Shown: one piece after another, positions 1 through 64,000 of the stretch
Position numbering within the stretch: the stretch's first letter is position 1
Layout of the letters: each line of letters begins with the position of its first letter
Assembly: GCF_003862475.1 (NCBI RefSeq)
Contig: NZ_RRCO01000001.1
Span: forward strand, 620,001 to 684,000
Length of the DNA: 64,000 nucleotides
DNA from: Lachnoanaerobaculum gingivalis
GTDB taxonomy: Bacteria; Bacillota; Clostridia; Lachnospirales; Lachnospiraceae
Reading direction: 5' to 3'
Notes under the pieces: model-generated
The model's database searches: none
What the model was told of the DNA's origin: nothing
The model's input: only the letters and a program-made list of their open reading frames with translations
Made by a program: the position numbers and the translations under genes

Positions 1-344
1 ATATCCTCAAAAGTACAATCAGGATACTCATACTTGATCCACATAGCCTTTGCCGCATCGATAGGTGAACCTCCACCGATAGCAACTATCCAGTCCGGTC
101 CGAACTCAAGCATCTCCTTAGCACCACGCATTACGGTGTCTACAGAAGGATCAGACTCAATTCCCTCAAAAAGTCTTACTTCCATACCTGCTTCTTCCAA
201 ATAAGCAATGGTCTTGTCTAAGAATCCGAATCTTTTCATTGATCCACCGCCTACACAGACAAAAGCCTTCTTTCCTGTGAAACTCTTTAAAGCCTCAAGT
301 GAATCTTTTCCATGATAAATGTCTCTTGGTAATGTAAATCTCAT
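1..344 (-). CDS. Iron-containing alcohol dehydrogenase, N-terminal part (runs off the left edge)
   Basis: About 114 codons of the N-terminal Rossmann-like half are visible. They include the family nucleotide-binding motif GGGSPIDAAK at residues 90-99 and an earlier glycine turn VGGGSMKRFG at 31-40. The family reduces or oxidises alcohols and aldehydes with NAD(P)H and a divalent metal; the metal-binding C-terminal half lies outside the window, so the substrate (butanol, propanediol or other) cannot be told. The start is the ATG at 342-344, with a GGAGG ribosome site 6 nt upstream. It has its own promoter and a palindrome in its leader, so it is regulated separately from its neighbours. Confidence 0.9.
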   Translation of the reverse strand, partial: MRFTLPRDIYHGKDSLEALKSFTGKKAFVCVGGGSMKRFGFLDKTIAYLEEAGMEVRLFEGIESDPSVDTVMRGAKEMLEFGPDWIVAIGGGSPIDAAKAMWIKYEYPDCTFED

Positions 345-370
345 ATACAGCCTCCATTTTTTGAGCATCA

Positions 371-446
371 GTTCTTAACTATTAAGAACCTAAGTGTTAC
401 TAAAATTACATGCTTATATATTATAACTTAATATTACCATTGTCAA
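371..446 (-). promoter_or_regulatory. Promoter and 19-bp palindromic operator or leader hairpin for the alcohol dehydrogenase
   Basis: On the minus strand a TTGACA box (441-446) and a TATAAT box (420-425) are 15 bp apart, slightly short of the ideal 17. Between this promoter and the ribosome site lies a perfect inverted repeat, GTTCTTAA-CTA-TTAAGAAC (371-389). It would lie in the 5' leader and could be a repressor operator or a short RNA hairpin. It does not match the Rex consensus as I know it, and the cognate regulator is unknown. Confidence 0.5.
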
Positions 447-476
447 TATTATAACGATATTTTTTTAACAATTTGT

Positions 477-1274
477 TCATTCTCTTCTGATAAAGCTGAA
501 ATTATTTACATCTATTGAGAAAACAAGCTTCACCAGCCATAAGAAAAATAAAAGTACTCCTATAGGTATAAGGCATGATGTTACAATAAGTACAGCAATA
601 GCCTCTATAAATGAACTGAGAGTATTCTCAAACTTCTTTAAAAGATCATTCACATTCCCTGTAATATTATTTACTATCTTCTCAATGGCGTTACTGTTTT
701 TGTTCTCCTCCTCGGCACTCTTTGTTACCGTATCCGTATTTTCCTTGGCATTATTAAGAGTCGTCTCTATCGAGGCGGCATAATTACTCTCAATCATTCG
801 CGCAATATTTACACTCACGGGGATGGTAAATGATATAACCAGGCTGAATAAAAACAGCTTTGTGGCGATTTTTGCAAATATCTTCTCGTTTGAAGCGATA
901 AAAACGATGAAAAGCACACATGCCACAGGAATAACATACTTAAATGCCACAAAGCCTGTTACGGTGAGCAAGAACTTCTCAAGGTAGATTGCGCAAAGCA
1001 CAATCAGAAAATACTTGCTCATATCCGCAAGTTCCTGTGCAATAGGTGTTCCTACATCTCCCGGCAAGAGTGTAATAGCCGATGAAGATGCCACAGCTGC
1101 AGCCGCAAGCTCCATGACTTTACTTCTGCTCTTGTCAAGAGCATTTATCGTATCCGCATGAAAATCCACATTCCCCAGCTTATCGGCTATCAGAAAGAAT
1201 GATACCACTCCTACCGCAATACAAAAGATTGCGGCAATTACCTTTATTATCAATACCTTTTTAATTGATGACAT
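477..1274 (-). CDS. Integral membrane protein of unknown function
   Basis: 265 residues with about five predicted membrane helices (roughly residues 7-30, 87-107, 108-127, 138-157 and 222-250). Helices four and five are separated by a long polar stretch (about 165-215) rich in Asn, Glu, Lys and Thr. I do not recognise a family. The start overlaps the end of the phosphatase gene by 14 bp, so the two are translationally coupled and probably share a transcript. A role at the membrane together with the phosphatase is only an inference from this arrangement. Confidence 0.7.
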   Translation of the reverse strand: MSSIKKVLIIKVIAAIFCIAVGVVSFFLIADKLGNVDFHADTINALDKSRSKVMELAAAAVASSSAITLLPGDVGTPIAQELADMSKYFLIVLCAIYLEKFLLTVTGFVAFKYVIPVACVLFIVFIASNEKIFAKIATKLFLFSLVISFTIPVSVNIARMIESNYAASIETTLNNAKENTDTVTKSAEEENKNSNAIEKIVNNITGNVNDLLKKFENTLSSFIEAIAVLIVTSCLIPIGVLLFFLWLVKLVFSIDVNNFSFIRRE

Positions 1275-1740
1275 TTTTCTCCTCCAAATACTTCAAAAAT
1301 CCATCTATACCTCTGTTTATATCCTCAAAGGCAACATCAAATCTGTCGGTGTACCATGGGTCCGATACCGAATCATCGCTTCCTGCAAAGCTTAAAAGTT
1401 TGAATATCTTATCTCCGTCACCGAACAAATTTTTCATATTTCTTATATTGGCATCGTCCATACCTATAAGATAGTCATATTCTTCATAGTCGGACTTTAC
1501 CATCTGCCTTGCCTTCTTACCTGCACAGGATATTCCATGTTTCTGAAGTTCGTCTTTTGCAGACGGAAACATAGGATTTCCCACGCCGTTCCATATCTCT
1601 TCCGAGCTTGTTGCGGCTGAGGCTATCTCAAACATATCCTCCAACCCAAGCTTTTTCACTTTGTCTTTCATTATAAACTCTGCCATAGGCGAACGGCAGA
1701 TATTGCCGTGGCAAACCATGAGAACACGAATTGGTGTCAT
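1261..1740 (-). CDS. Low molecular weight protein-tyrosine phosphatase
   Basis: 159 residues, the normal family size. The P-loop CHGNICRS starts at residue 10 and fits CX5R, with nucleophile Cys10 and phosphate-binding Arg16. The general-acid motif DPWY is at residues 127-130. The enzyme dephosphorylates phosphotyrosine, in bacteria often on kinases and enzymes of polysaccharide or stress pathways. An AGGAGGG ribosome site precedes the ATG. The downstream membrane protein gene overlaps it by 14 bp. No tyrosine kinase gene is nearby, so the substrate is unknown. Confidence 0.93.
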   Translation of the reverse strand: MTPIRVLMVCHGNICRSPMAEFIMKDKVKKLGLEDMFEIASAATSSEEIWNGVGNPMFPSAKDELQKHGISCAGKKARQMVKSDYEEYDYLIGMDDANIRNMKNLFGDGDKIFKLLSFAGSDDSVSDPWYTDRFDVAFEDINRGIDGFLKYLEEKNVIN

Positions 1741-1901
1741 AATATCCCTCCTGTTGCCAAGAAATGCCCTATTTTGCTGGGTTTCTTGGGTATTTCATGA
1801 AATGCTCTGAAAATGCGGATTGTGGCAAATCAGAGCAAGATTTAGCATGTTATTACTACCGCTTAGTATTAGAATTGGTAGTGAAACTGGATTGATTACT
1901 A

Positions 1902-3377
1902 CTAAGAATTTTCATCCACTTTATCAACCACAATTACCTGATCAAGCAATTGGTCTTTCAATTCAATTTTGTTAACTTTTGAAAAAGAATAATCATATAT
2001 AGATGCAATAATAATCTGGTTATCTTTAAAATCCCTCTTTAAAATATTCATTATTAAATTAATATTTTCTTGATCAACTTCTTTTCCACTTGGAGAATCA
2101 AGAATTATTGGCAATTTAACATTTAAGTGTTTCTCCAGTTCTAAGATATATGCCATTTTAAATGCAAATACTGTTTTGTGAAGAACTGCACCTGTCAACT
2201 CCTTTAAATTGGATGTGAATAAATATTTTTTCGTAATACTTTCTGAATCACCAATCCCTAACTCAGTAGCATACTTAACTATGGTATTATACAAAGAAAG
2301 TACCACATCATTATCACTTCTAGATATTTTAGCAATCTGTGCTCTTAGCTGCTTTAGTTCTTTTTCCAATTTATCTATTTCTTTTTTTATTGCTACCTGA
2401 TTCATTGGTATAGCAACAATTTTCTTATCAAACGCTTCTACCAATGAATCAGATTTGAAAAAAGTGAGTTGTCCATTTTCTTTCTCTTGCTCCTTTACAA
2501 TTTTATCAATTTTAGAAACAATTTCAGCCAATTCAGATGATAATATTTTTTTCTTTGCCACCAGTAATTCAATAGAATCATTTAGTCCAACAATATTATC
2601 CTTCGTCACAGTAATGCATTGACCATCTTCTGTTTTTACCAATAATTTCATTTCGGCAACAAACTCTTGAAATTTTTTATTGCCTGTAACACTCTGATTA
2701 ATTCTACGAATTTCACGTTCTACGGCAGATTGCCTCATTCTCAATTGCTCAAGCTCAACATTATTTTTTTCTTGATAAGTTTCTTCTGTCAAACTGTTTC
2801 CACTCACACTATCCCTATACTGTGCGATGCTAAACATCTGCCTATATTTAGATAAATCCGAACTTATTTGTTTTTCTTTTACTATTAGCTCTGAACAATC
2901 TTTACCCGAAATTCCTCTTACCAGTTCATCAATATTAAAATGTATACTACCTATAACCACGCCTCGATTTAATAGCGTCCAGCCTTTTTCTTGATCGAAA
3001 TAGAATGCCCCAAGTACATTATTAAGAATATCGATGTTGTCTGTTCCAAACAATCTTGAATGTAACAAACATATCTGTTCAGGTAGTATATATATTTCCT
3101 CTTCACCATCACAAATCATAGAAATTGTATAACTATTTTCTCTAGTCAGATACACAACATTTCCCGTCTCAAGAATAAGTTCTATCTTGGTAAAACATTT
3201 TTCAAATTTTATCTTTTTTGTGCTTGGCACAGAATACCCCAATGCATATAGTATCAATCTAACTAATGTTGTCTTCCCACGGCTATTTCTCTTACTAAAT
3301 ATCAAATTAACCCCATCCTCTAAGATTATATCTCTTTCAAACAGCCCATCTCTTATATATAGAGATTTAATTAGCAC
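1902..3377 (-). CDS. SMC/ABC-type ATPase of a two-gene defence system (LmuB-like)
   Basis: 491 residues. The N-terminus has an ABC/SMC-type P-loop, RNSRGKTTLVR, with GKTT at 34-37 and the first Walker-A Gly replaced. Lys- and Glu-rich coiled-coil segments fill about residues 160-345. The C-terminal Walker B is IILDSPSG (Asp near 427), followed by KEVDQ and a strand ending IIIAS. This is the layout of the short SMC-like ATPases of Lamassu and the related ABC-effector anti-phage systems, where the ATPase senses foreign DNA and licenses a nuclease. Its start overlaps the nuclease gene by 7 bp. It is shorter than typical LmuB proteins, and no third (LmuC or middle-component) gene is present. Confidence 0.75.
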   Translation of the reverse strand: MLIKSLYIRDGLFERDIILEDGVNLIFSKRNSRGKTTLVRLILYALGYSVPSTKKIKFEKCFTKIELILETGNVVYLTRENSYTISMICDGEEEIYILPEQICLLHSRLFGTDNIDILNNVLGAFYFDQEKGWTLLNRGVVIGSIHFNIDELVRGISGKDCSELIVKEKQISSDLSKYRQMFSIAQYRDSVSGNSLTEETYQEKNNVELEQLRMRQSAVEREIRRINQSVTGNKKFQEFVAEMKLLVKTEDGQCITVTKDNIVGLNDSIELLVAKKKILSSELAEIVSKIDKIVKEQEKENGQLTFFKSDSLVEAFDKKIVAIPMNQVAIKKEIDKLEKELKQLRAQIAKISRSDNDVVLSLYNTIVKYATELGIGDSESITKKYLFTSNLKELTGAVLHKTVFAFKMAYILELEKHLNVKLPIILDSPSGKEVDQENINLIMNILKRDFKDNQIIIASIYDYSFSKVNKIELKDQLLDQVIVVDKVDENS

Positions 3378-4381
3378 ATATTCACCTCCTTCTTAATTCT
3401 ATCAATCGTGAATCTTCTTTTTATGACATTAAATATTATAATTTTAATAATAGCTTCCCGAATTTCCTCATCAATACCATCAAAATCAAAATCAGCTATA
3501 TAATCTGTCCACTTTAATTCTATAAATTGATTTAGTTTCTCATTTCCCCTTTTTGGACTTTCAAATCCACTATAATCACTGAGAATTTTTATAAAGAATT
3601 CGCATTGTTCACAATGAGAATTAATTATATCCGCATACCGATTTATAACTTCTTCATACACTCCTGAGTCAAACTGTTCTAAAAAAGAATCTTCACATTG
3701 CTCTATTTCTGTTATTTTAACAAGTATCGGCCAAATAATATCCTTCTTACTCAATTTTATGGACACATCTTTTTTTCCGCCATTATCAAAGACTTGCCAA
3801 TGCCATGTTTCCAATAATTTTTGTCCTATTCCTGAGATATTTGTATTCAAACTTCCTGCAAAAGCGTTAATACTTTCCATAATCACTTTATATCGTTCAG
3901 CTTCATCATCCGTTTCAAATGGCAGAACCTGTATTTTAAATTTATCTGTATCAAGCTTTTTATCCATCTTTGATAAGTAGTCATCGACTATTTTTTTTGC
4001 AGAAGGTGGAAGTGTATCATATTTTCTGTGCGCATGTCCATAAAATGCACTTATCGACTTATCATCATTAAAGGGATTAGGCGAATTTGTAATCATAATT
4101 AGTTCTCTGGCATTCACCTTTTCTTCCCCCTCCGCTAATGATATAAGTGACTTTTGTATATTTTTACGTACATTTGCAAAGTCAGAACTCGCTTTTTCCA
4201 CGGCCTTTGCCTGAGCCAATACCATTTCTCCAGAAGAGAGTTCTAATTCTATATCTTCACAATTCCCTTCCAAGCACAAAGTTTCTACTTCTTTTATATT
4301 TTCTAAAAAAAGAACTATTGCCGAATTAACTTGAAAATCAAATCCAAATACTACAGCATCTGCTCTTCGACTCCTTGCCAT
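3371..4381 (-). CDS. Cap4/DUF4297-like PD-(D/E)XK nuclease effector
   Basis: 336 residues. The N-terminus reads GFDFQVNSAIVLF (13-25), then a Glu-Asp pair (about 42-43) and AQAK (about 56-59). This is the E...ED...QxK layout of the Cap4/DUF4297 dsDNA endonuclease fold. The remaining 250 residues have no catalytic motif I recognise and probably contact the ATPase. In Lamassu-type systems such a nuclease is the effector that cuts DNA after phage sensing. The gene comes first in the operon, has a strong GGGAGGAG ribosome site, and is coupled to the ATPase gene by a 7-bp overlap. The family call is by motif and gene order, not by search. Confidence 0.72.
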   Translation of the reverse strand: MARSRRADAVVFGFDFQVNSAIVLFLENIKEVETLCLEGNCEDIELELSSGEMVLAQAKAVEKASSDFANVRKNIQKSLISLAEGEEKVNARELIMITNSPNPFNDDKSISAFYGHAHRKYDTLPPSAKKIVDDYLSKMDKKLDTDKFKIQVLPFETDDEAERYKVIMESINAFAGSLNTNISGIGQKLLETWHWQVFDNGGKKDVSIKLSKKDIIWPILVKITEIEQCEDSFLEQFDSGVYEEVINRYADIINSHCEQCEFFIKILSDYSGFESPKRGNEKLNQFIELKWTDYIADFDFDGIDEEIREAIIKIIIFNVIKRRFTIDRIKKEVNMC

Positions 4382-4411
4382 CTTACTCCTCCCTTCAATC
4401 TACTAGCTTTT

Positions 4412-4476
4412 ATTATATCGCCAAACAATCTTTTTTTCCACAAAAATAACGCCCCAGTCCTTGCGACCAGAACGTC
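4412..4476 (-). promoter_or_regulatory. Promoter of the nuclease/ATPase operon, following a terminator-like hairpin
   Basis: A perfect -10 box TATAAT (4412-4417, minus strand) lies about 30 bp upstream of the nuclease start. No good -35 is visible. Just upstream, an imperfect GC-rich hairpin (about 4448-4476) followed by a T-rich stretch looks like a terminator for the former integrase gene. It would insulate the defence operon. Confidence 0.4.
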
Positions 4477-4492
4477 ATTATATTCTATTATT

Positions 4493-4755
4493 AAATTGCC
4501 TTAAATATCCTCTGTGACACAGGCTTTTCCCTCTGCTTCTCAAGCTCAGCCTGCGTTTCTGAACTCTTCCATTCGTTTCAATTCTTCCTCTGCATCATCA
4601 AATCCGATATGCGTGTACGCATTCATCGTAACACTAATATCTGAATGCCCCATAAGATATTGCAGTATCTTTGGATTCATACCTGCTTTAGCTTGGTTGC
4701 TACAATAGGTGTGTCTACATACGCGTGGCGTAATATTCGGCATCTGCACTCTCTC
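4493..4755 (-). pseudogene. C-terminal fragment of a Tn916-type tyrosine recombinase
   Basis: The minus strand encodes TPRVCRHTYCSN, YLMGHSDISVT and NAYTH, the Arg, His and nucleophilic Tyr boxes of conjugative-transposon integrases. The usual TPHxxRH has become TPRVCRH. Everything upstream of the catalytic C-terminus is missing, replaced at about 4750 by IS66 sequence. A further 1-bp frame change after FRNAG separates the last coding stretch, which otherwise continues to a stop near 4493. It is a dead remnant and shows that the flanking defence genes arrived on, or next to, an integrative element. Confidence 0.8.
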
Positions 4756-5280
4756 CATTCTTGTCACAGTTTCTGCAACTATAAACATAAGTCACATGCT
4801 CTATAACCTTAATCTCAGCAGGGACTGCCACCAGTTCTTTTCTTATCTCTTTCTTCATAACTGTAAGTGGCCTGTGGCAGTTATCACATACCTGTTCACT
4901 TTCATCTAATTTATATTCAACTACCTCAACAGGAATGTCATTAAACTTACTTCCCTTTTTAGCTTTTCTTCTTTCATGCTCAGGTATAATACTTTCCTGT
5001 GGTGGCTCACTTTGAATTGGCTCTCTAAATGTCTCAGCCTCATTGAAGACATCAAAAAGAGAAAGTTGTCCATCAATAGCTTTTTCGCCTGATTTGCCAA
5101 ATTTCTCTTTTGCTTTTAATTTCAGTTGCTCCATATACCAATTATTTAATTTATTTAACTTAGCAATCCGTTCACTCTTTCCTTTTTTATCTTTTCTAAA
5201 GCCTCAATCTCTTTGTCTTTATCCTGTAAGATAGCCTTAAGTCCGGCAATTTCTGCTTGCAATTCATCTATAGTTTTCAT
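4745..5280 (-). pseudogene. IS66 transposase TnpC, N-terminal fragment with a frame change
   Basis: The start at 5280 gives the usual coiled-coil beginning (MKTIDELQAEIAGLKA). At an A AAA AAG heptamer (about 5185-5193) the frame must shift by -1 to continue into NWYMEQLKLKAKEKFGKSGEK and then the zinc-finger region with CDNCHRPL and YSCRNCDKNG. The protein stops being IS66-like at about 4750, where it joins an integrase fragment, so the DDE catalytic domain is absent. The heptamer has the form of a classical -1 slippery site, but a simple 1-bp indel in an already dead gene is equally possible. Confidence 0.8.
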
Positions 5281-5352
5281 TTTACCGAACTTCCAAATCT
5301 CAAATATTTATGTAAAGATTATACTATAAAAACTATGATGAATCCACTAAAA

Positions 5353-5703
5353 TCAACACTTTTTGAAGACTTCACTACGCTTGATTTTTTGTTTTGTTCC
5401 CAGTGCCATGATTATATTTTTCAAATCGTCTATTAATAAATCCATAGTGATTTCTGTATCACTTTGTGACGGCCAAACCACATGTCCTTTTTCAATTCTT
5501 TTAAAATGAATCCAAAATCCATTATCTTCCCATACAAGAAGCTTTACTCTATCCCTCGCATTGTTACAAAAAGCAAATATTACCTTATCTCTTGGATCAA
5601 GGTTGAAATTGCTATAAACAATTTCAGCTAATACGTTTATATTTTCCCTCATATCAGTAGCACCACAAGAAAGAATTACACGATAGTTGTCATAGTTAAA
5701 CAT
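5353..5703 (-). CDS. tnpB: IS66 family accessory protein TnpB
   Basis: 116 residues, full length for the IS66 ORF2 product. The recognisable core includes CGATDMRENINVLA and NARDRVKLLVWEDNGFW, followed by KRIEKGHVVWP. It is required for IS66 transposition, and its biochemical role is not settled. Its start overlaps the end of tnpA by 8 bp, typical of IS66 translational coupling. Because tnpC is destroyed, this copy can act only in trans. Confidence 0.92.
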   Translation of the reverse strand: MFNYDNYRVILSCGATDMRENINVLAEIVYSNFNLDPRDKVIFAFCNNARDRVKLLVWEDNGFWIHFKRIEKGHVVWPSQSDTEITMDLLIDDLKNIIMALGTKQKIKRSEVFKKC

Positions 5704-5998
5704 TTATTTCATTCACCACCTTGATTACCTTTGCAAGTAGTTTAAGATCAGTATATCTATCCACTACGATGTTGACAGCACCTATCTCCATCTTTAGAGT
5801 CTTGCCGGCTTGTGTTGTCTTGATTTCAATAAATTTAACATCCTTAGAGTGCTTTGATTTCTTATCATGTTTACTCACCCATCTTGTGACTGTTGAAATA
5901 GGTAATCCATTCTTCCTAGCCCAGCTTGCGATACTTAATCCACTATTTTTAAACGCCTCAATAAATTGCTCTTTTTCTTCTTTAGAATATTTAGCCAT
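5696..5998 (-). CDS. tnpA: IS66 family accessory protein TnpA (helix-turn-helix)
   Basis: 100 residues from the ATG at 5998, chosen because GGAGG lies directly upstream; a longer start 12 bp further up has no ribosome site. The N-terminus is a helix-turn-helix, with LSIASWARKNGLPISTVTRW at about residues 17-36, of the type found in IS66/IS3 small proteins. It overlaps tnpB by 8 bp. The element end lies only about 80 bp upstream, so the promoter must be inside the terminal region. Confidence 0.9.
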   Translation of the reverse strand: MAKYSKEEKEQFIEAFKNSGLSIASWARKNGLPISTVTRWVSKHDKKSKHSKDVKFIEIKTTQAGKTLKMEIGAVNIVVDRYTDLKLLAKVIKVVNEINV

Positions 5999-6124
5999 AG
6001 GCACCTCCACATATTTAGTATAAGATTATTTTATAGTGGAAGTTTATTTATGGGGAGGCGTACTTGAATTGACGCTTACATTTCAATACAAAAAATATAC
6101 ACATCGACAGACCGCAACAAATAT

Positions 6125-6195
6125 AAAAATCGTTGTAATCCGCTATACATAAGGGTTTACAACGATTTTTGTTTATATAAGTGTCAAAGATGGGA
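6125..6195. repeat. 14-bp inverted repeat, possible remnant of another IS end
   Basis: AAAAATCGTTGTAA (6125-6138) and TTACAACGATTTTT (6157-6170) are perfect inverted copies around an 18-nt loop containing AAGGG. About 17 bp downstream comes TCAAAGATGGGA. The right end of the IS1634-family element at 13.9 kb has the same order (hairpin around ACAGGG, then TGAAGATGGGA). This may be the leftover end of a related element. Nothing else is evident in 6080-6360. Confidence 0.4.
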
Positions 6196-6360
6196 TTATA
6201 CCATAGATTGCGGACTCTTCGAAGTCCATTTTCTGTTTTTAAGCATTAAAAAGGGAGCATATCAGATGATTACTCATCTATTTTGCAACAGCCCCTTAAT
6301 TTTTAATCGTACTAGCTATTAAGCGTTTACGATTTTTCGCCTAACCCATTTTAATCACTT

Positions 6361-6400
6361 TACAAAACACTGGATAGTTTCCTCTCAGAAAACCATCCAG
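6361..6400 (-). terminator. Rho-independent terminator of the reverse transcriptase gene
   Basis: On the minus strand CTGGAT and ATCCAG (6395-6400 and 6370-6375), with further pairing inside, form a hairpin followed by TGTTTTGT. It lies about 70 bp past the RT stop. It is about 80 percent identical over roughly 45 bp to the terminator at 8106-8145 on the other side of the module. Confidence 0.7.
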
Positions 6401-6468
6401 TATTTATACTGTCACAGCAAAATTCGTATCTATGTAAATCAATATCACTCAATAATATTATAATAAAA

Positions 6469-7758
6469 CTATTTTTTACTATTATTAAGTGCTCTTCGAA
6501 TTTTAGGAATATGATTTTTCAAATCACGATATATTAATTCATCTTCACCAAAAGCATCTTCTGCATGCATAATATAAGTAAAAAAGTTACCCACCTTAGC
6601 GGTTGCTCCATGCACAGAATATTTTTTGTATAAGTTAGCCTTTCCTTCTAAATGAGGATTTTTTGATATTGATTTTGCTTTTCTGTACATTCTATAATAA
6701 TATTTACCAATCGTTTTAGATCTAACCATAATGTTTTTACCATCAAATGTAAATCCCAGAAAATTTATTACCTTTTTACTATTATCTGCATCAGACAGCA
6801 ATTTATCCCCTACATTTTCAATTATTTGTTCTTGAATTTCAAATATCTGTGTCTTATTAGGTTCTAACTGTAGTCTTGGCGTTTTCCTCAAAATATTTAT
6901 TACTTGTTCCATTACAAATATTGTATTATCTTTTTTAGGAATGACCACGATAAAATCATCGCTATATCTCCTATATATCCCACCTAATGACGTAACGTAT
7001 TCGTTAACATACTTATCTGCATCGATCATATATATATTAGCCAATACCGCACTAATTGGAGAACCTTGTGGAATTTGATAAGACTTTGTATTTTTTGAAA
7101 TATGTTTTCTGTTTTTTCTATATTCTGTTTTATCTAAAGCAATCCTTCTCTTATTGAATTCTTTTAAATTTAAGCTTGTAATCTTAAGCAGATCTTCCAA
7201 TTCCCAAGTGCTATATTTTGTAACATTTTTAAATACAGCATAATGATCCTCTGGTAAAGTGTCAAATCTCATTACCGTACACCATTGTCTCTTTAAATAT
7301 TCATGATCTAAATTATCAAAAAAACCTGTAAAATCTCCTATCATTACATATGCATCACCAAGTTCTCGTATGTAATCAAAAGCTTCTCTTGCGATATGAA
7401 TATTACTTTTTTGCAAATTTGTCCGATATGCAACAGAAACCGAATCTATACCTTCTTTATCTAAATATAGGTTATAGCTCTCATTTAAAATTGCACTATA
7501 AAACTGATAAATACACCTATCAATGTGCGCAGCATAACAGATCTCCCTTTCCTTTGATTTTTTCCCCTTCTGTTTATTATATTTATTTATTTTCATCACA
7601 TAATGAATAAACGGATAGAATCCATGATGAGCAACTTTATCTGGATTCGTAACATATCCGGCCGCTTTGGATATATCCATCCTCAAATCAAAATGTGCAT
7701 ATCCTTTTTTACTCTTTTCAATAACCTTTGGATCAGAAATCCAGTCTTTGGCATTCAT
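6469..7758 (-). CDS. Defence-associated reverse transcriptase, DRT2-like
   Basis: 429 residues from the ATG at 7758, which has AGGAG 6 nt upstream; a longer in-frame start at 7791 lies inside the leader RNA hairpin and has no ribosome site. RT motifs are GDFTGFFDNLDH (catalytic Asp at 142), IPQGSPISAVLANIY (230-244) and the active-site box YSDD (265-268). No maturase, endonuclease or retron msr/msd features are present. The N-terminus (GYAHFDLRM, HHGFYPFIHYV, EREICYAAHIDRCIYQFY) resembles the UG2/DRT2 class as far as I can recall. The upstream RNA at 7778-8065 is its probable template. DRT2 enzymes make concatemeric cDNA that becomes a toxic gene during phage infection. The exact class should be confirmed by phylogeny. 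Confidence 0.85.
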   Translation of the reverse strand: MNAKDWISDPKVIEKSKKGYAHFDLRMDISKAAGYVTNPDKVAHHGFYPFIHYVMKINKYNKQKGKKSKEREICYAAHIDRCIYQFYSAILNESYNLYLDKEGIDSVSVAYRTNLQKSNIHIAREAFDYIRELGDAYVMIGDFTGFFDNLDHEYLKRQWCTVMRFDTLPEDHYAVFKNVTKYSTWELEDLLKITSLNLKEFNKRRIALDKTEYRKNRKHISKNTKSYQIPQGSPISAVLANIYMIDADKYVNEYVTSLGGIYRRYSDDFIVVIPKKDNTIFVMEQVINILRKTPRLQLEPNKTQIFEIQEQIIENVGDKLLSDADNSKKVINFLGFTFDGKNIMVRSKTIGKYYYRMYRKAKSISKNPHLEGKANLYKKYSVHGATAKVGNFFTYIMHAEDAFGEDELIYRDLKNHIPKIRRALNNSKK

Positions 7759-7893
7759 ATTTTCTCCTAAATTTGCAATACCCATCAGCATGGAGGATAG
7801 CGTTCCTTAGCTGATGGGTATACACTTAATCTTAGTAATCTTTATGATTGACTAATGTCAATATTTGATTGCTAGCTATCCTGTTGATGCAAT

Positions 7894-8037
7894 ACTTAAT
7901 TATGTTATAATCAAGCAGGAGGACAACATTATGTTCTTAACTATCTTATTATTAGTCCTGACCGAATTGGTCATCTGTACTAACAGACAGGCTCCGACCT
8001 TCTCTTATGAGTTGGTTACAGAACTGTTGACAACAAT
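7894..8037 (+). other. neo: Predicted cDNA repeat unit encoding the never-ending neo ORF (48 codons per unit)
   Basis: The plus strand, complementary to the ncRNA, carries AGGAGGA (7917-7923), an 8-nt spacer and ATG (7931-7933). From there a frame runs open to a TAA at 8060-8062, outside the unit. CAAT occurs at 7890-7893 and again at 8034-8037, an offset of exactly 144 nt. A head-to-tail copy joined there keeps the frame (144 = 3 x 48) and contains no stop. The repeat begins MFLTILLLVLTELV and is strongly hydrophobic and helix-prone. The other two plus-strand frames contain stops. In the chromosome the ORF is only about 43 codons and lacks a proper promoter, so it should be silent until reverse-transcribed. 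Confidence 0.8.
7903..8032 (+). promoter_or_regulatory. Split sigma-A promoter that is assembled only in the concatemer
   Basis: A perfect extended -10 (TGtTATAAT, 7903-7911) lies just upstream of the neo ribosome site. A perfect -35, TTGACA (8027-8032), lies near the far end of the unit, in the wrong order for the chromosome. When 8037 is joined to 7894 the spacer is 5 + 12 = 17 bp, the ideal length. The chromosomal copy has only a poor TTGATG (7884-7889) with 16-bp spacing before the -10, so it is expected to be weak. Confidence 0.8.
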
Positions 8038-8071
8038 CTCCATCCCTTACAACTACTTGTAAGGCATTAAC

Positions 8072-8100
8072 ATAATACCACATTTTTTTGTTTTTTTCAA
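8072..8100 (-). promoter_or_regulatory. Promoter of the ncRNA-RT transcript
   Basis: On the minus strand TTGAAA (8095-8100) and TATTAT (8072-8077) are 17 bp apart. The start would fall near 8065, directly before the first hairpin of the ncRNA. It sits immediately after the upstream terminator, so the module is a compact, self-contained transcription unit. Confidence 0.75.
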
Positions 8101-8105
8101 TTTGT

Positions 8106-8145
8106 AAAAAACACCAGATAATCTCCCTTTCAGGAAACCATCCGG
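8106..8145 (-). terminator. Terminator upstream of the DRT2-like module
   Basis: On the minus strand an imperfect hairpin, CCGGAT...ATCTGG with inner pairing, is followed by TGTTTTTTAC. It would end transcription coming from the MazG-like gene. It is a near copy of the terminator at 6361-6400. Confidence 0.65.
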
Positions 8146-8329
8146 CATATATATCATCATATCATGACTCTTCTCCATCTACGTAACTCTACGTCATTGT
8201 GGTGTCAAATTAGTGTCAAAACCACACTCAACGAAGCCTGCAATCTTCTTCGTGAAAAAATAATAAACTATCCCCGTTTCAAAACAACAAGGCCATTTCT
8301 TTCAACTCACACCTTTGATACTAAGCAGA

Positions 8330-8650
8330 CTACAGCTCCGTATATTTCGCTGCATTTCCTTTTGCTTTATCCACCGGCTACTTTGCTTCATTCTGTTTCA
8401 TCTTCATGTTCACAATTTCATCAGCATCCAGTTCTAATTTATCTAGAAGATTTTGTGAATAAACAAGTATATCTGCCAGTTCTTCTTTTATATGCTGCAA
8501 ATCATACTCTGTATCACTCCACTGAAAACACTCCAACAACTCTGCAGCCTCAATCACAATCGATTTTGCAAGATTTGCTTGACTATGAAATTGATTCCAC
8601 TTCCGGTCTTCTGTAAATTTGCGGATACGCTCTATTGTTTTTTCCTTCAC
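8330..8650 (-). pseudogene. MazG-like nucleotide pyrophosphohydrolase interrupted by an amber codon
   Basis: From a GTG at 8650 the frame encodes an all-alpha NTP-PPase: EAAELLECFQW and KEELADILVYSQNLLDKL carry the metal-binding Glu/Asp pattern. It then reads MKQNEAK, TAG (8378-8380), PVDKAKGNAAKYTEL. The family ends KYPVEKAKGNAxKYTEL, so the conserved Tyr codon has become TAG and the last 15 residues are cut off. The catalytic helices are complete, so a truncated protein might fold. MazG-like enzymes hydrolyse non-canonical or excess nucleoside triphosphates, some in phage or stress responses. Position next to an old defence island suggests decay after acquisition. Confidence 0.75.
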
Positions 8651-8670
8651 AAACTTTTATCCCTTTATCA

Positions 8671-8850
8671 TTTTTGTTTTAAGGACTTCTTAAAATATTG
8701 CGCCAAGGCAACATCCGTGCAATAATTTTATATTTTCATATAATCTTGTTTCCAAACAATCATTTTCTGTATCAATCATAAATCCACTTTTTGTACCTGC
8801 ATAAATAATCATGTATTCACCCCACACACCATATTGTTTTGTTCAATTTC
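8671..8850 (-). pseudogene. Fragment of an unrecognised gene upstream of the MazG-like gene
   Basis: The minus strand encodes GVWGEYMIIYAGTKSGFMID and then a stretch with LYENIKLLHGCCL. A frame change leads into AQYFKKSLKQK and a stop at 8671, just before the MazG start. No start codon or family is recognised. It looks like the C-terminal end of a gene once in an operon with the MazG-like gene. Confidence 0.4.
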
Positions 8851-9734
8851 AGTAGGCAATCCTAAAATAATACAAATATGCTTTATATTTATCTTGTGCT
8901 GTCAGACAGGTGTCGGTCAAATAACCTTTTTCGTTGTCCCATTCCTTCAATCCACGGTAATAGAACATTTTCAGATTGTCATCAATAATAAATGGAACAA
9001 TATTGTATTTCAGACACTCCTTAAACATAATCAATCCTCCCACACTACCGTTACCGTCCTTGAACGGATAGATTCGCTCAAACTTCACATGGAAGTCCAG
9101 AATATCTTCAAATGTCTTTTCTTCCTTATCGTTATATTCCGTCAGCAGGATCTTCATTTTATCGGCAACTTCTTCCGGAATGGCTGTATCCATACCACCA
9201 ACTTCATTCGGGAGTTTCTTATAATTGCCAACAGCAAACCAATCTTTTCTGGAATCGCTGGTGCCATTCTTCAAAACCAAGTGAAGTTCTTTGATGAACT
9301 TCTCGGTCAGAGACGCTTTTGCGTGATCAATAATCATATCAATGCAACGGAAGTGATTTGCTATTTCAATCACGTCATCCACATTCAGCACTTCTTTTTC
9401 TACACCGATGGTGTTGGTTTCAAAAATATACCTAGTTTGATTGTATGTCAAGCGGCTTCCTTCCATATAGTTAGAATTATAGGTCAAATCAATCTGTGTC
9501 TTATGATAACACCGAAGTATTTACTTGCCTTTTGCTCTTTCAGAATATCCAACAGAGTAATCGGTTCTTCTTTTCTTTTGTTGGTGCGCTCCGGTTTCTC
9601 TGCGTTTTCCGGAATGTTCCATGTCTTACCGGTAAGAAACGCACCGTTCACACGCCCTTGGCACAGTAGTTTCTGACACTACGCTCTGACATATTCCATT
9701 TTTTTGCTATTTTAGCAACTAAAAGGTATTTCAT
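8849..9734 (-). pseudogene. Fic-domain protein, inactivated by frameshifts and active-site changes
   Basis: The reading begins at 9734 with MKYLLVAKIAKKWNMSERSV, a helix-turn-helix. It loses frame after YCAKG (1-nt loss) and again near KYFG (about 4 nt lost), before the intact Fic stretch from 9487 down (SNYMEGSRLTYNQT, then the core). The catalytic motif, normally HPFxDGNGRxxR, reads YPFKDGNGSVGG: the essential His is Tyr and both Arg are lost. Fic proteins AMPylate target proteins, often as toxins. This copy is dead at two levels. The residual 212-codon ORF (8849-9487) starts only at a TTG. Confidence 0.85.
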
Positions 9735-9832
9735 ATGCCATCCTCTATCCAACATAAATTAAATCCAAAACATGCTAATCTACTGATTAGTATGTCACAC
9801 TATCGGCAAAAACACTATCTATTTTATCTATT

Positions 9833-10642
9833 TCACTTTTTTTCAGCCGATACATCAAATACATCTATCACCCCTCTAAACTCCTCTTCCAACGCATACC
9901 AATCAGTATTCCTGTCATCCTCCATTGTTTCCACAATTGCCTTATAATAGTCCAACTTCTCTTCTATATAATTATTTATCACCTCAACCCTTGGGCCTTT
10001 TTGGGCTTCAGACATTCTTACCTTCTTTGCAAGCAAATCTTCTACTGCCGCCTTCATATCTTCCTCAAGAACAGCATTAACTAATTCATAAAAAAGTACC
10101 GGTGGCGGGCATTTCTTTTCATCAATCCATTTGCAGGCAAGAATAGGTCTAAGTACATAAAAATACTTTTTGTAATTTACCATATCAGCACATAGATAAT
10201 CGTAGTAATTCTTTTTTGCCGTACCGTAGTAATGGTAAAGTGCCGATTTGCATGCAAAGTATTTGGATGCCGTTTTGTCGTAAAGCTCCTTCCATTCATC
10301 CGTAGTATAATACACAATAGGAGAATTGCTCCACTCAAATAATGTGGCATTGGACTTGTGAAAATGCTTCAATGCCTTTTTTATATCCCAACCGTTGATA
10401 TCAAGCACCTCGTTTAATTCCCAATCGATAAAATCCTTATTCTCACGAAGGGATAAATAAAAGTCTTTATTTCTTACATAGATAAATCTTACATCATAGT
10501 CACTGTCAGGTGAAGCAAATCCCCATGCTCTGCTGCCGGATTCAATCGCATGTAACACTTTTATATTCTCTTTTTCTTCTATCTCTCTGAGCTTCATTCG
10601 AATCAATTCTTCTATATTTCCTTCAAAATTCTCATATCTCAT
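9833..10642 (-). CDS. Pol-beta superfamily nucleotidyltransferase (YcgL/COG3541-like)
   Basis: 269 residues. The nucleotidyltransferase signature GSRAWGF (36-42) is followed by SDYDVRFIY with the metal-binding pair Asp48/Asp50. The C-terminal region is helical. The family resembles B. subtilis YcgL; it probably transfers nucleotides to RNA or protein, but the substrate is unknown. The start overlaps the preceding nucleotidyltransferase gene by 11 bp, so the two are co-translated. The two proteins share the fold but are not close copies. Confidence 0.85.
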   Translation of the reverse strand: MRYENFEGNIEELIRMKLREIEEKENIKVLHAIESGSRAWGFASPDSDYDVRFIYVRNKDFYLSLRENKDFIDWELNEVLDINGWDIKKALKHFHKSNATLFEWSNSPIVYYTTDEWKELYDKTASKYFACKSALYHYYGTAKKNYYDYLCADMVNYKKYFYVLRPILACKWIDEKKCPPPVLFYELVNAVLEEDMKAAVEDLLAKKVRMSEAQKGPRVEVINNYIEEKLDYYKAIVETMEDDRNTDWYALEEEFRGVIDVFDVSAEKK

Positions 10643-11654
10643 CTCGAATCACCCTTTCATTTATTGTCATTACAAGTTCCTGAACTCTCTTAAAATCCGG
10701 CTCAGCCGGAAGATCTGTGTGCTCAGCCGCATAATGTAAACGTCTTTCATACTCTCTCATCATATCATAGAAGCTGTCCGAAAAAGTTCCCTCATCTGTT
10801 TGATATTTTCCAAAGCGGATATCCATCAGCAGATTATGTTCCTTTTCTCTGTATGTATTGATTTCTCCCTTTTCCAGTATATCAATGGCCATCATAAATA
10901 ATCTGATAAGATGCATGGCGTGCTTATTCAGATGAAGATCATCTTTCTTTTTATTTCTCTTACCTATTTTATCATAGTCTTTTACAACATTTGACATTGT
11001 ATTCCACATACTTGCATAATCTCTTAGCGGATAATGATTCAAATTCGCATTGATAAATATCTCTGTTTCAAGCTCAGGATTAATCGCCTTGTCAATAAAA
11101 ATTTCCAGACTTCCGTTTTCAAAGCTCTTATAGCTTGAGTTAAAACTGTACATTGCATTCTTTACAGAATTAAAAATATGCTGCTCTTTTTCACTTTGCG
11201 GAAATGTGTCTCTGGCAAGTGCATTCTGTAATCTTCTTAGCTGTGCATCCGCATATCCTCCAAATGATTGAATAGCCCTTTTAGATAAAAACAATCTTTT
11301 ATTATCCAGAAGCATCTGTCCTATATCATTAAGATAGAGATAATTATCCGGTGCAAGGCCAAGCAACTCTATTGTATTCGGATTGCAACTTAAAAGTAAA
11401 TTCACCATTTTATTGAATGCATAGATAACGGTATCCGTATTATCATCCACATACTGTTCAAACTGCGTAAGTCCTATAAGATCGGACTTTTGGTTTAGAG
11501 TAATTCCTCTTATATCTATATCACTGCCTTCTATATTTGTCCCATATGCATAGCTTCCTGCCAGTCCAAGAAGTATCACATGCTTCCCAAGATGTTCATT
11601 AGTATTTATAAAATCATATTCCGGTTTATTTAAAATCGCTTTGTAGTCGGTCAT
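10632..11654 (-). CDS. Pol-beta superfamily nucleotidyltransferase
   Basis: 340 residues from the ATG at 11654, chosen for its GGAGG five bases upstream. Signature GLAGSYAYGTN (30-40) with Asp45/Asp47 in SDIDIRG. The rest is alpha-helical with a charged segment near KRNKKKDD. Function is unassigned; adjacent nucleotidyltransferases of this type have been proposed to work in RNA repair or as AMP-transferring toxins or antitoxins. A copy of its first 17 codons survives as a fragment at 15638-15688, showing a paralogue once existed nearby. Confidence 0.82.
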   Translation of the reverse strand: MTDYKAILNKPEYDFINTNEHLGKHVILLGLAGSYAYGTNIEGSDIDIRGITLNQKSDLIGLTQFEQYVDDNTDTVIYAFNKMVNLLLSCNPNTIELLGLAPDNYLYLNDIGQMLLDNKRLFLSKRAIQSFGGYADAQLRRLQNALARDTFPQSEKEQHIFNSVKNAMYSFNSSYKSFENGSLEIFIDKAINPELETEIFINANLNHYPLRDYASMWNTMSNVVKDYDKIGKRNKKKDDLHLNKHAMHLIRLFMMAIDILEKGEINTYREKEHNLLMDIRFGKYQTDEGTFSDSFYDMMREYERRLHYAAEHTDLPAEPDFKRVQELVMTINERVIRDEI

Positions 11655-11781
11655 AATACCTCCATTCCTTATCAAAAGCCATCAGAATCATTTAATTATA
11701 AAATCAGATTTTACATTGAAAGCTTATCTACTTTAAAAATTATCTATTTGACTTTAAAATTCTTTGTACATATTAACAGTT

Positions 11782-11811
11782 AAAAAAAAGAACCCGACGC
11801 ATCAGATTCTT
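11782..11811 (-). terminator. Orphan rho-independent terminator
   Basis: On the minus strand AAGAATCTGA and TCGGGTTCTT pair around TGCG and run into eight T. No minus-strand gene lies directly upstream, because an IS1634-family element occupies that place. It probably served a gene since displaced or deleted. The rest of 11655-11904 holds only the likely promoter of the nucleotidyltransferase pair. Confidence 0.6.
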
Positions 11812-12022
11812 CTAGGTGTAATCCAAATATGTCCACCGCAATTCTTCATCCCACTATACTAGCTTTTTATAACATATGCAAGGGATTCATGATTTACTAA
11901 CGGGTCTTCAACAGTTTGTTACATGCAAACAGCCTCTAAAGCCTTATAAATAAAGGGTTTTCTGTGTCAAATTTCTTTTATTTTATTGTTGTATTTTGTT
12001 GTATTATATGATATAATGAAGT

Positions 12023-13885
12023 ATGAAACTTTGGTATGACAAAAAATCGAAGGATCCTACTTATTTTATTCAAAGAGGAATCCGAAACGGAAAAAAGACT
12101 ACTACTAAAAATGTGGTTCGCATAGGAAAACATTCCGAACTTCTAAAAACTACCGCTGACCCTCTGGCTTACGCTCTTGATGAGGTCAAAAGATATAATG
12201 AGGAGTTAAAAAACAATAAATCGGTAGCTTTAGATTTTAAGTTTGACTTTAATGAAAAAATCACCTATCAAGATGATTTAGTATCTAAGTCTAAACTTTT
12301 AAACATAGGATATTTTTTCCTTCAGCAAATTTACCATGATCTTAAGATTGGTGCCTTCTTCAAAAATATAATAAAAGATACTAGAATACAGTTTGACCCA
12401 AATCTGGTAAATAGATTCCTAACTTATTCTCGTATACTTAATCCTGACTCCAAGCTAGGTACTCATCAGAATCTTGTTAGCTTTTATGAGCAACCCACAT
12501 TTGGTTACGAACACATTCTTCGTACACTTGACATCATGTATGATCATTACGATGAGTATATTTCTCATCTATATGATGCAAGTACGAAATTAATAAAGAG
12601 AGATACCTCGGTATGTTTTTTTGACTGCTCAAACTATTACTTTGAAATAGAATCAAATGACGAAGATTATATTGATCCGGTAACCGGTGAAGTGACTAAA
12701 GGTCTACGAAAATATGGTGTGAGTAAAGAACATAGACCAAATCCTATTGTACAAATGGGACTATTTATGGACAAAGATGGAATACCACTATCTATGTGCA
12801 TTACTTCCGGTTCTGATAATGAGCAAACTACTGCTATTCCTTTAGAACAAAAGCTAATAACTATGTTTAAGGGCAAAAAGTTTATTTATTGTGCTGATGC
12901 CGGTCTTGGGTCTTTAAATATCAGAAATTTTAATTCTATGGGTGGCAGAGCTTTTATTGTTACTCAATCCATAAAGATGCTTTCTAATACGTTAAAAGAA
13001 GCTATTTTTAGTGATATTGATTATCGCCTATTATCTAATGATAAACCTGCAACTATTCAGCAAATGAAAGATTTTGATATGTTTGATAAAGTTAATGCAG
13101 AACTGTACGATGATAGGATATACAAGATAATCCCTGCTGATAAGGCATTTGACCTTGGACTTTATGAAGAAAAGGCATGTAAGAATGGTACTATTAAGAA
13201 AGTTAAGTCAAAGGCCGTAGTTCCACAAAAAATCATTGTCTCATTCTCAAGAAAAATGATGGAATATCAAAGATTTATACGAAATCGCCAGATAGAAAGG
13301 GCTAAGAAGCTCCTTACTAAGCTGGATCCCGAAACCTATAAAAAAGGGGCAAATGATATAACTCGTTTTATAAAACGAACCACATCAACATCCTCCGGTG
13401 AAACAGCTGTAGATACCTACGAACTTAACCAAGAAGCCATAAATGAAGAAGAAAAGTATGATGGATTCTATGCAGTGGCAACAAATCTTGAAGATTCAGT
13501 TAAGTATATCTTAGAGATTAGCTCAAACAGATACAAGATAGAAGATTGCTTTAGAATAATGAAAACCAATTTTTCAGCCAGACCTGTATCTCATCAAAAT
13601 AGAGAGCGAATAGTAGCACACTTTATGGTCTGTTACACAGTTCTTTTAATATATAGGATTCTGGAAAAGAAGCTGGATATGTATGGAACGCATTTCACTG
13701 TAGAGAATGTTATAGAGACTTTGAACAATATGCAGGTAGCTAATTTAGAAGATGTATGCTATATGTCAACATATGATAATTCACAAGTACTAACATCATT
13801 AAATGCTATCTTTAATCTAGAATTGGACAAGAAATACTATCAGCCAAAAGATTTAAATAAAAAAATAAAAAAGATTTCAACTTGA
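12023..13885 (+). CDS. IS1634 family transposase (DDE type)
   Basis: 620 residues, full length. The catalytic DDE core is seen as VCFFDCSNYYFE (Asp near 201), YCADAGLG (Asp near 290) and the C-terminal DGFYAVATN...YKIEDCFRIMKTNF region carrying the Glu. The N-terminal part holds WYDKKSKDPTYFIQRG, typical of the IS1634 group. It cuts and pastes the element. It is uninterrupted and possibly active. Transcription starts close to the left terminal repeat, where a TATATGATATAATG stretch lies just before the ATG. Confidence 0.93.
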   Translation: MKLWYDKKSKDPTYFIQRGIRNGKKTTTKNVVRIGKHSELLKTTADPLAYALDEVKRYNEELKNNKSVALDFKFDFNEKITYQDDLVSKSKLLNIGYFFLQQIYHDLKIGAFFKNIIKDTRIQFDPNLVNRFLTYSRILNPDSKLGTHQNLVSFYEQPTFGYEHILRTLDIMYDHYDEYISHLYDASTKLIKRDTSVCFFDCSNYYFEIESNDEDYIDPVTGEVTKGLRKYGVSKEHRPNPIVQMGLFMDKDGIPLSMCITSGSDNEQTTAIPLEQKLITMFKGKKFIYCADAGLGSLNIRNFNSMGGRAFIVTQSIKMLSNTLKEAIFSDIDYRLLSNDKPATIQQMKDFDMFDKVNAELYDDRIYKIIPADKAFDLGLYEEKACKNGTIKKVKSKAVVPQKIIVSFSRKMMEYQRFIRNRQIERAKKLLTKLDPETYKKGANDITRFIKRTTSTSSGETAVDTYELNQEAINEEEKYDGFYAVATNLEDSVKYILEISSNRYKIEDCFRIMKTNFSARPVSHQNRERIVAHFMVCYTVLLIYRILEKKLDMYGTHFTVENVIETLNNMQVANLEDVCYMSTYDNSQVLTSLNAIFNLELDKKYYQPKDLNKKIKKIST

Positions 13886-13918
13886 ACTTTCCATACAACA
13901 TTTTTTAGATACTTAAAA

Positions 13919-13960
13919 AAGTGGCTAAAGCCTTGTAAATACAGGGTTTTAAGCCACTTT
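13919..13960. terminator. Bidirectional hairpin at the right end of the IS1634-family element
   Basis: AAAGTGGCT and AGCCACTTTT pair around a segment containing CCTTGTAAATACAGGG, directly after the transposase stop. T-runs occur on both sides. It would stop transcription leaving the element and protect it from outside transcription. Confidence 0.6.
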
Positions 13961-14182
13961 TCTATTCTCAAACTGTTGAAGATGGGATATTAACATAGTG
14001 AAAATATCCACTTCTTGCCTCATTCCATACTACATGTTTATTGGAAAATGCATGTTTTTAGCTTTTTGTATTGTAAGTAATTAAAAAAGTCAAAAATGAA
14101 TAACCCATTTCTGACTTTCTTAATGCTATATTGATTTTACACACACCTATTTTTTCAGACATAGTGCCCTTCTACAGAGAAT

Positions 14183-14377
14183 CTAATAAGAAAGCAAACC
14201 TTTCAGTACCGTAGCACATCCGTCAATTACAGGAGTCGAACTATCTAACATAATATTATAATTATTGTAATCATTCCATTTTCGTGCAATATTGGCATAG
14301 TAATACCCAGCTCTTCTCTTATCGAACCGTTTTTGAACGCATTCCACCACCTCTAATTCTTACTTTCTTATACCCCT
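14183..14377 (-). pseudogene. C-terminal fragment of a cytidylate-kinase-like protein
   Basis: The minus strand encodes ECVQKRFDKRRAGYYYANIA, then KWNDYNNYNIMLDSS and PVIDGCATVLKGLLSY with a stop at 14183. The DKRRAxYY, NYD-LDSS and IDGC blocks match the end of the cytidylate kinase-like family (P-loop nucleotide kinases). All upstream parts, including the P-loop, are missing. It lies just beyond the IS1634-family element and may have been truncated by IS-mediated deletion. Confidence 0.65.
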
Positions 14378-14404
14378 ATACAATAATCACATGCTTTACT
14401 TGTA

Positions 14405-14902
14405 CTAATCTTGCCGTCTTCTTTTATCTATCTCCAATGCTACCTTGGCAGCTACATAAAAATCATCTTTCCGGAGAATATTTCTTTTATCCAATTCATA
14501 AAACAACCTCTCATATCCAAAATAATTTCTCGGTATTTTTAATATTCTCTTTCCTCCTGAATAGATTTCACACGGATATTCAGAGGCTTCACCTATAATC
14601 TTTGCGTGGCTTATCTCACTCCATAAATACTCACTTCTTTTAAACGGAAACTGATTTATTAGTATCTTTTTATCGCTTACTTCTGTTTTTGTAAATAAAA
14701 CAAATAATAAAAAATATATTCCGAGACTTGAACTTAATAATAGTATCGGCAACACACCCGACCCCTTCGTCTCCAGAATTTCTGATGGGCCTACTTTACA
14801 TAAAACCCAAATCATCATAAGAGTAATGTATATACACAAAAATATTGAAGTCAGATATTTTTTACCCGGTCTTATCACTATTTTACTATCCTTCGTTTTC
14901 AT
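14405..14902 (-). CDS. Two-helix membrane protein with a PH-like cytoplasmic domain
   Basis: 165 residues. Two membrane helices (about 16-38 and 50-69) are followed by a soluble domain (about 75-150). It is clearly paralogous to the protein at 15802-16311: both share IVIRPGxxYL near the start, the RSEYLW/RKEYFW turn, YPCxIY, KRIxKIPR and GYERLxxEL. The pattern of short strands and a final helix looks like a bacterial PH domain. Function unknown. Its upstream region (14903-15348) contains no gene that I can see. Confidence 0.7.
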   Translation of the reverse strand: MKTKDSKIVIRPGKKYLTSIFLCIYITLMMIWVLCKVGPSEILETKGSGVLPILLLSSSLGIYFLLFVLFTKTEVSDKKILINQFPFKRSEYLWSEISHAKIIGEASEYPCEIYSGGKRILKIPRNYFGYERLFYELDKRNILRKDDFYVAAKVALEIDKRRRQD

Positions 14903-15348
14903 CTTCCGCCCCCTTCATTAAACACTTTTTAGCAGTAAAATCCACATACTTTCAGTTTTATTCGGCCACCCGGCTCAAAGCTAAAGCTTAGTTGTATAAA
15001 TCCGCCAACATACTTTATAGCATTGACCTCTTTATTACAACAACCGACAAGGCTATATAATGTAAATTATATTTTAATAATACTGCCTTGATACTTATAT
15101 TTTATCAAATCTTTTATTAATATTCATCACGATTTTTCTGAAAATTATCAGCTTTATTGAACAAAGTGATTTTTTAATAAACTACAATATAATTTTAAAT
15201 TATCTTCTTAAAACTCTATGTGTACTGCATATCTTCTCTTGCATACATATACTTACACAATCTCAAAATATGCCTATTCTCCTCTTTCACATTCATTAAC
15301 ATAAAAAATTTAAAACAAAAATTTGAAAAAAATCCATACCGGCTTATT

Positions 15349-15618
15349 CCGTTACTTTATAATAAAAGCTGCTGCCTTGCAATCCATCTTACAAAGCAGC
15401 AGACTTTCAACTTCTCCCGGAAGTTCCTTTCCTAAGACGGTTTCTATAACCGGATTAAACCACGGCTCATATTCTCCGCCCTATATTTCTGAAACCACTT
15501 CACTTCCGGCATCATCAGAACCGCCAAATTCGGCATTCTTAAGCATAAATAAAGGCACTATTGCCATCAGTACAACTATTACAAGTAAGCTTATAACAAG
15601 TTTTTTATTCTTTGACAT
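15349..15618 (-). pseudogene. CbiN-like cobalt ECF transporter component, broken
   Basis: From an ATG at 15618 with a GAGGAGG ribosome site the frame reads MSKNKKLVISLLVIVVLMAI, PLFMLKNAEFGGSDDAGSE, then TAG at codon 46 (15481-15483). It continues GGEYEPWFNPVIE and GKELPGEVESLLL. AEFGG, YEPWF and GEVESLL are the CbiN landmarks. The expected second membrane helix is also garbled. CbiN works with CbiMQO in cobalt import; none of these partners is in the window. It is an isolated relic. Confidence 0.75.
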
Positions 15619-15637
15619 TATTTAGCACCTCCTCTTT

Positions 15638-15688
15638 ATTTATAAAATCATATTCAGGTTTATTTAGAATATTTTTATAGCCGGTCAC
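15638..15688 (-). pseudogene. 5' fragment of a nucleotidyltransferase gene
   Basis: A GTG start (15686-15688) with GAGGAGG upstream encodes VTGYKNILNKPEYDFIN. This matches MTDYKAILNKPEYDFIN at the start of the nucleotidyltransferase at 10632-11654. After 17 codons it runs straight into the ribosome site of the cbiN relic. A deletion must have joined the two genes. Confidence 0.7.
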
Positions 15689-15801
15689 TATGCTCCTCCT
15701 CTAATAATATCTATTTTTATATACTATTAGTTTCTTTTTTGTTATCATTCATTTTATGCTATTCTCATATCTATTTTTATTATACTTTAACCTTATTCCC
15801 A

Positions 15802-16311
15802 CTACCTTCTAAAGAGATCTCTAAGCTTTAGCTTATCAAATGCCAACATTCCTCTGGCTTCCAGGTACAAATCATCTTCCTCAATAATTTTTCTTTTGCT
15901 TAGCTCATTTAGAAGCTTTTCATAGCCTATATATGCCCTTGGTACTTTTGCTATTCTTTTTTCTGCTGTATATATCACACATGGGTAAGCCAATGCCTCA
16001 TTTATAATCTTTGCAGTAGTTATATCAAACCAAAAATATTCCTTTCTTTTTAGAGGAAACCTTGTTATTTCTATTTTTTCATTATCAATTTTTATCTTGG
16101 TAAGCAACACATATAATCCCGATACTATTCCGACAGTCAAAAAAAATAATAGCAATATCCACCTTGCCATCTTGTCCACCTCCGGATTATCTGACGGTAA
16201 AGCTTTGCCTAACCCCCAAAATGTTGTAACCCCTAAACCTATGGTCATAAAACTGAAAAACAAATACACTAAACCCGGTCTTATTACTATTACATCATGT
16301 TTTGATTTCAT
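15802..16311 (-). CDS. Two-helix membrane protein with a PH-like domain (paralogue)
   Basis: 169 residues from the ATG at 16311, preferred because GGGAGG lies 4 nt upstream. Two membrane helices (about 13-35 and 48-66) are followed by a PH-like domain with IEITRFPLKRKEYFWFDI and AKVPRAYIGYEKLLNELSKR-type motifs. It is a diverged duplicate of 14405-14902, with gene remnants between them. No function is known; membrane anchoring with a cytosolic PH fold suggests a sensor or scaffold, which is inference. Confidence 0.7.
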   Translation of the reverse strand: MKSKHDVIVIRPGLVYLFFSFMTIGLGVTTFWGLGKALPSDNPEVDKMARWILLLFFLTVGIVSGLYVLLTKIKIDNEKIEITRFPLKRKEYFWFDITTAKIINEALAYPCVIYTAEKRIAKVPRAYIGYEKLLNELSKRKIIEEDDLYLEARGMLAFDKLKLRDLFRR

Positions 16312-16526
16312 TTTACCTCCCGCCACCGGATTCTCACCGGTTTCATATATATTTTCTCTTTACCGCTTACTTTAATATTTATTTTAAAGCATTGTAAGCT
16401 GTAAATCAAAGGCATTTGTTTATTTTGCCAATGCTAAAATAACAAATGCAATTACAATTTTTCATTTGGCATAAAAAAATGGATTTAAAATCCATCCACC
16501 CCAATATTTGACAAAGAACATAAAAA

Positions 16527-16567
16527 AGCCGCCACCAAACAGACTAAATATCTATTTGGTGACAGCC
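16527..16567 (-). terminator. Terminator of the glycerol dehydrogenase gene
   Basis: On the minus strand GTCACCAAATA pairs with TTTGGTGGC across an AT-rich loop and is followed by GGCTTTTTTATG. It begins about 20 bp after the gldA stop. Confidence 0.75.
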
Positions 16568-16588
16568 CATTTACTCATTGTATATAAA

Positions 16589-17683
16589 TTACTTTCCAAG
16601 TCTTGCCTTACCTAAAGCATCTGTAGCTATAATAGCCGCATACAACTCATCAGGTGTTACGTCTCCTGCAAGGTTATGTATTGTTTCTCCCTTTACGCAG
16701 GCATTCTTTGCTATAGTATGAAGATCCTCATCTGAAAAATCTCCAAGCTCTGCAAGTGTAATAGGCAGTCCTACTTCAAGGCAGAAATTCTGTATATCCT
16801 CAAACTCGGCCTTATCCGCACACTCAAGTGTAAGCTGTATCAAAGTACCGAATGCCACACAATTACCATGATATGCCTCATGTCCGCCAAGTGAAGTAAC
16901 TCCGTTGTAGAATGAGTGAGGAGCCGCACAGTTTACATTATCTGCTCCTACACCTGATAGGTAAACTGTAGCCTCAATGATTGCATCCAAAGCCGGAGTA
17001 ACAACATTATTCTCACAGGCGGTTATAGCCGCTTTTCCGTATTTTCTTAAGGTATCATAGCAAGCCTTTGCAATCGCCATACCTGCTCTTGTAATACCGC
17101 CACTCTCCAAACTTGGTGACTCTGTACGAAGTGAAGCTCTTCCTTCAAAGTATGTTCCGAGAGCGTCTCCCATTCCTGCAATCAAAAACTTTACAGGTGC
17201 TTTAGCTATAACACTGCTGTCTACAAGTACCGCATCAGGGTTTTGCGGATAGAATAAATATTTATTAAAGCTTCCGTCATCATTATATATAACCGAAAGT
17301 CCTGTACAAGGTGCATCTGTAGCTGCAACTGTAGGTATTATAACTATTCTCTTACCCATGTAGTATGCTGTTGCCTTAGCTGCATCCACTGCCGAACCGC
17401 CGCCTACCGCAACAACAACATCAATCTTATCAGCCTCAACAATGTCCTGCATTTTCTTTATCTCGCTGATACTTGACATTCCTCCAAAGACTTCATATCT
17501 GCGATAATCATCTTCTCCTTCAAAGCTCTTTTCCAAATCTTCATGGCAGCTGTTGTAACCGCTGTTTGAACAGACAAACAACCATCTCTTTCCCATATAC
17601 TCCATTTCCTTACGGAACTGAAGCAAAGCTCCTTTTCCCTGTACATACTTGAGTGGTGCACGCATCATTCTTAAACGTTTCAT
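16589..17683 (-). CDS. gldA: Glycerol dehydrogenase
   Basis: 364 residues, the usual GldA length. The NAD-binding motif GGGSAVDAAK is at 94-103. The metal ligands are placed as in GldA: Asp173 in GMGDALGTYFE, His256 in APHSFYNG and His272 in AYHGNCVAFG. TDAPCTGLSVIY is also typical. It oxidises glycerol to dihydroxyacetone with NAD and zinc in the cytoplasm. It is a single-gene unit with its own leader and terminator. The glycerol kinase gene glpK lies 5 kb away, so both fermentative and phosphorylating glycerol routes are represented. No dihydroxyacetone kinase gene is in the window. Confidence 0.93.
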   Translation of the reverse strand: MKRLRMMRAPLKYVQGKGALLQFRKEMEYMGKRWLFVCSNSGYNSCHEDLEKSFEGEDDYRRYEVFGGMSSISEIKKMQDIVEADKIDVVVAVGGGSAVDAAKATAYYMGKRIVIIPTVAATDAPCTGLSVIYNDDGSFNKYLFYPQNPDAVLVDSSVIAKAPVKFLIAGMGDALGTYFEGRASLRTESPSLESGGITRAGMAIAKACYDTLRKYGKAAITACENNVVTPALDAIIEATVYLSGVGADNVNCAAPHSFYNGVTSLGGHEAYHGNCVAFGTLIQLTLECADKAEFEDIQNFCLEVGLPITLAELGDFSDEDLHTIAKNACVKGETIHNLAGDVTPDELYAAIIATDALGKARLGK

Positions 17684-17961
17684 AACAAAACCTCCATTAA
17701 AACCGTAAAGCTTTGAAACTGTGTCAAAACTTTAACATATATTGCTAAGGACTATTGTAGCACAAAGATTTTATTTTTCAATTACATGGATTTAATTTAT
17801 TAGATAAGTAGATTTTTATTACTACTTATTATATCATTTTATACAAATATTATTTTATCACTTAGTATTGTGTCCACATATGTGCCACTTTTACTAGAAT
17901 ACTCTCTACCATACCCGGTATTGATTCGACTTTGCCCTTGTTATACTAATTGCAGGTATTT

Positions 17962-18810
17962 TTATTCATTATAAGCTTTACCGCCCTCATACTCTCCCAA
18001 TATTTCTTTAAACATTCTATAATTATACTCGCTGTTTCCTCTTCCATAAACAGCAAATATAATTTTATCAAAAAGCTTCCACATATTCTCTTCTATCAGT
18101 AAATCTTTAAAGTATCCCGCCACATCTTTGGCATCATGTCCGAATGCTCCGCATCCCCATGCTCCCAATGTAATGGTTCTATATCCAAATCTTGCCGCAC
18201 AGTACATATATTGTCTAAGCCTTTTCTTCATCACCTTATCAAGAGCATCTTTTGACTGTCCGTATGCTCTGTCAAACAGATTCGGTGCAGGAATAGTCAT
18301 AACAGCTGTGGTATAAGGTTTAGAAATAAATTCTAAATCTATATTTCTAAATACATCTACCACAGGTGACAGAAGCATATAATCGGAATCAAATGCCGTT
18401 CCAAATTTAAAATTAAACTTATACATCTTAGAAGCCTTGGGTGAACTTATAGATTCGTACAAAGTACTCTGCCTGCATAGACACTCTTCCTGTGCTAAAG
18501 CTCCACTTTTATATCCACCTCCCGGATGATATGCATTGGCAAAATTCATTACCAAATCTGAGAGATATTCAAAGCTGTCTGCGTTTACAACAGAGATTTC
18601 ACATTTTGAAGAGTATTTAAACTTCCCGGCAAAAAATTTGTCCTTATCCTCCACAATATCTTTAATAACATTAGGTGAGAGTACCACTACATTCCTATGT
18701 TTTTCCAAATCATGCGGCAATTTTATAAACTTACCGTCATTATAAAATCCGTTGTTCTTTAAAATCCCCTTATTCTCTTCATATACCACAATATTAGCTA
18801 ATCTGGACAT
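17962..18810 (-). CDS. TIGR02452 family protein (microbial PARG-like, macro-domain related)
   Basis: 282 residues from the ATG at 18810, which follows GGAGG; the longer in-frame start lacks a ribosome site. The signature NFANAYHPGGGYKSGALAQE with QEEC and LCRQSTLY (about 90-118) is the poly(ADP-ribose) glycohydrolase-type loop: the Gly triad and the Glu pair bind and hydrolyse ADP-ribose. GAWGCGAFGHD is the second ligand-binding segment. It probably removes ADP-ribose from proteins or nucleic acids. No partner ADP-ribosyltransferase is visible in the window. Confidence 0.88.
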   Translation of the reverse strand: MSRLANIVVYEENKGILKNNGFYNDGKFIKLPHDLEKHRNVVVLSPNVIKDIVEDKDKFFAGKFKYSSKCEISVVNADSFEYLSDLVMNFANAYHPGGGYKSGALAQEECLCRQSTLYESISSPKASKMYKFNFKFGTAFDSDYMLLSPVVDVFRNIDLEFISKPYTTAVMTIPAPNLFDRAYGQSKDALDKVMKKRLRQYMYCAARFGYRTITLGAWGCGAFGHDAKDVAGYFKDLLIEENMWKLFDKIIFAVYGRGNSEYNYRMFKEILGEYEGGKAYNE

Positions 18811-18897
18811 AATTACCTCCGTTAATATATTTACTGTAATTATCATATCAGACATGCTGTACATCTTTTCGGACTTTGGTGGTGATTTTAAAGAATT

Positions 18898-18937
18898 TAA
18901 AAAAGACAGCTAATCATTAGATCAGCTGCCTTTAAAT
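18898..18937 (-). terminator. Terminator downstream of the DUF6718-like gene
   Basis: On the minus strand AAAGGCAGCTGAT pairs with ATTAGCTGTCTTT around CTAATG and leads into TTTTTT. It separates the small gene from the PARG-like gene. Confidence 0.65.
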
Positions 18938-18982
18938 TATATTATATATACTATTAAAATAGTATTCTACACATTTTATATG

Positions 18983-19207
18983 CTAAAGTAATTTTAAATT
19001 CTCTTCAAATTCCTGCTCTGTATTAACAAATCTATATGGTTCATACTCTCCATAAGCTGACGGTCTGCTTATAGTAACCAGTTGTATATTCTCAACACCT
19101 ATCTCTTTTATTATCTTTTTTTTGAAATCAACCAAATGTTGTCCATGAGAAGTCTGTAGCGCTATACTTCCTATACCGTCAGCCTTCTTTGCAACAAGAT
19201 AGCACAT
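18983..19207 (-). CDS. Small conserved protein (DUF6718-like)
   Basis: 74 residues starting MCYLVAKKADGIGSIALQT and ending in RFVNTEQEFEENLKLL, with TISRPSAYGEYEPY in the middle. This matches a small clostridial family, DUF6718, as I remember it; no function is known. Overlapping its 5' end in another frame is the tail of an incomplete ORF (stop near 19190; ENGKIRTESEFSEALEYV), possibly a remnant of a paired small gene with no start codon left. Confidence 0.65.
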   Translation of the reverse strand: MCYLVAKKADGIGSIALQTSHGQHLVDFKKKIIKEIGVENIQLVTISRPSAYGEYEPYRFVNTEQEFEENLKLL

Positions 19208-19322
19208 ATTCTAAAGCCTCACTAAATTCACTTTCTGTTCTGATTTTACCGTTTTCATATTCTTTTCTCAATATAAAACCTGTATTGTGTCTTATAATAA
19301 ACTATAATATTTGTGTTGACTT

Positions 19323-19967
19323 TTATATAAAGTACTCTATCGTCTTCTCCGGGGTCTTTTCGGTCTTTTCGTTATAAAGTATTACCGCCTCACGGTTTTC
19401 GAACTTTCCAAGGGCATAGAGTACGTCATCCTCCCTATTAAAATATCCGAAAGGCACAATACGATTATATTTCAGAGGCTGATCAAGTACCAGCTCCACA
19501 TCGCCCTCAGGTATGAACTGTGACCAGTGCTCATCCGTAAACTCATCCTCATAATAAGGATCAAACATGTAAATATTCTTATCATCTGCACCGGTAAGAA
19601 GGGCATAATGCTGTACATCATAAAAAAGCCTTACTACCACCGCACCGCCTCTGTTAAGTGCATCATTTATACGGCTTGTTTCACCTATAAAAACCTGTTC
19701 ACCTGTAATATATTCACATATGACATTGAGCTGTCTTATCTCCCTGAATCTGTTCAGCCAATTACTGAGAAACATCATTGCCATATGAGAAGTTCCGCTC
19801 TTACCGGGATGTCCCTCATTACTGTAACAGTCAAGCGTATACAGCATAATATTTCTGATAACCTCAGGCGGAATGTCTTCTCTTTCAAATAGAAAGCTCA
19901 GTGCATTAAGCATTGAAGTAGGCCCGCAATCATATTCAGATAATTGATAATGTAATGGATTTTTCAT
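19323..19967 (-). CDS. C39-like cysteine peptidase domain protein
   Basis: 214 residues. The papain-like triad is in place: LSEYDCGPTSM with Gln8 and Cys14, His120 in DVQHYALLTG and Asp136 in MFDPYYE. There is no signal peptide or ABC transporter domain, so it is cytosolic and not a bacteriocin exporter. Such stand-alone C39-like proteins are proposed to process peptides; the substrate is unknown. It stands as a single gene. Confidence 0.78.
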   Translation of the reverse strand: MKNPLHYQLSEYDCGPTSMLNALSFLFEREDIPPEVIRNIMLYTLDCYSNEGHPGKSGTSHMAMMFLSNWLNRFREIRQLNVICEYITGEQVFIGETSRINDALNRGGAVVVRLFYDVQHYALLTGADDKNIYMFDPYYEDEFTDEHWSQFIPEGDVELVLDQPLKYNRIVPFGYFNREDDVLYALGKFENREAVILYNEKTEKTPEKTIEYFI

Positions 19968-20065
19968 TTTACACCCTTCTTTCTATCTGCATATAGTATA
20001 AAGCTCCAATATATTACAAGTAAAATTATAATTTCCTCTTACAAGCTTTTATGCATCAACGCTTA

Positions 20066-21106
20066 TTATACAAGTTCATTTATAAATATTCCACTGATTT
20101 TATTTATATAATTCAATGTTTTTTTTGCAATACTTTTATCAGAAAAATTCACAAAATCACATTTCACATCACTTACATACCCAAATATCCAAGATGTAAA
20201 GTCCGCTATATCAAACTCTATAAAGCCTCTATCACCTATATCGGCAAGTTTACAAATACTTGAATGACTGCTATCCATCTCCACTTTAAAGTATCCGTTT
20301 TGAGTTTTTATTATATTATCATTTATTTTAACAATGATATCTACAGGCTCCTTTGCTCTGAAATTTGACAAAAGCTCTGCTATATCGGTGATCCTGACCA
20401 TGATATTTTCCTTGCCGAATTCCCTTTTGGAAAGTTCTCCTGATACTATTCTCTCCTTTAGCTCAAGATTTTCCCTGCCCCAAAAAGATTCATACGCCAC
20501 TATATCATTCTCATCACTGTATACATTTATAAATCCGTCCTCAGATGCGATCTCCTTTAAATCCCTTATAAAATAGTTTTCATCTCTATAAGTATATACA
20601 TCATTATCCTTTGAAACTTCATTATTTATAAAATCCAAAATCCTACAAATAAGCTCCTTATCAGGCTCTTCTTTAATCACCTGCTTTTTTAGCCCTGAAA
20701 GATTTGCATTATACTCATTCTTATCCGCCACAAAGGCAAAATCAAAAGGCAGATAATAATCCTTATTCGCAGGAATCAGATATGTAAACGGAACATGTTC
20801 TGCATTCATATCGCAAAGTGCCTTATTTAAGAGCCTTCTCATATAGCCCTGTCGCTTAAATTCCTTTCCGGTAGCTACAGCAACTATATAATCCAGATTA
20901 TAAACTTTATTAAAGACTGATATTTTATAAGGATTCAGCATCATCATAGACCTTATACTCTCACCCTCTATATCAGCCAAAATCCTGTTATCTTTAAGCT
21001 TTTCCTCATAATAATAATTTACAAAGCTGTCGGAATCTTCAAAAAAAGCCTCCTGATACAGAGGCTTTGTAAGTGCTTTTTCTTTTTGATTCAAATATTT
21101 TATCAT
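20066..21106 (-). CDS. GNAT family N-acetyltransferase (Eis-like)
   Basis: 346 residues from the ATG at 21106; an upstream in-frame ATG overlaps the end of the preceding gene. The acetyl-CoA-binding stretch is YIVAVATGKEFKRQGYMRRLLNKAL, followed by PFTYLIPANKDYYLPFDF, as in Eis-type tandem GNAT proteins with a C-terminal sterol-carrier-like domain. Eis enzymes acetylate amines such as aminoglycosides, but the substrate here is unknown. It begins 5 bp after the DUF2156 gene, so the two are co-transcribed. Confidence 0.82.
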   Translation of the reverse strand: MIKYLNQKEKALTKPLYQEAFFEDSDSFVNYYYEEKLKDNRILADIEGESIRSMMMLNPYKISVFNKVYNLDYIVAVATGKEFKRQGYMRRLLNKALCDMNAEHVPFTYLIPANKDYYLPFDFAFVADKNEYNANLSGLKKQVIKEEPDKELICRILDFINNEVSKDNDVYTYRDENYFIRDLKEIASEDGFINVYSDENDIVAYESFWGRENLELKERIVSGELSKREFGKENIMVRITDIAELLSNFRAKEPVDIIVKINDNIIKTQNGYFKVEMDSSHSSICKLADIGDRGFIEFDIADFTSWIFGYVSDVKCDFVNFSDKSIAKKTLNYINKISGIFINELV

Positions 21107-21110
21107 AGTA

Positions 21111-22046
21111 TTACCTTTTTTGCTCAACATAGTATTTCAAAGCATAATCCACCGGATAATAACTTTGCTTTGCATGTCTGAGTCCCTCAAGCCCAAGATC
21201 GTCTTCACGATTGACAAGACTTACATTCGGAAATTCATGTACCAAAAACTCCTTATTGATTGCCTGATAAAGACCTGTTATCTCAGGATTTGCCTTTTCA
21301 ATATGTATTACAGCCATGTCCTCAAGTGGATTGTAGCTGCCTATGGAAAAAGCCTCCATTTTGCCGTCAATATATATCGCACCCATTCTTATATTCAGTC
21401 TGGTACAATTAAGCAAAATATCATGTATTCCCTCTACCTCAGGATCCAGGTGCTTTTCAACCTCTTCTCCCTTCTGCTCTCTCCATTTATCCAAAAACTT
21501 GAACACATCATCTCTATCTGTAGGATTGCAACCAAGGGCTCTGTATTCATATCTGTCGCCATAATTTTTTATAAAATTATTGTAGTGGTTTTTCTTTTTG
21601 TGAAGCTTCTTTCCTGAAAGAGTTCTAAGCTTCTCACCTTCATAGAGATAGTCCTTAGCATCCTCCTCAAGCCTTACGATAAACTTATCCTCCGGCAAAT
21701 TCAATACTTTTATTCCTTCCTCATCTGCCAGATGAATCTTTAAAGGTAAGTTCAATACTTCATTAAAATACTCCACCATTAAGCCGAAGCAATATTCAAG
21801 GTCCTCTTTCTTACAGAGTGGCATAGCGGAGAAAGGTCTGTCCTCATCCCCCATAAGCCAAAGAAGTCCAACCTCCTCATCATCTCTCACTGCAATGGCC
21901 GCTCTTACATTATAATATTCTTTCCATATAAAGCTCTCAAGCTCTACACTGTCACAAGTTCTGTTATGCCTAAGTCCGTAAAACTTAGCATACTTTGGTA
22001 TATCATTCGCTTCTAATTGTTTAAAATTTAATTTTTTATAGTCCAT
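21111..22046 (-). CDS. DUF2156 (phosphatidylglycerol lysyltransferase C-domain-like) protein
   Basis: 311 residues of the DUF2156 double-GNAT fold: SGKKLHKKKNHYNNFIKNYG, then YIDGKMEAFSIGSYN and AVIHIEKANPEITGLYQAIN, ending LVNREDDLGLEGLRHAKQSY. These are the conserved blocks of the lysyltransferase-like C-terminal domain, but the membrane flippase part of MprF is absent. It may use aminoacyl-tRNA or acetyl-CoA; unknown. First gene of a two-gene unit with the GNAT gene. Confidence 0.85.
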   Translation of the reverse strand: MDYKKLNFKQLEANDIPKYAKFYGLRHNRTCDSVELESFIWKEYYNVRAAIAVRDDEEVGLLWLMGDEDRPFSAMPLCKKEDLEYCFGLMVEYFNEVLNLPLKIHLADEEGIKVLNLPEDKFIVRLEEDAKDYLYEGEKLRTLSGKKLHKKKNHYNNFIKNYGDRYEYRALGCNPTDRDDVFKFLDKWREQKGEEVEKHLDPEVEGIHDILLNCTRLNIRMGAIYIDGKMEAFSIGSYNPLEDMAVIHIEKANPEITGLYQAINKEFLVHEFPNVSLVNREDDLGLEGLRHAKQSYYPVDYALKYYVEQKR

Positions 22047-22199
22047 ATTTTAATTATATTTATTTTTCCCCTTTTGTCAAATTAAAAATACATACATCAA
22101 TTATTTTATCTGTAAAATCAAATATAGTCTTTACTTTTGCCATAATATAATATTATGATAAAGTAGTTACAAGGTTACAAGTCATTATAAGGAGTACTT

Positions 22200-22478
22200 A
22201 TGAACGAATTAGAAAATCTGCGTGAAAAAATTGATACTATAGACAAGGAAATGATAGCCCTCTTTGAAAAAAGAATGGATATAGTAGCCGATATTGCAGC
22301 CTACAAAATAAAAAATAATCTCCCTGTTCTAAATCAAAACAGAGAGGATATCGTTGTATCAAAAGTAAAATCTACCGTAAAAAATAAGGACTACGCAGAC
22401 AGTGCTGCCGATCTCATCAAAGATATCATGGAAATCAGCAAAAAATTCCAGCAAAAGCTTATCTCAAAACAACAATAA
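22200..22478 (+). CDS. Chorismate mutase, monofunctional AroQ type
   Basis: 92 residues, all helical. LREKIDTIDKEMIALFEKRM, then VADIAAYK and PVLNQNREDIV carry the conserved Arg, Lys and Arg/Glu of AroQ enzymes. It turns chorismate into prephenate for Phe/Tyr synthesis. It stands alone on the plus strand with an AAGGAG ribosome site and AT-rich promoter sequence containing TATAAT about 40 bp upstream. It converges with glpK through a shared terminator. Confidence 0.9.
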   Translation: MNELENLREKIDTIDKEMIALFEKRMDIVADIAAYKIKNNLPVLNQNREDIVVSKVKSTVKNKDYADSAADLIKDIMEISKKFQQKLISKQQ

Positions 22479-22483
22479 AATTT

Positions 22484-22520
22484 AAAGGCATTGACCTGTT
22501 TTAAAATCAATGCCTTTTTT
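22484..22520. terminator. Terminator between chorismate mutase and glpK
   Basis: GGCATTGA and TCAATGCC pair across a loop of about 12 nt and run into six T on the plus strand. Flanking A residues make it workable for the minus-strand gene too. Confidence 0.85.
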
Positions 22521-24029
<1,509 letters not shown>

Positions 24030-25391
24030 TTACTCTTTTCTTTTTAACGGTTCTTTATCACTCAAGTCTTTTACAATCATTTCCATACTGATATTGTAGT
24101 CTTTTCCCAATACTTTTAAAGTTTTCTTATTCATATCCCATATTTCATCCATTCTATCACCAAAGTTTTCTAAAGTAAGCGGATCATTCTCATCATATCC
24201 CACTTCATTTGCAAACTCACCAAAATAACCGCCTTTTGAAAAATTTGAGTTGAAATTTTTTATAGCCTCAGGAGTGTCTGTATTGGTTTCATTAAAAAGA
24301 GCAAATCCCGGATAAATACCATAGCTGAACCCCTCTATTGTATTCATATCCGTATCATATATAAGCACATATGTGCTGCGTAATCTAAAATGATCTGACA
24401 TAATATCTAATTCGAATAACTTATCATATACTTTTCTAATTGCAATACTTCTAAACGCTATATTCTCTTCAATATCTCGATAATCCAAATAACCGAAACT
24501 TGTATATTGCACAATCATATTCAAATTTTTATATTTACCATATATACTGATATTTCCAAGATTTATGAATGATTTATACTTCTTGTATGATAAGACAATA
24601 TCATAATTTTCTTTTATAGTTGCCCTGACAATATATTTCCGATTATCACTATGCGGATACGACCTTTCCAATAAAAGATCATCACCAAAATATGACATAC
24701 TCGAAAATGTCTGAAACAGTTGTATCATACCATGATAATATCCCGTTTCTACCGCACCTTCATCCTCATCTTTTGCTTCAGGAATCGCAATTGCACGGTC
24801 TATCGTATATTTACTTAAAATTTCAAACGCCTTAATAATCTCTTCCAACTTTTCATTTTTTCTGTACAGCTTATTTCCGATATCGATATATCTCTTATAC
24901 CCCAAAAATCCATAGTCACGGTCAAAGCAGTATTCAAGCACAGTATTCAGCAGTTTCTCATCCTCTCTTAAGCTTGATATCAAAATACCGTCTACTATCA
25001 GATACTCCATAACAGTCTTTTTATTGTTGCCTAATTCTTGGGATAAAATATTTTCTACAGTAGCCGTCTTCCCCTCGGTATCATATATTTTTTCAAGTTC
25101 TTTTAATCTCGCATCACACTCGACATCATCCTTTGCATAATAACTTGCCACTGCCCATATATCTTTTACATCGCAATCTTTTGGAATTTCTACTATATTT
25201 TCAAGATTATCTATTCTTTTATATCCGTTTTCATCCCTGTTATATCTTGCTCCGTTCCATATTATTTGATTCGCTGTCACATTATAGTCTGAAGACATTA
25301 GTTCGTACATGCCTGTCAATACATTAATTATACATACAACAAGTATCAATATTAAGGCAATATATATTCTGTTTCTGTACTTTAACTTCAC
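24030..25391 (-). CDS. Membrane-anchored protein of a three-member paralogous family (copy 1)
   Basis: 453 residues with one N-terminal membrane helix (about 9-29, IALILILVVCIINVLTGMYE) and a long extracytoplasmic part. Conserved blocks shared with the copies at 26049 and 27480 are ANQIIWxGxRYN, CDxKDIWAVASYYAKDD, DRDYGxLGYKRYIDIG, KAFEILSKYT, and near the end FNSNFSKGGYFGEFANEVGY. The helix-rich middle suggests TPR-like repeats. The family is not known to me. All copies lie downstream of an Rhs toxin gene, so a role as immunity or toxin-associated surface protein is plausible but inferred. Confidence 0.65.
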   Translation of the reverse strand: MKLKYRNRIYIALILILVVCIINVLTGMYELMSSDYNVTANQIIWNGARYNRDENGYKRIDNLENIVEIPKDCDVKDIWAVASYYAKDDVECDARLKELEKIYDTEGKTATVENILSQELGNNKKTVMEYLIVDGILISSLREDEKLLNTVLEYCFDRDYGFLGYKRYIDIGNKLYRKNEKLEEIIKAFEILSKYTIDRAIAIPEAKDEDEGAVETGYYHGMIQLFQTFSSMSYFGDDLLLERSYPHSDNRKYIVRATIKENYDIVLSYKKYKSFINLGNISIYGKYKNLNMIVQYTSFGYLDYRDIEENIAFRSIAIRKVYDKLFELDIMSDHFRLRSTYVLIYDTDMNTIEGFSYGIYPGFALFNETNTDTPEAIKNFNSNFSKGGYFGEFANEVGYDENDPLTLENFGDRMDEIWDMNKKTLKVLGKDYNISMEMIVKDLSDKEPLKRKE

Positions 25392-25415
25392 GCAAATCCC
25401 TCCTTAATGCTAAAA

Positions 25416-25874
25416 CTAGTCTATAAATACTTTTGCATTTGGGCATACAGATTTTACATCACAATTTATCTTTAGATGGTATAACTGTACTCTTCTCAAG
25501 TTCTTAAAATTTTTTACAAAATGCAAATTATCAAGTACATTCTCTTCTTCATATGTGCCTATATCCTCCTCATTATCACCCATATATGTCAGTATTATAG
25601 TTTCAACATTCTTAAAATATCCCAAATCAGTAATATCTTTCACATGATAGTCTTTAAAATTTATAGACAGAAATTTTATTTTCCTCAAAGAACTCTTCCG
25701 GATAATACCCTTTATTGGCTTTTCTCGTCTTTTTGCCAAAGACATACGATCTTTACCCATAGTATCTCTCACAGCCCTCAAAAATTCTTCGTCCTTAAAA
25801 AATGCTATTCTCTCCATTAAAAATATTAGAATAATTATAAATATGCCTAAATAAAATGTTATTGTGTAGTTCAT
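25416..25874 (-). CDS. Small membrane-anchored LRR-like protein (copy 1)
   Basis: 152 residues: one N-terminal helix (about 5-21), then FLRAVRDTMGKDRMSLAKRR and leucine-rich strands such as KIKFLSINFKDYHVKDIT and FKNLRRVQLYHLKIN. These resemble an irregular leucine-rich repeat. It is a near twin of 28902-29366. Each copy directly precedes one of the large paralogues (25 bp gap), forming a repeated two-gene module. Function unknown. Confidence 0.65.
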   Translation of the reverse strand: MNYTITFYLGIFIIILIFLMERIAFFKDEEFLRAVRDTMGKDRMSLAKRREKPIKGIIRKSSLRKIKFLSINFKDYHVKDITDLGYFKNVETIILTYMGDNEEDIGTYEEENVLDNLHFVKNFKNLRRVQLYHLKINCDVKSVCPNAKVFID

Positions 25875-25944
25875 ATTTAATTCTTCCTCCTGTTTAAAAT
25901 CACGTACATTTCACTTGTTATTATATGTTTATTCTATAAATAGT

Positions 25945-26043
25945 ATTACTTTTCACTTTCTGTGGTCATAACATCATCAGGATCTCCATCATCCTCGGCA
26001 ACAACTTGAAGGTACATAAAATCCATGCCTCCACCATCTGTCT
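25945..26043 (-). pseudogene. Internally deleted remnant of a DUF5104-type lipoprotein gene
   Basis: The DNA matches two separated pieces of the intact gene at 30910-31491: its last codons (ESEK, TTESE region) and the stretch encoding MYLQVVA. They are joined by a deletion of about 100 bp, with no start or signal peptide. It is debris of a module duplication. Confidence 0.7.
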
Positions 26044-26048
26044 CTACA

Positions 26049-27419
26049 TTAATCTTCTCTTTTTAACGGTTCTTTCCCACTCAAGTCTAATGTAATACAG
26101 TCAATATCATAACCATATTCTTCACCTAAAACTTCATAACATCTGTATCGCATATCAAATATTTCAACTAATCTTTCACCAAAATTTTCTTCAGTAATAG
26201 GATTGTTTTCATCATATCCCACTTCATTTGCAAACTCACCAAAATATCCGCCTTTTGAAAAATTTGCGTTGAAATTTCTTATAGCGTCTTTTGTATCAAC
26301 CATATCTTTATAACCAATGTAATCAAATATTTTATATGTCGGGTAAATAGCATAAGCTGTTCCTTCTATCAAATGTATATCTGTATCATATACAAGTGTA
26401 TATGCGGCACAAAGTTCAAAAATATCAGAAGTAGCTTCTAAATGATTAAGTCTTCTAATGAATGTCAGCGTTGACAAATATTTCAGAGAAATATAATCTG
26501 TTACATCACGATCATCCAGGCTTCCAATCATTAACCCATATACCCGCATATTTAAATTCTTATATCTGCCGTATATATTCACATTCCCTAACTTTATAAA
26601 TGGTTTATACATTGTATAGTACAATGAAATATCTTTACCATCTCCTCTAACCGCTCGTATAATATATCTCTTATTAGATCCGATATATGATTTTTCCGAT
26701 ATAAGATTATTATCAAAGTATTCTATACCTGAAAATATTTGAAACAGCTGTATCATGCTGAAATAGTGCCTTATATATGTATCTCTACGGTCTTTATCCA
26801 ATATCTTTTCAGCACTTGACATATAATCAACCGTATATTTACTTAAAATTTCAAACGCTTTAATTATCTCTTCTACTTTTTCATTTTTTCTGTACAGCTT
26901 GTCTCCAATATCAATGTATCTTTTATAACCAAGCACTCCAAAGTCCCTATCAAAACAATAGTCTAATGCAGTATTCAATAATTCTGTGCCTTTATCTAAA
27001 TCTTTTGTCAGGATTCCTGCTACTATAAGATATTCCATTCTTGTTTTCTTATCATCGCCTAAATCATGCTCAAGAATATTTTCTATGACTTTCTTTTCAC
27101 CTTGGTCATTATACATCTTTTCAAGCTCTCTAAGCCTTGACTCACACTCGGCATCATCCTTTGCATAACAACTTGCTACCTCCCAAATATCCCTTATATC
27201 ACAATCTTTTGGAAGTTCGGATAAGTTTTCAAGCTCATCTATCTTGCGGTATCTGTTTTCATCCCAATTGTATCTTGCACCTCTCCATATTATTTGGTTT
27301 GCTGTCACATTATAGTTGGAAGTAAATACTTCATACATACCGGTCAGCACATTGACTACACATACAATCAGTATAAACCTAAGCAACCAATATATCCGCT
27401 TTTTATACTCTAATTTCAT
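26049..27419 (-). CDS. Membrane-anchored protein of the three-member family (copy 2)
   Basis: 456 residues. It has the same plan as the copy at 24030, with an N-terminal helix (IYWLLRFILIVCVVNVLTG). The mature part diverges most in the middle (residues about 200-320), which suggests diversifying selection on a recognition surface. C-terminal FNANFSKGGYFGEFANEVGY and LSGKEPLKRED are kept. Only this copy lacks an LRR-like gene directly upstream; it follows copy 3 at a distance of 60 bp. Confidence 0.65.
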   Translation of the reverse strand: MKLEYKKRIYWLLRFILIVCVVNVLTGMYEVFTSNYNVTANQIIWRGARYNWDENRYRKIDELENLSELPKDCDIRDIWEVASCYAKDDAECESRLRELEKMYNDQGEKKVIENILEHDLGDDKKTRMEYLIVAGILTKDLDKGTELLNTALDYCFDRDFGVLGYKRYIDIGDKLYRKNEKVEEIIKAFEILSKYTVDYMSSAEKILDKDRRDTYIRHYFSMIQLFQIFSGIEYFDNNLISEKSYIGSNKRYIIRAVRGDGKDISLYYTMYKPFIKLGNVNIYGRYKNLNMRVYGLMIGSLDDRDVTDYISLKYLSTLTFIRRLNHLEATSDIFELCAAYTLVYDTDIHLIEGTAYAIYPTYKIFDYIGYKDMVDTKDAIRNFNANFSKGGYFGEFANEVGYDENNPITEENFGERLVEIFDMRYRCYEVLGEEYGYDIDCITLDLSGKEPLKRED

Positions 27420-27479
27420 CTATGTCTCTCCTAACCGTAAAACCGGTTTGTAAACACCATTGCTCTCGGAAATTCCCTT

Positions 27480-28877
27480 TTAATCTTTCTTATGCAACGG
27501 TTCTCTTCCGGTAAAATCATTTACAATACTACTTATATCAATATTATATCCTACATACAAAAATCTATAAATTTTCTCTTCCATATTGCAAAGTTCGTCT
27601 ATCTTCTCACCGAAATTTCCCAATGTCAGTTGATTATTTCCATCATAGCCGACATCATTTGCAAACTCTTCCAAATAACCACCTTTTGAAAAATTTGTAT
27701 TAAAATTATTTATGGCTTCTATTGTATCTATATAGTGACTGTCAGGAGATTCAACTAAATTGTATACATCAAAGTAACTATACACCGGAAGTACCGGATA
27801 AAATCCGTAGCTTAACCCCTCAAGTGTATGTATATCCGAATCATATACAATTACATAGGTACCACAAAGTCTAAAAATTTTAGATATAATTTTTAAATCA
27901 ATTAATTTATCCTCCACCATATAAGTTGCAGGACTTTTTAATGATATATAATTTGTAATATCAAAATCATCCAAATCTCTAATTGATACACGCTTTATTA
28001 TCATATTCAGATTCTTATATCTTCCGTATATACTGATATGTCCAAGATCTATAAATGATCTGTATTTTTTGTAGGATAATACAATATCATAATTTTCTTT
28101 TATAGATGCCCTAACAATATATTTCTTATTATCCATCCCGGGATATGATTTTGCCGCTAAAAGATTATCGTCAAAATATAATAAACTTGAGAATGTCTGG
28201 AATAGTTGTATCATACGATGATAGTATACCGTTTCAGTTGCACTTTCATCCCCATCTTCTGATTTGGGCATCACAATTGCACGATCAATTGTATACTTGC
28301 TTAAAGTTTCAAAAGCTTCAATAATTCTTTCAAGCTTACCGTTCTTTTTATAGAGCTTATTTCCGATATCAATATATCTTTTGTATCCAAGTAATCCATA
28401 GTCTCTGTCATAGCAATATTCAAGGACATTATTAAGCAGTTCCGTATCGTTACCAAGACTTCTTATTAGGCAACCGTCAACTATCAGGTACTCCATCATA
28501 GTCTTTTTATCATCTCCTACATCTTTAGACATGATATCATCTACGACAGCCTTTTCTCCCCCTTCATCATATATATTCTTAAGTTCCTTCAGTCTTGTAT
28601 CACACTCACTGTCATCCTTTGCATAATAACTTGCCACCGCCCAAATATCTTTTATATCACAATCTGTCGGTATATCCACCAAATATTTAATCTCATCTAT
28701 ACTGTGATATCCGGTCTCGTCCTTATTATATCTCTTGCCTTTCCATATGATTTGGTTTGCATTTGCGTTTTTGATTGTACTACACATCTCATAGAATCCT
28801 GTCAGCACATTGACTACGCATACAATCAGTATAAATCTTAGCAACCAATATATCCGCTTTTTATACTCTAATTTCAT
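27480..28877 (-). CDS. Membrane-anchored protein of the three-member family (copy 3)
   Basis: 465 residues. The first 25 residues are identical to copy 2, while the mid-region is closer to copy 1 (KENYDIVLSYKKY, MIQLFQTFSS). The mosaic pattern points to recombination among the copies. It starts 25 bp after the LRR-like copy at 28902, reproducing the module seen at 24030-25874. Function unknown. Confidence 0.65.
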   Translation of the reverse strand: MKLEYKKRIYWLLRFILIVCVVNVLTGFYEMCSTIKNANANQIIWKGKRYNKDETGYHSIDEIKYLVDIPTDCDIKDIWAVASYYAKDDSECDTRLKELKNIYDEGGEKAVVDDIMSKDVGDDKKTMMEYLIVDGCLIRSLGNDTELLNNVLEYCYDRDYGLLGYKRYIDIGNKLYKKNGKLERIIEAFETLSKYTIDRAIVMPKSEDGDESATETVYYHRMIQLFQTFSSLLYFDDNLLAAKSYPGMDNKKYIVRASIKENYDIVLSYKKYRSFIDLGHISIYGRYKNLNMIIKRVSIRDLDDFDITNYISLKSPATYMVEDKLIDLKIISKIFRLCGTYVIVYDSDIHTLEGLSYGFYPVLPVYSYFDVYNLVESPDSHYIDTIEAINNFNTNFSKGGYLEEFANDVGYDGNNQLTLGNFGEKIDELCNMEEKIYRFLYVGYNIDISSIVNDFTGREPLHKKD

Positions 28878-28901
28878 CCATGTCTCTCCTAACCGTAAAA
28901 A

Positions 28902-29366
28902 CTAGTCTATAAACACTATTGCCCTCGGACATTCGTTCTTCACGCTCTTATCTGCGTTAAGATGATATAACTGTACCCTTCTAAGCTTATTAAAATCCCT
29001 TACTTTATTTAGATTATCCAGGACATGTTCCTCATTATACATACCGATATCTTCCTCATTATCGCCCATATATGTCAAGATAATTGTCTCAACATTCTTG
29101 AAATATTCAAGGTCACTCACATCCTTAACATGGTAGTCCTTAAAATTGATTGATAAGAAGTTCATCTTCTTTAAATCCTTTTTCCAAATGATACCCTTGA
29201 TAGGCTTCTCTCTTTTATGTGCCAAAGACATGCGGTTTTTCCCCATAGTATCTCTTACCGCTCTAAGAAACTCCGCATCCTTAAAAAAAGCTATTCTGCT
29301 CACCACAATCATACATATTATTGTAAATATTCCCAAGTAAAATGATAATGTATAATTCATTTCCAT
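28902..29366 (-). CDS. Small membrane-anchored LRR-like protein (copy 2)
   Basis: 154 residues, over 70 percent alike by eye to the copy at 25416: FFKDAEFLRAVRDTMGKNRM, LSINFKDYHVKDVS, VETIILTYMGDNEEDIG. One N-terminal helix anchors it. A start two codons later (29360) is equally possible. It lies between DUF5104-type lipoproteins and the large paralogue, in the toxin-associated array. Confidence 0.65.
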   Translation of the reverse strand: MEMNYTLSFYLGIFTIICMIVVSRIAFFKDAEFLRAVRDTMGKNRMSLAHKREKPIKGIIWKKDLKKMNFLSINFKDYHVKDVSDLEYFKNVETIILTYMGDNEEDIGMYNEEHVLDNLNKVRDFNKLRRVQLYHLNADKSVKNECPRAIVFID

Positions 29367-29427
29367 ATTTCCTTTCCGTTAAACTGAAGATTCCATCATA
29401 TCTGCGTTTGATTTGATTTCCATATAT

Positions 29428-30018
29428 CTACCTCCCACTATTGTATCCAAATGCATAAATATCATATCCATCTTTTTCTAAATCTAATTTATCACCTAAA
29501 AAATGTAAATTTAAACTATCTATGGCAAATTTTGATATTCCTACATTATTCTCATGAAAATCATCGACCGGTCTAATCAAGAAATAGATTTGTATTGGAA
29601 AATTGTACTCTCCACCATCATCTGCAAATTCTATAGTTGTTGACGCATACACCTTCTTTTGAAGTTTTCCTTTATCTGAGCTTGATTCATAGTCATTATC
29701 TTCATCAAGTTTATATCGTATAATTTTACCTGAAAACTTATTATTATTGTAACCCCTAAATATATTATCTATCTTTTCATCAAAATTATCTATTTTACTC
29801 CTTGCATACTCCGGAAACAAGCTTACTAAAAGCTCCCTATCATTAGTATTTAAAGCCTGTACTATCTTTTCGATATATTCATTCGCCACTTTTGCATCAC
29901 CATATATATAATTATCTATTTTACCGGAGTCATGTATATATTTTACAGTTTCAACTACCGATGTACATCCTGTAAGCAAACTTAATATTAAAATTCCCAT
30001 TAAAACTTTAATTTTCAC
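29428..30018 (-). CDS. DUF5104-type lipoprotein
   Basis: 196 residues. Signal peptide with lipobox LLTGC (Cys18). The body holds YIEKIVQALNTNDRELLVSL, FPEYARSKIDNFDEKID and FHENNVGISKFAIDSLNL, the pattern of the DUF5104 family (NTF2-like fold expected). It is a diverged relative of the copies at 30042 and 31811. It lies 24 bp downstream of the 30042 copy on the same strand. A surface-exposed immunity role is a guess from its position downstream of the Rhs gene. Confidence 0.75.
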   Translation of the reverse strand: MKIKVLMGILILSLLTGCTSVVETVKYIHDSGKIDNYIYGDAKVANEYIEKIVQALNTNDRELLVSLFPEYARSKIDNFDEKIDNIFRGYNNNKFSGKIIRYKLDEDNDYESSSDKGKLQKKVYASTTIEFADDGGEYNFPIQIYFLIRPVDDFHENNVGISKFAIDSLNLHFLGDKLDLEKDGYDIYAFGYNSGR

Positions 30019-30041
30019 CAGTTTTTATTTCCTTCCTATTC

Positions 30042-30617
30042 TTAGTGTCCAAACGCATATATATCATACCCATCTTTCTCTTTATCTACACCATCTGTAC
30101 TGAAATCCCCATAATCTATAGCAAATATAGATATTCCAACATTATTCTCGTGAAAATCATCTACAGGTACTATTACCATGGCAATCTTTAAGCTTGATCT
30201 ATATAATTCTCCCTCCTTAGGATCTGCAAACTCTATAGTAGTATTAGCATATACCTCTTTATAGATTTTACCCCTATCAGATCTTGATTGATAATTGTTA
30301 TCTTCATTAAGCTTATACCTTATTATAGAAGGCCATGGCCATGTCTCATTTTCACTAATAATTTCATCTATCTTTTCATCAAAATTATCTATCTTACTCC
30401 TTGCATGCTCAGGAAATAAACTCGCTAAAAGTTCTCTATCATTAGTATTCAATGCTTCTACTATTTTTTCTATATACTTATTTACAACTACAGCTTCACT
30501 ATATATATAATCATCTATTTTATCAGAATCGTGTATATACCTTGCAATCTCAACTACTGAGGTACATCCTGTAAGCAAACATACTATTAAACAAAATATA
30601 ATAATTTTAATTCTCAT
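30042..30617 (-). CDS. DUF5104-type lipoprotein
   Basis: 191 residues, lipobox LLTGC (Cys18). It is about 80 percent identical by eye to 31811-32389, including ALNTNDRELLASLFPEHARS, NQSRSDRGKIYKEVYANT-like segments and the C-terminal EKDGYDIYAFGH. Differences cluster at the signal peptide and shortly before the C-terminus. It is a recent duplicate within the array. Confidence 0.75.
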   Translation of the reverse strand: MRIKIIIFCLIVCLLTGCTSVVEIARYIHDSDKIDDYIYSEAVVVNKYIEKIVEALNTNDRELLASLFPEHARSKIDNFDEKIDEIISENETWPWPSIIRYKLNEDNNYQSRSDRGKIYKEVYANTTIEFADPKEGELYRSSLKIAMVIVPVDDFHENNVGISIFAIDYGDFSTDGVDKEKDGYDIYAFGH

Positions 30618-30639
30618 TAATTCCTATTACCTCCTCAAT

Positions 30640-30795
30640 ACTAAAACCCGTATATAAAAACTCTTGCATGTCACTTTTACATCACTATTTATCTTTAGAT
30701 GATATAACTGTACTCTTCTCAAGTTCACATTTAATTCTCCTGTTTAAAATCACGTACATTTCAGTTGTTATTATATGTTTATTCTATAAATATTT
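30640..30795 (-). pseudogene. Remnant of an LRR-like gene (third copy, internally deleted)
   Basis: This stretch matches the last about 90 bp of the 25416 gene (LYHLK region), joined directly to the intergenic sequence found upstream of that gene (25879-25935). The whole coding middle is gone. Together with 25945-26043 it shows repeated module duplication followed by deletion. Confidence 0.65.
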
Positions 30796-30861
30796 TTGCC
30801 ATATTTCAATATTTTTATTAAAATCAGGTATCGAATATTACTTGTTATATTATTTTTTATA

Positions 30862-30897
30862 TTAAAAGAACCCCCATGCCTTTTCACATAGGGGCTC
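30862..30897 (-). terminator. Terminator after the lipoprotein gene at 30910
   Basis: On the minus strand AGAGCCCCTATG pairs with CATGGGGGTTCT around TGAAAAGG, followed by TTTTAATAT. It splits the array into two transcription units. Confidence 0.8.
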
Positions 30898-30909
30898 TAA
30901 ACAATAGTA

Positions 30910-31491
30910 TTACTTTTCACTTTCTGTGGTCATAAGCTCATCAGGATCTACATAATCAGCCCAAAAAGGATTATCTACCCAAAGATAGTATCCCCTATTG
31001 CTGTCATCCATAGTAATCTGCCAAATCTCAGGCGAATACATCATAGAGCTGATACCTATCTCATCAGGATCCTCATCATCCTTGGCAACAACCTGAAGGT
31101 ACATAAAATCTATATTACCACCATCTGTCTTTACAACATAATAAGTCTCAATCCTTTTTATTCCCTTTTCTTTGTCTTCTGTAACTACCGGAAAATTTCT
31201 GTCATACTTTACACTCTTTGACTTTCCCTTATACCTCTTAAGCATTAATGCAATTTTAAAGTCCATATCCTCTATACTCTCTCTCGCATTCTTTGAAAAC
31301 AGTGCTTTCAGTTCATCAGCATTTTGATTATCCAACGCAGCAATCACTTTGTCTTTATATTCTTTTTCCTCGGGTGGTTGATTATCATTTTTGGTAACTT
31401 CACTCTTTGCACCGTCAACTGTATTTTTAACACTTGAGCAGGCTGATATTAAAAAGACTGATGCAATAATAAGGAATATTATTTTTTTCAT
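30910..31491 (-). CDS. DUF5104-type lipoprotein, divergent form
   Basis: 193 residues with lipobox LISAC (Cys18), then a charged linker (about 25-45). The body holds VIAALDNQNADELKALFSKN and ARESIEDMDFKIALMLKRY, a distant version of the DUF5104 pattern, and DPDEIGISSMMYSP. Its start overlaps the WXG-like gene by 4 bp, so the two are translationally coupled. Confidence 0.72.
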   Translation of the reverse strand: MKKIIFLIIASVFLISACSSVKNTVDGAKSEVTKNDNQPPEEKEYKDKVIAALDNQNADELKALFSKNARESIEDMDFKIALMLKRYKGKSKSVKYDRNFPVVTEDKEKGIKRIETYYVVKTDGGNIDFMYLQVVAKDDEDPDEIGISSMMYSPEIWQITMDDSNRGYYLWVDNPFWADYVDPDELMTTESEK

Positions 31492-31793
31492 ACTTTTACA
31501 TGCTCCTTACTTTGTATCTGATTTGAAAGATTATAGTCGTTATCATGTATATATTTCTTTGATTCAACAATTTCCATTCGTAATCTAACCAATTCTTCAT
31601 ATCCTGTATTCATCAAAATATTTAAATACCAACAAATGTATTTAAAACTATCTCCACTTCTTCCACTCCAGTAATCGTCGATATCTGTTATAATATTTAC
31701 TAAATCCTCCCTACTTTTATTTAATCTATACTTAAATAGATCATAATTATTCTCTGCATTTACCATGCCGGCAATATTTGATTTAATTTCCAT
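31488..31793 (-). CDS. WXG100-like small protein
   Basis: 101 residues from the ATG at 31793, which has GGGAGAT at a good distance; a start 15 bp further up is possible. It is a helical protein with DDYWSGRSGDSF at about 39-50, giving the Trp-x-Gly turn (Trp42, Gly44) between two helices, as in WXG100/ESAT-6-like proteins exported by type VII secretion. It sits inside a toxin/lipoprotein operon, where such proteins often act as targeting partners of a toxin. No EssC-type ATPase is in the window. Confidence 0.6.
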   Translation of the reverse strand: MEIKSNIAGMVNAENNYDLFKYRLNKSREDLVNIITDIDDYWSGRSGDSFKYICWYLNILMNTGYEELVRLRMEIVESKKYIHDNDYNLSNQIQSKEHVKV

Positions 31794-31810
31794 ATTCTTA
31801 TCTCCCATTA

Positions 31811-32389
31811 TTAGTGTCCAAACGCATAGATATCATATCCGTCCTTTTCTTTATCCACATCATCTTTAATAAACTCCCCTTCTCCAATTGCAAATATAGA
31901 AATTCCAACATTATTTTCATGAAAATCATCTACAGGTACTATTACCATAGCAATCTTTAAACTCGGTCTATGTACTTCTCCCTCCTTAGGGTCTGCGAAC
32001 TCTATAGTGGTATTAGCATATACCTCTTTATAGATTTTACCTCTATCTGCTCTTGATTGATAATTATTATCTTCATTAAGCTTATACCTTATTATGGAAG
32101 ACGGCCATGGCCATGACTCATTTTCTCTGATAATTCTGTCTATCTTTTCATCAAAATTGTCTATCTTACTCCTTGCATGCTCGGGAAATAAACTCGCTAA
32201 TAGTTCTCTATCATTAGTGTTCAATGCTCTTATTATCTTTTCTATATACTCGTTTACTACTACAGCCTCGCCATATATGTAGTTATCTAATTTATCAGAG
32301 TCATGTACATATCTCGCAACCTTAACTACCGAGGTACACCCTATGAGCATGCATGCTATTAAAAAACATATAATGAATTTAATTTTCAT
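31811..32389 (-). CDS. DUF5104-type lipoprotein directly downstream of the Rhs gene
   Basis: 192 residues, lipobox LIGC (Cys18), with the same body as 30042-30617. Its ATG overlaps the Rhs stop codon in TAATG, so translation is coupled to the toxin-like gene. This is the position where the cognate immunity protein is usually found. DUF5104 being the immunity factor is therefore the leading inference, but a periplasm-facing lipoprotein would protect only against an outside attack. Confidence 0.78.
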   Translation of the reverse strand: MKIKFIICFLIACMLIGCTSVVKVARYVHDSDKLDNYIYGEAVVVNEYIEKIIRALNTNDRELLASLFPEHARSKIDNFDEKIDRIIRENESWPWPSSIIRYKLNEDNNYQSRADRGKIYKEVYANTTIEFADPKEGEVHRPSLKIAMVIVPVDDFHENNVGISIFAIGEGEFIKDDVDKEKDGYDIYAFGH

Positions 32390-35300
32390 TAATTTATATT
32401 ACCCCTTTCCCATTTTATAACTGCATTTCTATGAACTAAGTCTAAACACCAGTTATCATTTATTTTATCTTCGTTTTGATCATCAAATTCTGCTGTATGT
32501 ACGAATTCCTTCCACATAGCCCTTTCCTCATCAAAGTCAACCATCCCTGTCATTACTAAATCTTCAGCTTTTACATCTTGAAATCTTTTATCCGGATTAA
32601 ACCCTGTTATCCACCACTGATGTAAGTCATTAGCATCCCAATCTATTACTTGAGTACCATCTTTTAACCTTATATCCAAATTCATTTTAAGTTTACTCTG
32701 AGTATAGCAATCTACATGCCAGTCTTTACCTTTATATATACCTATCTCTCCGCCTGCACCAAGATTAAAATAATCCCCCTTCCACATCCAAAGTGTAAAT
32801 TTATCATCTCCTCTTCCAAATTTAAATTTACCCCTATTCATAGATGTAAAAGAATCAAATGCAAAATCATAAAAATTATTATAACCTCCACCGGCCTGCC
32901 AGCATCTTCTTGTAACATGAAATACACCATTATTATCCTTATGGAAATCTACTAAGTCGAACACTGGTGTACTTATCGGACTTCTTGCAAACATATTAGA
33001 TATATCTGAAATACTTCCAATCTTCACCTGTCTAACATTTCCGGAACAATCGACATATGAATTAATAACAAGATCAACCTCCATTGCATTTCTTGATGCT
33101 CTAATTAAACTCCGTGTAACCTTGGTAGTAACATCCTGAACTTCACTTGGTAAAACTTCTACCCATAGTTTATAAGAACTATTAAACAACTTATCTAAAA
33201 ATAGATCTATCCCTTCAAACAAATCAATACCATCATAAACCTGTATGGATTCCAATGTATTAACAATTGGTGATTCTCCAGTACTGTCAACAAATAGCAG
33301 TGGTGAATTATAGCAGTAAGTATACTCGTTTTGGGTAAATCCATATCTTATATCTCCCTTGATTTTATCCTTTCCAAGAAATCTTCCCATATTTTCATCG
33401 TACATTCTTGTAGCTGAAAGATAGTTTCCACTTATATCATCTACCATGAGACCGGCAAATCCGAAGTTCTTTGGTTTGCTTCCAAACACTTCTCCAAACT
33501 CTGAGTACTCAAAAAGCTCATCCCCTTCAAGTATTACACTTCCAAGTTCATCACATATGATATTGGTGCTGTTATCATCCTCCACCTCTGATATCAGTTG
33601 AATATCCCATACAAAACTTCTCTCATTTCCATCACTGTTTTGCCATAGTATATTATCAATCTTTTTTCTGATATCAATTACATAGCTTGTAGTGTGTGAC
33701 TCGTTCCCATTGCTCTCTGTCTTACCGATTCTGTGACCAAGTCCGTCATATTCATAAGTAACAATATTTTTACCGGATATGACACTTATAAGTTGTCCCA
33801 ATCCGTTGTATTTGTACTCTGTTTCAAGCTCACCATCGGAAAACTTCTTGATAAGATTTCCTCTCTTATCATACTCATACCTTTTTTGAATCAAACTGTT
33901 ATTCTTAGCTATACGCTCTTCTGCGAGTTTTCCACCCTTATAGATGTATTTTGTGGTAATCACTTCATCTTTGAAATATTCTACTTTATCGGTTCTGTTT
34001 CCAAAGATATCATAGCTATATTCTCTTAGCACTTTACCGTCCAATACAACTTTTGTGATTCTTCCCACCTCATCATAAGAATAACTGTAATCCTTTACAC
34101 TGCCATTCCTATTGATACTTATACCTGTCTTATTTCCTACCAAATCATATGCATAAGTATATTCCATATTGATTTTTTCATCACTGATATGAGTTATTTT
34201 TGTCGGACTTCCGATATCATTGTATTCATAGCATGTTTTGCTTCCATCACTATACTCTCTTGATTCAAGTCTGCCCAAACAGTCATAGGTCAACCTGATA
34301 TGTTCATTTCCTGAAACAGTTTCTATAAGTCTACCTTTATTATCATAGTAATAGCCTACCTTTTTGCCGTCAGGATATACTATAGCCACAGTTCTTCCAA
34401 ACTTATCATATTCGTAAGTAATACTGTGTCCGTCTGTAGTTAAAGCCTTTTTCACCAAGCCTTTCTTATCTCTTTCAAAGCTCATAGTTCCGAAGCTTCC
34501 TGATACGGCTTTCAAAAATCTGTTGCCGTCATACTCATAGTTTACATAATTTCCGTCAGAACATTTCATCGAAGTTAAAAGGCCTGCTTCATTGTACTTT
34601 AACTCTGTTTTAAAACTGTCTTCATCAATATTTTTCACCACTTGTCCAAGACTGTTGTAATCCATAGTTTTATAAGTACTGTCGGCATTTTCTATTTTAA
34701 ATATTCTGCCCATATTGTTTCTATGATAGCATCTTGTCATACAGTCATTTTCATTATCTTTTTTGTACTGTCTTATTCCTACAAGATTGTACATTTTATC
34801 ATAACTGTACTCACTTACCAGACCGTCACTGTCAACCACTTTTTCAAGTGTATTTCCTACACCATATTTAAAATAGTTTGTATTTCCGATGCTGTCTTTA
34901 ATAGATGTTATATTTCCTTCATTATCATAGCTATAAGTATTTTCTCTACCGGTATCAGTCCTTATTCCGGATACTCTTCCCAAGTCGTCATAAGCATAAT
35001 AAATCTTATTTTCCGTATTGCCCGCCAGTCGGCTTTCTTCTGTAGGTCTTCCAAGCTTATCATAATTATATATGTATTTTACATCATCACCTAAATTAAC
35101 CGCTTTTACTCTGCCGTTCTGATTATATTCATAGCCTGATACATTGCCAAATATATCGGTATACTCCAATACCCTGTTCATAGAATCATATACAAAGCTT
35201 TCGCTGATATTATCATCCAAGGTTTGCTTTAGCACTCTTCCATATTCATCATATTCATATCTGATACTTCCGCTTGGCAGTGCTATCTCAACAAGTCTGT

Positions 35301-35826
35301 CTCCATCATAAACAAAATCAGACTTCACTCCGTCAGAAAATTCCTTACTGATGCACCTGTTTAACTTATCATATTTATAATTCTCACTTAGACCTGTTGG
35401 GTAAGTAACACTGACAATATTTCTATTGTCATCATAGGAAAATCTCTTCATACTTCCGTCAGGAGCAATCATTTTAGTCATATTGCCCCTCTTGTCATAT
35501 TCAAATTTTTCCACTCCACCGGCTCGCTTTATCTGAGATATTCTTCTAATATTATCATATACATACTCTGTAGTATTTCCGTTTTTATCTTTTAGCCTTA
35601 CTGGTAAATTTATATTATTGTACTCTACTTCATAGGTTTTCCCGTCAAAATCCTTTAATTTTGACACCTGCCTGTTTGCTGTATACTTATATGTTCTCTT
35701 CTCCCCAAAAGAATTTGTTACCTCTGTGATATCTCCAAGCTCATTATACTTATAAAGTCTTTTCCCTCCATTATTGTCTTCAATACTTACAACTCGATTC
35801 AACTCATCATATTTATATCCGACCAA
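32389..35826 (-). CDS. Rhs/YD-repeat protein with C-terminal DUF4474 tip, 5'-truncated
   Basis: The open frame of 1145 codons begins at once with YD repeats (YKYDELNRVVSIEDNNGG), and dozens follow. The Rhs core ends MGRFLGKDKIKGDIRYGF and NEYTYCYNSPLLFVD (about residue 870). The tip then contains FHVTRRCWQAGGGYNNFYDF, LWMWKGDYFNLGAGGEIGIY and HQWWITGFNPD, the DUF4474 pattern found at the ends of polymorphic toxins. There is no ATG, ribosome site, signal or N-terminal domain: the first usable codon is a TTG. The true 5' end seems lost (see 35799-35891). Confidence 0.85.
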   Translation of the reverse strand: MVGYKYDELNRVVSIEDNNGGKRLYKYNELGDITEVTNSFGEKRTYKYTANRQVSKLKDFDGKTYEVEYNNINLPVRLKDKNGNTTEYVYDNIRRISQIKRAGGVEKFEYDKRGNMTKMIAPDGSMKRFSYDDNRNIVSVTYPTGLSENYKYDKLNRCISKEFSDGVKSDFVYDGDRLVEIALPSGSIRYEYDEYGRVLKQTLDDNISESFVYDSMNRVLEYTDIFGNVSGYEYNQNGRVKAVNLGDDVKYIYNYDKLGRPTEESRLAGNTENKIYYAYDDLGRVSGIRTDTGRENTYSYDNEGNITSIKDSIGNTNYFKYGVGNTLEKVVDSDGLVSEYSYDKMYNLVGIRQYKKDNENDCMTRCYHRNNMGRIFKIENADSTYKTMDYNSLGQVVKNIDEDSFKTELKYNEAGLLTSMKCSDGNYVNYEYDGNRFLKAVSGSFGTMSFERDKKGLVKKALTTDGHSITYEYDKFGRTVAIVYPDGKKVGYYYDNKGRLIETVSGNEHIRLTYDCLGRLESREYSDGSKTCYEYNDIGSPTKITHISDEKINMEYTYAYDLVGNKTGISINRNGSVKDYSYSYDEVGRITKVVLDGKVLREYSYDIFGNRTDKVEYFKDEVITTKYIYKGGKLAEERIAKNNSLIQKRYEYDKRGNLIKKFSDGELETEYKYNGLGQLISVISGKNIVTYEYDGLGHRIGKTESNGNESHTTSYVIDIRKKIDNILWQNSDGNERSFVWDIQLISEVEDDNSTNIICDELGSVILEGDELFEYSEFGEVFGSKPKNFGFAGLMVDDISGNYLSATRMYDENMGRFLGKDKIKGDIRYGFTQNEYTYCYNSPLLFVDSTGESPIVNTLESIQVYDGIDLFEGIDLFLDKLFNSSYKLWVEVLPSEVQDVTTKVTRSLIRASRNAMEVDLVINSYVDCSGNVRQVKIGSISDISNMFARSPISTPVFDLVDFHKDNNGVFHVTRRCWQAGGGYNNFYDFAFDSFTSMNRGKFKFGRGDDKFTLWMWKGDYFNLGAGGEIGIYKGKDWHVDCYTQSKLKMNLDIRLKDGTQVIDWDANDLHQWWITGFNPDKRFQDVKAEDLVMTGMVDFDEERAMWKEFVHTAEFDDQNEDKINDNWCLDLVHRNAVIKWERGNIN

Positions 35827-35891
35827 TACTGCACAATGTCATATAATGCCTTTTCCTGTAAGTCTTTATCTGTAGGTCTATCACTTGCCAT
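35799..35891 (-). pseudogene. N-terminal stub of the Rhs-associated protein, out of frame with the Rhs body
   Basis: An ATG overlapping the end of the upstream gene starts MASDRPTDKDLQEKALYDIV, continues ten codons and stops within the first Rhs repeats, which are in another frame. A large deletion with frame change between the original N-terminal domain and the Rhs repeats explains this. Ribosomal frameshifting is the alternative but no slippery site is evident. Confidence 0.55.
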
Positions 35892-36627
35892 AATCCTTAT
35901 CCCCTTCCAATATGTCCATATTATCTAACCATGTTTTATCCACTTTATCATAAATACCTGAAATTCTATAGTAAAGCCTAAGCCTATTAAATGTATAATC
36001 TATCAATTTTTCTTCAAAGCCATCCAAGTCTTCTTTTGTGATATATGTTACCAGCAGACTATTTGTCTGCAAATCCTTTTCAACAAATATATCACATGTT
36101 TCTTTAAAATCCTTTTCTATATTGCCAGCATCTTTATCTGTGAATATACATGTAGTATAGTCACTATTACTTACATATGTAATTATATCTGTATCTTTAT
36201 TAAAGCTGTCATCCAGTGAAAAACCCCATGGTTGTGTGTACACCTTACACTCTCCATATATAGGTTTTACCAGCTCATATATATACTTCTCAAGTTCAGC
36301 TTTCTTTAGGTATCCTACATAATTGTCACCAAAGTAAGTCAACCCATTTTCACTATAAAAGTCCACTACCACATGCCACTCCGGTTTTGACTTTGGGTGT
36401 ACATAAACGCTATCTTCATATACATATTCTCCTTCAAATTTCTCTCCATATTTTTTCTGCATATAATATTCTGCTGCATTTATATAATCTAACTCTGTTA
36501 ACATAGTAATACTCACTCCCCTTTTTACCAGTATATCTCTAAGGAATACCAGTCCCACTATAAATGCTATTATTATCAGAATACCTCTTATTGCTTCTTC
36601 ATTTTGGCTTATTTTTCTCTTTTCCAT
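35881..36627 (-). CDS. Membrane-anchored protein of unknown function upstream of the Rhs gene
   Basis: 248 residues from the ATG at 36627, chosen for its GGAGA. One N-terminal membrane helix (about 11-28, IRGILIIIAFIVGLVFL), then an extracytoplasmic domain with AAEYYMQKKYGEKFEG and KPEWHVVVDFYSEN. No family is recognised. It ends with the start codon of the Rhs-associated stub, so it belongs to the same operon. Confidence 0.65.
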   Translation of the reverse strand: MEKRKISQNEEAIRGILIIIAFIVGLVFLRDILVKRGVSITMLTELDYINAAEYYMQKKYGEKFEGEYVYEDSVYVHPKSKPEWHVVVDFYSENGLTYFGDNYVGYLKKAELEKYIYELVKPIYGECKVYTQPWGFSLDDSFNKDTDIITYVSNSDYTTCIFTDKDAGNIEKDFKETCDIFVEKDLQTNSLLVTYITKEDLDGFEEKLIDYTFNRLRLYYRISGIYDKVDKTWLDNMDILEGDKDYGK

Positions 36628-36647
36628 TCTATCTCTCCAATCAAAAA

Positions 36648-36712
36648 GCCCGCGCATTTATATCCTGACAAAGTAATACTTTAACTTATCAGTAACATAA
36701 ATGCGTGGGCTG
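36648..36712 (-). terminator. Hairpin between the lipoprotein and the Rhs operon
   Basis: AGCCCGCGCATTTAT and ATAAATGCGTGGGCT are nearly perfect inverted copies around 35 nt, with T-rich sequence on both sides. It is a bidirectional-looking terminator or attenuator. Confidence 0.6.
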
Positions 36713-36722
36713 TATAAATTTT

Positions 36723-37247
36723 CTATTCTTCTTTAATAAATCCGTAGTAAGATCCGGTCTTCATATTTGCAATATCCAGTATCGTTTCATCTTCCAAAAG
36801 AAATCCCATGTAGGGTATCATATTCGGCTTAGATATCTGCTCCTTACCCTCTAACATAAATGTCGTATTCTTTGTATAAATACATATAAAATCTTCTACT
36901 GTATATTCGTCCGATCTGTTTATAACTTCCATCAGCTCGGCCTTGGTCACACCATAGGAGGAAAGCTTCGTTTCTATAAAATCCATTGCCTTCTCACCTC
37001 TGTACAATTTATATGTTCCGCCATAATAATTGTCATCGGTAATCCCCTTCTCCTGATACCAGAAAAAGCTGTGGTACTCATTGAACACCCAATATGATCC
37101 GTCATCATATGAAATCCATGATGTTTTTGTCAGAGCATCCGGCTCGATATTTGGCTCGATATTTTCGGCTTTGTCTGAACTAAAACATCCGCTAAGCAGA
37201 AATACCGCAAGTAGCATTGTCACAAAAATCGTCTTAAATTTTCTCAT
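36723..37247 (-). CDS. Lipoprotein of unknown function
   Basis: 174 residues. Signal peptide with lipobox LLSGC (Cys21), then a linker with two NIEP repeats (ENIEPNIEPD) and a beta-rich domain with SWISYDDGSYWVFNEYHSFF. I do not recognise a family. It is a monocistronic gene at the upstream edge of the toxin region. Confidence 0.7.
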   Translation of the reverse strand: MRKFKTIFVTMLLAVFLLSGCFSSDKAENIEPNIEPDALTKTSWISYDDGSYWVFNEYHSFFWYQEKGITDDNYYGGTYKLYRGEKAMDFIETKLSSYGVTKAELMEVINRSDEYTVEDFICIYTKNTTFMLEGKEQISKPNMIPYMGFLLEDETILDIANMKTGSYYGFIKEE

Positions 37248-37340
37248 AAGATGTCTCCTTATTTGATTTTTACGAACTGAAGTAATAAACTGTTATCTAC
37301 AGTATATATCATTTTCGATATTTTTCAATGTATTTCCACT

Positions 37341-38810
37341 TTATTCCCTATGTCCGCCTATTTGCCTGTTTCTGTCAAGTGCAGTTCCCTCTTCTTTGAG
37401 ATTAAGCCCTTTAAATATGGCATTGTTTCCAAATTTTCTTTTTACTTTAAGTACGGCTTTCATTCTGCTGCTTTCTTTTTCTTCCGAAATGCTGTTTGCT
37501 TCCAAGAGATTTCCCGTACAGCCTGCGCTGTTTTTATGGCTTATCTCACTCGCAACTATTGTTATCCTTCTAAACAGCAATATGGGATTTGCAAGTTTCT
37601 CAAATAGCTCCTCACTTTTCTTGCAGATCTCTTTTGTGGAATTGGTATATGATAAAAGATTTATCGAGCCATGCGCTCCCTCAGGTACGCTCCTTCCGTA
37701 AAAATCTTTTATAATATTTCCTGTATATTTTTTAGCTGTCTCAGGATCTGCCAAGCTGTCTATATCATATCCTATACTTAAAGTTATCTGCCTTGTGGCT
37801 GTATCTTTTTCAAGCAATGAAAATGAGAGTCTTTCAGCCATCTCTATAACAATCGTTCTTACCTCTTCATAGCTGTATGCTCTAAGCAATACCTGACCTT
37901 CGCTTATACTTTTCTTCTCCGGTGTATATGCTTTTATATCTTTGATTTCCGTATTGTCGATTCCCCATGCATGTTCTATTAAGAAACTTGCATTTTTTCC
38001 GAACAGCTTATATAAAAGATTCATTCCCTCATTGGCACGATTCTTTTTTAAGCTCTCCCTTGCTATATCTCCCATTGTATATATTCCGTATTTTGCAAGA
38101 TTTTTACTGTAGCCTCTTCCTATTCTCCAAAAATCTGTAATAGGTGTATGGCTCCAAAGCTTTTCTCTGTAGGATTTGACACTCAGTTCTCCTATTCTTG
38201 CCCCGTGTTCATTAGGTTTTGCTCTTTTTGCCATGATGTCCATAGCCACTTTTGCAAGGTACATGTTTTCACCTATACCTGCACTTGCCGTTATTCCTGT
38301 GGTATCAAGGACATCTTTTACCATTTTTTCCACAAATCCTGTTGCATCATCACCTGCATATCCCGTAATATCTATAAAGACTTCATCCACCGAATATACA
38401 TATATATCCTCAGGTGATACATACTTTAGATATACGCTGATTATCCTTGCACTGTACTCCATATATTTTTTCATTCTCGGTACAGCCACCACCATATCAA
38501 CTTCAAGTTTTACATTTTTCTTGAGTTCTTCAAGAGAATATGATTTTCCTTCAGGCTTGCCTACAAGCTTTTCTCTTCTGTAGTTTATTTCCTGCAGTCT
38601 TTTTATTACTTCAAAAAGTCTCGGTCTTCCAGGTATTCCGAAAGTCTTAAGTGCGGGACTTACCGCCAGACAGATAGTCTTTGAGGTTCTGCTCTCATCC
38701 GCCACCACCAGATTTATATCCATGGGATCCAGATTTCTTTCTCTGCACTCTACCGAGGCATAGAAGGATTTTAAGTCTATTGCCGCAAATATCCTTTTTT
38801 TATTATTCAT
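37341..38810 (-). CDS. Y-family DNA polymerase (DinB/UmuC-like)
   Basis: 489 residues from the ATG at 38810. The catalytic centre shows AAIDLKSFYASVECRER near the start and VYSVDEVFIDITGY (Asp-Glu pair), with TASAGIGENMYLAKVAMD and FWRIGRGYSKNLAKYGI as the helix-hairpin-helix region. A long C-terminal little-finger domain follows. It performs translesion synthesis. It resembles the longer UmuC-like polymerases of Firmicutes rather than short DinB. Its start lies 2 bp after the stop of the editing-protein gene and no ribosome site is visible, so translation is probably coupled. Confidence 0.9.
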   Translation of the reverse strand: MNNKKRIFAAIDLKSFYASVECRERNLDPMDINLVVADESRTSKTICLAVSPALKTFGIPGRPRLFEVIKRLQEINYRREKLVGKPEGKSYSLEELKKNVKLEVDMVVAVPRMKKYMEYSARIISVYLKYVSPEDIYVYSVDEVFIDITGYAGDDATGFVEKMVKDVLDTTGITASAGIGENMYLAKVAMDIMAKRAKPNEHGARIGELSVKSYREKLWSHTPITDFWRIGRGYSKNLAKYGIYTMGDIARESLKKNRANEGMNLLYKLFGKNASFLIEHAWGIDNTEIKDIKAYTPEKKSISEGQVLLRAYSYEEVRTIVIEMAERLSFSLLEKDTATRQITLSIGYDIDSLADPETAKKYTGNIIKDFYGRSVPEGAHGSINLLSYTNSTKEICKKSEELFEKLANPILLFRRITIVASEISHKNSAGCTGNLLEANSISEEKESSRMKAVLKVKRKFGNNAIFKGLNLKEEGTALDRNRQIGGHRE

Positions 38811-38812
38811 TT

Positions 38813-39355
38813 TCAATTATCTATTATTTTAGCTTCTTTTCCCAATGCAGGTATTATTTTGTTTAAAAAATCTTCAGTGCTTATTTTTAAGGTTGAGGTA
38901 TTCTCACAGGGATGGCATCTGATAAAATCAGCCTGTATTACATCTTTGTCTATTACAAGTTCAACTCTGTTGTCTTTGTCATTTAAAAGTCCCAGTACAC
39001 TTACAGATCCCGGTGTTACATCCAAAAATTCCTTCAAATAGTTCTCTTTTGCAAAGGAGAGTCTGGACATATTTAGCTTCTTTGAGATATCTTTTGTAAC
39101 ATACTTCTTATCTCCCGGCATCATAAAGAGGAAAAACTTTGTTTCCTGCCTGTTGCAAAGGACTATATTTTTGCATATCTTAACTCCAAGCGCACCCTCT
39201 ATCTCCTTGCATTTTTCCATATCTGAAGCCTCGTCATGGTCTACAACTTCGTATTCCACTCCCAGACTGTCCAAAAAATCATAACATCTTTTCTCTTTAT
39301 CCTGTCTGTTTTCTATATCAACAGGTCTTCCCTTATATGGTTTTGAAATATACAT
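38813..39355 (-). CDS. YbaK/ProXp-type trans-editing aminoacyl-tRNA deacylase
   Basis: 180 residues. CYDFLDSLGVEYEVVDHDEA, CKNIVLCNRQETKFFLFMMP and FIRCHPCENTSTLKIS are the landmarks of prolyl-tRNA-synthetase-associated editing domains (ProXp-ala/PrdX type). It hydrolyses mischarged tRNA, most likely Ala-tRNAPro. It lies between yaaA and the Y-family polymerase on the same strand. Confidence 0.88.
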   Translation of the reverse strand: MYISKPYKGRPVDIENRQDKEKRCYDFLDSLGVEYEVVDHDEASDMEKCKEIEGALGVKICKNIVLCNRQETKFFLFMMPGDKKYVTKDISKKLNMSRLSFAKENYLKEFLDVTPGSVSVLGLLNDKDNRVELVIDKDVIQADFIRCHPCENTSTLKISTEDFLNKIIPALGKEAKIIDN

Positions 39356-39370
39356 AATAACCTTCCGAAA

Positions 39371-40114
39371 TTACTCCAATATAAATACATATTTTTTCTC
39401 ATTTGAAAGCTCTTTATCAAAGTTGAATCCGAGTCTGTCAAACTTTTTGATTTTCTCTTCATTTTGGATATTTCCGGATGCAATGAAGTTTACCATCTCA
39501 CCTCTTGCCATCTTTGCCATTGTGGCTTTTTGTACTACCTTGCCGTCTTTTTTCTCGGCAAACACACAGGTGATGAATTTATTTTCTTTTGAAAGATAGC
39601 TTTCTATAGTTTTTGAATATTCTTTTGAGGCAAGATTTATTACTACTTCTCCGGTTTCAAAGAGTTTTCTATATATTTTATCGCCCCAAAACTCATACAG
39701 ATTTTTGTGCTCTCCTATCTCCATCTTTGCCTGCATCTCAAGTCTGTATGGACTTACGCCGTCAAATGCTCTAAGTATTCCGAAAAATCCCGAAAGTATA
39801 TATAAATTCTCTTTTATATACTCTATTGCGGAAGCTTCCATTACATTTACCGCCATATACTGATACTGTATACCTTGATAAGAAAATATTGCAGGGGTAA
39901 GACTCCCCTGCAAATTCATGTTTTTAAATCTGTCAAAATTTTCATTTGCAATTTTTTCATTGCATTTCCAGATCTCTTTCAGCTCTTCATAAGATTTTTG
40001 TCTTATCTCTTCTAAAAGGATCTTACTCTTATCAATATATGTAGGTACACTGCTTCCGATATAACAGTCCGTATTTTCTATCATTGTCTTGGCAGGTGAT
40101 ACTACTATTTTCAT
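39371..40114 (-). CDS. yaaA: Peroxide stress protein YaaA
   Basis: 247 residues: starts MKIVVSPAKTM, contains YQGIQYQYMAV and GFFGILRAFDGVSPYRLEMQ-like segments and ends GFNFDKELS, the full DUF328 pattern. YaaA limits free iron and DNA damage under peroxide stress. The start overlaps the end of the bcp gene by 4 bp, which puts two peroxide-defence genes in one operon. Confidence 0.93.
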   Translation of the reverse strand: MKIVVSPAKTMIENTDCYIGSSVPTYIDKSKILLEEIRQKSYEELKEIWKCNEKIANENFDRFKNMNLQGSLTPAIFSYQGIQYQYMAVNVMEASAIEYIKENLYILSGFFGILRAFDGVSPYRLEMQAKMEIGEHKNLYEFWGDKIYRKLFETGEVVINLASKEYSKTIESYLSKENKFITCVFAEKKDGKVVQKATMAKMARGEMVNFIASGNIQNEEKIKKFDRLGFNFDKELSNEKKYVFILE

Positions 40115-40566
40115 TCCAAAATCTCCAACATCTCAGCGGGATTCTTGGCGGCTTTTACCTTATCCATAGCCTCTATGATAATACCCTTTTCATCTATAAG
40201 ATATGTGGTTCTTACCACTCCCATAGATACTTTTCCATAGAGTTTTTTCTCATGCCATACATCATAAGCCTGTATCACGTCAAGCTCAGGATTTGAAAGC
40301 AATGTAAACGGCAGTGAATATTTATCTTTAAACTTCTTATGTGATGCCACACTGTCCTTACTGATGCCTACAACCTCTACTCCTTTTTCCGTAAACTGCG
40401 GATACAACTCTCCGAAGCCGCAAGCCTGCGCACTGCATCCCGGTGTATTGTCCTTTGGATAAAAGTACAATATAAGTTTCTTACCTTCATAATCTGAAAG
40501 ATTTCTTACTGTTCCGTTCTCATCCGGAAGTGAAAACTCCGGTGCTTTTGTTCCTATCTGTAACAT
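40111..40566 (-). CDS. bcp: Thioredoxin-dependent thiol peroxidase (peroxiredoxin Q)
   Basis: 151 residues. The active site reads YPKDNTPGCSAQACGF, with peroxidatic Cys44 and resolving Cys49, the five-residue spacing of the PrxQ/BCP class. It reduces hydrogen and organic peroxides with thioredoxin. The downstream yaaA overlaps by 4 bp. The upstream xylulokinase gene ends 12 bp before it. Confidence 0.94.
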   Translation of the reverse strand: MLQIGTKAPEFSLPDENGTVRNLSDYEGKKLILYFYPKDNTPGCSAQACGFGELYPQFTEKGVEVVGISKDSVASHKKFKDKYSLPFTLLSNPELDVIQAYDVWHEKKLYGKVSMGVVRTTYLIDEKGIIIEAMDKVKAAKNPAEMLEILE

Positions 40567-40578
40567 AAATTTCCTTCC

Positions 40579-42045
40579 TTATAAAATCTCTTTAAATATA
40601 CCCTTTAGTGCCGGATATATCTTTCTAAACTTCTCATATCTTTCCTCGTATTTTGCCACGAGTTCAGGATCCGGTTGTATTCTTTCTTTTATTTTTATTA
40701 TGGACTTTGCAGCCGCTTCCACACTTTCGTATTCTTTGCAGCCTACTGCCGCAAGTATGGCAGCTCCAAATCCCGGACCTTCTTCACTTACAGGTACTTC
40801 CACTTCTACATTCATGATATTTGCCACAAGTTTTTTCCAAAGTGCACTCTTTGCGCCTCCGCCGCATATCATGGTCTTCTTTATCTCTATGCCTAGGCTT
40901 CTTGCCACTTCCAGAGAATCTCTGAGACCGAAAGTAACACCCTCCAGTATTGCAAGTGTCATATCTTCTCTTCTTGTGTCCATGCTCATTCCTATAAATG
41001 TACCTCTTGCAGCCGGATCATTGTGAGGTGAGCGCTCTCCCATAAGATATGGTAAAAAGAACACCTTATTTTCTCCAAGATTATCTATATTTTCCTGTTC
41101 TTTTGAAAAATCCTTTGTCTTTAGTATATCTTCCATCCACCATTTATTGCATGAAGCCGCACTGAGCATACATCCCATAAGGTGGTATTTTCCATCCGAA
41201 TGAGCGAATGAATGAAGCGCATTATACTTATCCACTCCGAAGTTTTGACTGGATATAAATATGGTTCCTGAAGTTCCCAAAGAAATATTGCAGGCTCCTT
41301 CTCCCACAGTACCTGTTCCTATAGCCGCAGCCGCATTATCTCCGGCTCCGGCTATTATTTTTATATCTTCATTCAGTCCAAGTTCCTTTGCAAGTTCAGG
41401 TTTTATATTTCCTACCACCTCAAAGCTCTCGAAAAGTTTTGGAAGTATATTTTCTGAAATACCGCATATTTCAATCATTTCGGATGACCATTTTTTGTTT
41501 TTCACATCCAAAAGCAACATACCGGAAGCATCCGAATAGTCTGTAGCAAAGCTTCCGCTAAGCATATAGCTGATATAATCCTTTGGAAGCATTATTTTTG
41601 AAATTTTTTCAAAAATCTCAGGCTCATTATTCTTCACCCAAAGTATCTTAGGTGCGGTAAATCCTGCAAATGCGATATTTGCAGTGAGCTTGGAAAGTTT
41701 TTCCTTCCCGATAACATTGTTTAAATAGTCTGTTTCCTCAGTACTTCTGCCGTCATTCCAGAGTATTGCAGGCCTTAGCACATTGTCATCCTTATCAAGA
41801 ATAACAAGTCCATGCATCTGTCCTCCGAAACTGATACCGCCTATCTTATCGTCTAAGCCTGCAGCTATCTCCTTTAAGCCTTCTTTTACCGCTATAAACC
41901 AGTCTTCGGGCTTTTGCTCACTCCATCCGGAATGCGGAAAGTATAGAGGATACTCCTTTGATACAGACTTTACAAGTTCACCCTTACTGTTCATCATTAC
42001 AAGCTTCAGAGCTGAGGTTCCCAAATCAACACCAATATAATACAT
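40579..42045 (-). CDS. xylB: Xylulokinase
   Basis: 488 residues from the ATG at 42045, which has GGAGA at 7 nt. FGGY-kinase motifs: YYIGVDLGTSALKLVMM, GISFGGQMHGLVILD, ILWNDGRS, NISLGTSGTIFIS and MICGGGAKSALWKKLVANI. The GQMHG segment and YFPHSGWSEQ favour xylulose over other sugars. It phosphorylates D-xylulose to feed the pentose phosphate pathway. No xylose isomerase gene is adjacent. Confidence 0.93.
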   Translation of the reverse strand: MYYIGVDLGTSALKLVMMNSKGELVKSVSKEYPLYFPHSGWSEQKPEDWFIAVKEGLKEIAAGLDDKIGGISFGGQMHGLVILDKDDNVLRPAILWNDGRSTEETDYLNNVIGKEKLSKLTANIAFAGFTAPKILWVKNNEPEIFEKISKIMLPKDYISYMLSGSFATDYSDASGMLLLDVKNKKWSSEMIEICGISENILPKLFESFEVVGNIKPELAKELGLNEDIKIIAGAGDNAAAAIGTGTVGEGACNISLGTSGTIFISSQNFGVDKYNALHSFAHSDGKYHLMGCMLSAASCNKWWMEDILKTKDFSKEQENIDNLGENKVFFLPYLMGERSPHNDPAARGTFIGMSMDTRREDMTLAILEGVTFGLRDSLEVARSLGIEIKKTMICGGGAKSALWKKLVANIMNVEVEVPVSEEGPGFGAAILAAVGCKEYESVEAAAKSIIKIKERIQPDPELVAKYEERYEKFRKIYPALKGIFKEIL

Positions 42046-42155
42046 ACACGTCTCCATAAATTAAAAATTTATTCTATTATCTATTACATTAAGATTCTAC
42101 TCTTACCTTGTCAATTGTATTCTTGCTCTTTTTACTGATAAAGTTGCTATCATTT

Positions 42156-42596
42156 TTATGTCTGTTTTGATCTTTTAAATCTCTTCGGTAAATGCAACTT
42201 AAATACCGAGTCCACAAAGAATATGGCAAGGGCTATGGATCCCGCAATTTTTAATGCTTCATTCATATAGGTACTCAGATATGACGACTCTCTTATAAAG
42301 GCGTAAGCACATCTGTATATTGAACCTCCGGGTACTATCGGCAATATTCCCGGTATAAGGAAATTACTTACCGGTGCTTTTAAAACTCTGGCAAGTATAT
42401 GTGACATTGTTGCAATACAAAGTGCTGAAAAAAGGGCGGCAATCTCCACCCTACTTGCTACCATCTCCATCAAAAGATATACAGCCCAGCCCACCATTCC
42501 GGTCATCCCGGCCTGTACCATGTATTTTTTCGGCAGCTCTATCATGATACAAAAAGCCACCACTGCAATAAATGCACCAATTATCTTAAATAACAT
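42156..42596 (-). CDS. Threonine/serine exporter subunit, YjjB/ThrE C-terminal type
   Basis: 146 residues with about four membrane helices. FLIPGILPIVPGGSIYRCAY (about 80-100) is the conserved ThrE_2 motif. It works together with the YjjP-type protein encoded just upstream. In some bacteria both parts are fused in ThrE. It exports threonine, serine or organic acids such as succinate. Confidence 0.9.
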   Translation of the reverse strand: MLFKIIGAFIAVVAFCIMIELPKKYMVQAGMTGMVGWAVYLLMEMVASRVEIAALFSALCIATMSHILARVLKAPVSNFLIPGILPIVPGGSIYRCAYAFIRESSYLSTYMNEALKIAGSIALAIFFVDSVFKLHLPKRFKRSKQT

Positions 42597-42603
42597 ACTC
42601 GCC

Positions 42604-43377
42604 TCACAAAATCACATATGCCAGTGCCACGCCTACGGCAACCGCAAAGGCCACAACTCCTGTCTCCAGTCCTCTGCTGACACCTGCTGTATAATCTCCG
42701 TTTAATGTATCTCTCATAGCTGTGGTAAAGATAACTCCCGGTACTATCGGCATTATTCCGCCTATTATTACCAAATCTATATTCATATTTGCAAATACAA
42801 ATCTTTGAAATCCCACTGCTGTCAAAGCCATTGACAGTGTGGAGATCATATTCAGGAAAAATGAGTTAAATCCGAAAGGAACCAGTGCCCACTGTGTAAT
42901 TGCCATCGCAAGTCCCGCAACTCCCGCCACCATGCAGTCGGTAAAATCTCCTCCAAGCATCATGGTGAAAAAAAGTGCCACTCCTACAAAGGAAAGTCCG
43001 TAAAGCACACCTCTAAACTGCCTTACATCCTTTATCCTCTTTATCTCATCATATGCCGTATATATATCTATAGTTCCTGCACTCAGGGCTCTTGATACAT
43101 TGTTTATCAGATATATTCTGTTGATATTTGTAGTTCTTTCAGGTACTCTTTTTGACATAGTAATAAGCCCTTCATCACTGTCCAAAGTCAAGGTAATACC
43201 TGTTGCCAGAACAAATGCAGTATGTGATTCACATTTTGAATAGTCAAGTATCCTGTTCATAGTATCTTCCACTCTGCTGATCTCCGCTCCGGCTATGAGC
43301 ATAGTCTCACCTGCAAGCATGGCTGTCTCCGCAACCACTCTTTCGAGGCTTTTTGACACATTTTTTTTGTCTGCCAC
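42604..43377 (-). CDS. Threonine/serine exporter subunit, YjjP/ThrE N-terminal type
   Basis: 257 residues. A cytosolic N-terminal part has ETAMLAGETMLIAGAEISRV and EDTMNRI, followed by five membrane helices including VIIGGIMPIVPGVIFTTAMR. This is the ThrE/DUF1212 pattern. It is followed 7 bp later by the YjjB-type subunit, and the two form the split exporter. uvrB lies directly upstream in the same direction. Confidence 0.92.
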   Translation of the reverse strand: MADKKNVSKSLERVVAETAMLAGETMLIAGAEISRVEDTMNRILDYSKCESHTAFVLATGITLTLDSDEGLITMSKRVPERTTNINRIYLINNVSRALSAGTIDIYTAYDEIKRIKDVRQFRGVLYGLSFVGVALFFTMMLGGDFTDCMVAGVAGLAMAITQWALVPFGFNSFFLNMISTLSMALTAVGFQRFVFANMNIDLVIIGGIMPIVPGVIFTTAMRDTLNGDYTAGVSRGLETGVVAFAVAVGVALAYVIL

Positions 43378-43401
43378 TTCCTCTTCTCCAATTTATTATT
43401 T

Positions 43402-45369
43402 TTATAAGTTTGCTCTGAGCTCGCTTATCTTATCTCGCAATAGTGCCGCATTTTCAAAATCCAGCTCCGCAGCGGCTCTAAACATCTTCTTTTCAAGCTC
43501 TTTTATAAGCTTGTTTATCTCCGCTTTATCCATGGATTCCACATCCTTATCAATAGTTGACACACTCTCGGCAGCCTTTGATATTGCTATAAGATCTCTT
43601 ACCGCCTTTTTTATTGTGGTAGGTGTGATACCGTGCTCTTTATTGTAGGCTTCCTGTATGCCTCTTCTTCTGTAGGTCTCATCTATTGCCGCCTTCATTG
43701 AATCGGTCATATTGTCGGCATACATTATTACATGTCCGTCCGCATTTCTTGCAGCTCTTCCTATGGTCTGAATAAGTGAGGTCTCACTTCTTAAAAATCC
43801 CTCTTTATCCGCATCAAGTATTGCCACCAAGGTAATCTCCGGTATATCAAGTCCCTCACGCAAAAGATTGATACCTACAAGTACGTCAAATTTATCAAGT
43901 CTCATATCCCTGATAATCTCCGCTCTCTCTAATGTATCAATATCTGAATGCAGGTATCTTACTCTGATACCGACTTCCTTCATATATTCGGTAAGATCCT
44001 CCGCCATTCTCTTTGTGAGAGTGGTGATAAGTATCTTGTTCTTTTTCTCGATTTCTTTGTTTACCTCGGAAATCAAATCATCTATCTGACCTTCTACAGG
44101 TCTTACACTTATAGGCGGATCCAAAAGTCCTGTAGGTCTTATGATCTGCTCCGTTCTAAACATTTCATGCTCTTTTTCATATACACTTGGTGTAGCTGAT
44201 ACGAAAAGCATTTGATCTATCTTTGATTCAAACTCCGAAAATTCCAAAGGTCTGTTATCAAGTGCCGATGGCAGTCTGAAACCGTAGTTTACCAGTGTGG
44301 TTTTTCTGGACCTGTCACCTGCATACATTCCTCTGACCTGTGGAATGGTAATATGAGACTCGTCTACGATTATAAGAAATTCATCCTTAAAGTAATCTAT
44401 CAATGTATATGGCGGTTCACCGGGTGCTGAACCTGTAAGATGTCTTGAGTAGTTTTCTATTCCCGAGCAAAATCCGGTCTCTCTCATCATCTCCACGTCA
44501 AAATGAGTTCGTTCGTCTATTCTCTGAGCTTCTATAAGCTTATCCTCCGATTTGAAGAACTTTACTCTCTCTTCACACTCTTCCAAAATATTTTGTGTGG
44601 CAATCATCATCTTTTCAGGCGCCACCACATAATGAGATGCCGGGAAAATGACCGCATGTGAAAGTTCGGCCAGGATATTTCCTGTCAGTGTATCTATCTC
44701 AAGTATTCTGTCCACCTCATCACCGAAGAACTCAAATCTTAATGCTGTGGATGTGGATGCCGCCGGAAATACTTCAAGCACATCTCCACGCACACGAAAA
44801 GTACCACGGTGAAAGTCCATATCATTTCTGTCATACTGCATATCTATGAGCTTTCTTATGACATCATCTCTGTCTCTTTCCATTCCCGGTCTTAAGGATA
44901 CTACCATCTCCTGATAGTCTATGGGGCTACCAAGTCCATATATACATGACACTGAAGCCACTATTATCACATCTTTTCTTTCTGAAAGCGATGCTGTGGC
45001 CGAGTGTCTGAGTTTATCTATCTCGTCATTTATTGCAGAGTCTTTTTCGATATATGTGTCTGTGGAAGGCACATATGCCTCAGGCTGATAATAATCGTAA
45101 TAAGAAACGAAGTATTCCACCGCATTTTCAGGAAAGAACTCTTTGAACTCTCCATAGAGCTGGGCTGCCAATGTCTTATTATGCGCTATTATAAGTGTAG
45201 GCTTTTGTAATTTTTGAATAACATTTGCCATGGTAAATGTCTTACCGGAACCTGTCGCACCGAGCAAGGTTTGAAAATGGTTTCCCTCTTTAAATCCTTT
45301 TACCAGCGCTTCTATTGCTTGAGGCTGATCTCCTGTAGGCAAAAACTCTGAATGTAATTTAAATTCCAT
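43402..45369 (-). CDS. uvrB: UvrABC system protein B
   Basis: 655 residues, full length. Walker [11 protein letters not shown] at about 38-47, the beta-hairpin [16 protein letters not shown]-like IIVDESH, helicase motif [11 protein letters not shown] and a C-terminal UVR domain ([19 protein letters not shown]). It verifies DNA lesions in nucleotide excision repair. uvrA is not adjacent. It starts a run with the ThrE-type exporter genes. Confidence 0.97.
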
Positions 45370-45509
45370 TATTTTTAACCTTTCTATTCTGTCGGCATTG
45401 CCAACCTAGAAAAATTATAGCATGTGAGAATATAAAAGTACAGTAAAAAGAACGTTTGTTCGAAATATTTTGATCTGTTTTTATGGCTCTGATATATTAT
45501 AAATCAGTT

Positions 45510-46430
45510 TTACGGATTGCTTACCTGCAGTATTCCTGCCTGCTTTTCCAACATATTTATAAAGCTTTCCATTTGTCTGTTCACAAACTTATCTTTCTTA
45601 TGCAGTACCTGATAATTCACCTTTATATGAAAATCCTTTATAGGCAATACAGCCAATGTGTTATCTCTTAGTTTCGGCTCAATCAGAAATCTCGGTAACA
45701 AAGAATAACCCATATTGTTGCATAAGAGTTTGATAATCAGATTGGTATTCTGTGATTCAATGCTTGGCTTTATACCAAGACCAAGCTCCGAGAGTTTACT
45801 CTCAAGAATATATCTGTAGCTTGCATTTTTCTCAGTAAGTATACAGGGATAACTTAAGATCTCTGAAAGTTCTATTTCGTTTTTGCATGCCAACGGGTGA
45901 TTTCTTGAAGCACAAAATACTACTTCGGTCTCCATCTGTATATCCGCAACAAAATCCTTTGAAACACTCGGTTTGTCAAGCAGGAGCATTATATCTATAT
46001 TATTGTGTTTTATCCCTTCAAATAGCTCTGACGGAGTGCATACCCTTACTTCAACATTTACATTCGGATTTTTCTCATAAAACTCCGCCAAAACCTGTGG
46101 AAATAATGTGTCGCAAATAGAATCTATGGTTCCTATTCGAAGTTCTCCTGTCAGCATATCATCAGTTCTGATAAGTGACTCTTTTGCCTCTTCATTGAGC
46201 ATAAGTATCTTCTCGGCATATGGATAAAACTGTTTTCCGTGATCTGTAAGTCGCACCTGCTTACCGAGTCTGTCAAAAAGTCTCATCCCAAGGTCAACCT
46301 CGAGTTGTTGTATCTGTATCGATACAGCTGCCGGTGAATACCCAAGCATCATTGAGGCTTTGTAAAAACTCCCCGATTCCGCTATTTTCACGAAGGTATT
46401 CAGCTTCTTTAAATCTAAAAAATTTTCCAT
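45510..46430 (-). CDS. LysR family transcriptional regulator
   Basis: 306 residues from the ATG at 46430 (AAAGGGGA upstream). The winged helix-turn-helix is at about 3-60: FVKIAESGSFYKASMMLGYS, AVSIQIQQLEVDLGMRLFDR. The effector-binding domain is at 90-300. It is transcribed divergently from the cysteine desulfidase/symporter operon, so it very likely regulates that operon, with cysteine or serine as the presumed signal. Confidence 0.92.
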   Translation of the reverse strand: MENFLDLKKLNTFVKIAESGSFYKASMMLGYSPAAVSIQIQQLEVDLGMRLFDRLGKQVRLTDHGKQFYPYAEKILMLNEEAKESLIRTDDMLTGELRIGTIDSICDTLFPQVLAEFYEKNPNVNVEVRVCTPSELFEGIKHNNIDIMLLLDKPSVSKDFVADIQMETEVVFCASRNHPLACKNEIELSEILSYPCILTEKNASYRYILESKLSELGLGIKPSIESQNTNLIIKLLCNNMGYSLLPRFLIEPKLRDNTLAVLPIKDFHIKVNYQVLHKKDKFVNRQMESFINMLEKQAGILQVSNP

Positions 46431-46636
46431 AACTTCCCCTTTATATGGTTGGTAAATGTTTTTGTAGTCCCACAGCATATTAAATATATTTAACTAATTA
46501 TGTTTATTTTTTTTGAATTATATATTTAATTTTTTAAGATTTACAATTTACACATAGACCTACTATACTATATATACATAATATTTACCATAATAATATT
46601 TAGTAAAACAAGCTGTTTGGGGGTGTGTTTAGTTTA
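46431..46636. promoter_or_regulatory. Divergent control region between the LysR regulator and cyuA
   Basis: 206 bp of strongly AT-rich DNA between two divergent genes. TATACT near 46565-46571 and several interrupted AATATTTA-like dyads (46580-46605) are present. LysR proteins bind such T-N11-A dyads, but I cannot pick one site. The cyuA leader ends with a G-run, GGGGGTG, serving as ribosome site. Confidence 0.4.
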
Positions 46637-47917
46637 ATGGAAAAGGATGATATCAGGTACAGGACTTATGTCCGAATATTAAAGGACGAGCTTGTACCGG
46701 CTATGGGATGTACGGAACCCATAGCGCTGGCTTATGCGGCTGCAAAGGCAAGGGAAGTGCTTGGCAAATTGCCTAAAAAAGTGCTTGTGGAGGCCAGCGG
46801 AAGTATAATCAAAAATGTAAAGAGCGTGATAGTTCCAAATACCGGACATCTGAAAGGTATACCTGCGGCGGTGGCGGCCGGTATAGTTGCAGGTGATGCC
46901 GACAGAAAACTTGAAGTTATTTCAGATGTGGATGATAGCCAAAAATGTGAAATTGCAAATTTTATGGATAATATAGAAATTGATGTAATTCCTCTTGATA
47001 TAGGTTATGTATTTGATCTTATTATTACACTTTTTGCTGATGATGAGTATGTAAAGATTCGTATTACAAATCAACATACAAATATAGTGCTTATTGAAAA
47101 GAATAATGATATAATCTTTAAAGCTGAGATAGAAAATAACGCTACATCCAAAAGTGCAGATAAAGATCTGCTCACTATGGATGATATCTGGGATTTTATA
47201 AACTCACTGGATATATCGGACGTGAAAGACACTCTCGACAGGCAGATATATTATAATACTTCGATATCTGAAGAAGGTCTTTTGGGAAATTACGGTGCAA
47301 ATATAGGTTCTGTGTTGCTTGATACCTATGGCAATGATATAAAGGTAAGAGCAAAGGCAAAAGCCGCCGCAGGCTCGGATGCCAGAATGAACGGTTGTGA
47401 GCTTCCTGTTATTATAAACTCCGGAAGCGGTAATCAAGGTATCACCTGTTCAATTCCTGTTATCGAGTATGCCAAAGAATTAAAAGCATCAAAGGAAAAG
47501 CTTTATCGTGCACTTGCACTTTCAAATCTTACTTCCATACATCAAAAACATGGAATAGGTACACTATCCGCCTACTGCGGTGCTGTAAGTGCAGGAGCAG
47601 GTGCAGGTGCAGGTATCGCCTATCTTACGGAAGGCAGTCTTGAAGCTGTGGAACACACCGTTGTAAATACTTTGGCTATAGTATCGGGTATTATGTGTGA
47701 CGGAGCAAAGGCATCATGTGCGGCCAAGATAGCCTCTTCAGTGGATGCGGCTATTATGGGACTTAGCATGTATAGAGACGGCCAGGCTTTCCATGGCGGT
47801 GACGGTATTGTAATGAACAATATTGAAGAGACTATCAAGGGAATTTCAAAGATAGGCAAGGACGGAATGAGAGAAACAAACAATGAGATTATAAAACTTA
47901 TGGTGGAAAACCATTAA
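46637..47917 (+). CDS. cyuA: L-cysteine desulfidase (CyuA/YhaM, UPF0597)
   Basis: 426 residues from the ATG at 46637; a GTG four codons upstream overlaps the ribosome site. The serine-dehydratase-like fold shows LVPAMGCTEPIALAYAAAKA (Cys25), NSGSGNQGITCSIPV and GIMCDGAKASCAAKI, whose cysteines ligate the iron-sulfur cluster. It degrades L-cysteine to pyruvate, ammonia and sulfide. The symporter gene follows after 20 bp, so import and degradation are coupled. Confidence 0.92.
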   Translation: MEKDDIRYRTYVRILKDELVPAMGCTEPIALAYAAAKAREVLGKLPKKVLVEASGSIIKNVKSVIVPNTGHLKGIPAAVAAGIVAGDADRKLEVISDVDDSQKCEIANFMDNIEIDVIPLDIGYVFDLIITLFADDEYVKIRITNQHTNIVLIEKNNDIIFKAEIENNATSKSADKDLLTMDDIWDFINSLDISDVKDTLDRQIYYNTSISEEGLLGNYGANIGSVLLDTYGNDIKVRAKAKAAAGSDARMNGCELPVIINSGSGNQGITCSIPVIEYAKELKASKEKLYRALALSNLTSIHQKHGIGTLSAYCGAVSAGAGAGAGIAYLTEGSLEAVEHTVVNTLAIVSGIMCDGAKASCAAKIASSVDAAIMGLSMYRDGQAFHGGDGIVMNNIEETIKGISKIGKDGMRETNNEIIKLMVENH

Positions 47918-47937
47918 ATCTTTAGGAGGATTTTGAT

Positions 47938-49164
47938 ATGAAAAAGAATAGTATTTTAAACAGTCTGCCTTTCAGGCTGTTGCTTGCACTTGTAATAGGT
48001 ATTGCTGTAGGGCTTTTCCTCAACAAAAATGATACAGGTGCCGTTTCTGTAGCACTGCTTAATATAATTGTGACTGTTAAGTATATTGTAGGGCAATTTA
48101 TAGGATTTTGTATTCCGCTTATTATTATAGGTTTTATTGCCCCTTCAATTACAAGACTTGGCAGCAATGCGTCAAGAATACTTATAGTTGCTCTTATAAT
48201 AGCCTATGTTTCTTCAATCGGTGCGGCATTCTTTGCTACAGCCTCAGGATTTTTGATCCTTCCTCATATGAGTCTGGCACCTGAAGTTGAAGGTCTTAAG
48301 GAATTACCTCAGCTTGTATTCCAGCTTTCCATACCGGCTATAATGCCTGTTATGAGTGCTCTTTTCTTCTCTGTAATGGTTGGATTGGCTGCAGCATGGA
48401 ACAGAAGCGAACTTATTACCGGTGTTTTGGAGGAATTCCAAAAGGTTGTACTCAGCATAGTAACAAGATTTGTTATTCCTGTTCTTCCTGTTCTTATCGG
48501 TACTACTTTTGCAACTCTCGCATATGAGGGAAGTATAACAAAACAATTGCCTGTGTTCCTTGTTATTATCATTATGGTAATGATAGGTCATTATATCTGG
48601 CTTGCACTCCTTTATCTGATTGCCGGAGCTTATGCAGGAGCAAATCCTTTGGATATTTTAAAGCATTACGGACCTGCATATATGACTGCGGTAGGTACCA
48701 TGTCAAGTGCCGCTACACTTTCAGTTGCTCTGGAATGTGCTAAGAAATCAGAACCTACACTTCGTGATGATATGGTAAATTTCGGTATTCCGCTGTTTGC
48801 AAATATCCACCTTTGCGGCTCTGTTATGACTGAGACATTCTTTGTTATGGTAGTTTCAAAAATGCTTTACGGAGAATTCCCTTCTCCTGCAAAGATGATT
48901 CTGTTCTGCCTTCTTCTTGGTGTATTTGCAATAGGTGCACCGGGAGTTCCGGGAGGTACCGTAATGGCTTCCCTCGGTCTTATAACCGGAGTTCTTATGT
49001 TTGATGAGACCGGAACAGCTCTTATGCTTACAATCTTTGCACTTCAGGATTCATTCGGTACAGCTTGTAATGTAACAGGTGACGGTGCTCTGACACTTAT
49101 ACTTACCGGATATGCAAAAAAGAATAAGATAGAACCCCAAAAGCTTGGAAATATATTGGAGTAA
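47938..49164 (+). CDS. Dicarboxylate/amino acid:cation symporter (DAACS family)
   Basis: 408 residues with 8-9 membrane helices. The re-entrant and substrate-binding motifs of the GltP/SstT family are visible: AVGTMSSAATLSVALECAKK (the serine-rich hairpin), GIPLFANIHLCGSVMTETFF and GTACNVTGDGALTLIL. Because it is co-transcribed with cyuA, it most likely takes up cysteine, cystine or serine with sodium. An AGGAGG site lies 9 nt before the ATG. Confidence 0.9.
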   Translation: MKKNSILNSLPFRLLLALVIGIAVGLFLNKNDTGAVSVALLNIIVTVKYIVGQFIGFCIPLIIIGFIAPSITRLGSNASRILIVALIIAYVSSIGAAFFATASGFLILPHMSLAPEVEGLKELPQLVFQLSIPAIMPVMSALFFSVMVGLAAAWNRSELITGVLEEFQKVVLSIVTRFVIPVLPVLIGTTFATLAYEGSITKQLPVFLVIIIMVMIGHYIWLALLYLIAGAYAGANPLDILKHYGPAYMTAVGTMSSAATLSVALECAKKSEPTLRDDMVNFGIPLFANIHLCGSVMTETFFVMVVSKMLYGEFPSPAKMILFCLLLGVFAIGAPGVPGGTVMASLGLITGVLMFDETGTALMLTIFALQDSFGTACNVTGDGALTLILTGYAKKNKIEPQKLGNILE

Positions 49165-49186
49165 AATATTTGAGTAAAATAAAAAA

Positions 49187-49238
49187 TGGCTGTCACTTAT
49201 AGAACCGGATTCATAAAGTGATAACCATTTTTTTATAT
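49187..49238 (+). terminator. Terminator of the cyuA operon
   Basis: AATGGCTGTCACTT pairs with AAGTGATAACCATT and is followed by TTTTTTTATA. It ends the cyuA-symporter transcript. Confidence 0.85.
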
Positions 49239-49385
49239 ATTTCATACGAACCTATTGCCTATACTTTATTATTATAGTATATATTAAGTGTATCAAAACG
49301 ATTATTAATTATATGAACTGTAACCCGGTAAATTTACTTTTTACGGACATCATATAACTTTCTTATGCACGAAAGGAAAAATGTT

Positions 49386-50618
49386 ATGAGAAAAAATAAA
49401 TACTTGCTGCATATTATAATTGCACTTACCATTACAGCCTCTGTAGGTATTACAGCCTGTAAAAGTTCAACTGATGAGACAAAGATAAGTGCCGATGATT
49501 CAACTTCCTCTGTAGTAGAAGAAAATAAAGAATTGGAATCCCAAAAAAACACAAGTGATCTTGACTATAAGAGTTTGACGGTAGAAGATCTGACAAAAAA
49601 CTTAATCGGTAAGAATGAGCTTACAGATGAAGAGTTTTTAGATTTGGTATCAACTTACAGATATGTCCCCATTACTGAAGATTTAAATCTTGAAGACGGA
49701 AGTGTTACACAACAGGCATTTTCATTGCTGGACGATAAGAACATTAAGTATACTGTAAGCCAAAATGTACTAAAAACCTTGATAAAAAGTGAATATCCTC
49801 AACTTAGGGGTATTGCATGTGAGCTGATGGATGAATTTAACGGAGCAAAAGAAGAAAATATAGATTTAGTAAAAGAAATCCTAAAGACAGAAACAGAGCC
49901 ATATGTACTTAGAAGAGCTGTCAGTGTAGTAGCATATAAAGCCGGAGAGGATCCCGAAATTGCAAAGTTCCTTCTTGATATGGCTAAAAATGAGAATCCC
50001 GGAGTAAGAGAAAGAGCAGCCTATTGGTTATGCATCGGTTCTAATAAGGACATAGAAGGAGCGCAAGATCTGGTTTTTGAACTTATGCAGGATGAGAATA
50101 AAGAAGTTATGAGAACTGCATGTGAAAAAAGCGGAGTATTTAGAGATAATACAAAAATCACGGAGTATTTAAAAACAATACTTCTTGATGACAGTAAATA
50201 TGAACTTCATGGTATCTGTGGAAAAGCTCTTATAGACATGTGGCTTAATCCTACTTATATGAACGGTCATAATGAAACTGCTTATAATGCGACTGTTGAG
50301 TATATTGAAAAGACATCAAGAAATGAAAATATACCTGAGTTTACAGTGCTTAATTATTTGAGTGATATATCTGATACGGGTTTTGAAGAATGGAAAGTAC
50401 AAAATCCGTACTACAATAAGGATAAAATAATAGCTGCAATGATTGAAATTATTAAGGATCCTAATGCAAACAGTTTGGCACGTGCTTCTGCTATTGAAGT
50501 AATACATGCCCATGGAAAAAAAGAAGCCCTGGCATCTATAAAATCTGTAATTGAAGCTTTGACGGACAAAGATGCCTCATTTATAAAGGATGTTTTTTCT
50601 AAAGAGCTTGCAAAATAA
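49386..50618 (+). CDS. HEAT-repeat lipoprotein
   Basis: 410 residues from the ATG at 49386 (AAAGGA upstream). Signal peptide with lipobox ITAC (Cys25), a Ser/Thr/Glu-rich linker, then helical HEAT/PBS-type repeats such as PQLRGIACELMDEFNG, PYVLRRAVSVVAYKAG, PGVRERAAYWLCIGSN and ASAIEVIHAHGKKEAL. It is a surface-anchored scaffold for protein contacts; the partner is unknown. It forms a monocistronic unit with its own terminator. Confidence 0.82.
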   Translation: MRKNKYLLHIIIALTITASVGITACKSSTDETKISADDSTSSVVEENKELESQKNTSDLDYKSLTVEDLTKNLIGKNELTDEEFLDLVSTYRYVPITEDLNLEDGSVTQQAFSLLDDKNIKYTVSQNVLKTLIKSEYPQLRGIACELMDEFNGAKEENIDLVKEILKTETEPYVLRRAVSVVAYKAGEDPEIAKFLLDMAKNENPGVRERAAYWLCIGSNKDIEGAQDLVFELMQDENKEVMRTACEKSGVFRDNTKITEYLKTILLDDSKYELHGICGKALIDMWLNPTYMNGHNETAYNATVEYIEKTSRNENIPEFTVLNYLSDISDTGFEEWKVQNPYYNKDKIIAAMIEIIKDPNANSLARASAIEVIHAHGKKEALASIKSVIEALTDKDASFIKDVFSKELAK

Positions 50619-50625
50619 ATCATAA

Positions 50626-50663
50626 AATGCGACAAGGGTAAATAAAACTCAAGTCGCATTTTT
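50626..50663 (+). terminator. Terminator of the HEAT-repeat lipoprotein gene
   Basis: AAATGCGAC and GTCGCATTTTTT pair across 19 nt just past the stop codon and end in a T-run. Confidence 0.85.
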
Positions 50664-50725
50664 TAACTTTATATTTCAACAGCTTTACCAAAATAAGTAA
50701 AAATATCTTAGTGTAATATAAATCT

Positions 50726-51589
50726 CTAATTCCCTTTATTATTGTACATCCACTTCAGTACTGCCATAGATATAATAATTGTATATCCTATAAAGCTTAA
50801 TCTGTCCGGAATCTGACCTACAAATATAAATCCTAAAAGTGCTGAATATATAACCTGTGTATAGTCATATACCGAGATTTCTTTTGCAGGAGCATAAGTA
50901 TAGGCTTTTGTGATGCAAATCTGTCCCAACATTGCAGAACATCCCGAACCCATAAGCATTATAAACTGTATATGGCTTGGAATGATAAAATCTATAGCCA
51001 TAAGCGGTATACAGCATATGCTTGAAAAAACCGAGAATGAAAATACTATGAACATTCCCTTCACACCGTTACCGGTCATCTTTCTCACTAAAGCATATGC
51101 AATGCCTGCCATAAGTCCGCCCATGACTCCTATCATAGCTACTACAAAGGCAAAATTTGCACTTGGCTTTACTACAAATATCGCACCTATAAATGCTACT
51201 GCAGTAGTTAGAATATCCATCATAACCGGTTTTTCTTGTAAAATTATAAAACTTATCAGTATTGCAAAAAAAGGACTAAGTTTATTCAATATAGAAGCAT
51301 CTGCAATATTCATATGGTCAATTGCATAGAAGTTACATATAACACCGATAAATCCACAAGTTGACCTGATAAATAATAAAATCCAATTTTTTCTTCCTAT
51401 ATTTTCCCACTTATAACCGTTTTTTATAAGCATAAAGAGTGCTACAAAGGCTGCAATCAAATTTCTGAAAAACACCTTTTCAAATGTGGGCAGTTCTCCC
51501 GCCATTCGCACAAAGAGTCCCATTAGGGAAAAACCGAATGCAGCTCCAAGTATGTACAATATTCCTATTTTTTTATTATTTTTATTCAT
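50726..51589 (-). CDS. EamA/DMT family transporter
   Basis: 287 residues with ten predicted helices in two EamA halves. GLFVRMAGELPTFEKVFFRN in the first half and ISVYDYTQVIYSALLGFIFV in the second are typical of the drug/metabolite transporter superfamily. The substrate is unknown. It overlaps the MATE gene by 8 bp, so the two transporters are co-expressed. Confidence 0.9.
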   Translation of the reverse strand: MNKNNKKIGILYILGAAFGFSLMGLFVRMAGELPTFEKVFFRNLIAAFVALFMLIKNGYKWENIGRKNWILLFIRSTCGFIGVICNFYAIDHMNIADASILNKLSPFFAILISFIILQEKPVMMDILTTAVAFIGAIFVVKPSANFAFVVAMIGVMGGLMAGIAYALVRKMTGNGVKGMFIVFSFSVFSSICCIPLMAIDFIIPSHIQFIMLMGSGCSAMLGQICITKAYTYAPAKEISVYDYTQVIYSALLGFIFVGQIPDRLSFIGYTIIISMAVLKWMYNNKGN

Positions 51590-52982
51590 AATGAAATTTT
51601 TCTCTTATCTCTTTTTCTCTAAATACTCCTCTTAATACATTTATGCAATATAAAAATCCGGGTATAAGAAACATATCCGCAACTATCCATGCCAGAGGTG
51701 ATGCCATACATGCCGCCACAAAACCAAGATGTGGAACTGCCACAAAACCTATAAATCCTCTTGCAAACATCTCACATACTCCCGACAATATAGCAAACAT
51801 AGGAAATCCCATACCTTGAATGGAGTTTCTCCATACATTAACAAAGATAAGTGCAAAATAAAAGCCCGAATTCCACAAAAGGAATATCCTTGCTTTTTCT
51901 ATTACATCCGTCTTTGTTGCATCAATGAAAAACTTTGGCAATTCTCCACCGATAAATATCATTAAAACAAATACTATTGCAGAATATATTATTCCTATTA
52001 TTGTAGCTACTCTTACGCCTTCCTTTACTCTTTCAAGCTTTCCGGCACCTACATTCTGTCCGCAATAAGTAGCCATGGTCGCTCCAAGAGCATCCGTTAC
52101 AGCCACACAGAAGCTGCTTATCTTACTGCCTGCCGTTACCGCAGCTACAACCACTGCTCCCAGTCCGTTTACTGCCGTCTGCAATATTACAGAGCCTATG
52201 GCGGTGATTGAATACTGCAATCCCATAGGGATGCCCATGGACAATAATATCTTTATATGCCTTGCAGATACTCCGCCCTCTCCCGATTTAAGCTTTAATA
52301 TATGAAACCTTTTAACCATAAATATTACACATAGTATCCCGGATACCAGCTGTGATATAACTGTTGCATAGGCAGGTCCTGCCACTCCAAGTCCCATAAA
52401 CTGTATTGATACAATATCCAGCACTATATTAAGCAATGCCGCCACTATAAGAAAATACAGCGGAGTCTTTGAATCTCCCAATGCTCTTATAATACCTGCC
52501 GTCAAATTATAAAGATACATTACAGGAATGCCTGCAAATATAACAATAATATATATATATGCTTCATCCAGAATTTCTGCGGGTGTATTTGTCACTACAA
52601 GTATTAACCTTGTAAGCAGACAGACTATTGCAGTAAGAACTACGGAAAAAAATATTCCCATATATACCGCATTCATAGTAAATCTTCTCATCTCACTATA
52701 GTCTTTTGCACCGAATTTTTGTGCTATAGGTATGGAAAATCCTGCCGTATTTCCAATAACAAAGCCGTTTACCATGAAAAAGATGGCACCTGTGGAACCC
52801 ACAGCTGCCAATGAATTAACACCCAGATACTTACCTACCATTACCGCATCCACCATACTGTAGAACTGCTGGAATAATGTTCCTATAAGCATGGGTATAG
52901 CAAATGCCAATATAAGTTTTAAAGGTTTTCCACAGGTCATATCTGTGATTCCCTGTGATTTCTTTTGTATATTTTCTTCCAT
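51582..52982 (-). CDS. MATE family efflux transporter
   Basis: 466 residues from the ATG at 52982, chosen for GAGGTAATT. Twelve helices. The typical motifs are PMLIGTLFQQFYSMVDAVMV in helix 1 and NPAGFSIPIAQKFGAKDY-like sequence, mirrored in the second half (GQNVGAGKLERVKEGV). It exports drugs or metabolites in exchange for sodium or protons. It is translationally coupled to the EamA gene. Confidence 0.93.
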   Translation of the reverse strand: MEENIQKKSQGITDMTCGKPLKLILAFAIPMLIGTLFQQFYSMVDAVMVGKYLGVNSLAAVGSTGAIFFMVNGFVIGNTAGFSIPIAQKFGAKDYSEMRRFTMNAVYMGIFFSVVLTAIVCLLTRLILVVTNTPAEILDEAYIYIIVIFAGIPVMYLYNLTAGIIRALGDSKTPLYFLIVAALLNIVLDIVSIQFMGLGVAGPAYATVISQLVSGILCVIFMVKRFHILKLKSGEGGVSARHIKILLSMGIPMGLQYSITAIGSVILQTAVNGLGAVVVAAVTAGSKISSFCVAVTDALGATMATYCGQNVGAGKLERVKEGVRVATIIGIIYSAIVFVLMIFIGGELPKFFIDATKTDVIEKARIFLLWNSGFYFALIFVNVWRNSIQGMGFPMFAILSGVCEMFARGFIGFVAVPHLGFVAACMASPLAWIVADMFLIPGFLYCINVLRGVFREKEIREKFHYE

Positions 52983-53001
52983 AATTACCTCAAAACAGCA
53001 T

Positions 53002-53727
53002 TTACATTTCGTCAATACTTTTATTTAAAACCATCCTAAGATTATCTATACTGTCATTCAGTATAAGTTCTTTTGGGAAATCCATTTCAGTCAACAATGT
53101 AGCACAGTTTCTGAAATCACCCACATCATCCGCATAATGGCTGTCTGTATTACATATTATATATGTACCGTATTTTCTTGCAGCCTCAAGCATCTTTATG
53201 GCATTCTCTCTTCCATGCAGTCTTGCGGACTTAGGATTCAATGATGAATTGTTAAGTTCAAGGACAATGCCCTTTTTTTGGGCTTCCTTTGCCAGTTCAT
53301 CATGATCCATAGGATATCTTCCGTCATCCGGATGCCCTATAATCTTTACATATGGATTTGACATGGCACCAAAATATGCATCCATATTTTCCTGCAGGCT
53401 TCCTGGCTCTATACAGATGGTATGCATACTGGCTATAACATAATCAAGTCGATTCAAAATATTATTATCAATATCTAAATTTCCCTTGAAATCAATTATA
53501 TTTGCCTCTACACCTCTAAGTATCAATACCCCTTTATATCTTCTGGGTATTACCTTAAAATTCATGAAATATATATTTTTGCATGAACCGGGTACCGCTT
53601 CACTATGATCTGAAAATCCATATGCTAAAAGCCCTTTTTCCACCGCTTCTTCCATGTTTTCTTTCAATGTGGAATATGCATGACCGCTGGCGATTGTATG
53701 CGTATGCAAATCAAATAAAAAATCCAT
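53002..53727 (-). CDS. PHP-domain phosphoesterase (YcdX/histidinol phosphatase-like)
   Basis: 241 residues. Metal ligands of the PHP fold: FDLHTHTIASGHAYST, AYGFSDHSEAVPG, GVEAN, ASMHT, IGHPDDGRYP and ICNTDSHYADD. It is closest to YcdX-type trinuclear-zinc phosphatases; the substrate is unknown. It ends 19 bp before the MATE gene and follows the small protein gene by 1 bp. Confidence 0.9.
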   Translation of the reverse strand: MDFLFDLHTHTIASGHAYSTLKENMEEAVEKGLLAYGFSDHSEAVPGSCKNIYFMNFKVIPRRYKGVLILRGVEANIIDFKGNLDIDNNILNRLDYVIASMHTICIEPGSLQENMDAYFGAMSNPYVKIIGHPDDGRYPMDHDELAKEAQKKGIVLELNNSSLNPKSARLHGRENAIKMLEAARKYGTYIICNTDSHYADDVGDFRNCATLLTEMDFPKELILNDSIDNLRMVLNKSIDEM

Positions 53728-53728
53728 A

Positions 53729-53953
53729 TCAGTTCTTAAAAAGATCTCCCAACTTATCCATAGCGTTTGAAATGCCGACCTTAGCTATCTGTGTCTTTAC
53801 ACCTGCAACAACTGAATCGAGCTGACCGTCAGGTATATCAATACCTGTAAGGCTTTCTATTATTTTCTCAGGATCCTTAGCCAAATTTGCTAAAAGTTCA
53901 GGATCTGCCTTTGCCTTATTTATTATATCTGTTACTATTTTTGTGATATCCAT
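53729..53953 (-). CDS. Small helical protein, Nif11-like N-terminal pattern
   Basis: 74 residues from the ATG at 53953 (AAGGAGA). KADPELLANLAKDPEKIIES followed by LTGIDIPDGQLDSVVAGVKT resembles the helical Nif11-like leader domain, without a Gly-Gly cleavage site or a core peptide. No modification enzyme is nearby. It abuts the PHP phosphatase gene by one base, so they are co-translated. Function unknown. Confidence 0.6.
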   Translation of the reverse strand: MDITKIVTDIINKAKADPELLANLAKDPEKIIESLTGIDIPDGQLDSVVAGVKTQIAKVGISNAMDKLGDLFKN

Positions 53954-53977
53954 ATTTTCTCCTTTTTTGTACAACTA

Positions 53978-54004
53978 AAGCCAAGATTATATAAAGTATC
54001 TTGG
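53978..54004 (-). terminator. Hairpin after tsf
   Basis: AGCCAAGATAC pairs with ATCTTGGCT around an AT-rich loop on the minus strand, between tsf and the small gene. The T-run is weak, so read-through is likely. Confidence 0.55.
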
Positions 54005-54032
54005 CTCCGGTTAAATATATTATTGATTTATA

Positions 54033-54977
54033 TTAGTTTCCTGACATCTGTTTTGCAACTTCTTCTGCAAAGTTCTCGCTCTTCTTCTCAAGGCCTTCAC
54101 CTGTCTCGAATCTAACGAATCCCTTGATAGAAATGTTTGCATTGTTTGCCTTAGCAACCTCTGCTACATAAGCAGCTACTGACTGCTTACCGTCTGCCGC
54201 CTTAACATACTGCTGGTCAAGAAGACAAATCTCTTTAAGTTCCTTCTTAATTCTACCCTCAATCATTCCCATGATCACCTTCTCAGGCTTTGAAGCTTCC
54301 TTAGGATCGTTCTTAATCTGAGCTAAGAGAATCTCTCTCTCCTTTGCAAGGTACTCTGCATCAACTTCCTTGTCTGAAGTATACTTCGGATGAAGTGCTG
54401 CAACCTGCATTGCAACATTTTTAGCCATCTCTTTGATTTCATCGTTTACAACATCAGTTGTAACATCTACAAGAACACCGATCTTTCCACCGGCATGAAT
54501 ATATGAAACTACACAACCGGCATTCTCTTCTACCTTCTCGAATCTTCTGATTGACATATTCTCACCGATGATTGAGATCATGCTTGAAAGCTTCTCGCCT
54601 ACTGTAAGGCCCTCATCAAGCTCCCACTTCTCGTTCAAGAACTCTTCTGTATTGTTTGCAGTTGTCTTTAATGCCTGTGCTGCAACCTCTGCAACATAAG
54701 TTCTGAACTTCTCATTCTTTGCAACGAAGTCTGTCTCGGCATTAACCTCAAGTACAACCGCTTTCTTTGCATCATCGCTTACACAAACATCTACGATACC
54801 TTCAGCTGCTATACGACCTGCCTTCTTCTGTGCTCCTGCAAGTCCCTTCTCACGAAGGAAATCAACTGCCGCATCCATATCTCCATCAGTTGCAGCGAGG
54901 GCCTTCTTACAGTCCATCATTCCTGCGCCTGTCATCTCTCTTAATTCTTTTACCATTGCTGCTGTTACTGCTGCCAT
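54033..54977 (-). CDS. tsf: Elongation factor Ts
   Basis: 314 residues from the ATG at 54977, with TTAGGAGG upstream. The N-terminal TS-N domain (VKELREMTGAGMMDCKKALA) is followed by the two EF-Tu-binding core repeats (NAETDFVAKNEKF; VAMQVAALHPKY). It recycles GDP from EF-Tu. It follows rpsB after 90 bp holding a GTTGCAAAG hairpin, the universal rpsB-tsf order. Confidence 0.97.
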   Translation of the reverse strand: MAAVTAAMVKELREMTGAGMMDCKKALAATDGDMDAAVDFLREKGLAGAQKKAGRIAAEGIVDVCVSDDAKKAVVLEVNAETDFVAKNEKFRTYVAEVAAQALKTTANNTEEFLNEKWELDEGLTVGEKLSSMISIIGENMSIRRFEKVEENAGCVVSYIHAGGKIGVLVDVTTDVVNDEIKEMAKNVAMQVAALHPKYTSDKEVDAEYLAKEREILLAQIKNDPKEASKPEKVIMGMIEGRIKKELKEICLLDQQYVKAADGKQSVAAYVAEVAKANNANISIKGFVRFETGEGLEKKSENFAEEVAKQMSGN

Positions 54978-55066
54978 TGTAAAACCTCCTAAACATTTAT
55001 AATATGACAAGTTGCAAAGCGGTAAACCCTCTTTGCAACCTGCCTGTAAGTCAATTATTTTTAATA

Positions 55067-55843
55067 TTAAAACTGTCTGTCGTCCAATGCTTCCTTATCA
55101 GGAGCGAATGTCTCACCCTCAAGTGAATCATCAGCAACATCCTCTGATGTTGAAAGGATCTCACCCTGATTTGCCTCGATAACGGCGTCTGCCATCTTAG
55201 CTACGATAAGCTTTACAGCACGGATAGCATCATCATTTCCCGGGATAAGATAATCTAGCTCATCAGGATCACAGTTTGTATCACAGATACCGATAAGTGG
55301 AATACCTAAAGTATGAGCCTCCTGAACACAGATTCTCTCCTTCTTTGGATCTATAATAAATATAGCGTCAGGAATGTTCTTCATATCCTTGATACCGCCG
55401 AGGTTCTTCTCAAGCTTCTCCCATTCCTTCTTTAACTGAATAACTTCCTTCTTTGGAAGTAAATCAAATGTACCGTCTTCGCTCATCTCTTCCAACTGAC
55501 GAAGTCTCTTGATTCTTGACTGGATTGTCTTAAAGTTTGTAAGCATTCCACCAAGCCATCTCTCGTTAACATAGTACATTCCGCAACGCTCAGCCTCTTC
55601 CTTGATAGCATCCTGTGCCTGCTTCTTTGTTCCTACGAAAAGGATCTTTCCACCATCCTTAGCTATGTCTGACATAGCATTGTATGCTGTATCAACCATA
55701 CCTACACTCTGCTGAAGATCGATAATGTGAATACCGTTTCTCTCTGTGTAGATATATGGAGCCATCTTAGGGTTCCATCTTCTTGTCTGATGTCCGAAGT
55801 GAACACCTGCCTCAAGTAACTGCTTCATTGAAATAACACTCAT
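55067..55843 (-). CDS. rpsB: 30S ribosomal protein S2
   Basis: 258 residues: [40 protein letters not shown], then [17 protein letters not shown] and [20 protein letters not shown]. Complete and typical, with a short acidic C-terminal tail. It begins the rpsB-tsf operon. A structured leader precedes it. Confidence 0.97.
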
Positions 55844-55868
55844 TGTTTTTCTCCTTTGGTTTTTCTTC

Positions 55869-55921
55869 CATCAAGCTTAAGAAAAGGACCTATGGCACCT
55901 CTTTCCCTATTCACTTGATGT
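55869..55921 (-). promoter_or_regulatory. Candidate S2 autoregulatory leader
   Basis: On the minus strand CATCAAG and CTTGATG (55915-55921 and 55869-55876) close a stem around a purine-rich interior containing AGGGAAAGAGGTGCC. A structured RNA just before rpsB is expected for S2 feedback control. I cannot confirm that it matches the published motif. Confidence 0.45.
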
Positions 55922-55931
55922 GCTTATTTAG

Positions 55932-56561
55932 CTATAGAATTCTATCATAATATTCATCAGATTGCAACTCTTCTTTTTTATTACCATGATACAAAATAAG
56001 ACATAATATAAATCCCGCCGCAGCGCCTGCAACATGTGCGGCATTATCCACGCCTGTAGTCCTGAATCCTGTATAAAGCATAAGTGCAAGAGAGATTGCT
56101 ATCTGTTGTATACTCAAATCCTTTATTCTTCCTCTGTTTACAAGTAAAGCATATAAAAGCGCTCCCACTATACCGAATATCGCACCTGAAGCACCGGCAC
56201 TTACAGCCACATCACCTGTATAAGTCTGAAACCAATCCGAACCTATATTTGCAAGTATACCTGAGAGTATATATATAATGAAGAATCTCACATGTCCCAG
56301 TATATCTTCAAGTTTTCCTCCAAGCAGTACTAAAATAAGCATATTGTTGACTATATGTTCTATTCCGAAATGCATAAACATGGAAGTTACAAGTCTGTAA
56401 TACTCACCGTTTTTAATGTTCTCGGGAAAAGCCGCACCGTATTTCAGCATTACCATAGTATTTTCGGAGCCGCCATGGGTTTCAAGGAAGATAAAGTATA
56501 TAATATTTACAACTATAATACTGATTGCAACATAATTTTTCTTACCTATTCCAAGTTCCAT
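55932..56561 (-). CDS. Rhomboid family intramembrane serine protease
   Basis: 209 residues from the ATG at 56561, which overlaps the HIT stop in TAATG. Six helices. The catalytic dyad is Ser125 in SAGASGAIFG and His176 in NAAHVAGAAAG, with the usual HFGIEHIVNNM loop. It cleaves membrane proteins within the bilayer; the substrate is unknown. It is coupled to the HIT gene. Confidence 0.92.
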   Translation of the reverse strand: MELGIGKKNYVAISIIVVNIIYFIFLETHGGSENTMVMLKYGAAFPENIKNGEYYRLVTSMFMHFGIEHIVNNMLILVLLGGKLEDILGHVRFFIIYILSGILANIGSDWFQTYTGDVAVSAGASGAIFGIVGALLYALLVNRGRIKDLSIQQIAISLALMLYTGFRTTGVDNAAHVAGAAAGFILCLILYHGNKKEELQSDEYYDRIL

Positions 56562-56971
56562 TATCTGATACACTCTGCTATTTTCTTTGCTGTTTCTTTT
56601 TGCACTTCTTTATCCGACTGTCCCGGCACCCAACTTACAATACTTGAAGCATCATCATATCTCGGTATTACATGTATATGGCAGTGGAAAACCGTCTGTC
56701 CTGCACTCTCTCCTGTATTTGCCAGAGTATTAAATCCGGTAGCTCCAAGAGCCGCCATAGATGCCTTACCGAGTTTCGCAGCCAAAACAATTGCCTTTCC
56801 GGCTATATCCTCACCAAGTTCCGTGATATCTCTTGCATGTGTCTTCGGTAATATAAGCATATGTCCCTTGCTTGCAGGTGATAAATCAAGTATTACCTTA
56901 AAATTGTCGTCTTCAAAAACTGTATCTGAAGGAATCTCTCCATTTGCTATTTTACAAAAAATACAATCCAT
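56561..56971 (-). CDS. HIT family nucleotide hydrolase
   Basis: 136 residues. CIFCKIANGEIPSDTVFEDD at the start and the histidine triad HCHIHVIPRY near residue 97. Hint-type enzymes hydrolyse AMP-lysine or adenosine phosphoramidates. It lies 12 bp downstream of the cell-wall-binding protein gene and overlaps the rhomboid start by one base. Confidence 0.94.
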   Translation of the reverse strand: MDCIFCKIANGEIPSDTVFEDDNFKVILDLSPASKGHMLILPKTHARDITELGEDIAGKAIVLAAKLGKASMAALGATGFNTLANTGESAGQTVFHCHIHVIPRYDDASSIVSWVPGQSDKEVQKETAKKIAECIR

Positions 56972-56983
56972 ATTTACCTCGCT

Positions 56984-58330
56984 TTAATCATTATTAGTCC
57001 ACTCAGGTTCCTGCGGTGTTTCAAAAGTTCCCTTTATATTTGTATCACCGTCTATTGCCACAAGCACTCCTGCCGAATTGGTCTTATACTCCACCTTATC
57101 GGCATCTTTTACTTTGCCGTTTGATACTATCTTACCTGATGAGTTCACCACATAGTATGTATTACCGCTTCCACTCTCATTCGGAACCGCAAAAACCTGA
57201 TACTTTAAAGACTCATTTGCTTTTACAAGTCTTCCCTTGTAGTAAAGCTTGTGATCTTTTGTGCCTGTCAGCCCCTTACCTGTTGAAGTCTGGAAAAAAT
57301 ACTCCTCCGACTTACCGGTTCCGTCCTTTATTGTTTGCTTACCCTTCATAAGATAGCATTGTGACTCATTCCCGAAGTAGTATGCCGAGTATGTATTCCC
57401 CTGATAAACCTTTTGAATACCGTATACAGGTGTTCCATTTTTATTAAAGAGATACTGATTTCCCTTTATTTTCTGCAAATCACTTGCATTCAGTTTTTCA
57501 TTCTTTGATGCAACAGGTTCTCCTGTGGATGAGAAGTAGAACCATTCAACCGTATGATTGTACTCTCCTAGGAGCTCCTCAGGCGGCTCTGTGGAATACC
57601 ATCCTGTTCTTAGAGTTCCGTCCTCATTCATATACTTAAAATTTTTGATAGTAGGATTTGAACCTCCGGAAATCTGTACCCAGCCTGTAACAAGTTCTCC
57701 GTTTTCATTAAAAGCATATCTTACACCGTCTATCTTCTTCTCGCCGTATTTTGATCCGTTTGTAAGTACGGGTTTAAACTTCTTTCCTGTATTTGTAAAG
57801 TAGAACCACTTCTCTTCTGAAGATGAATTTGGACCTGTTCTTCTTTCCCCTTCATCATTTGGCGGCATAAGTTTATACCAGCCTGTCACCATGGTTCCGT
57901 CACTTTTTATATAGTAGTTATCATCTAGTATCCACCCGGTAAGCATCTTTCCGTCTTCATCAAAGTAATAATATTGGTTGTTTATGCTCTTCCAATTTCC
58001 TTTGACAGCCTTACCTCCGACCTGAAAATAAGCCCAGTAATCTTCACCTCTGTCCTTTAATTTTCTCCAGCCTTCCACTATAAGTCCCTGATCATCGACA
58101 TAATATTTGTCATCGTCTACCCAGCTGTTGGTAGCCATAACACCGGCATCGTTTAGATAACGCCATTTGTCATCTGCGCCTTTTCTCCACTCATTTGTTA
58201 TTTTATTATTGTTTCTGTCCAAGTAAGTCCAGTCTGAACCCGATTTTACCCAGCCTTCTGCATATGCGCTTAAAGGTGTTACCAAAAGTAAACCGAAAGT
58301 CAAAATCGGTAACAGTATTTTCTTTTTCAT
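56984..58330 (-). CDS. Secreted cell-wall-binding repeat protein
   Basis: 448 residues. Cleavable signal peptide (about 1-24, ending AYA). The mature protein consists of choline/glucan-binding-type repeats: GWVKSGSDWTYLDRNNNK, EWRKGADDKWRYLNDAGVMA, and many Trp-Tyr-Gly units such as GWILDDNYYIKSDGTMVTGW. There is no catalytic domain, so it probably acts as a surface adhesin or scaffold bound to teichoic acid or glucan. The last part (about 330-430) is less regular. A short Glu/Asn tail ends it. Confidence 0.88.
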   Translation of the reverse strand: MKKKILLPILTFGLLLVTPLSAYAEGWVKSGSDWTYLDRNNNKITNEWRKGADDKWRYLNDAGVMATNSWVDDDKYYVDDQGLIVEGWRKLKDRGEDYWAYFQVGGKAVKGNWKSINNQYYYFDEDGKMLTGWILDDNYYIKSDGTMVTGWYKLMPPNDEGERRTGPNSSSEEKWFYFTNTGKKFKPVLTNGSKYGEKKIDGVRYAFNENGELVTGWVQISGGSNPTIKNFKYMNEDGTLRTGWYSTEPPEELLGEYNHTVEWFYFSSTGEPVASKNEKLNASDLQKIKGNQYLFNKNGTPVYGIQKVYQGNTYSAYYFGNESQCYLMKGKQTIKDGTGKSEEYFFQTSTGKGLTGTKDHKLYYKGRLVKANESLKYQVFAVPNESGSGNTYYVVNSSGKIVSNGKVKDADKVEYKTNSAGVLVAIDGDTNIKGTFETPQEPEWTNND

Positions 58331-58449
58331 ATCCTACTCCATTATCGTTTATACTCGTTAAAGATTTTAATGTTTATGCTATACACTCTTTTGTACCATA
58401 TATTATACACTACAAGGTTGTATTTTTCATTACATTTACCTTAACTAAC

Positions 58450-58493
58450 GCAAAAAACCCGTCTCTGTCTTAGACAAAAACGGGTTTTGTTAT
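58450..58493 (-). terminator. Terminator of the rpsF-ssb-rpsR operon
   Basis: AAACCCGT and ACGGGTTT pair across about 17 nt; on the minus strand the hairpin leads into TTTTTTGCG. It lies about 15 bp after the rpsR stop. Confidence 0.85.
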
Positions 58494-58507
58494 ATTTTTT
58501 GTAAATT

Positions 58508-58777
58508 TTATTCTACAACGTAAGGAAGAAGAGCTATATGTCTAGCCTTCTTGATAGCTACTGTGATTTCTCTCTGATGCTTAGCGCAGCTTCCTGAAAT
58601 TCTTCTTGGAAGGATTTTTCCTCTCTCTGAAATATATTTTCTAAGAGTTGCCACATCTTTATAATCAATAGCCTTTTCCTTATCACTACAGAATGCACAA
58701 ACTTTCTTTCTCCTGCGTAATCCGTTAGCAGGTCTTTTTCTAGAGCCTTCTGCTCTGTCAGCCTTGTTAAATGCCAT
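58508..58777 (-). CDS. rpsR: 30S ribosomal protein S18
   Basis: 89 residues; [20 protein letters not shown] and [20 protein letters not shown] with [20 protein letters not shown] are the S18 signature. The extended N-terminus has CAFC, a possible zinc-binding pair. It is the last gene of the rpsF-ssb-rpsR operon, where S18 pairs with S6 in the ribosome. Confidence 0.97.
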
Positions 58778-58804
58778 GATAAAGTCCCCTTTCTTAATTT
58801 TAAC

Positions 58805-59251
58805 CTAGTTAAATGGTAGACCCTCGTCATCAACTCCGTCCGGAATATTCATAAATCCGTCTGTACTCGCTGATGCCGGTGACGGTCTTGTAGAAGCCTG
58901 ATAGCTGCTTGAGCCATCACTTGCTCCCTTACTGTCTGCAAATTCCTGAGTATCTATAATGACCTCAGTTGTATAAACTTTTTGACCTTCTTTGTTGGTA
59001 TAACTTCCTGTCTGAATACGACCTGAAACCAATACTCTCATTCCCTGTCTAAAATATCTCTCTGCAAACTCGCCGGCTTTATCAAATGCAACACATGGTA
59101 TAAAGTCTGCGTTCTGTTCAGATGAGTCTCCACGTTTGAAACCTCTATCTACCGCAAGAGTATATCTTGCAATTGCCATAGATCTCTCACCACTTGAATA
59201 TCTTACTTCCGGGTCTCTTGTTAGTCTGCCCATTAATATGGCTCTGTTCAT
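58805..59251 (-). CDS. ssb: Single-stranded DNA-binding protein
   Basis: 148 residues: MNRAILMGRLTRDPEVRYSS, an OB fold to about residue 105, then a Ser/Ala-rich linker and the acidic C-terminal tip DGVDDEGLPFN, in which the usual DDDIPF end is altered. It protects single-stranded DNA and recruits repair proteins. It is the middle gene of the S6-SSB-S18 operon. Confidence 0.96.
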   Translation of the reverse strand: MNRAILMGRLTRDPEVRYSSGERSMAIARYTLAVDRGFKRGDSSEQNADFIPCVAFDKAGEFAERYFRQGMRVLVSGRIQTGSYTNKEGQKVYTTEVIIDTQEFADSKGASDGSSSYQASTRPSPASASTDGFMNIPDGVDDEGLPFN

Positions 59252-59274
59252 ACAATCTCTCCTTTATATTAAGC

Positions 59275-59562
59275 TTACTGCTTAACGACTAGGTATCTCA
59301 CAACTGATTCCATGATACGAACATTTGCCTCTAACTCGTTAGGACAATTGTTATCCTCTGACTGGAACTTAATGAAATAGTAGAATCCTTCTTTTTGTTT
59401 GTTAATGTCATAGGCAAATCTCTTCTTACCCCAATCATCGACATTTACAACGCTTCCACCAAATCTTGTGATGTAGTTTTGAACTTTCTCCAGAGCTTCC
59501 GCTCTTGCATCATCTTCAAGCTTACCATTAAGCACTAATGCTAATTCATATGTACTTGTCAT
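59275..59562 (-). CDS. rpsF: 30S ribosomal protein S6
   Basis: 95 residues: TYELALVLNGKLEDDARAEA, DDWGKKRFAYDINKQKEGFY and NVRIMESVVRYLVVK are the S6 landmarks. An AGGAGG site lies upstream. It begins the rpsF-ssb-rpsR operon. Confidence 0.97.
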   Translation of the reverse strand: MTSTYELALVLNGKLEDDARAEALEKVQNYITRFGGSVVNVDDWGKKRFAYDINKQKEGFYYFIKFQSEDNNCPNELEANVRIMESVVRYLVVKQ

Positions 59563-59596
59563 TTCTTACCTCCTCTTGGTCTCTGGCCTTTGATAT

Positions 59597-59620
59597 TGAT
59601 ATCAAAAGCAAGGATTATGT
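59597..59620 (-). promoter_or_regulatory. Leader hairpin of the rpsF operon
   Basis: A self-complementary stretch GCTTTTGATAT/ATATCAAAGGC (up to 11 bp) lies about 35 nt before rpsF. It may be part of an S6:S18-responsive leader. I do not see the full published consensus. Confidence 0.35.
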
Positions 59621-59661
59621 GTCACAGTACTTAATAATATCATAGTTTATTTTCTATTGCA

Positions 59662-59690
59662 AGCGATAAATCATTATCTTTTTGCTTTGT
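59662..59690. repeat. 29-bp target-site duplication, left copy
   Basis: The 29 bp at 59662-59690 are repeated exactly at 61265-61293, with different bases on either side of both copies. Long duplications of 24-29 bp are typical of the IS1202 group. Confidence 0.92.
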
Positions 59691-61264
59691 ATAAGCCATA
59701 AATGATAAAGTCCTGGTATACCACAAATAAAAATGTCCCACTTATGGTAGAATAGTATTTTGTATATTCTAACACTAGGAGGGACTGACTTATCAGAAAG
59801 GTTATTTTATCAATGAATGAACAAAGAAAATATGAGGTTATTAAAGGGCTGGTAGATCACTCGGATACAGCTAATAAGGATAGAGCTGCTCTTATCCTAG
59901 GATGCACCAAGAGGCATATAAACCGTATGATACAAGGTTATATTAAAGATGGTAAGGCATTCTTTATCCATGGTAACAGAGGTAAGAAGCCTGCCACCAC
60001 TATACGTCCTGATGTCAGAAGTCAGGTTATTGATCTATACAGAACTAAATACTACGAGGCTAACTTTGAACACTATACGGAGCTTCTTAAAAAGCATGAG
60101 GGTATAAGCATCTCTTCTTCCTCTGTAATGAGTATTTTGGAGTCAGAGTACATTCTATCTCCAAAGGCTACAAAAGCTAAACGTAGACGCATTAAGCAGG
60201 CTCTCAGAGCCAAGAAGCAAGCTGCAACATCAAAAAAAGAATTATCACAGATACAAGCTAACTTAGTAGCAGTTGAAGATGCTCACAGTCGTCGTCCAAG
60301 ATGTGCTTATTTCGGTGAATTGCTTCAAATGGATGCTACCCCTTATGAATGGGTGCCCGGACAGATATGGCATCTACATTTGGCCATTGATGATGCCTCA
60401 GGTGTTGTTACGGGTGCATGGTTTGATACTCAAGAGACTCTTAACGGCTACTACCATGTGTTTGAACAGATTCTTACTGATTATGGTATTCCCTATAAGT
60501 TTCTTACTGATAAACGAACTGTATTTACATACAAGAAAAAAGGTGCCTTATCTGACGACAAAGACACCTATACACAGTTCGCTTACGCCTGCAAGCAACT
60601 TGGTATACAACTTGAATCAAGCAGCGTACCACAGGCTAAAGGACGCATAGAACGATTGAATCAAACCTTACAGTCACGCCTGCCTATTGAGTTTAGACTC
60701 GCAGGCGTAACCGACATCAATAATGCCAATGAATTCCTTTACCACTACATAAAAGAATTCAATGAGAAGTTCTCACTTCCATGTAATGGTATCAAATCTG
60801 TCTTTGAAAAGCAACCGTCTAAAGAAAAAATAAATCTTACTTTGGCGGTTTTAACCGAGAGAACTGTTGATGCCGGACATGCGATTCAATTCGAGAAGAA
60901 ATTTTATAAGATGGTAGATAATAAAGGAATGCAGACCCATTACCGAAAAGGTACCAAGGTTATGCTTATCAAAGCATTTGATAGGTCTCTGTTTGCGTGC
61001 GTAAATGACAAAGATATTTACGCTCTGGAAGAAATACCGCCCCATGAGCATAAATCTAAGGACTTGGATTCTGATTACAAACAACCCGAGCCTAGAAAAC
61101 CTTATATTCCACCAATGAACCATCCTTGGAGATTAGGTGCCTTTTATAAATTCGTACACTCACAGCCACACAGAATTGAAGAAGACATAAAAAGTGCATG
61201 ATAAAAGCCCCTTTTATGGGGCTTATAAATTAATTTTTTTGGGACATAATCATTTATGCTTGAC
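59691..61264 (+). mobile_element. IS1202-like (ISNCY) insertion sequence, 1574 bp
   Basis: It is bounded exactly by the 29-bp duplication. The ends form imperfect inverted repeats of about 23 bp sharing CATAAATGAT and GTCC. It contains one intact transposase gene and an internal terminator (AGCCCC/GGGGCT, about 61204-61226). It is apparently recent, because the duplication is perfect. Confidence 0.9.
59813..61201 (+). CDS. ISNCY/IS1202-group DDE transposase
   Basis: 462 residues. An N-terminal helix-turn-helix (AALILGCTKRHINRMIQGYI, about 27-46) precedes an integrase-type core: LLQMDATPYEWVPG with the first Asp, FLTDKRTVF with the second, and KGRIERLNQTLQSRLP with the Glu. The frame is intact. 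It resembles the IS1202/ISDol1 transposases. Confidence 0.92.
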   Translation: MNEQRKYEVIKGLVDHSDTANKDRAALILGCTKRHINRMIQGYIKDGKAFFIHGNRGKKPATTIRPDVRSQVIDLYRTKYYEANFEHYTELLKKHEGISISSSSVMSILESEYILSPKATKAKRRRIKQALRAKKQAATSKKELSQIQANLVAVEDAHSRRPRCAYFGELLQMDATPYEWVPGQIWHLHLAIDDASGVVTGAWFDTQETLNGYYHVFEQILTDYGIPYKFLTDKRTVFTYKKKGALSDDKDTYTQFAYACKQLGIQLESSSVPQAKGRIERLNQTLQSRLPIEFRLAGVTDINNANEFLYHYIKEFNEKFSLPCNGIKSVFEKQPSKEKINLTLAVLTERTVDAGHAIQFEKKFYKMVDNKGMQTHYRKGTKVMLIKAFDRSLFACVNDKDIYALEEIPPHEHKSKDLDSDYKQPEPRKPYIPPMNHPWRLGAFYKFVHSQPHRIEEDIKSA

Positions 61265-61293
61265 AGCGATAAATCATTATCTTTTTGCTTTGT
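61265..61293. repeat. 29-bp target-site duplication, right copy
   Basis: Exact copy of 59662-59690. It contains the last codons and the stop of the response regulator gene, so the insertion did not shorten that protein but cut it off from its former downstream sequence. Confidence 0.92.
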
Positions 61294-62071
61294 TTTTTTG
61301 ATATTCCGAAGGACTTAATGAAGTGTATTTTTTAAATACGGTACAAAAATACTTGTAATCACTGAATCCGACTTTACATGATATTTCATATATCATAAGA
61401 TCCGACTTTTCCAGATAGGAAATGGCCTTTTTTATCCTGTATTGACTCAACAAATCCACAAAACTTGTATTAAGCTTTGTCTTTAACTTCCTGCTGATAT
61501 AACTGTTGCTTACCTTAAGCTCATCCGCCACATCATTTATGCTCAGCCTCTCCGTATATTTACTTTGTATAATATCATAAACAGATCTTATAATAGAATC
61601 CGAGCTTTCTCCGGCTTTTAAAAATATTTTCCAGTCGTCTTCCTTTTCTATTATCTTATCCTTTACACTTTCCTCTATCTTTTTTTGCCTGTTGTTTTTA
61701 TTTATTTTCTCGGTTATTGATTTTAACAGTTCTGTAAGCTCATCCTCGTCTACAGGTTTTAGCAAATATCCCGATGCACCAAACTCTATAGCACTTTTGG
61801 CATAATTAAATTCCGCATAACTGGTGAGTATTATACTGAAAAAATCCTTGCCTTGAAGCTTGGCATTTTGTATCATTTCTATTCCGGTCATCTTCGGCAT
61901 CTTGATATCGCTGATAACTATATCCGGATTTAGCTTCAGTATCATATCAAGCCCTTCTTTGCCGTCCTTTGCCAGTCCAACTATGTTGCATCCGTAATCC
62001 ATCCACTCAAAGGAAATAGCCAGACCGTTTCTTATAATCTCCTCATCTTCAACTATAATAATCTTATGCAT
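61277..62071 (-). CDS. Response regulator with AraC-type DNA-binding domain (YesN-like)
   Basis: 264 residues. The receiver domain holds VEDEEIIRNG and the phosphorylation site Asp55 in DIVISDIKMPKMTG. The C-terminal AraC/XylS double helix-turn-helix spans about 165-260 (LSINDVADELKVSNSYISRK, then ISCKVGFSDYKYFCTVFKKY). It follows the sensor kinase gene by 3 bp. It likely controls the ABC transporter whose permease gene lies upstream. Confidence 0.94.
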   Translation of the reverse strand: MHKIIIVEDEEIIRNGLAISFEWMDYGCNIVGLAKDGKEGLDMILKLNPDIVISDIKMPKMTGIEMIQNAKLQGKDFFSIILTSYAEFNYAKSAIEFGASGYLLKPVDEDELTELLKSITEKINKNNRQKKIEESVKDKIIEKEDDWKIFLKAGESSDSIIRSVYDIIQSKYTERLSINDVADELKVSNSYISRKLKTKLNTSFVDLLSQYRIKKAISYLEKSDLMIYEISCKVGFSDYKYFCTVFKKYTSLSPSEYQKNKAKR

Positions 62072-62074
62072 ATC

Positions 62075-63778
62075 TCATTCTCCCTGTCTGAAAATTTGAG
62101 GTAATACCAAAACAACTTCGGTACCTTTATTCATTTCACTGTTTATTTCAACTCCGTATTCAGTACCGTATAGAAGTTCTATTCTCTTATGTACATTATA
62201 AAGTCCTATATGATCTGAAAGGTTATACTTCTCCTTCAAATTTACAACCAACTCTTTTAAAAGTTCCCTCTCTATACCCACTCCATCATCTCTTACTGTT
62301 ATATATACTTTTCCGGATTCTGTATAAGCTGATATTTCAACATTCAGTACTTCCACATCTTCTCCAAATCCATATTTAACGGCATTCTCCACAATGGGCT
62401 GAATTATCATCTTCGGTACGCTTACCACCTTGACTTCATCCGGAATATTGTCATTAAACTCAAGCCTTTCCCCGAATCTCACCTTCATGATTTCTATATA
62501 TCTTTTGACAAAATCAAACTCTTCCTTAAATCTGACCGTATCAACTGTGTTTTGGATACTATATCTTAAAAGCTTTGACAAGTTTACGACAGTCTTGTCG
62601 GCGACCTTCGGATTGAATTTTACCAGATATCTTATAGACTCAAGTGTATTGAACAAAAAATGTGGGTTGAACTGCGACTCCATCATTTGAACTATTGCCA
62701 TATTATTTTCCAGAGCCATTTTATCATGCCTTTCTATAAGATGTCTTATACTCCCAAGCATCATATTAAAAGAATGTCCTATAGATTTAAACTCATCATC
62801 GGATTCTATATTCAAATTTATATCAAGCTTTCCATCCTCCACCTGCTTTAGAGCATCTATAAGCTGATATATTATGGCGGTCTTTTTTGCCGAGAACTTA
62901 CCTGCACTCGAAGAAATTGCTGCCGCCATTATAATTGCTACAGCAATTATCAACAGCAGCATTATTATGCTTATATTAAGATAAGTGCTGCAATCTGTAA
63001 TCACATATATCCATGTATCTGCATAATCAACCCTATTCCTTGAAATATAGATTAGTTCTCCATCATTAAAGATCAGACCTCTTCTATCTCTGAAATTTTT
63101 AATAATCTTATTCCTATCATCGACAAAACGCTTTGAATTACTGAATATCACTCTATGAAATTTATTTACAAGCAAAACTGTACTATTTGTATTGTTAAAA
63201 ATAGCGTCAAGATTTTTAAGCTCCAGCTCATATGTACAAAGTCCTACAAATTCATTGTCTCTCACAATAGGCTTTACTATAAGATATGATGATGTTGGAG
63301 AATTTTCTGTTCCGTTACCACCGTAAATATATATTATACCGGAGCCCTCTTCCCAAAAGTTTGATTTACTTCCGGCTATCTGATATTTTATAAGGTCCTT
63401 TTTATTGTCACTTCTTTCCGTACTGAATAACATATCTAACTTTTTATCGAAAATATAAAATTGTGCCTTTATATCCTTTTGATTTATGAAGTTATATACA
63501 CCTTCAATTATCTCAACTTTGTATTGCTTGTTGTTTTTAAAAAGCTCTATATCAATCTCATTTGCAACATAATTTGTGTTTTCAATGTATCTGTTTAAAA
63601 CAAACTCAAGCTTTTCTTTTGAATTTAGAGCATATATATTATTATTCCTATAGATATTTACAAATGCAATTAAAATAAATCCAAGTACGCATATTATGCA
63701 TAAAATAAAACAGGGTGTAAGCGCATGAACTATAAGACTTCTTTTCAACTCTTCTTTAAAACTTATCTTTTTATTCAT
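62075..63778 (-). CDS. Sensor histidine kinase (YesM/LytS-type)
   Basis: 567 residues. Two membrane helices (about 13-35 and 270-292) enclose an extracytoplasmic sensor domain. A HAMP segment is at about 300-350. The His_kinase box is MMESQFNPHFLFNTLESIRY and the ATPase boxes are IIQPIVENAVKYGFG and VRDDGVGIE. It phosphorylates the neighbouring response regulator in response to an external solute, typically a sugar or other nutrient. Confidence 0.94.
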   Translation of the reverse strand: MNKKISFKEELKRSLIVHALTPCFILCIICVLGFILIAFVNIYRNNNIYALNSKEKLEFVLNRYIENTNYVANEIDIELFKNNKQYKVEIIEGVYNFINQKDIKAQFYIFDKKLDMLFSTERSDNKKDLIKYQIAGSKSNFWEEGSGIIYIYGGNGTENSPTSSYLIVKPIVRDNEFVGLCTYELELKNLDAIFNNTNSTVLLVNKFHRVIFSNSKRFVDDRNKIIKNFRDRRGLIFNDGELIYISRNRVDYADTWIYVITDCSTYLNISIIMLLLIIAVAIIMAAAISSSAGKFSAKKTAIIYQLIDALKQVEDGKLDINLNIESDDEFKSIGHSFNMMLGSIRHLIERHDKMALENNMAIVQMMESQFNPHFLFNTLESIRYLVKFNPKVADKTVVNLSKLLRYSIQNTVDTVRFKEEFDFVKRYIEIMKVRFGERLEFNDNIPDEVKVVSVPKMIIQPIVENAVKYGFGEDVEVLNVEISAYTESGKVYITVRDDGVGIERELLKELVVNLKEKYNLSDHIGLYNVHKRIELLYGTEYGVEINSEMNKGTEVVLVLPQIFRQGE

Positions 63779-63812
63779 AGCTTACACCCTTTATATTCCA
63801 TATTATATTTTA

Positions 63813-64000
63813 TTACATTGTAACATCCTTGCTTCCGGATACTTTGAAGAATACCAGAAGTGATATTACCGTTGTCAATGTCAATATACTTGCAAGAGCC
63901 GCCGCCGGTCCGTAGCTTGCTCTTATTACTTCATTATAAATGGCTACAGACATTGTCTTGGTCTTTGAAGTATATAACATAACTGAAGAACTCAACTCAT
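63813..64000 (-). CDS. ABC transporter permease, C-terminal end (runs off the right edge)
   Basis: The last 62 codons are visible: ELSSSVMLYTSKTKTMSVAI, YNEVIRASYGPAAALASILT and a final membrane helix, TVISLLVFFKV. PELS..LLY and the SVAIY run are typical of FbpB/AfuB-like permeases for iron or other small solutes. The kinase gene starts 34 bp after its stop, suggesting a transporter/sensor operon. Confidence 0.75.
   Translation of the reverse strand, partial: ELSSSVMLYTSKTKTMSVAIYNEVIRASYGPAAALASILTLTTVISLLVFFKVSGSKDVTM

Follow-up and report, generated by a model that had tools for sequence, protein, structure and literature searches.

The closest described system to the locus studied here is the DRT2 reverse transcriptase (RT) of Klebsiella pneumoniae (KpnDRT2; PDB 9c0i), for which the neo mechanism itself and its broad conservation are already known (PMC11100668, PMC12039810; 2024). 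According to the available parts of PMC12039810, the Klebsiella DRT2 non-coding RNA (ncRNA) opens with a handle hairpin at its 5' end, followed by the template and, towards the 3' end, a pseudoknotted region, and the Neo protein has a hydrophobic bias; the available parts of PMC11100668, a 2024 preprint, describe Neo as paired helices. The same parts of the preprint report that Neo annotation was harder in more divergent DRT2 clades, for which alternative mechanisms were suggested. It is for this reason that we consider of interest the locus described below, from the window (the whole stretch of 64,000 nucleotides analysed). The DRT2 group corresponds to the UG2 RTs. These are among the RTs more widely distributed in bacterial phyla (PMC4244168), with one UG2 RT in a Streptococcus (PMC8934634), in the portions of these papers available. 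The main texts of PMC11100668 and PMC12039810 contained no word beginning with 'clostrid' or 'firmicutes', and the available passages of literature with both UG2 and Clostridi- wording dealt with UG2 in general, or with Clostridium in another context. The earlier note, which knew of no clostridial examples of this kind, needs correcting as regards relatives: an Rfam family (RT-6) exists, PADLOC and NCBIfam both name the RT, and UG2 RTs are described in the literature.

The RT is encoded as follows.

6469..7758, minus strand: DRT2 reverse transcriptase, an open reading frame of 429 aa with YSDD present

The family of this protein is Drt2, as given by PADLOC (PDLC03757, 4.6e-144), by the NCBIfam Drt2 equivalog NF041746, for which it scored 415.3 bits and passed the cut-off of 390, and by a phmmer comparison with Klebsiella DRT2 (3.1e-68). 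We obtained the same assignment from the predicted fold, with the AlphaFold2 model (12-row alignment, mean pLDDT 86.2) matching Klebsiella DRT2 best (PDB 9c0i, E 2.2e-32, TM 0.79, 32% identity) and DRT9 second best (E 1.4e-11). Sub-threshold matches to the models of group II and retron RTs could point to a plain RT of one of these two kinds (group II intron, retron) whose leader RNA happens to have an open reading frame on its opposite strand; this explanation is already contradicted by the equivalog score, by the distance between the first and second fold matches and by the group II maturase model, which places the protein outside the group II intron RTs (84.2 bits, the cut-off being 300), and we regard it as practically untenable.

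Upstream of the RT we identified a template ncRNA with its predicted promoter and structural elements.

7779..8066, minus strand: template ncRNA, about 290 nt, predicted 5' end near 8066
8072..8100, minus strand: predicted promoter of the ncRNA and RT, TTGAAA (8095-8100), 17 bp, TATTAT (8072-8077)
7994..8066, minus strand: match to Rfam RF03027 (RT-6 RNA), 73.9 bits, gathering cut-off 46.7
8045..8064, minus strand: 5' handle hairpin CCUUACA/UGUAAGG, covariation in 14 sequences
7875..7881, minus strand: pseudoknot arm GGAUAGC, pairing with 7795-7801, changes on both sides in 7 of 7 pairs
7795..7801, minus strand: pseudoknot arm GCUAUCC, within the loop of the 3' hairpin
7779..7820, minus strand: 3' scaffold hairpin UACCCAUCAGC/GCUGAUGGGUA, covariation in 11 sequences

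The RNA start is predicted near 8066 because the promoter-like TTGAAA-17-TATTAT sits just upstream, and promoter-like sequences also lie upstream of the RNA in several relatives. The RT-6 RNA reportedly comes from a 2017 paper; our literature search found no paper using the term. A covariance-model search of the ncRNA, as the earlier note had proposed, returned the RT-6 match, and in the host genome the window locus was the single match to this family.

The structures of the handle and the scaffold, drawn from the window's own sequence, were scored across the aligned relatives. In the handle (14 sequences), 99.0% of cells were paired and 15 cells were changed on both sides; in the scaffold with its pseudoknot (11 sequences), 94.9% were paired, against 32-51% in slid controls, and 15 of the 18 pairs, including all 7 of the pseudoknot, were changed on both sides, in 36 such cells. 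The scaffold score is lowered by L052 and L059, which were retained despite pseudoknot arms that look misaligned. None of 500 shuffles was as high for either element on pairing, both-side changes or covariation score, and the number of pair types was unexceptional for the scaffold (125/500 shuffles as high; 9/500 for the handle). The RNA structure covaries, and the predicted ncRNA follows the published DRT2 layout of 5' handle hairpin, template and pseudoknotted 3' scaffold. A basal stem at the template border, like Klebsiella SL2, was inconsistent by eye and is not claimed. The ncRNA analysis took in neither the 23 weak RT relatives L010-L032 nor the weak viral loci L060-L068.

On the strand opposite the RNA, the template carries the elements of a gene in permuted order.

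7894..8037, no strand assigned: template region, equal to one 144-bp neo repeat unit, bounded by CAAT
8027..8032, plus strand: junction promoter -35, TTGACA, from sequence reading
7903..7911, plus strand: junction promoter extended -10, TGTTATAAT, with TG at 7903-7904 and TATAAT at 7906-7911
8034..8037, plus strand: jump motif copy 1, CAAT (AUUG in the RNA), from sequence reading
7890..7893, plus strand: jump motif copy 2, CAAT (AUUG in the RNA), from sequence reading
7917..7923, plus strand: Shine-Dalgarno sequence AGGAGGA, from sequence reading
7931..8037, plus strand: first part of the Neo frame from its ATG (7931-7933), continuing at 7894 in the concatemer

Read along the plus strand, the order is CAAT, the unit border, ACTTAATTATGT TATAAT ... 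AGGAGGA ... ATG ... TTGACA ACAAT. Joining 8037 to 7894 sets 5 + 12 = 17 bp between TTGACA and TATAAT, with TG one base upstream of the latter, forming an extended -10; the promoter is complete only at this head-to-tail join, and is absent from the genome sequence. In the joined unit AGGAGG stands 8 nt 5' of the ATG, and exactly one frame is stop-free, that of 48 codons containing the ATG, with the predicted period of 144 being divisible by three, so that the reading frame is kept through the joins. The short border repeat that would allow template jumping is present at both template ends, as CAAT/AUUG. A local hairpin around the -10 was considered as a shared feature and rejected: its stems measured 3-8 bp across 21 loci, where the null distribution had a median of 4 and a 90th percentile of 6. 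The earlier note had proposed a complete DRT2/neo module here, and every element that it named was recovered by direct reading and a scripted re-check, including the 144-nt tandem unit 7894-8037, joined by CAAT, with its 17-bp promoter and endless open reading frame. The RT family, ncRNA layout, junction promoter and stop-free frame support that reading; the placement of the RT inside DRT2, on which the note had staked it, stands with the PADLOC and NCBIfam Drt2 matches given above and the grouping with DRT2-like RTs in the tree below.

On all the features testable in sequence, the locus is a DRT2, and its best explanation is very probably a DRT2 abortive-infection system that builds a hidden neo gene. 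In such a system the RT would bind the ncRNA through the 5' handle hairpin and pseudoknotted 3' scaffold, by analogy with Klebsiella DRT2 and, once primed, would copy the 144-nt template up to its 5' border. There the 3' end of the cDNA (...CAAT) would re-anneal to the second AUUG copy, located at the template's 3' border, from which copying would restart and generate head-to-tail cDNA. Phage infection would lead to second-strand synthesis, after which each junction would hold a complete and presumably active promoter, driving expression of a stop-free repeated message and of the hydrophobic repeat protein Neo, a putative toxin that would arrest the infected cell and so serve defence.

We investigated whether the junction arrangement recurs in the 37 retrieved loci that had a DRT2-like RT preceded by sufficient DNA; the search covered the upstream region of each, on the strand complementary to the RNA. 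The full rule requires at most 2 promoter mismatches, a spacer of 17, a border repeat of at least 3 nt, a period divisible by 3, an open frame and a start with a Shine-Dalgarno sequence; the strict rule is the same with at most 1 promoter mismatch. A blind choice, made without the frame criteria, ranked candidates by promoter match, repeat length and then closeness to spacer 17, with ties broken toward spacer 17 (which mattered for L036, L046 and L128 among the 21 loci below). Twenty-four plasmid matches were found, of which 8 were opened; one of these 8, L129, with only 58 bases before the match, was excluded from the rule.

The blind choice gave a spacer of 17 with at most 1 promoter mismatch in 21/37 loci, and in 19 of these 21 the period, between 111 and 165, was a multiple of three and the frame was open. 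The exceptions were L036 (period 176) and L128 (period 145), the latter fitting only with a 16-bp spacer (period 144, open). The strict rule was passed by 18/37 DRT2-like loci, the window's own included, against 1/624 overlapping window stretches. The full rule was passed by 22/37 loci on the neo strand (in two of them, L057 and L049, the passing junction looks accidental), by 0/37 on the other strand and 0/72 downstream of RTs, and by 5/300 shuffles of the window's own locus region and 97/11,100 over all 37 loci; as 44/624 other window stretches (overlapping, both strands) also pass, this looser rule alone is weak. The rule is conserved across relatives. The repeated cDNA of DRT2 could instead work as noncoding DNA or RNA, with the junction promoter and frame incidental, much as the product of DRT9 is a toxic homopolymer DNA and that of DRT10 a tandem-repeat DNA whose role is unclear (PMC12632851, available parts); L036, which keeps the RT, handle and pseudoknot without a junction promoter or open frame, would fit this. 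Against it stand the 19/21 blind junctions divisible by three and open, and the start with Shine-Dalgarno sequence also present in the 18/37 strict-rule loci, and we hold it to be highly improbable.

On the window's side of the RT tree, the blind choice gave a junction of this kind for 17/21 RTs; among the remainder, L036 has an intact RT and scaffold with no junction promoter and with stops in the template, L048 and L049 showed no convincing junction, and L057 has a 2-nt repeat only, with period 192. The L036 locus (2842-3166, minus strand), sister to L002, has an intact RT, handle and pseudoknot, and its template has neither an open frame nor a correctly placed -10 and contains repeated TTTGC/CAATT pieces; it may be a decayed neo or give a different product. 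The frames of L002 and L051 are open, but neither locus has a start codon passing the Shine-Dalgarno filter. L037 was missed by the blind choice, with a period of 87 under the frame-aware rule; its unit at 1250-1336, of 87 nt or 29 codons and bordered by the 8-nt repeat GTGCAACA, is the shortest predicted one among those that pass the strict rule. After-the-fact fits under relaxed or frame-aware rules were found in L005 (120), L071 (87), L057 (192), L037 (87), L130 (129) and L073 (138), L005 being a Kpn-clade relative whose 120-nt open period under the relaxed rule, with a TGT end facing TAT, equals the Klebsiella repeat length reported in PMC12039810. Off the window's tree side, L006, L007, L008, L009, L127 and others gave no convincing junction under the blind, relaxed or frame-aware rules. 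We additionally identified DRT2-like loci on phage or viral contigs (L045, Clostridioides phage HGP05; L044, L046, L059 and L070), each with neo architecture at its blind-choice junction.

The predicted Neo of the window is hydrophobic and reads MFLTILLLVLTELVICTNRQAPTFSYELVTELLTTILNYVIIKQEDNI per repeat. By eye, each Neo unit of the window's clade runs from a hydrophobic stretch through a polar turn into a second stretch; 7/9 units have LTT(I/M) at their end, the part of the frame that reads through the -35. Neo pN/pS was 0.47-0.79, below 1 in 7/7 chosen pairs; because the protein-guided alignments bias this value downward, it supports conservation of Neo weakly.

An IQ-TREE phylogeny of 35 RTs, all DRT2-like, with the truncated or partial L058, L047 and L072 excluded, placed the window RT on a side of 21 rows, split with support 100/99 from 14 rows that include Klebsiella DRT2. 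The window's side contains L002-L004, L048 and L049 (Bacillota), other genomes of the same phylum and 4 phage or viral contigs; the divide does not strictly follow phylum, as L037, of the window's phylum, falls on the Klebsiella side. Jump motifs of CAAT, ATAC and AAAC type (AUUG, GUAU and GUUU in the RNA) each required one change on the tree. The CAAT type comprised 7 labelled rows (CAAT in three, and CAATC, ACAAT, AAT and AATA in one each), the ATAC type 4 rows (support 86/79) and the AAAC type 4 rows (support 100/99), with the unlabelled L059 (ATA), L057 (AT) and L036 beside the CAAT-type group and L035 (TCAT) beside the AAAC type. As the labels were taken from the motifs found, this fit checks consistency and does not amount to an independent test.

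The window locus falls outside the KpnDRT2-related clade, having AUUG and not ACA, with its RT across the 100/99 split. In our judgement, ACA is a mark of the KpnDRT2-related clade, and not of DRT2 as a whole. In the window's branch of DRT2, the jump signal has probably changed from ACA to clade-specific AUUG, GUAU or GUUU and the geometry been preserved (a 17-bp spacer in the junction promoter, a repeat length that is a multiple of three and a frame free of stops); neo would then be findable in divergent clades by geometry alone.

The locus lies among several other genes of note. A candidate defence pair (1902-4381, minus strand) matches PDC-M46B (LmuB-like ATPase, 1.1e-198) and PDC-M46A (2.4e-148); a Fic-domain protein (8849-9487, minus strand) matches the candidate defence family PDC-S04 (3.2e-97), near a MazG-like gene at 8378-8650; and an RlaP-type nucleotidyltransferase (9833-10642, minus strand) is overlapped by a gene (10632-11675, minus strand) similar by eye. 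IS66 pieces and an IS1634 transposase surround the locus. Such surroundings would suit a decayed or silent DRT2 copy within an IS-rich defence island, and decay of this sort does happen: L058 (1009-2106), with its RT frame shortened to 204 aa and the -35 of its neo promoter altered too, is probably a decaying DRT2 locus. The window RT is instead open over 429 aa with YSDD, and its RNA structure and junction are intact; we find decay or silence improbable.

The distribution of DRT2 was patchy. It was present in the window's own genome and in 0/60 near relatives, in 4/398 genomes of a phylum sample (own genome included) and in 7/348 genomes sampled from another class, of which the phylum sample had already yielded one. 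Relatives of the RT also occur on phage or viral contigs, among them a record of a Clostridioides phage. RT-6 matched at E 0.001 or better in 7/391 genomes of a class-wide sample, own genome included, with 3 over the cut-off. The weak matches of L041-L043 (E 1e-4 to 6e-4, below gathering) were taken as chance; in the stretches examined they had no neighbouring RT frame, and LexA-like and aconitase-like frames were seen by eye. A pattern scan of viral-contig DNA gave 51 loci (L075-L125), likewise attributed to chance, with 0 among the DRT2-like tblastn matches (E <=1e-15). A single-protein viral scan found no relative, and searching E. coli genomes at the nucleotide level with the RT gene returned no match.

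Taken as a sequence-based prediction, these results extend RNA-templated gene creation from Klebsiella-like systems to a distant DRT2 branch spanning several Bacillota (Oscillibacter, Clostridium and others) and phage records. They provide a simple criterion by which hidden neo genes can be sought and a candidate functional reading for the Rfam family RT-6, and make testable the question of whether the RT reads a fixed motif to make the jump or whether any suitably spaced short repeat will do.

Compared with known systems, the window ncRNA matches all 75 positions of Rfam RF03027 (RT-6) with its 5' 73 nt, a match that covers the handle and template start only, the Rfam entry making no mention of Neo or the scaffold. 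DRT9 and DRT10 (PMC12483538, PMC12632851) resemble the window locus in having an RT-associated ncRNA that gives repetitive cDNA; they differ in making protein-primed homopolymer or short tandem-repeat DNA, with no hidden gene mentioned in the available parts of these papers. From KpnDRT2, as far as the available parts of its two papers describe it, the window locus differs in its RT, which lies across the 100/99 split and is 32% identical in structural alignment, in its jump motif (AUUG against ACA; PMC11100668) and in its repeat period (144 against 120; PMC12039810). The two share RT family and fold, an ncRNA upstream of the RT (281 nt in KpnDRT2, about 290 nt predicted in the window) with 5' handle, template and pseudoknotted 3' scaffold, a TTGACA-17-TATAAT junction promoter and a stop-free repeat divisible by three. 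The new part is modest but clear: as predicted from sequence, the neo architecture persists in the part of the DRT2 tree remote from KpnDRT2, with a different jump signal.
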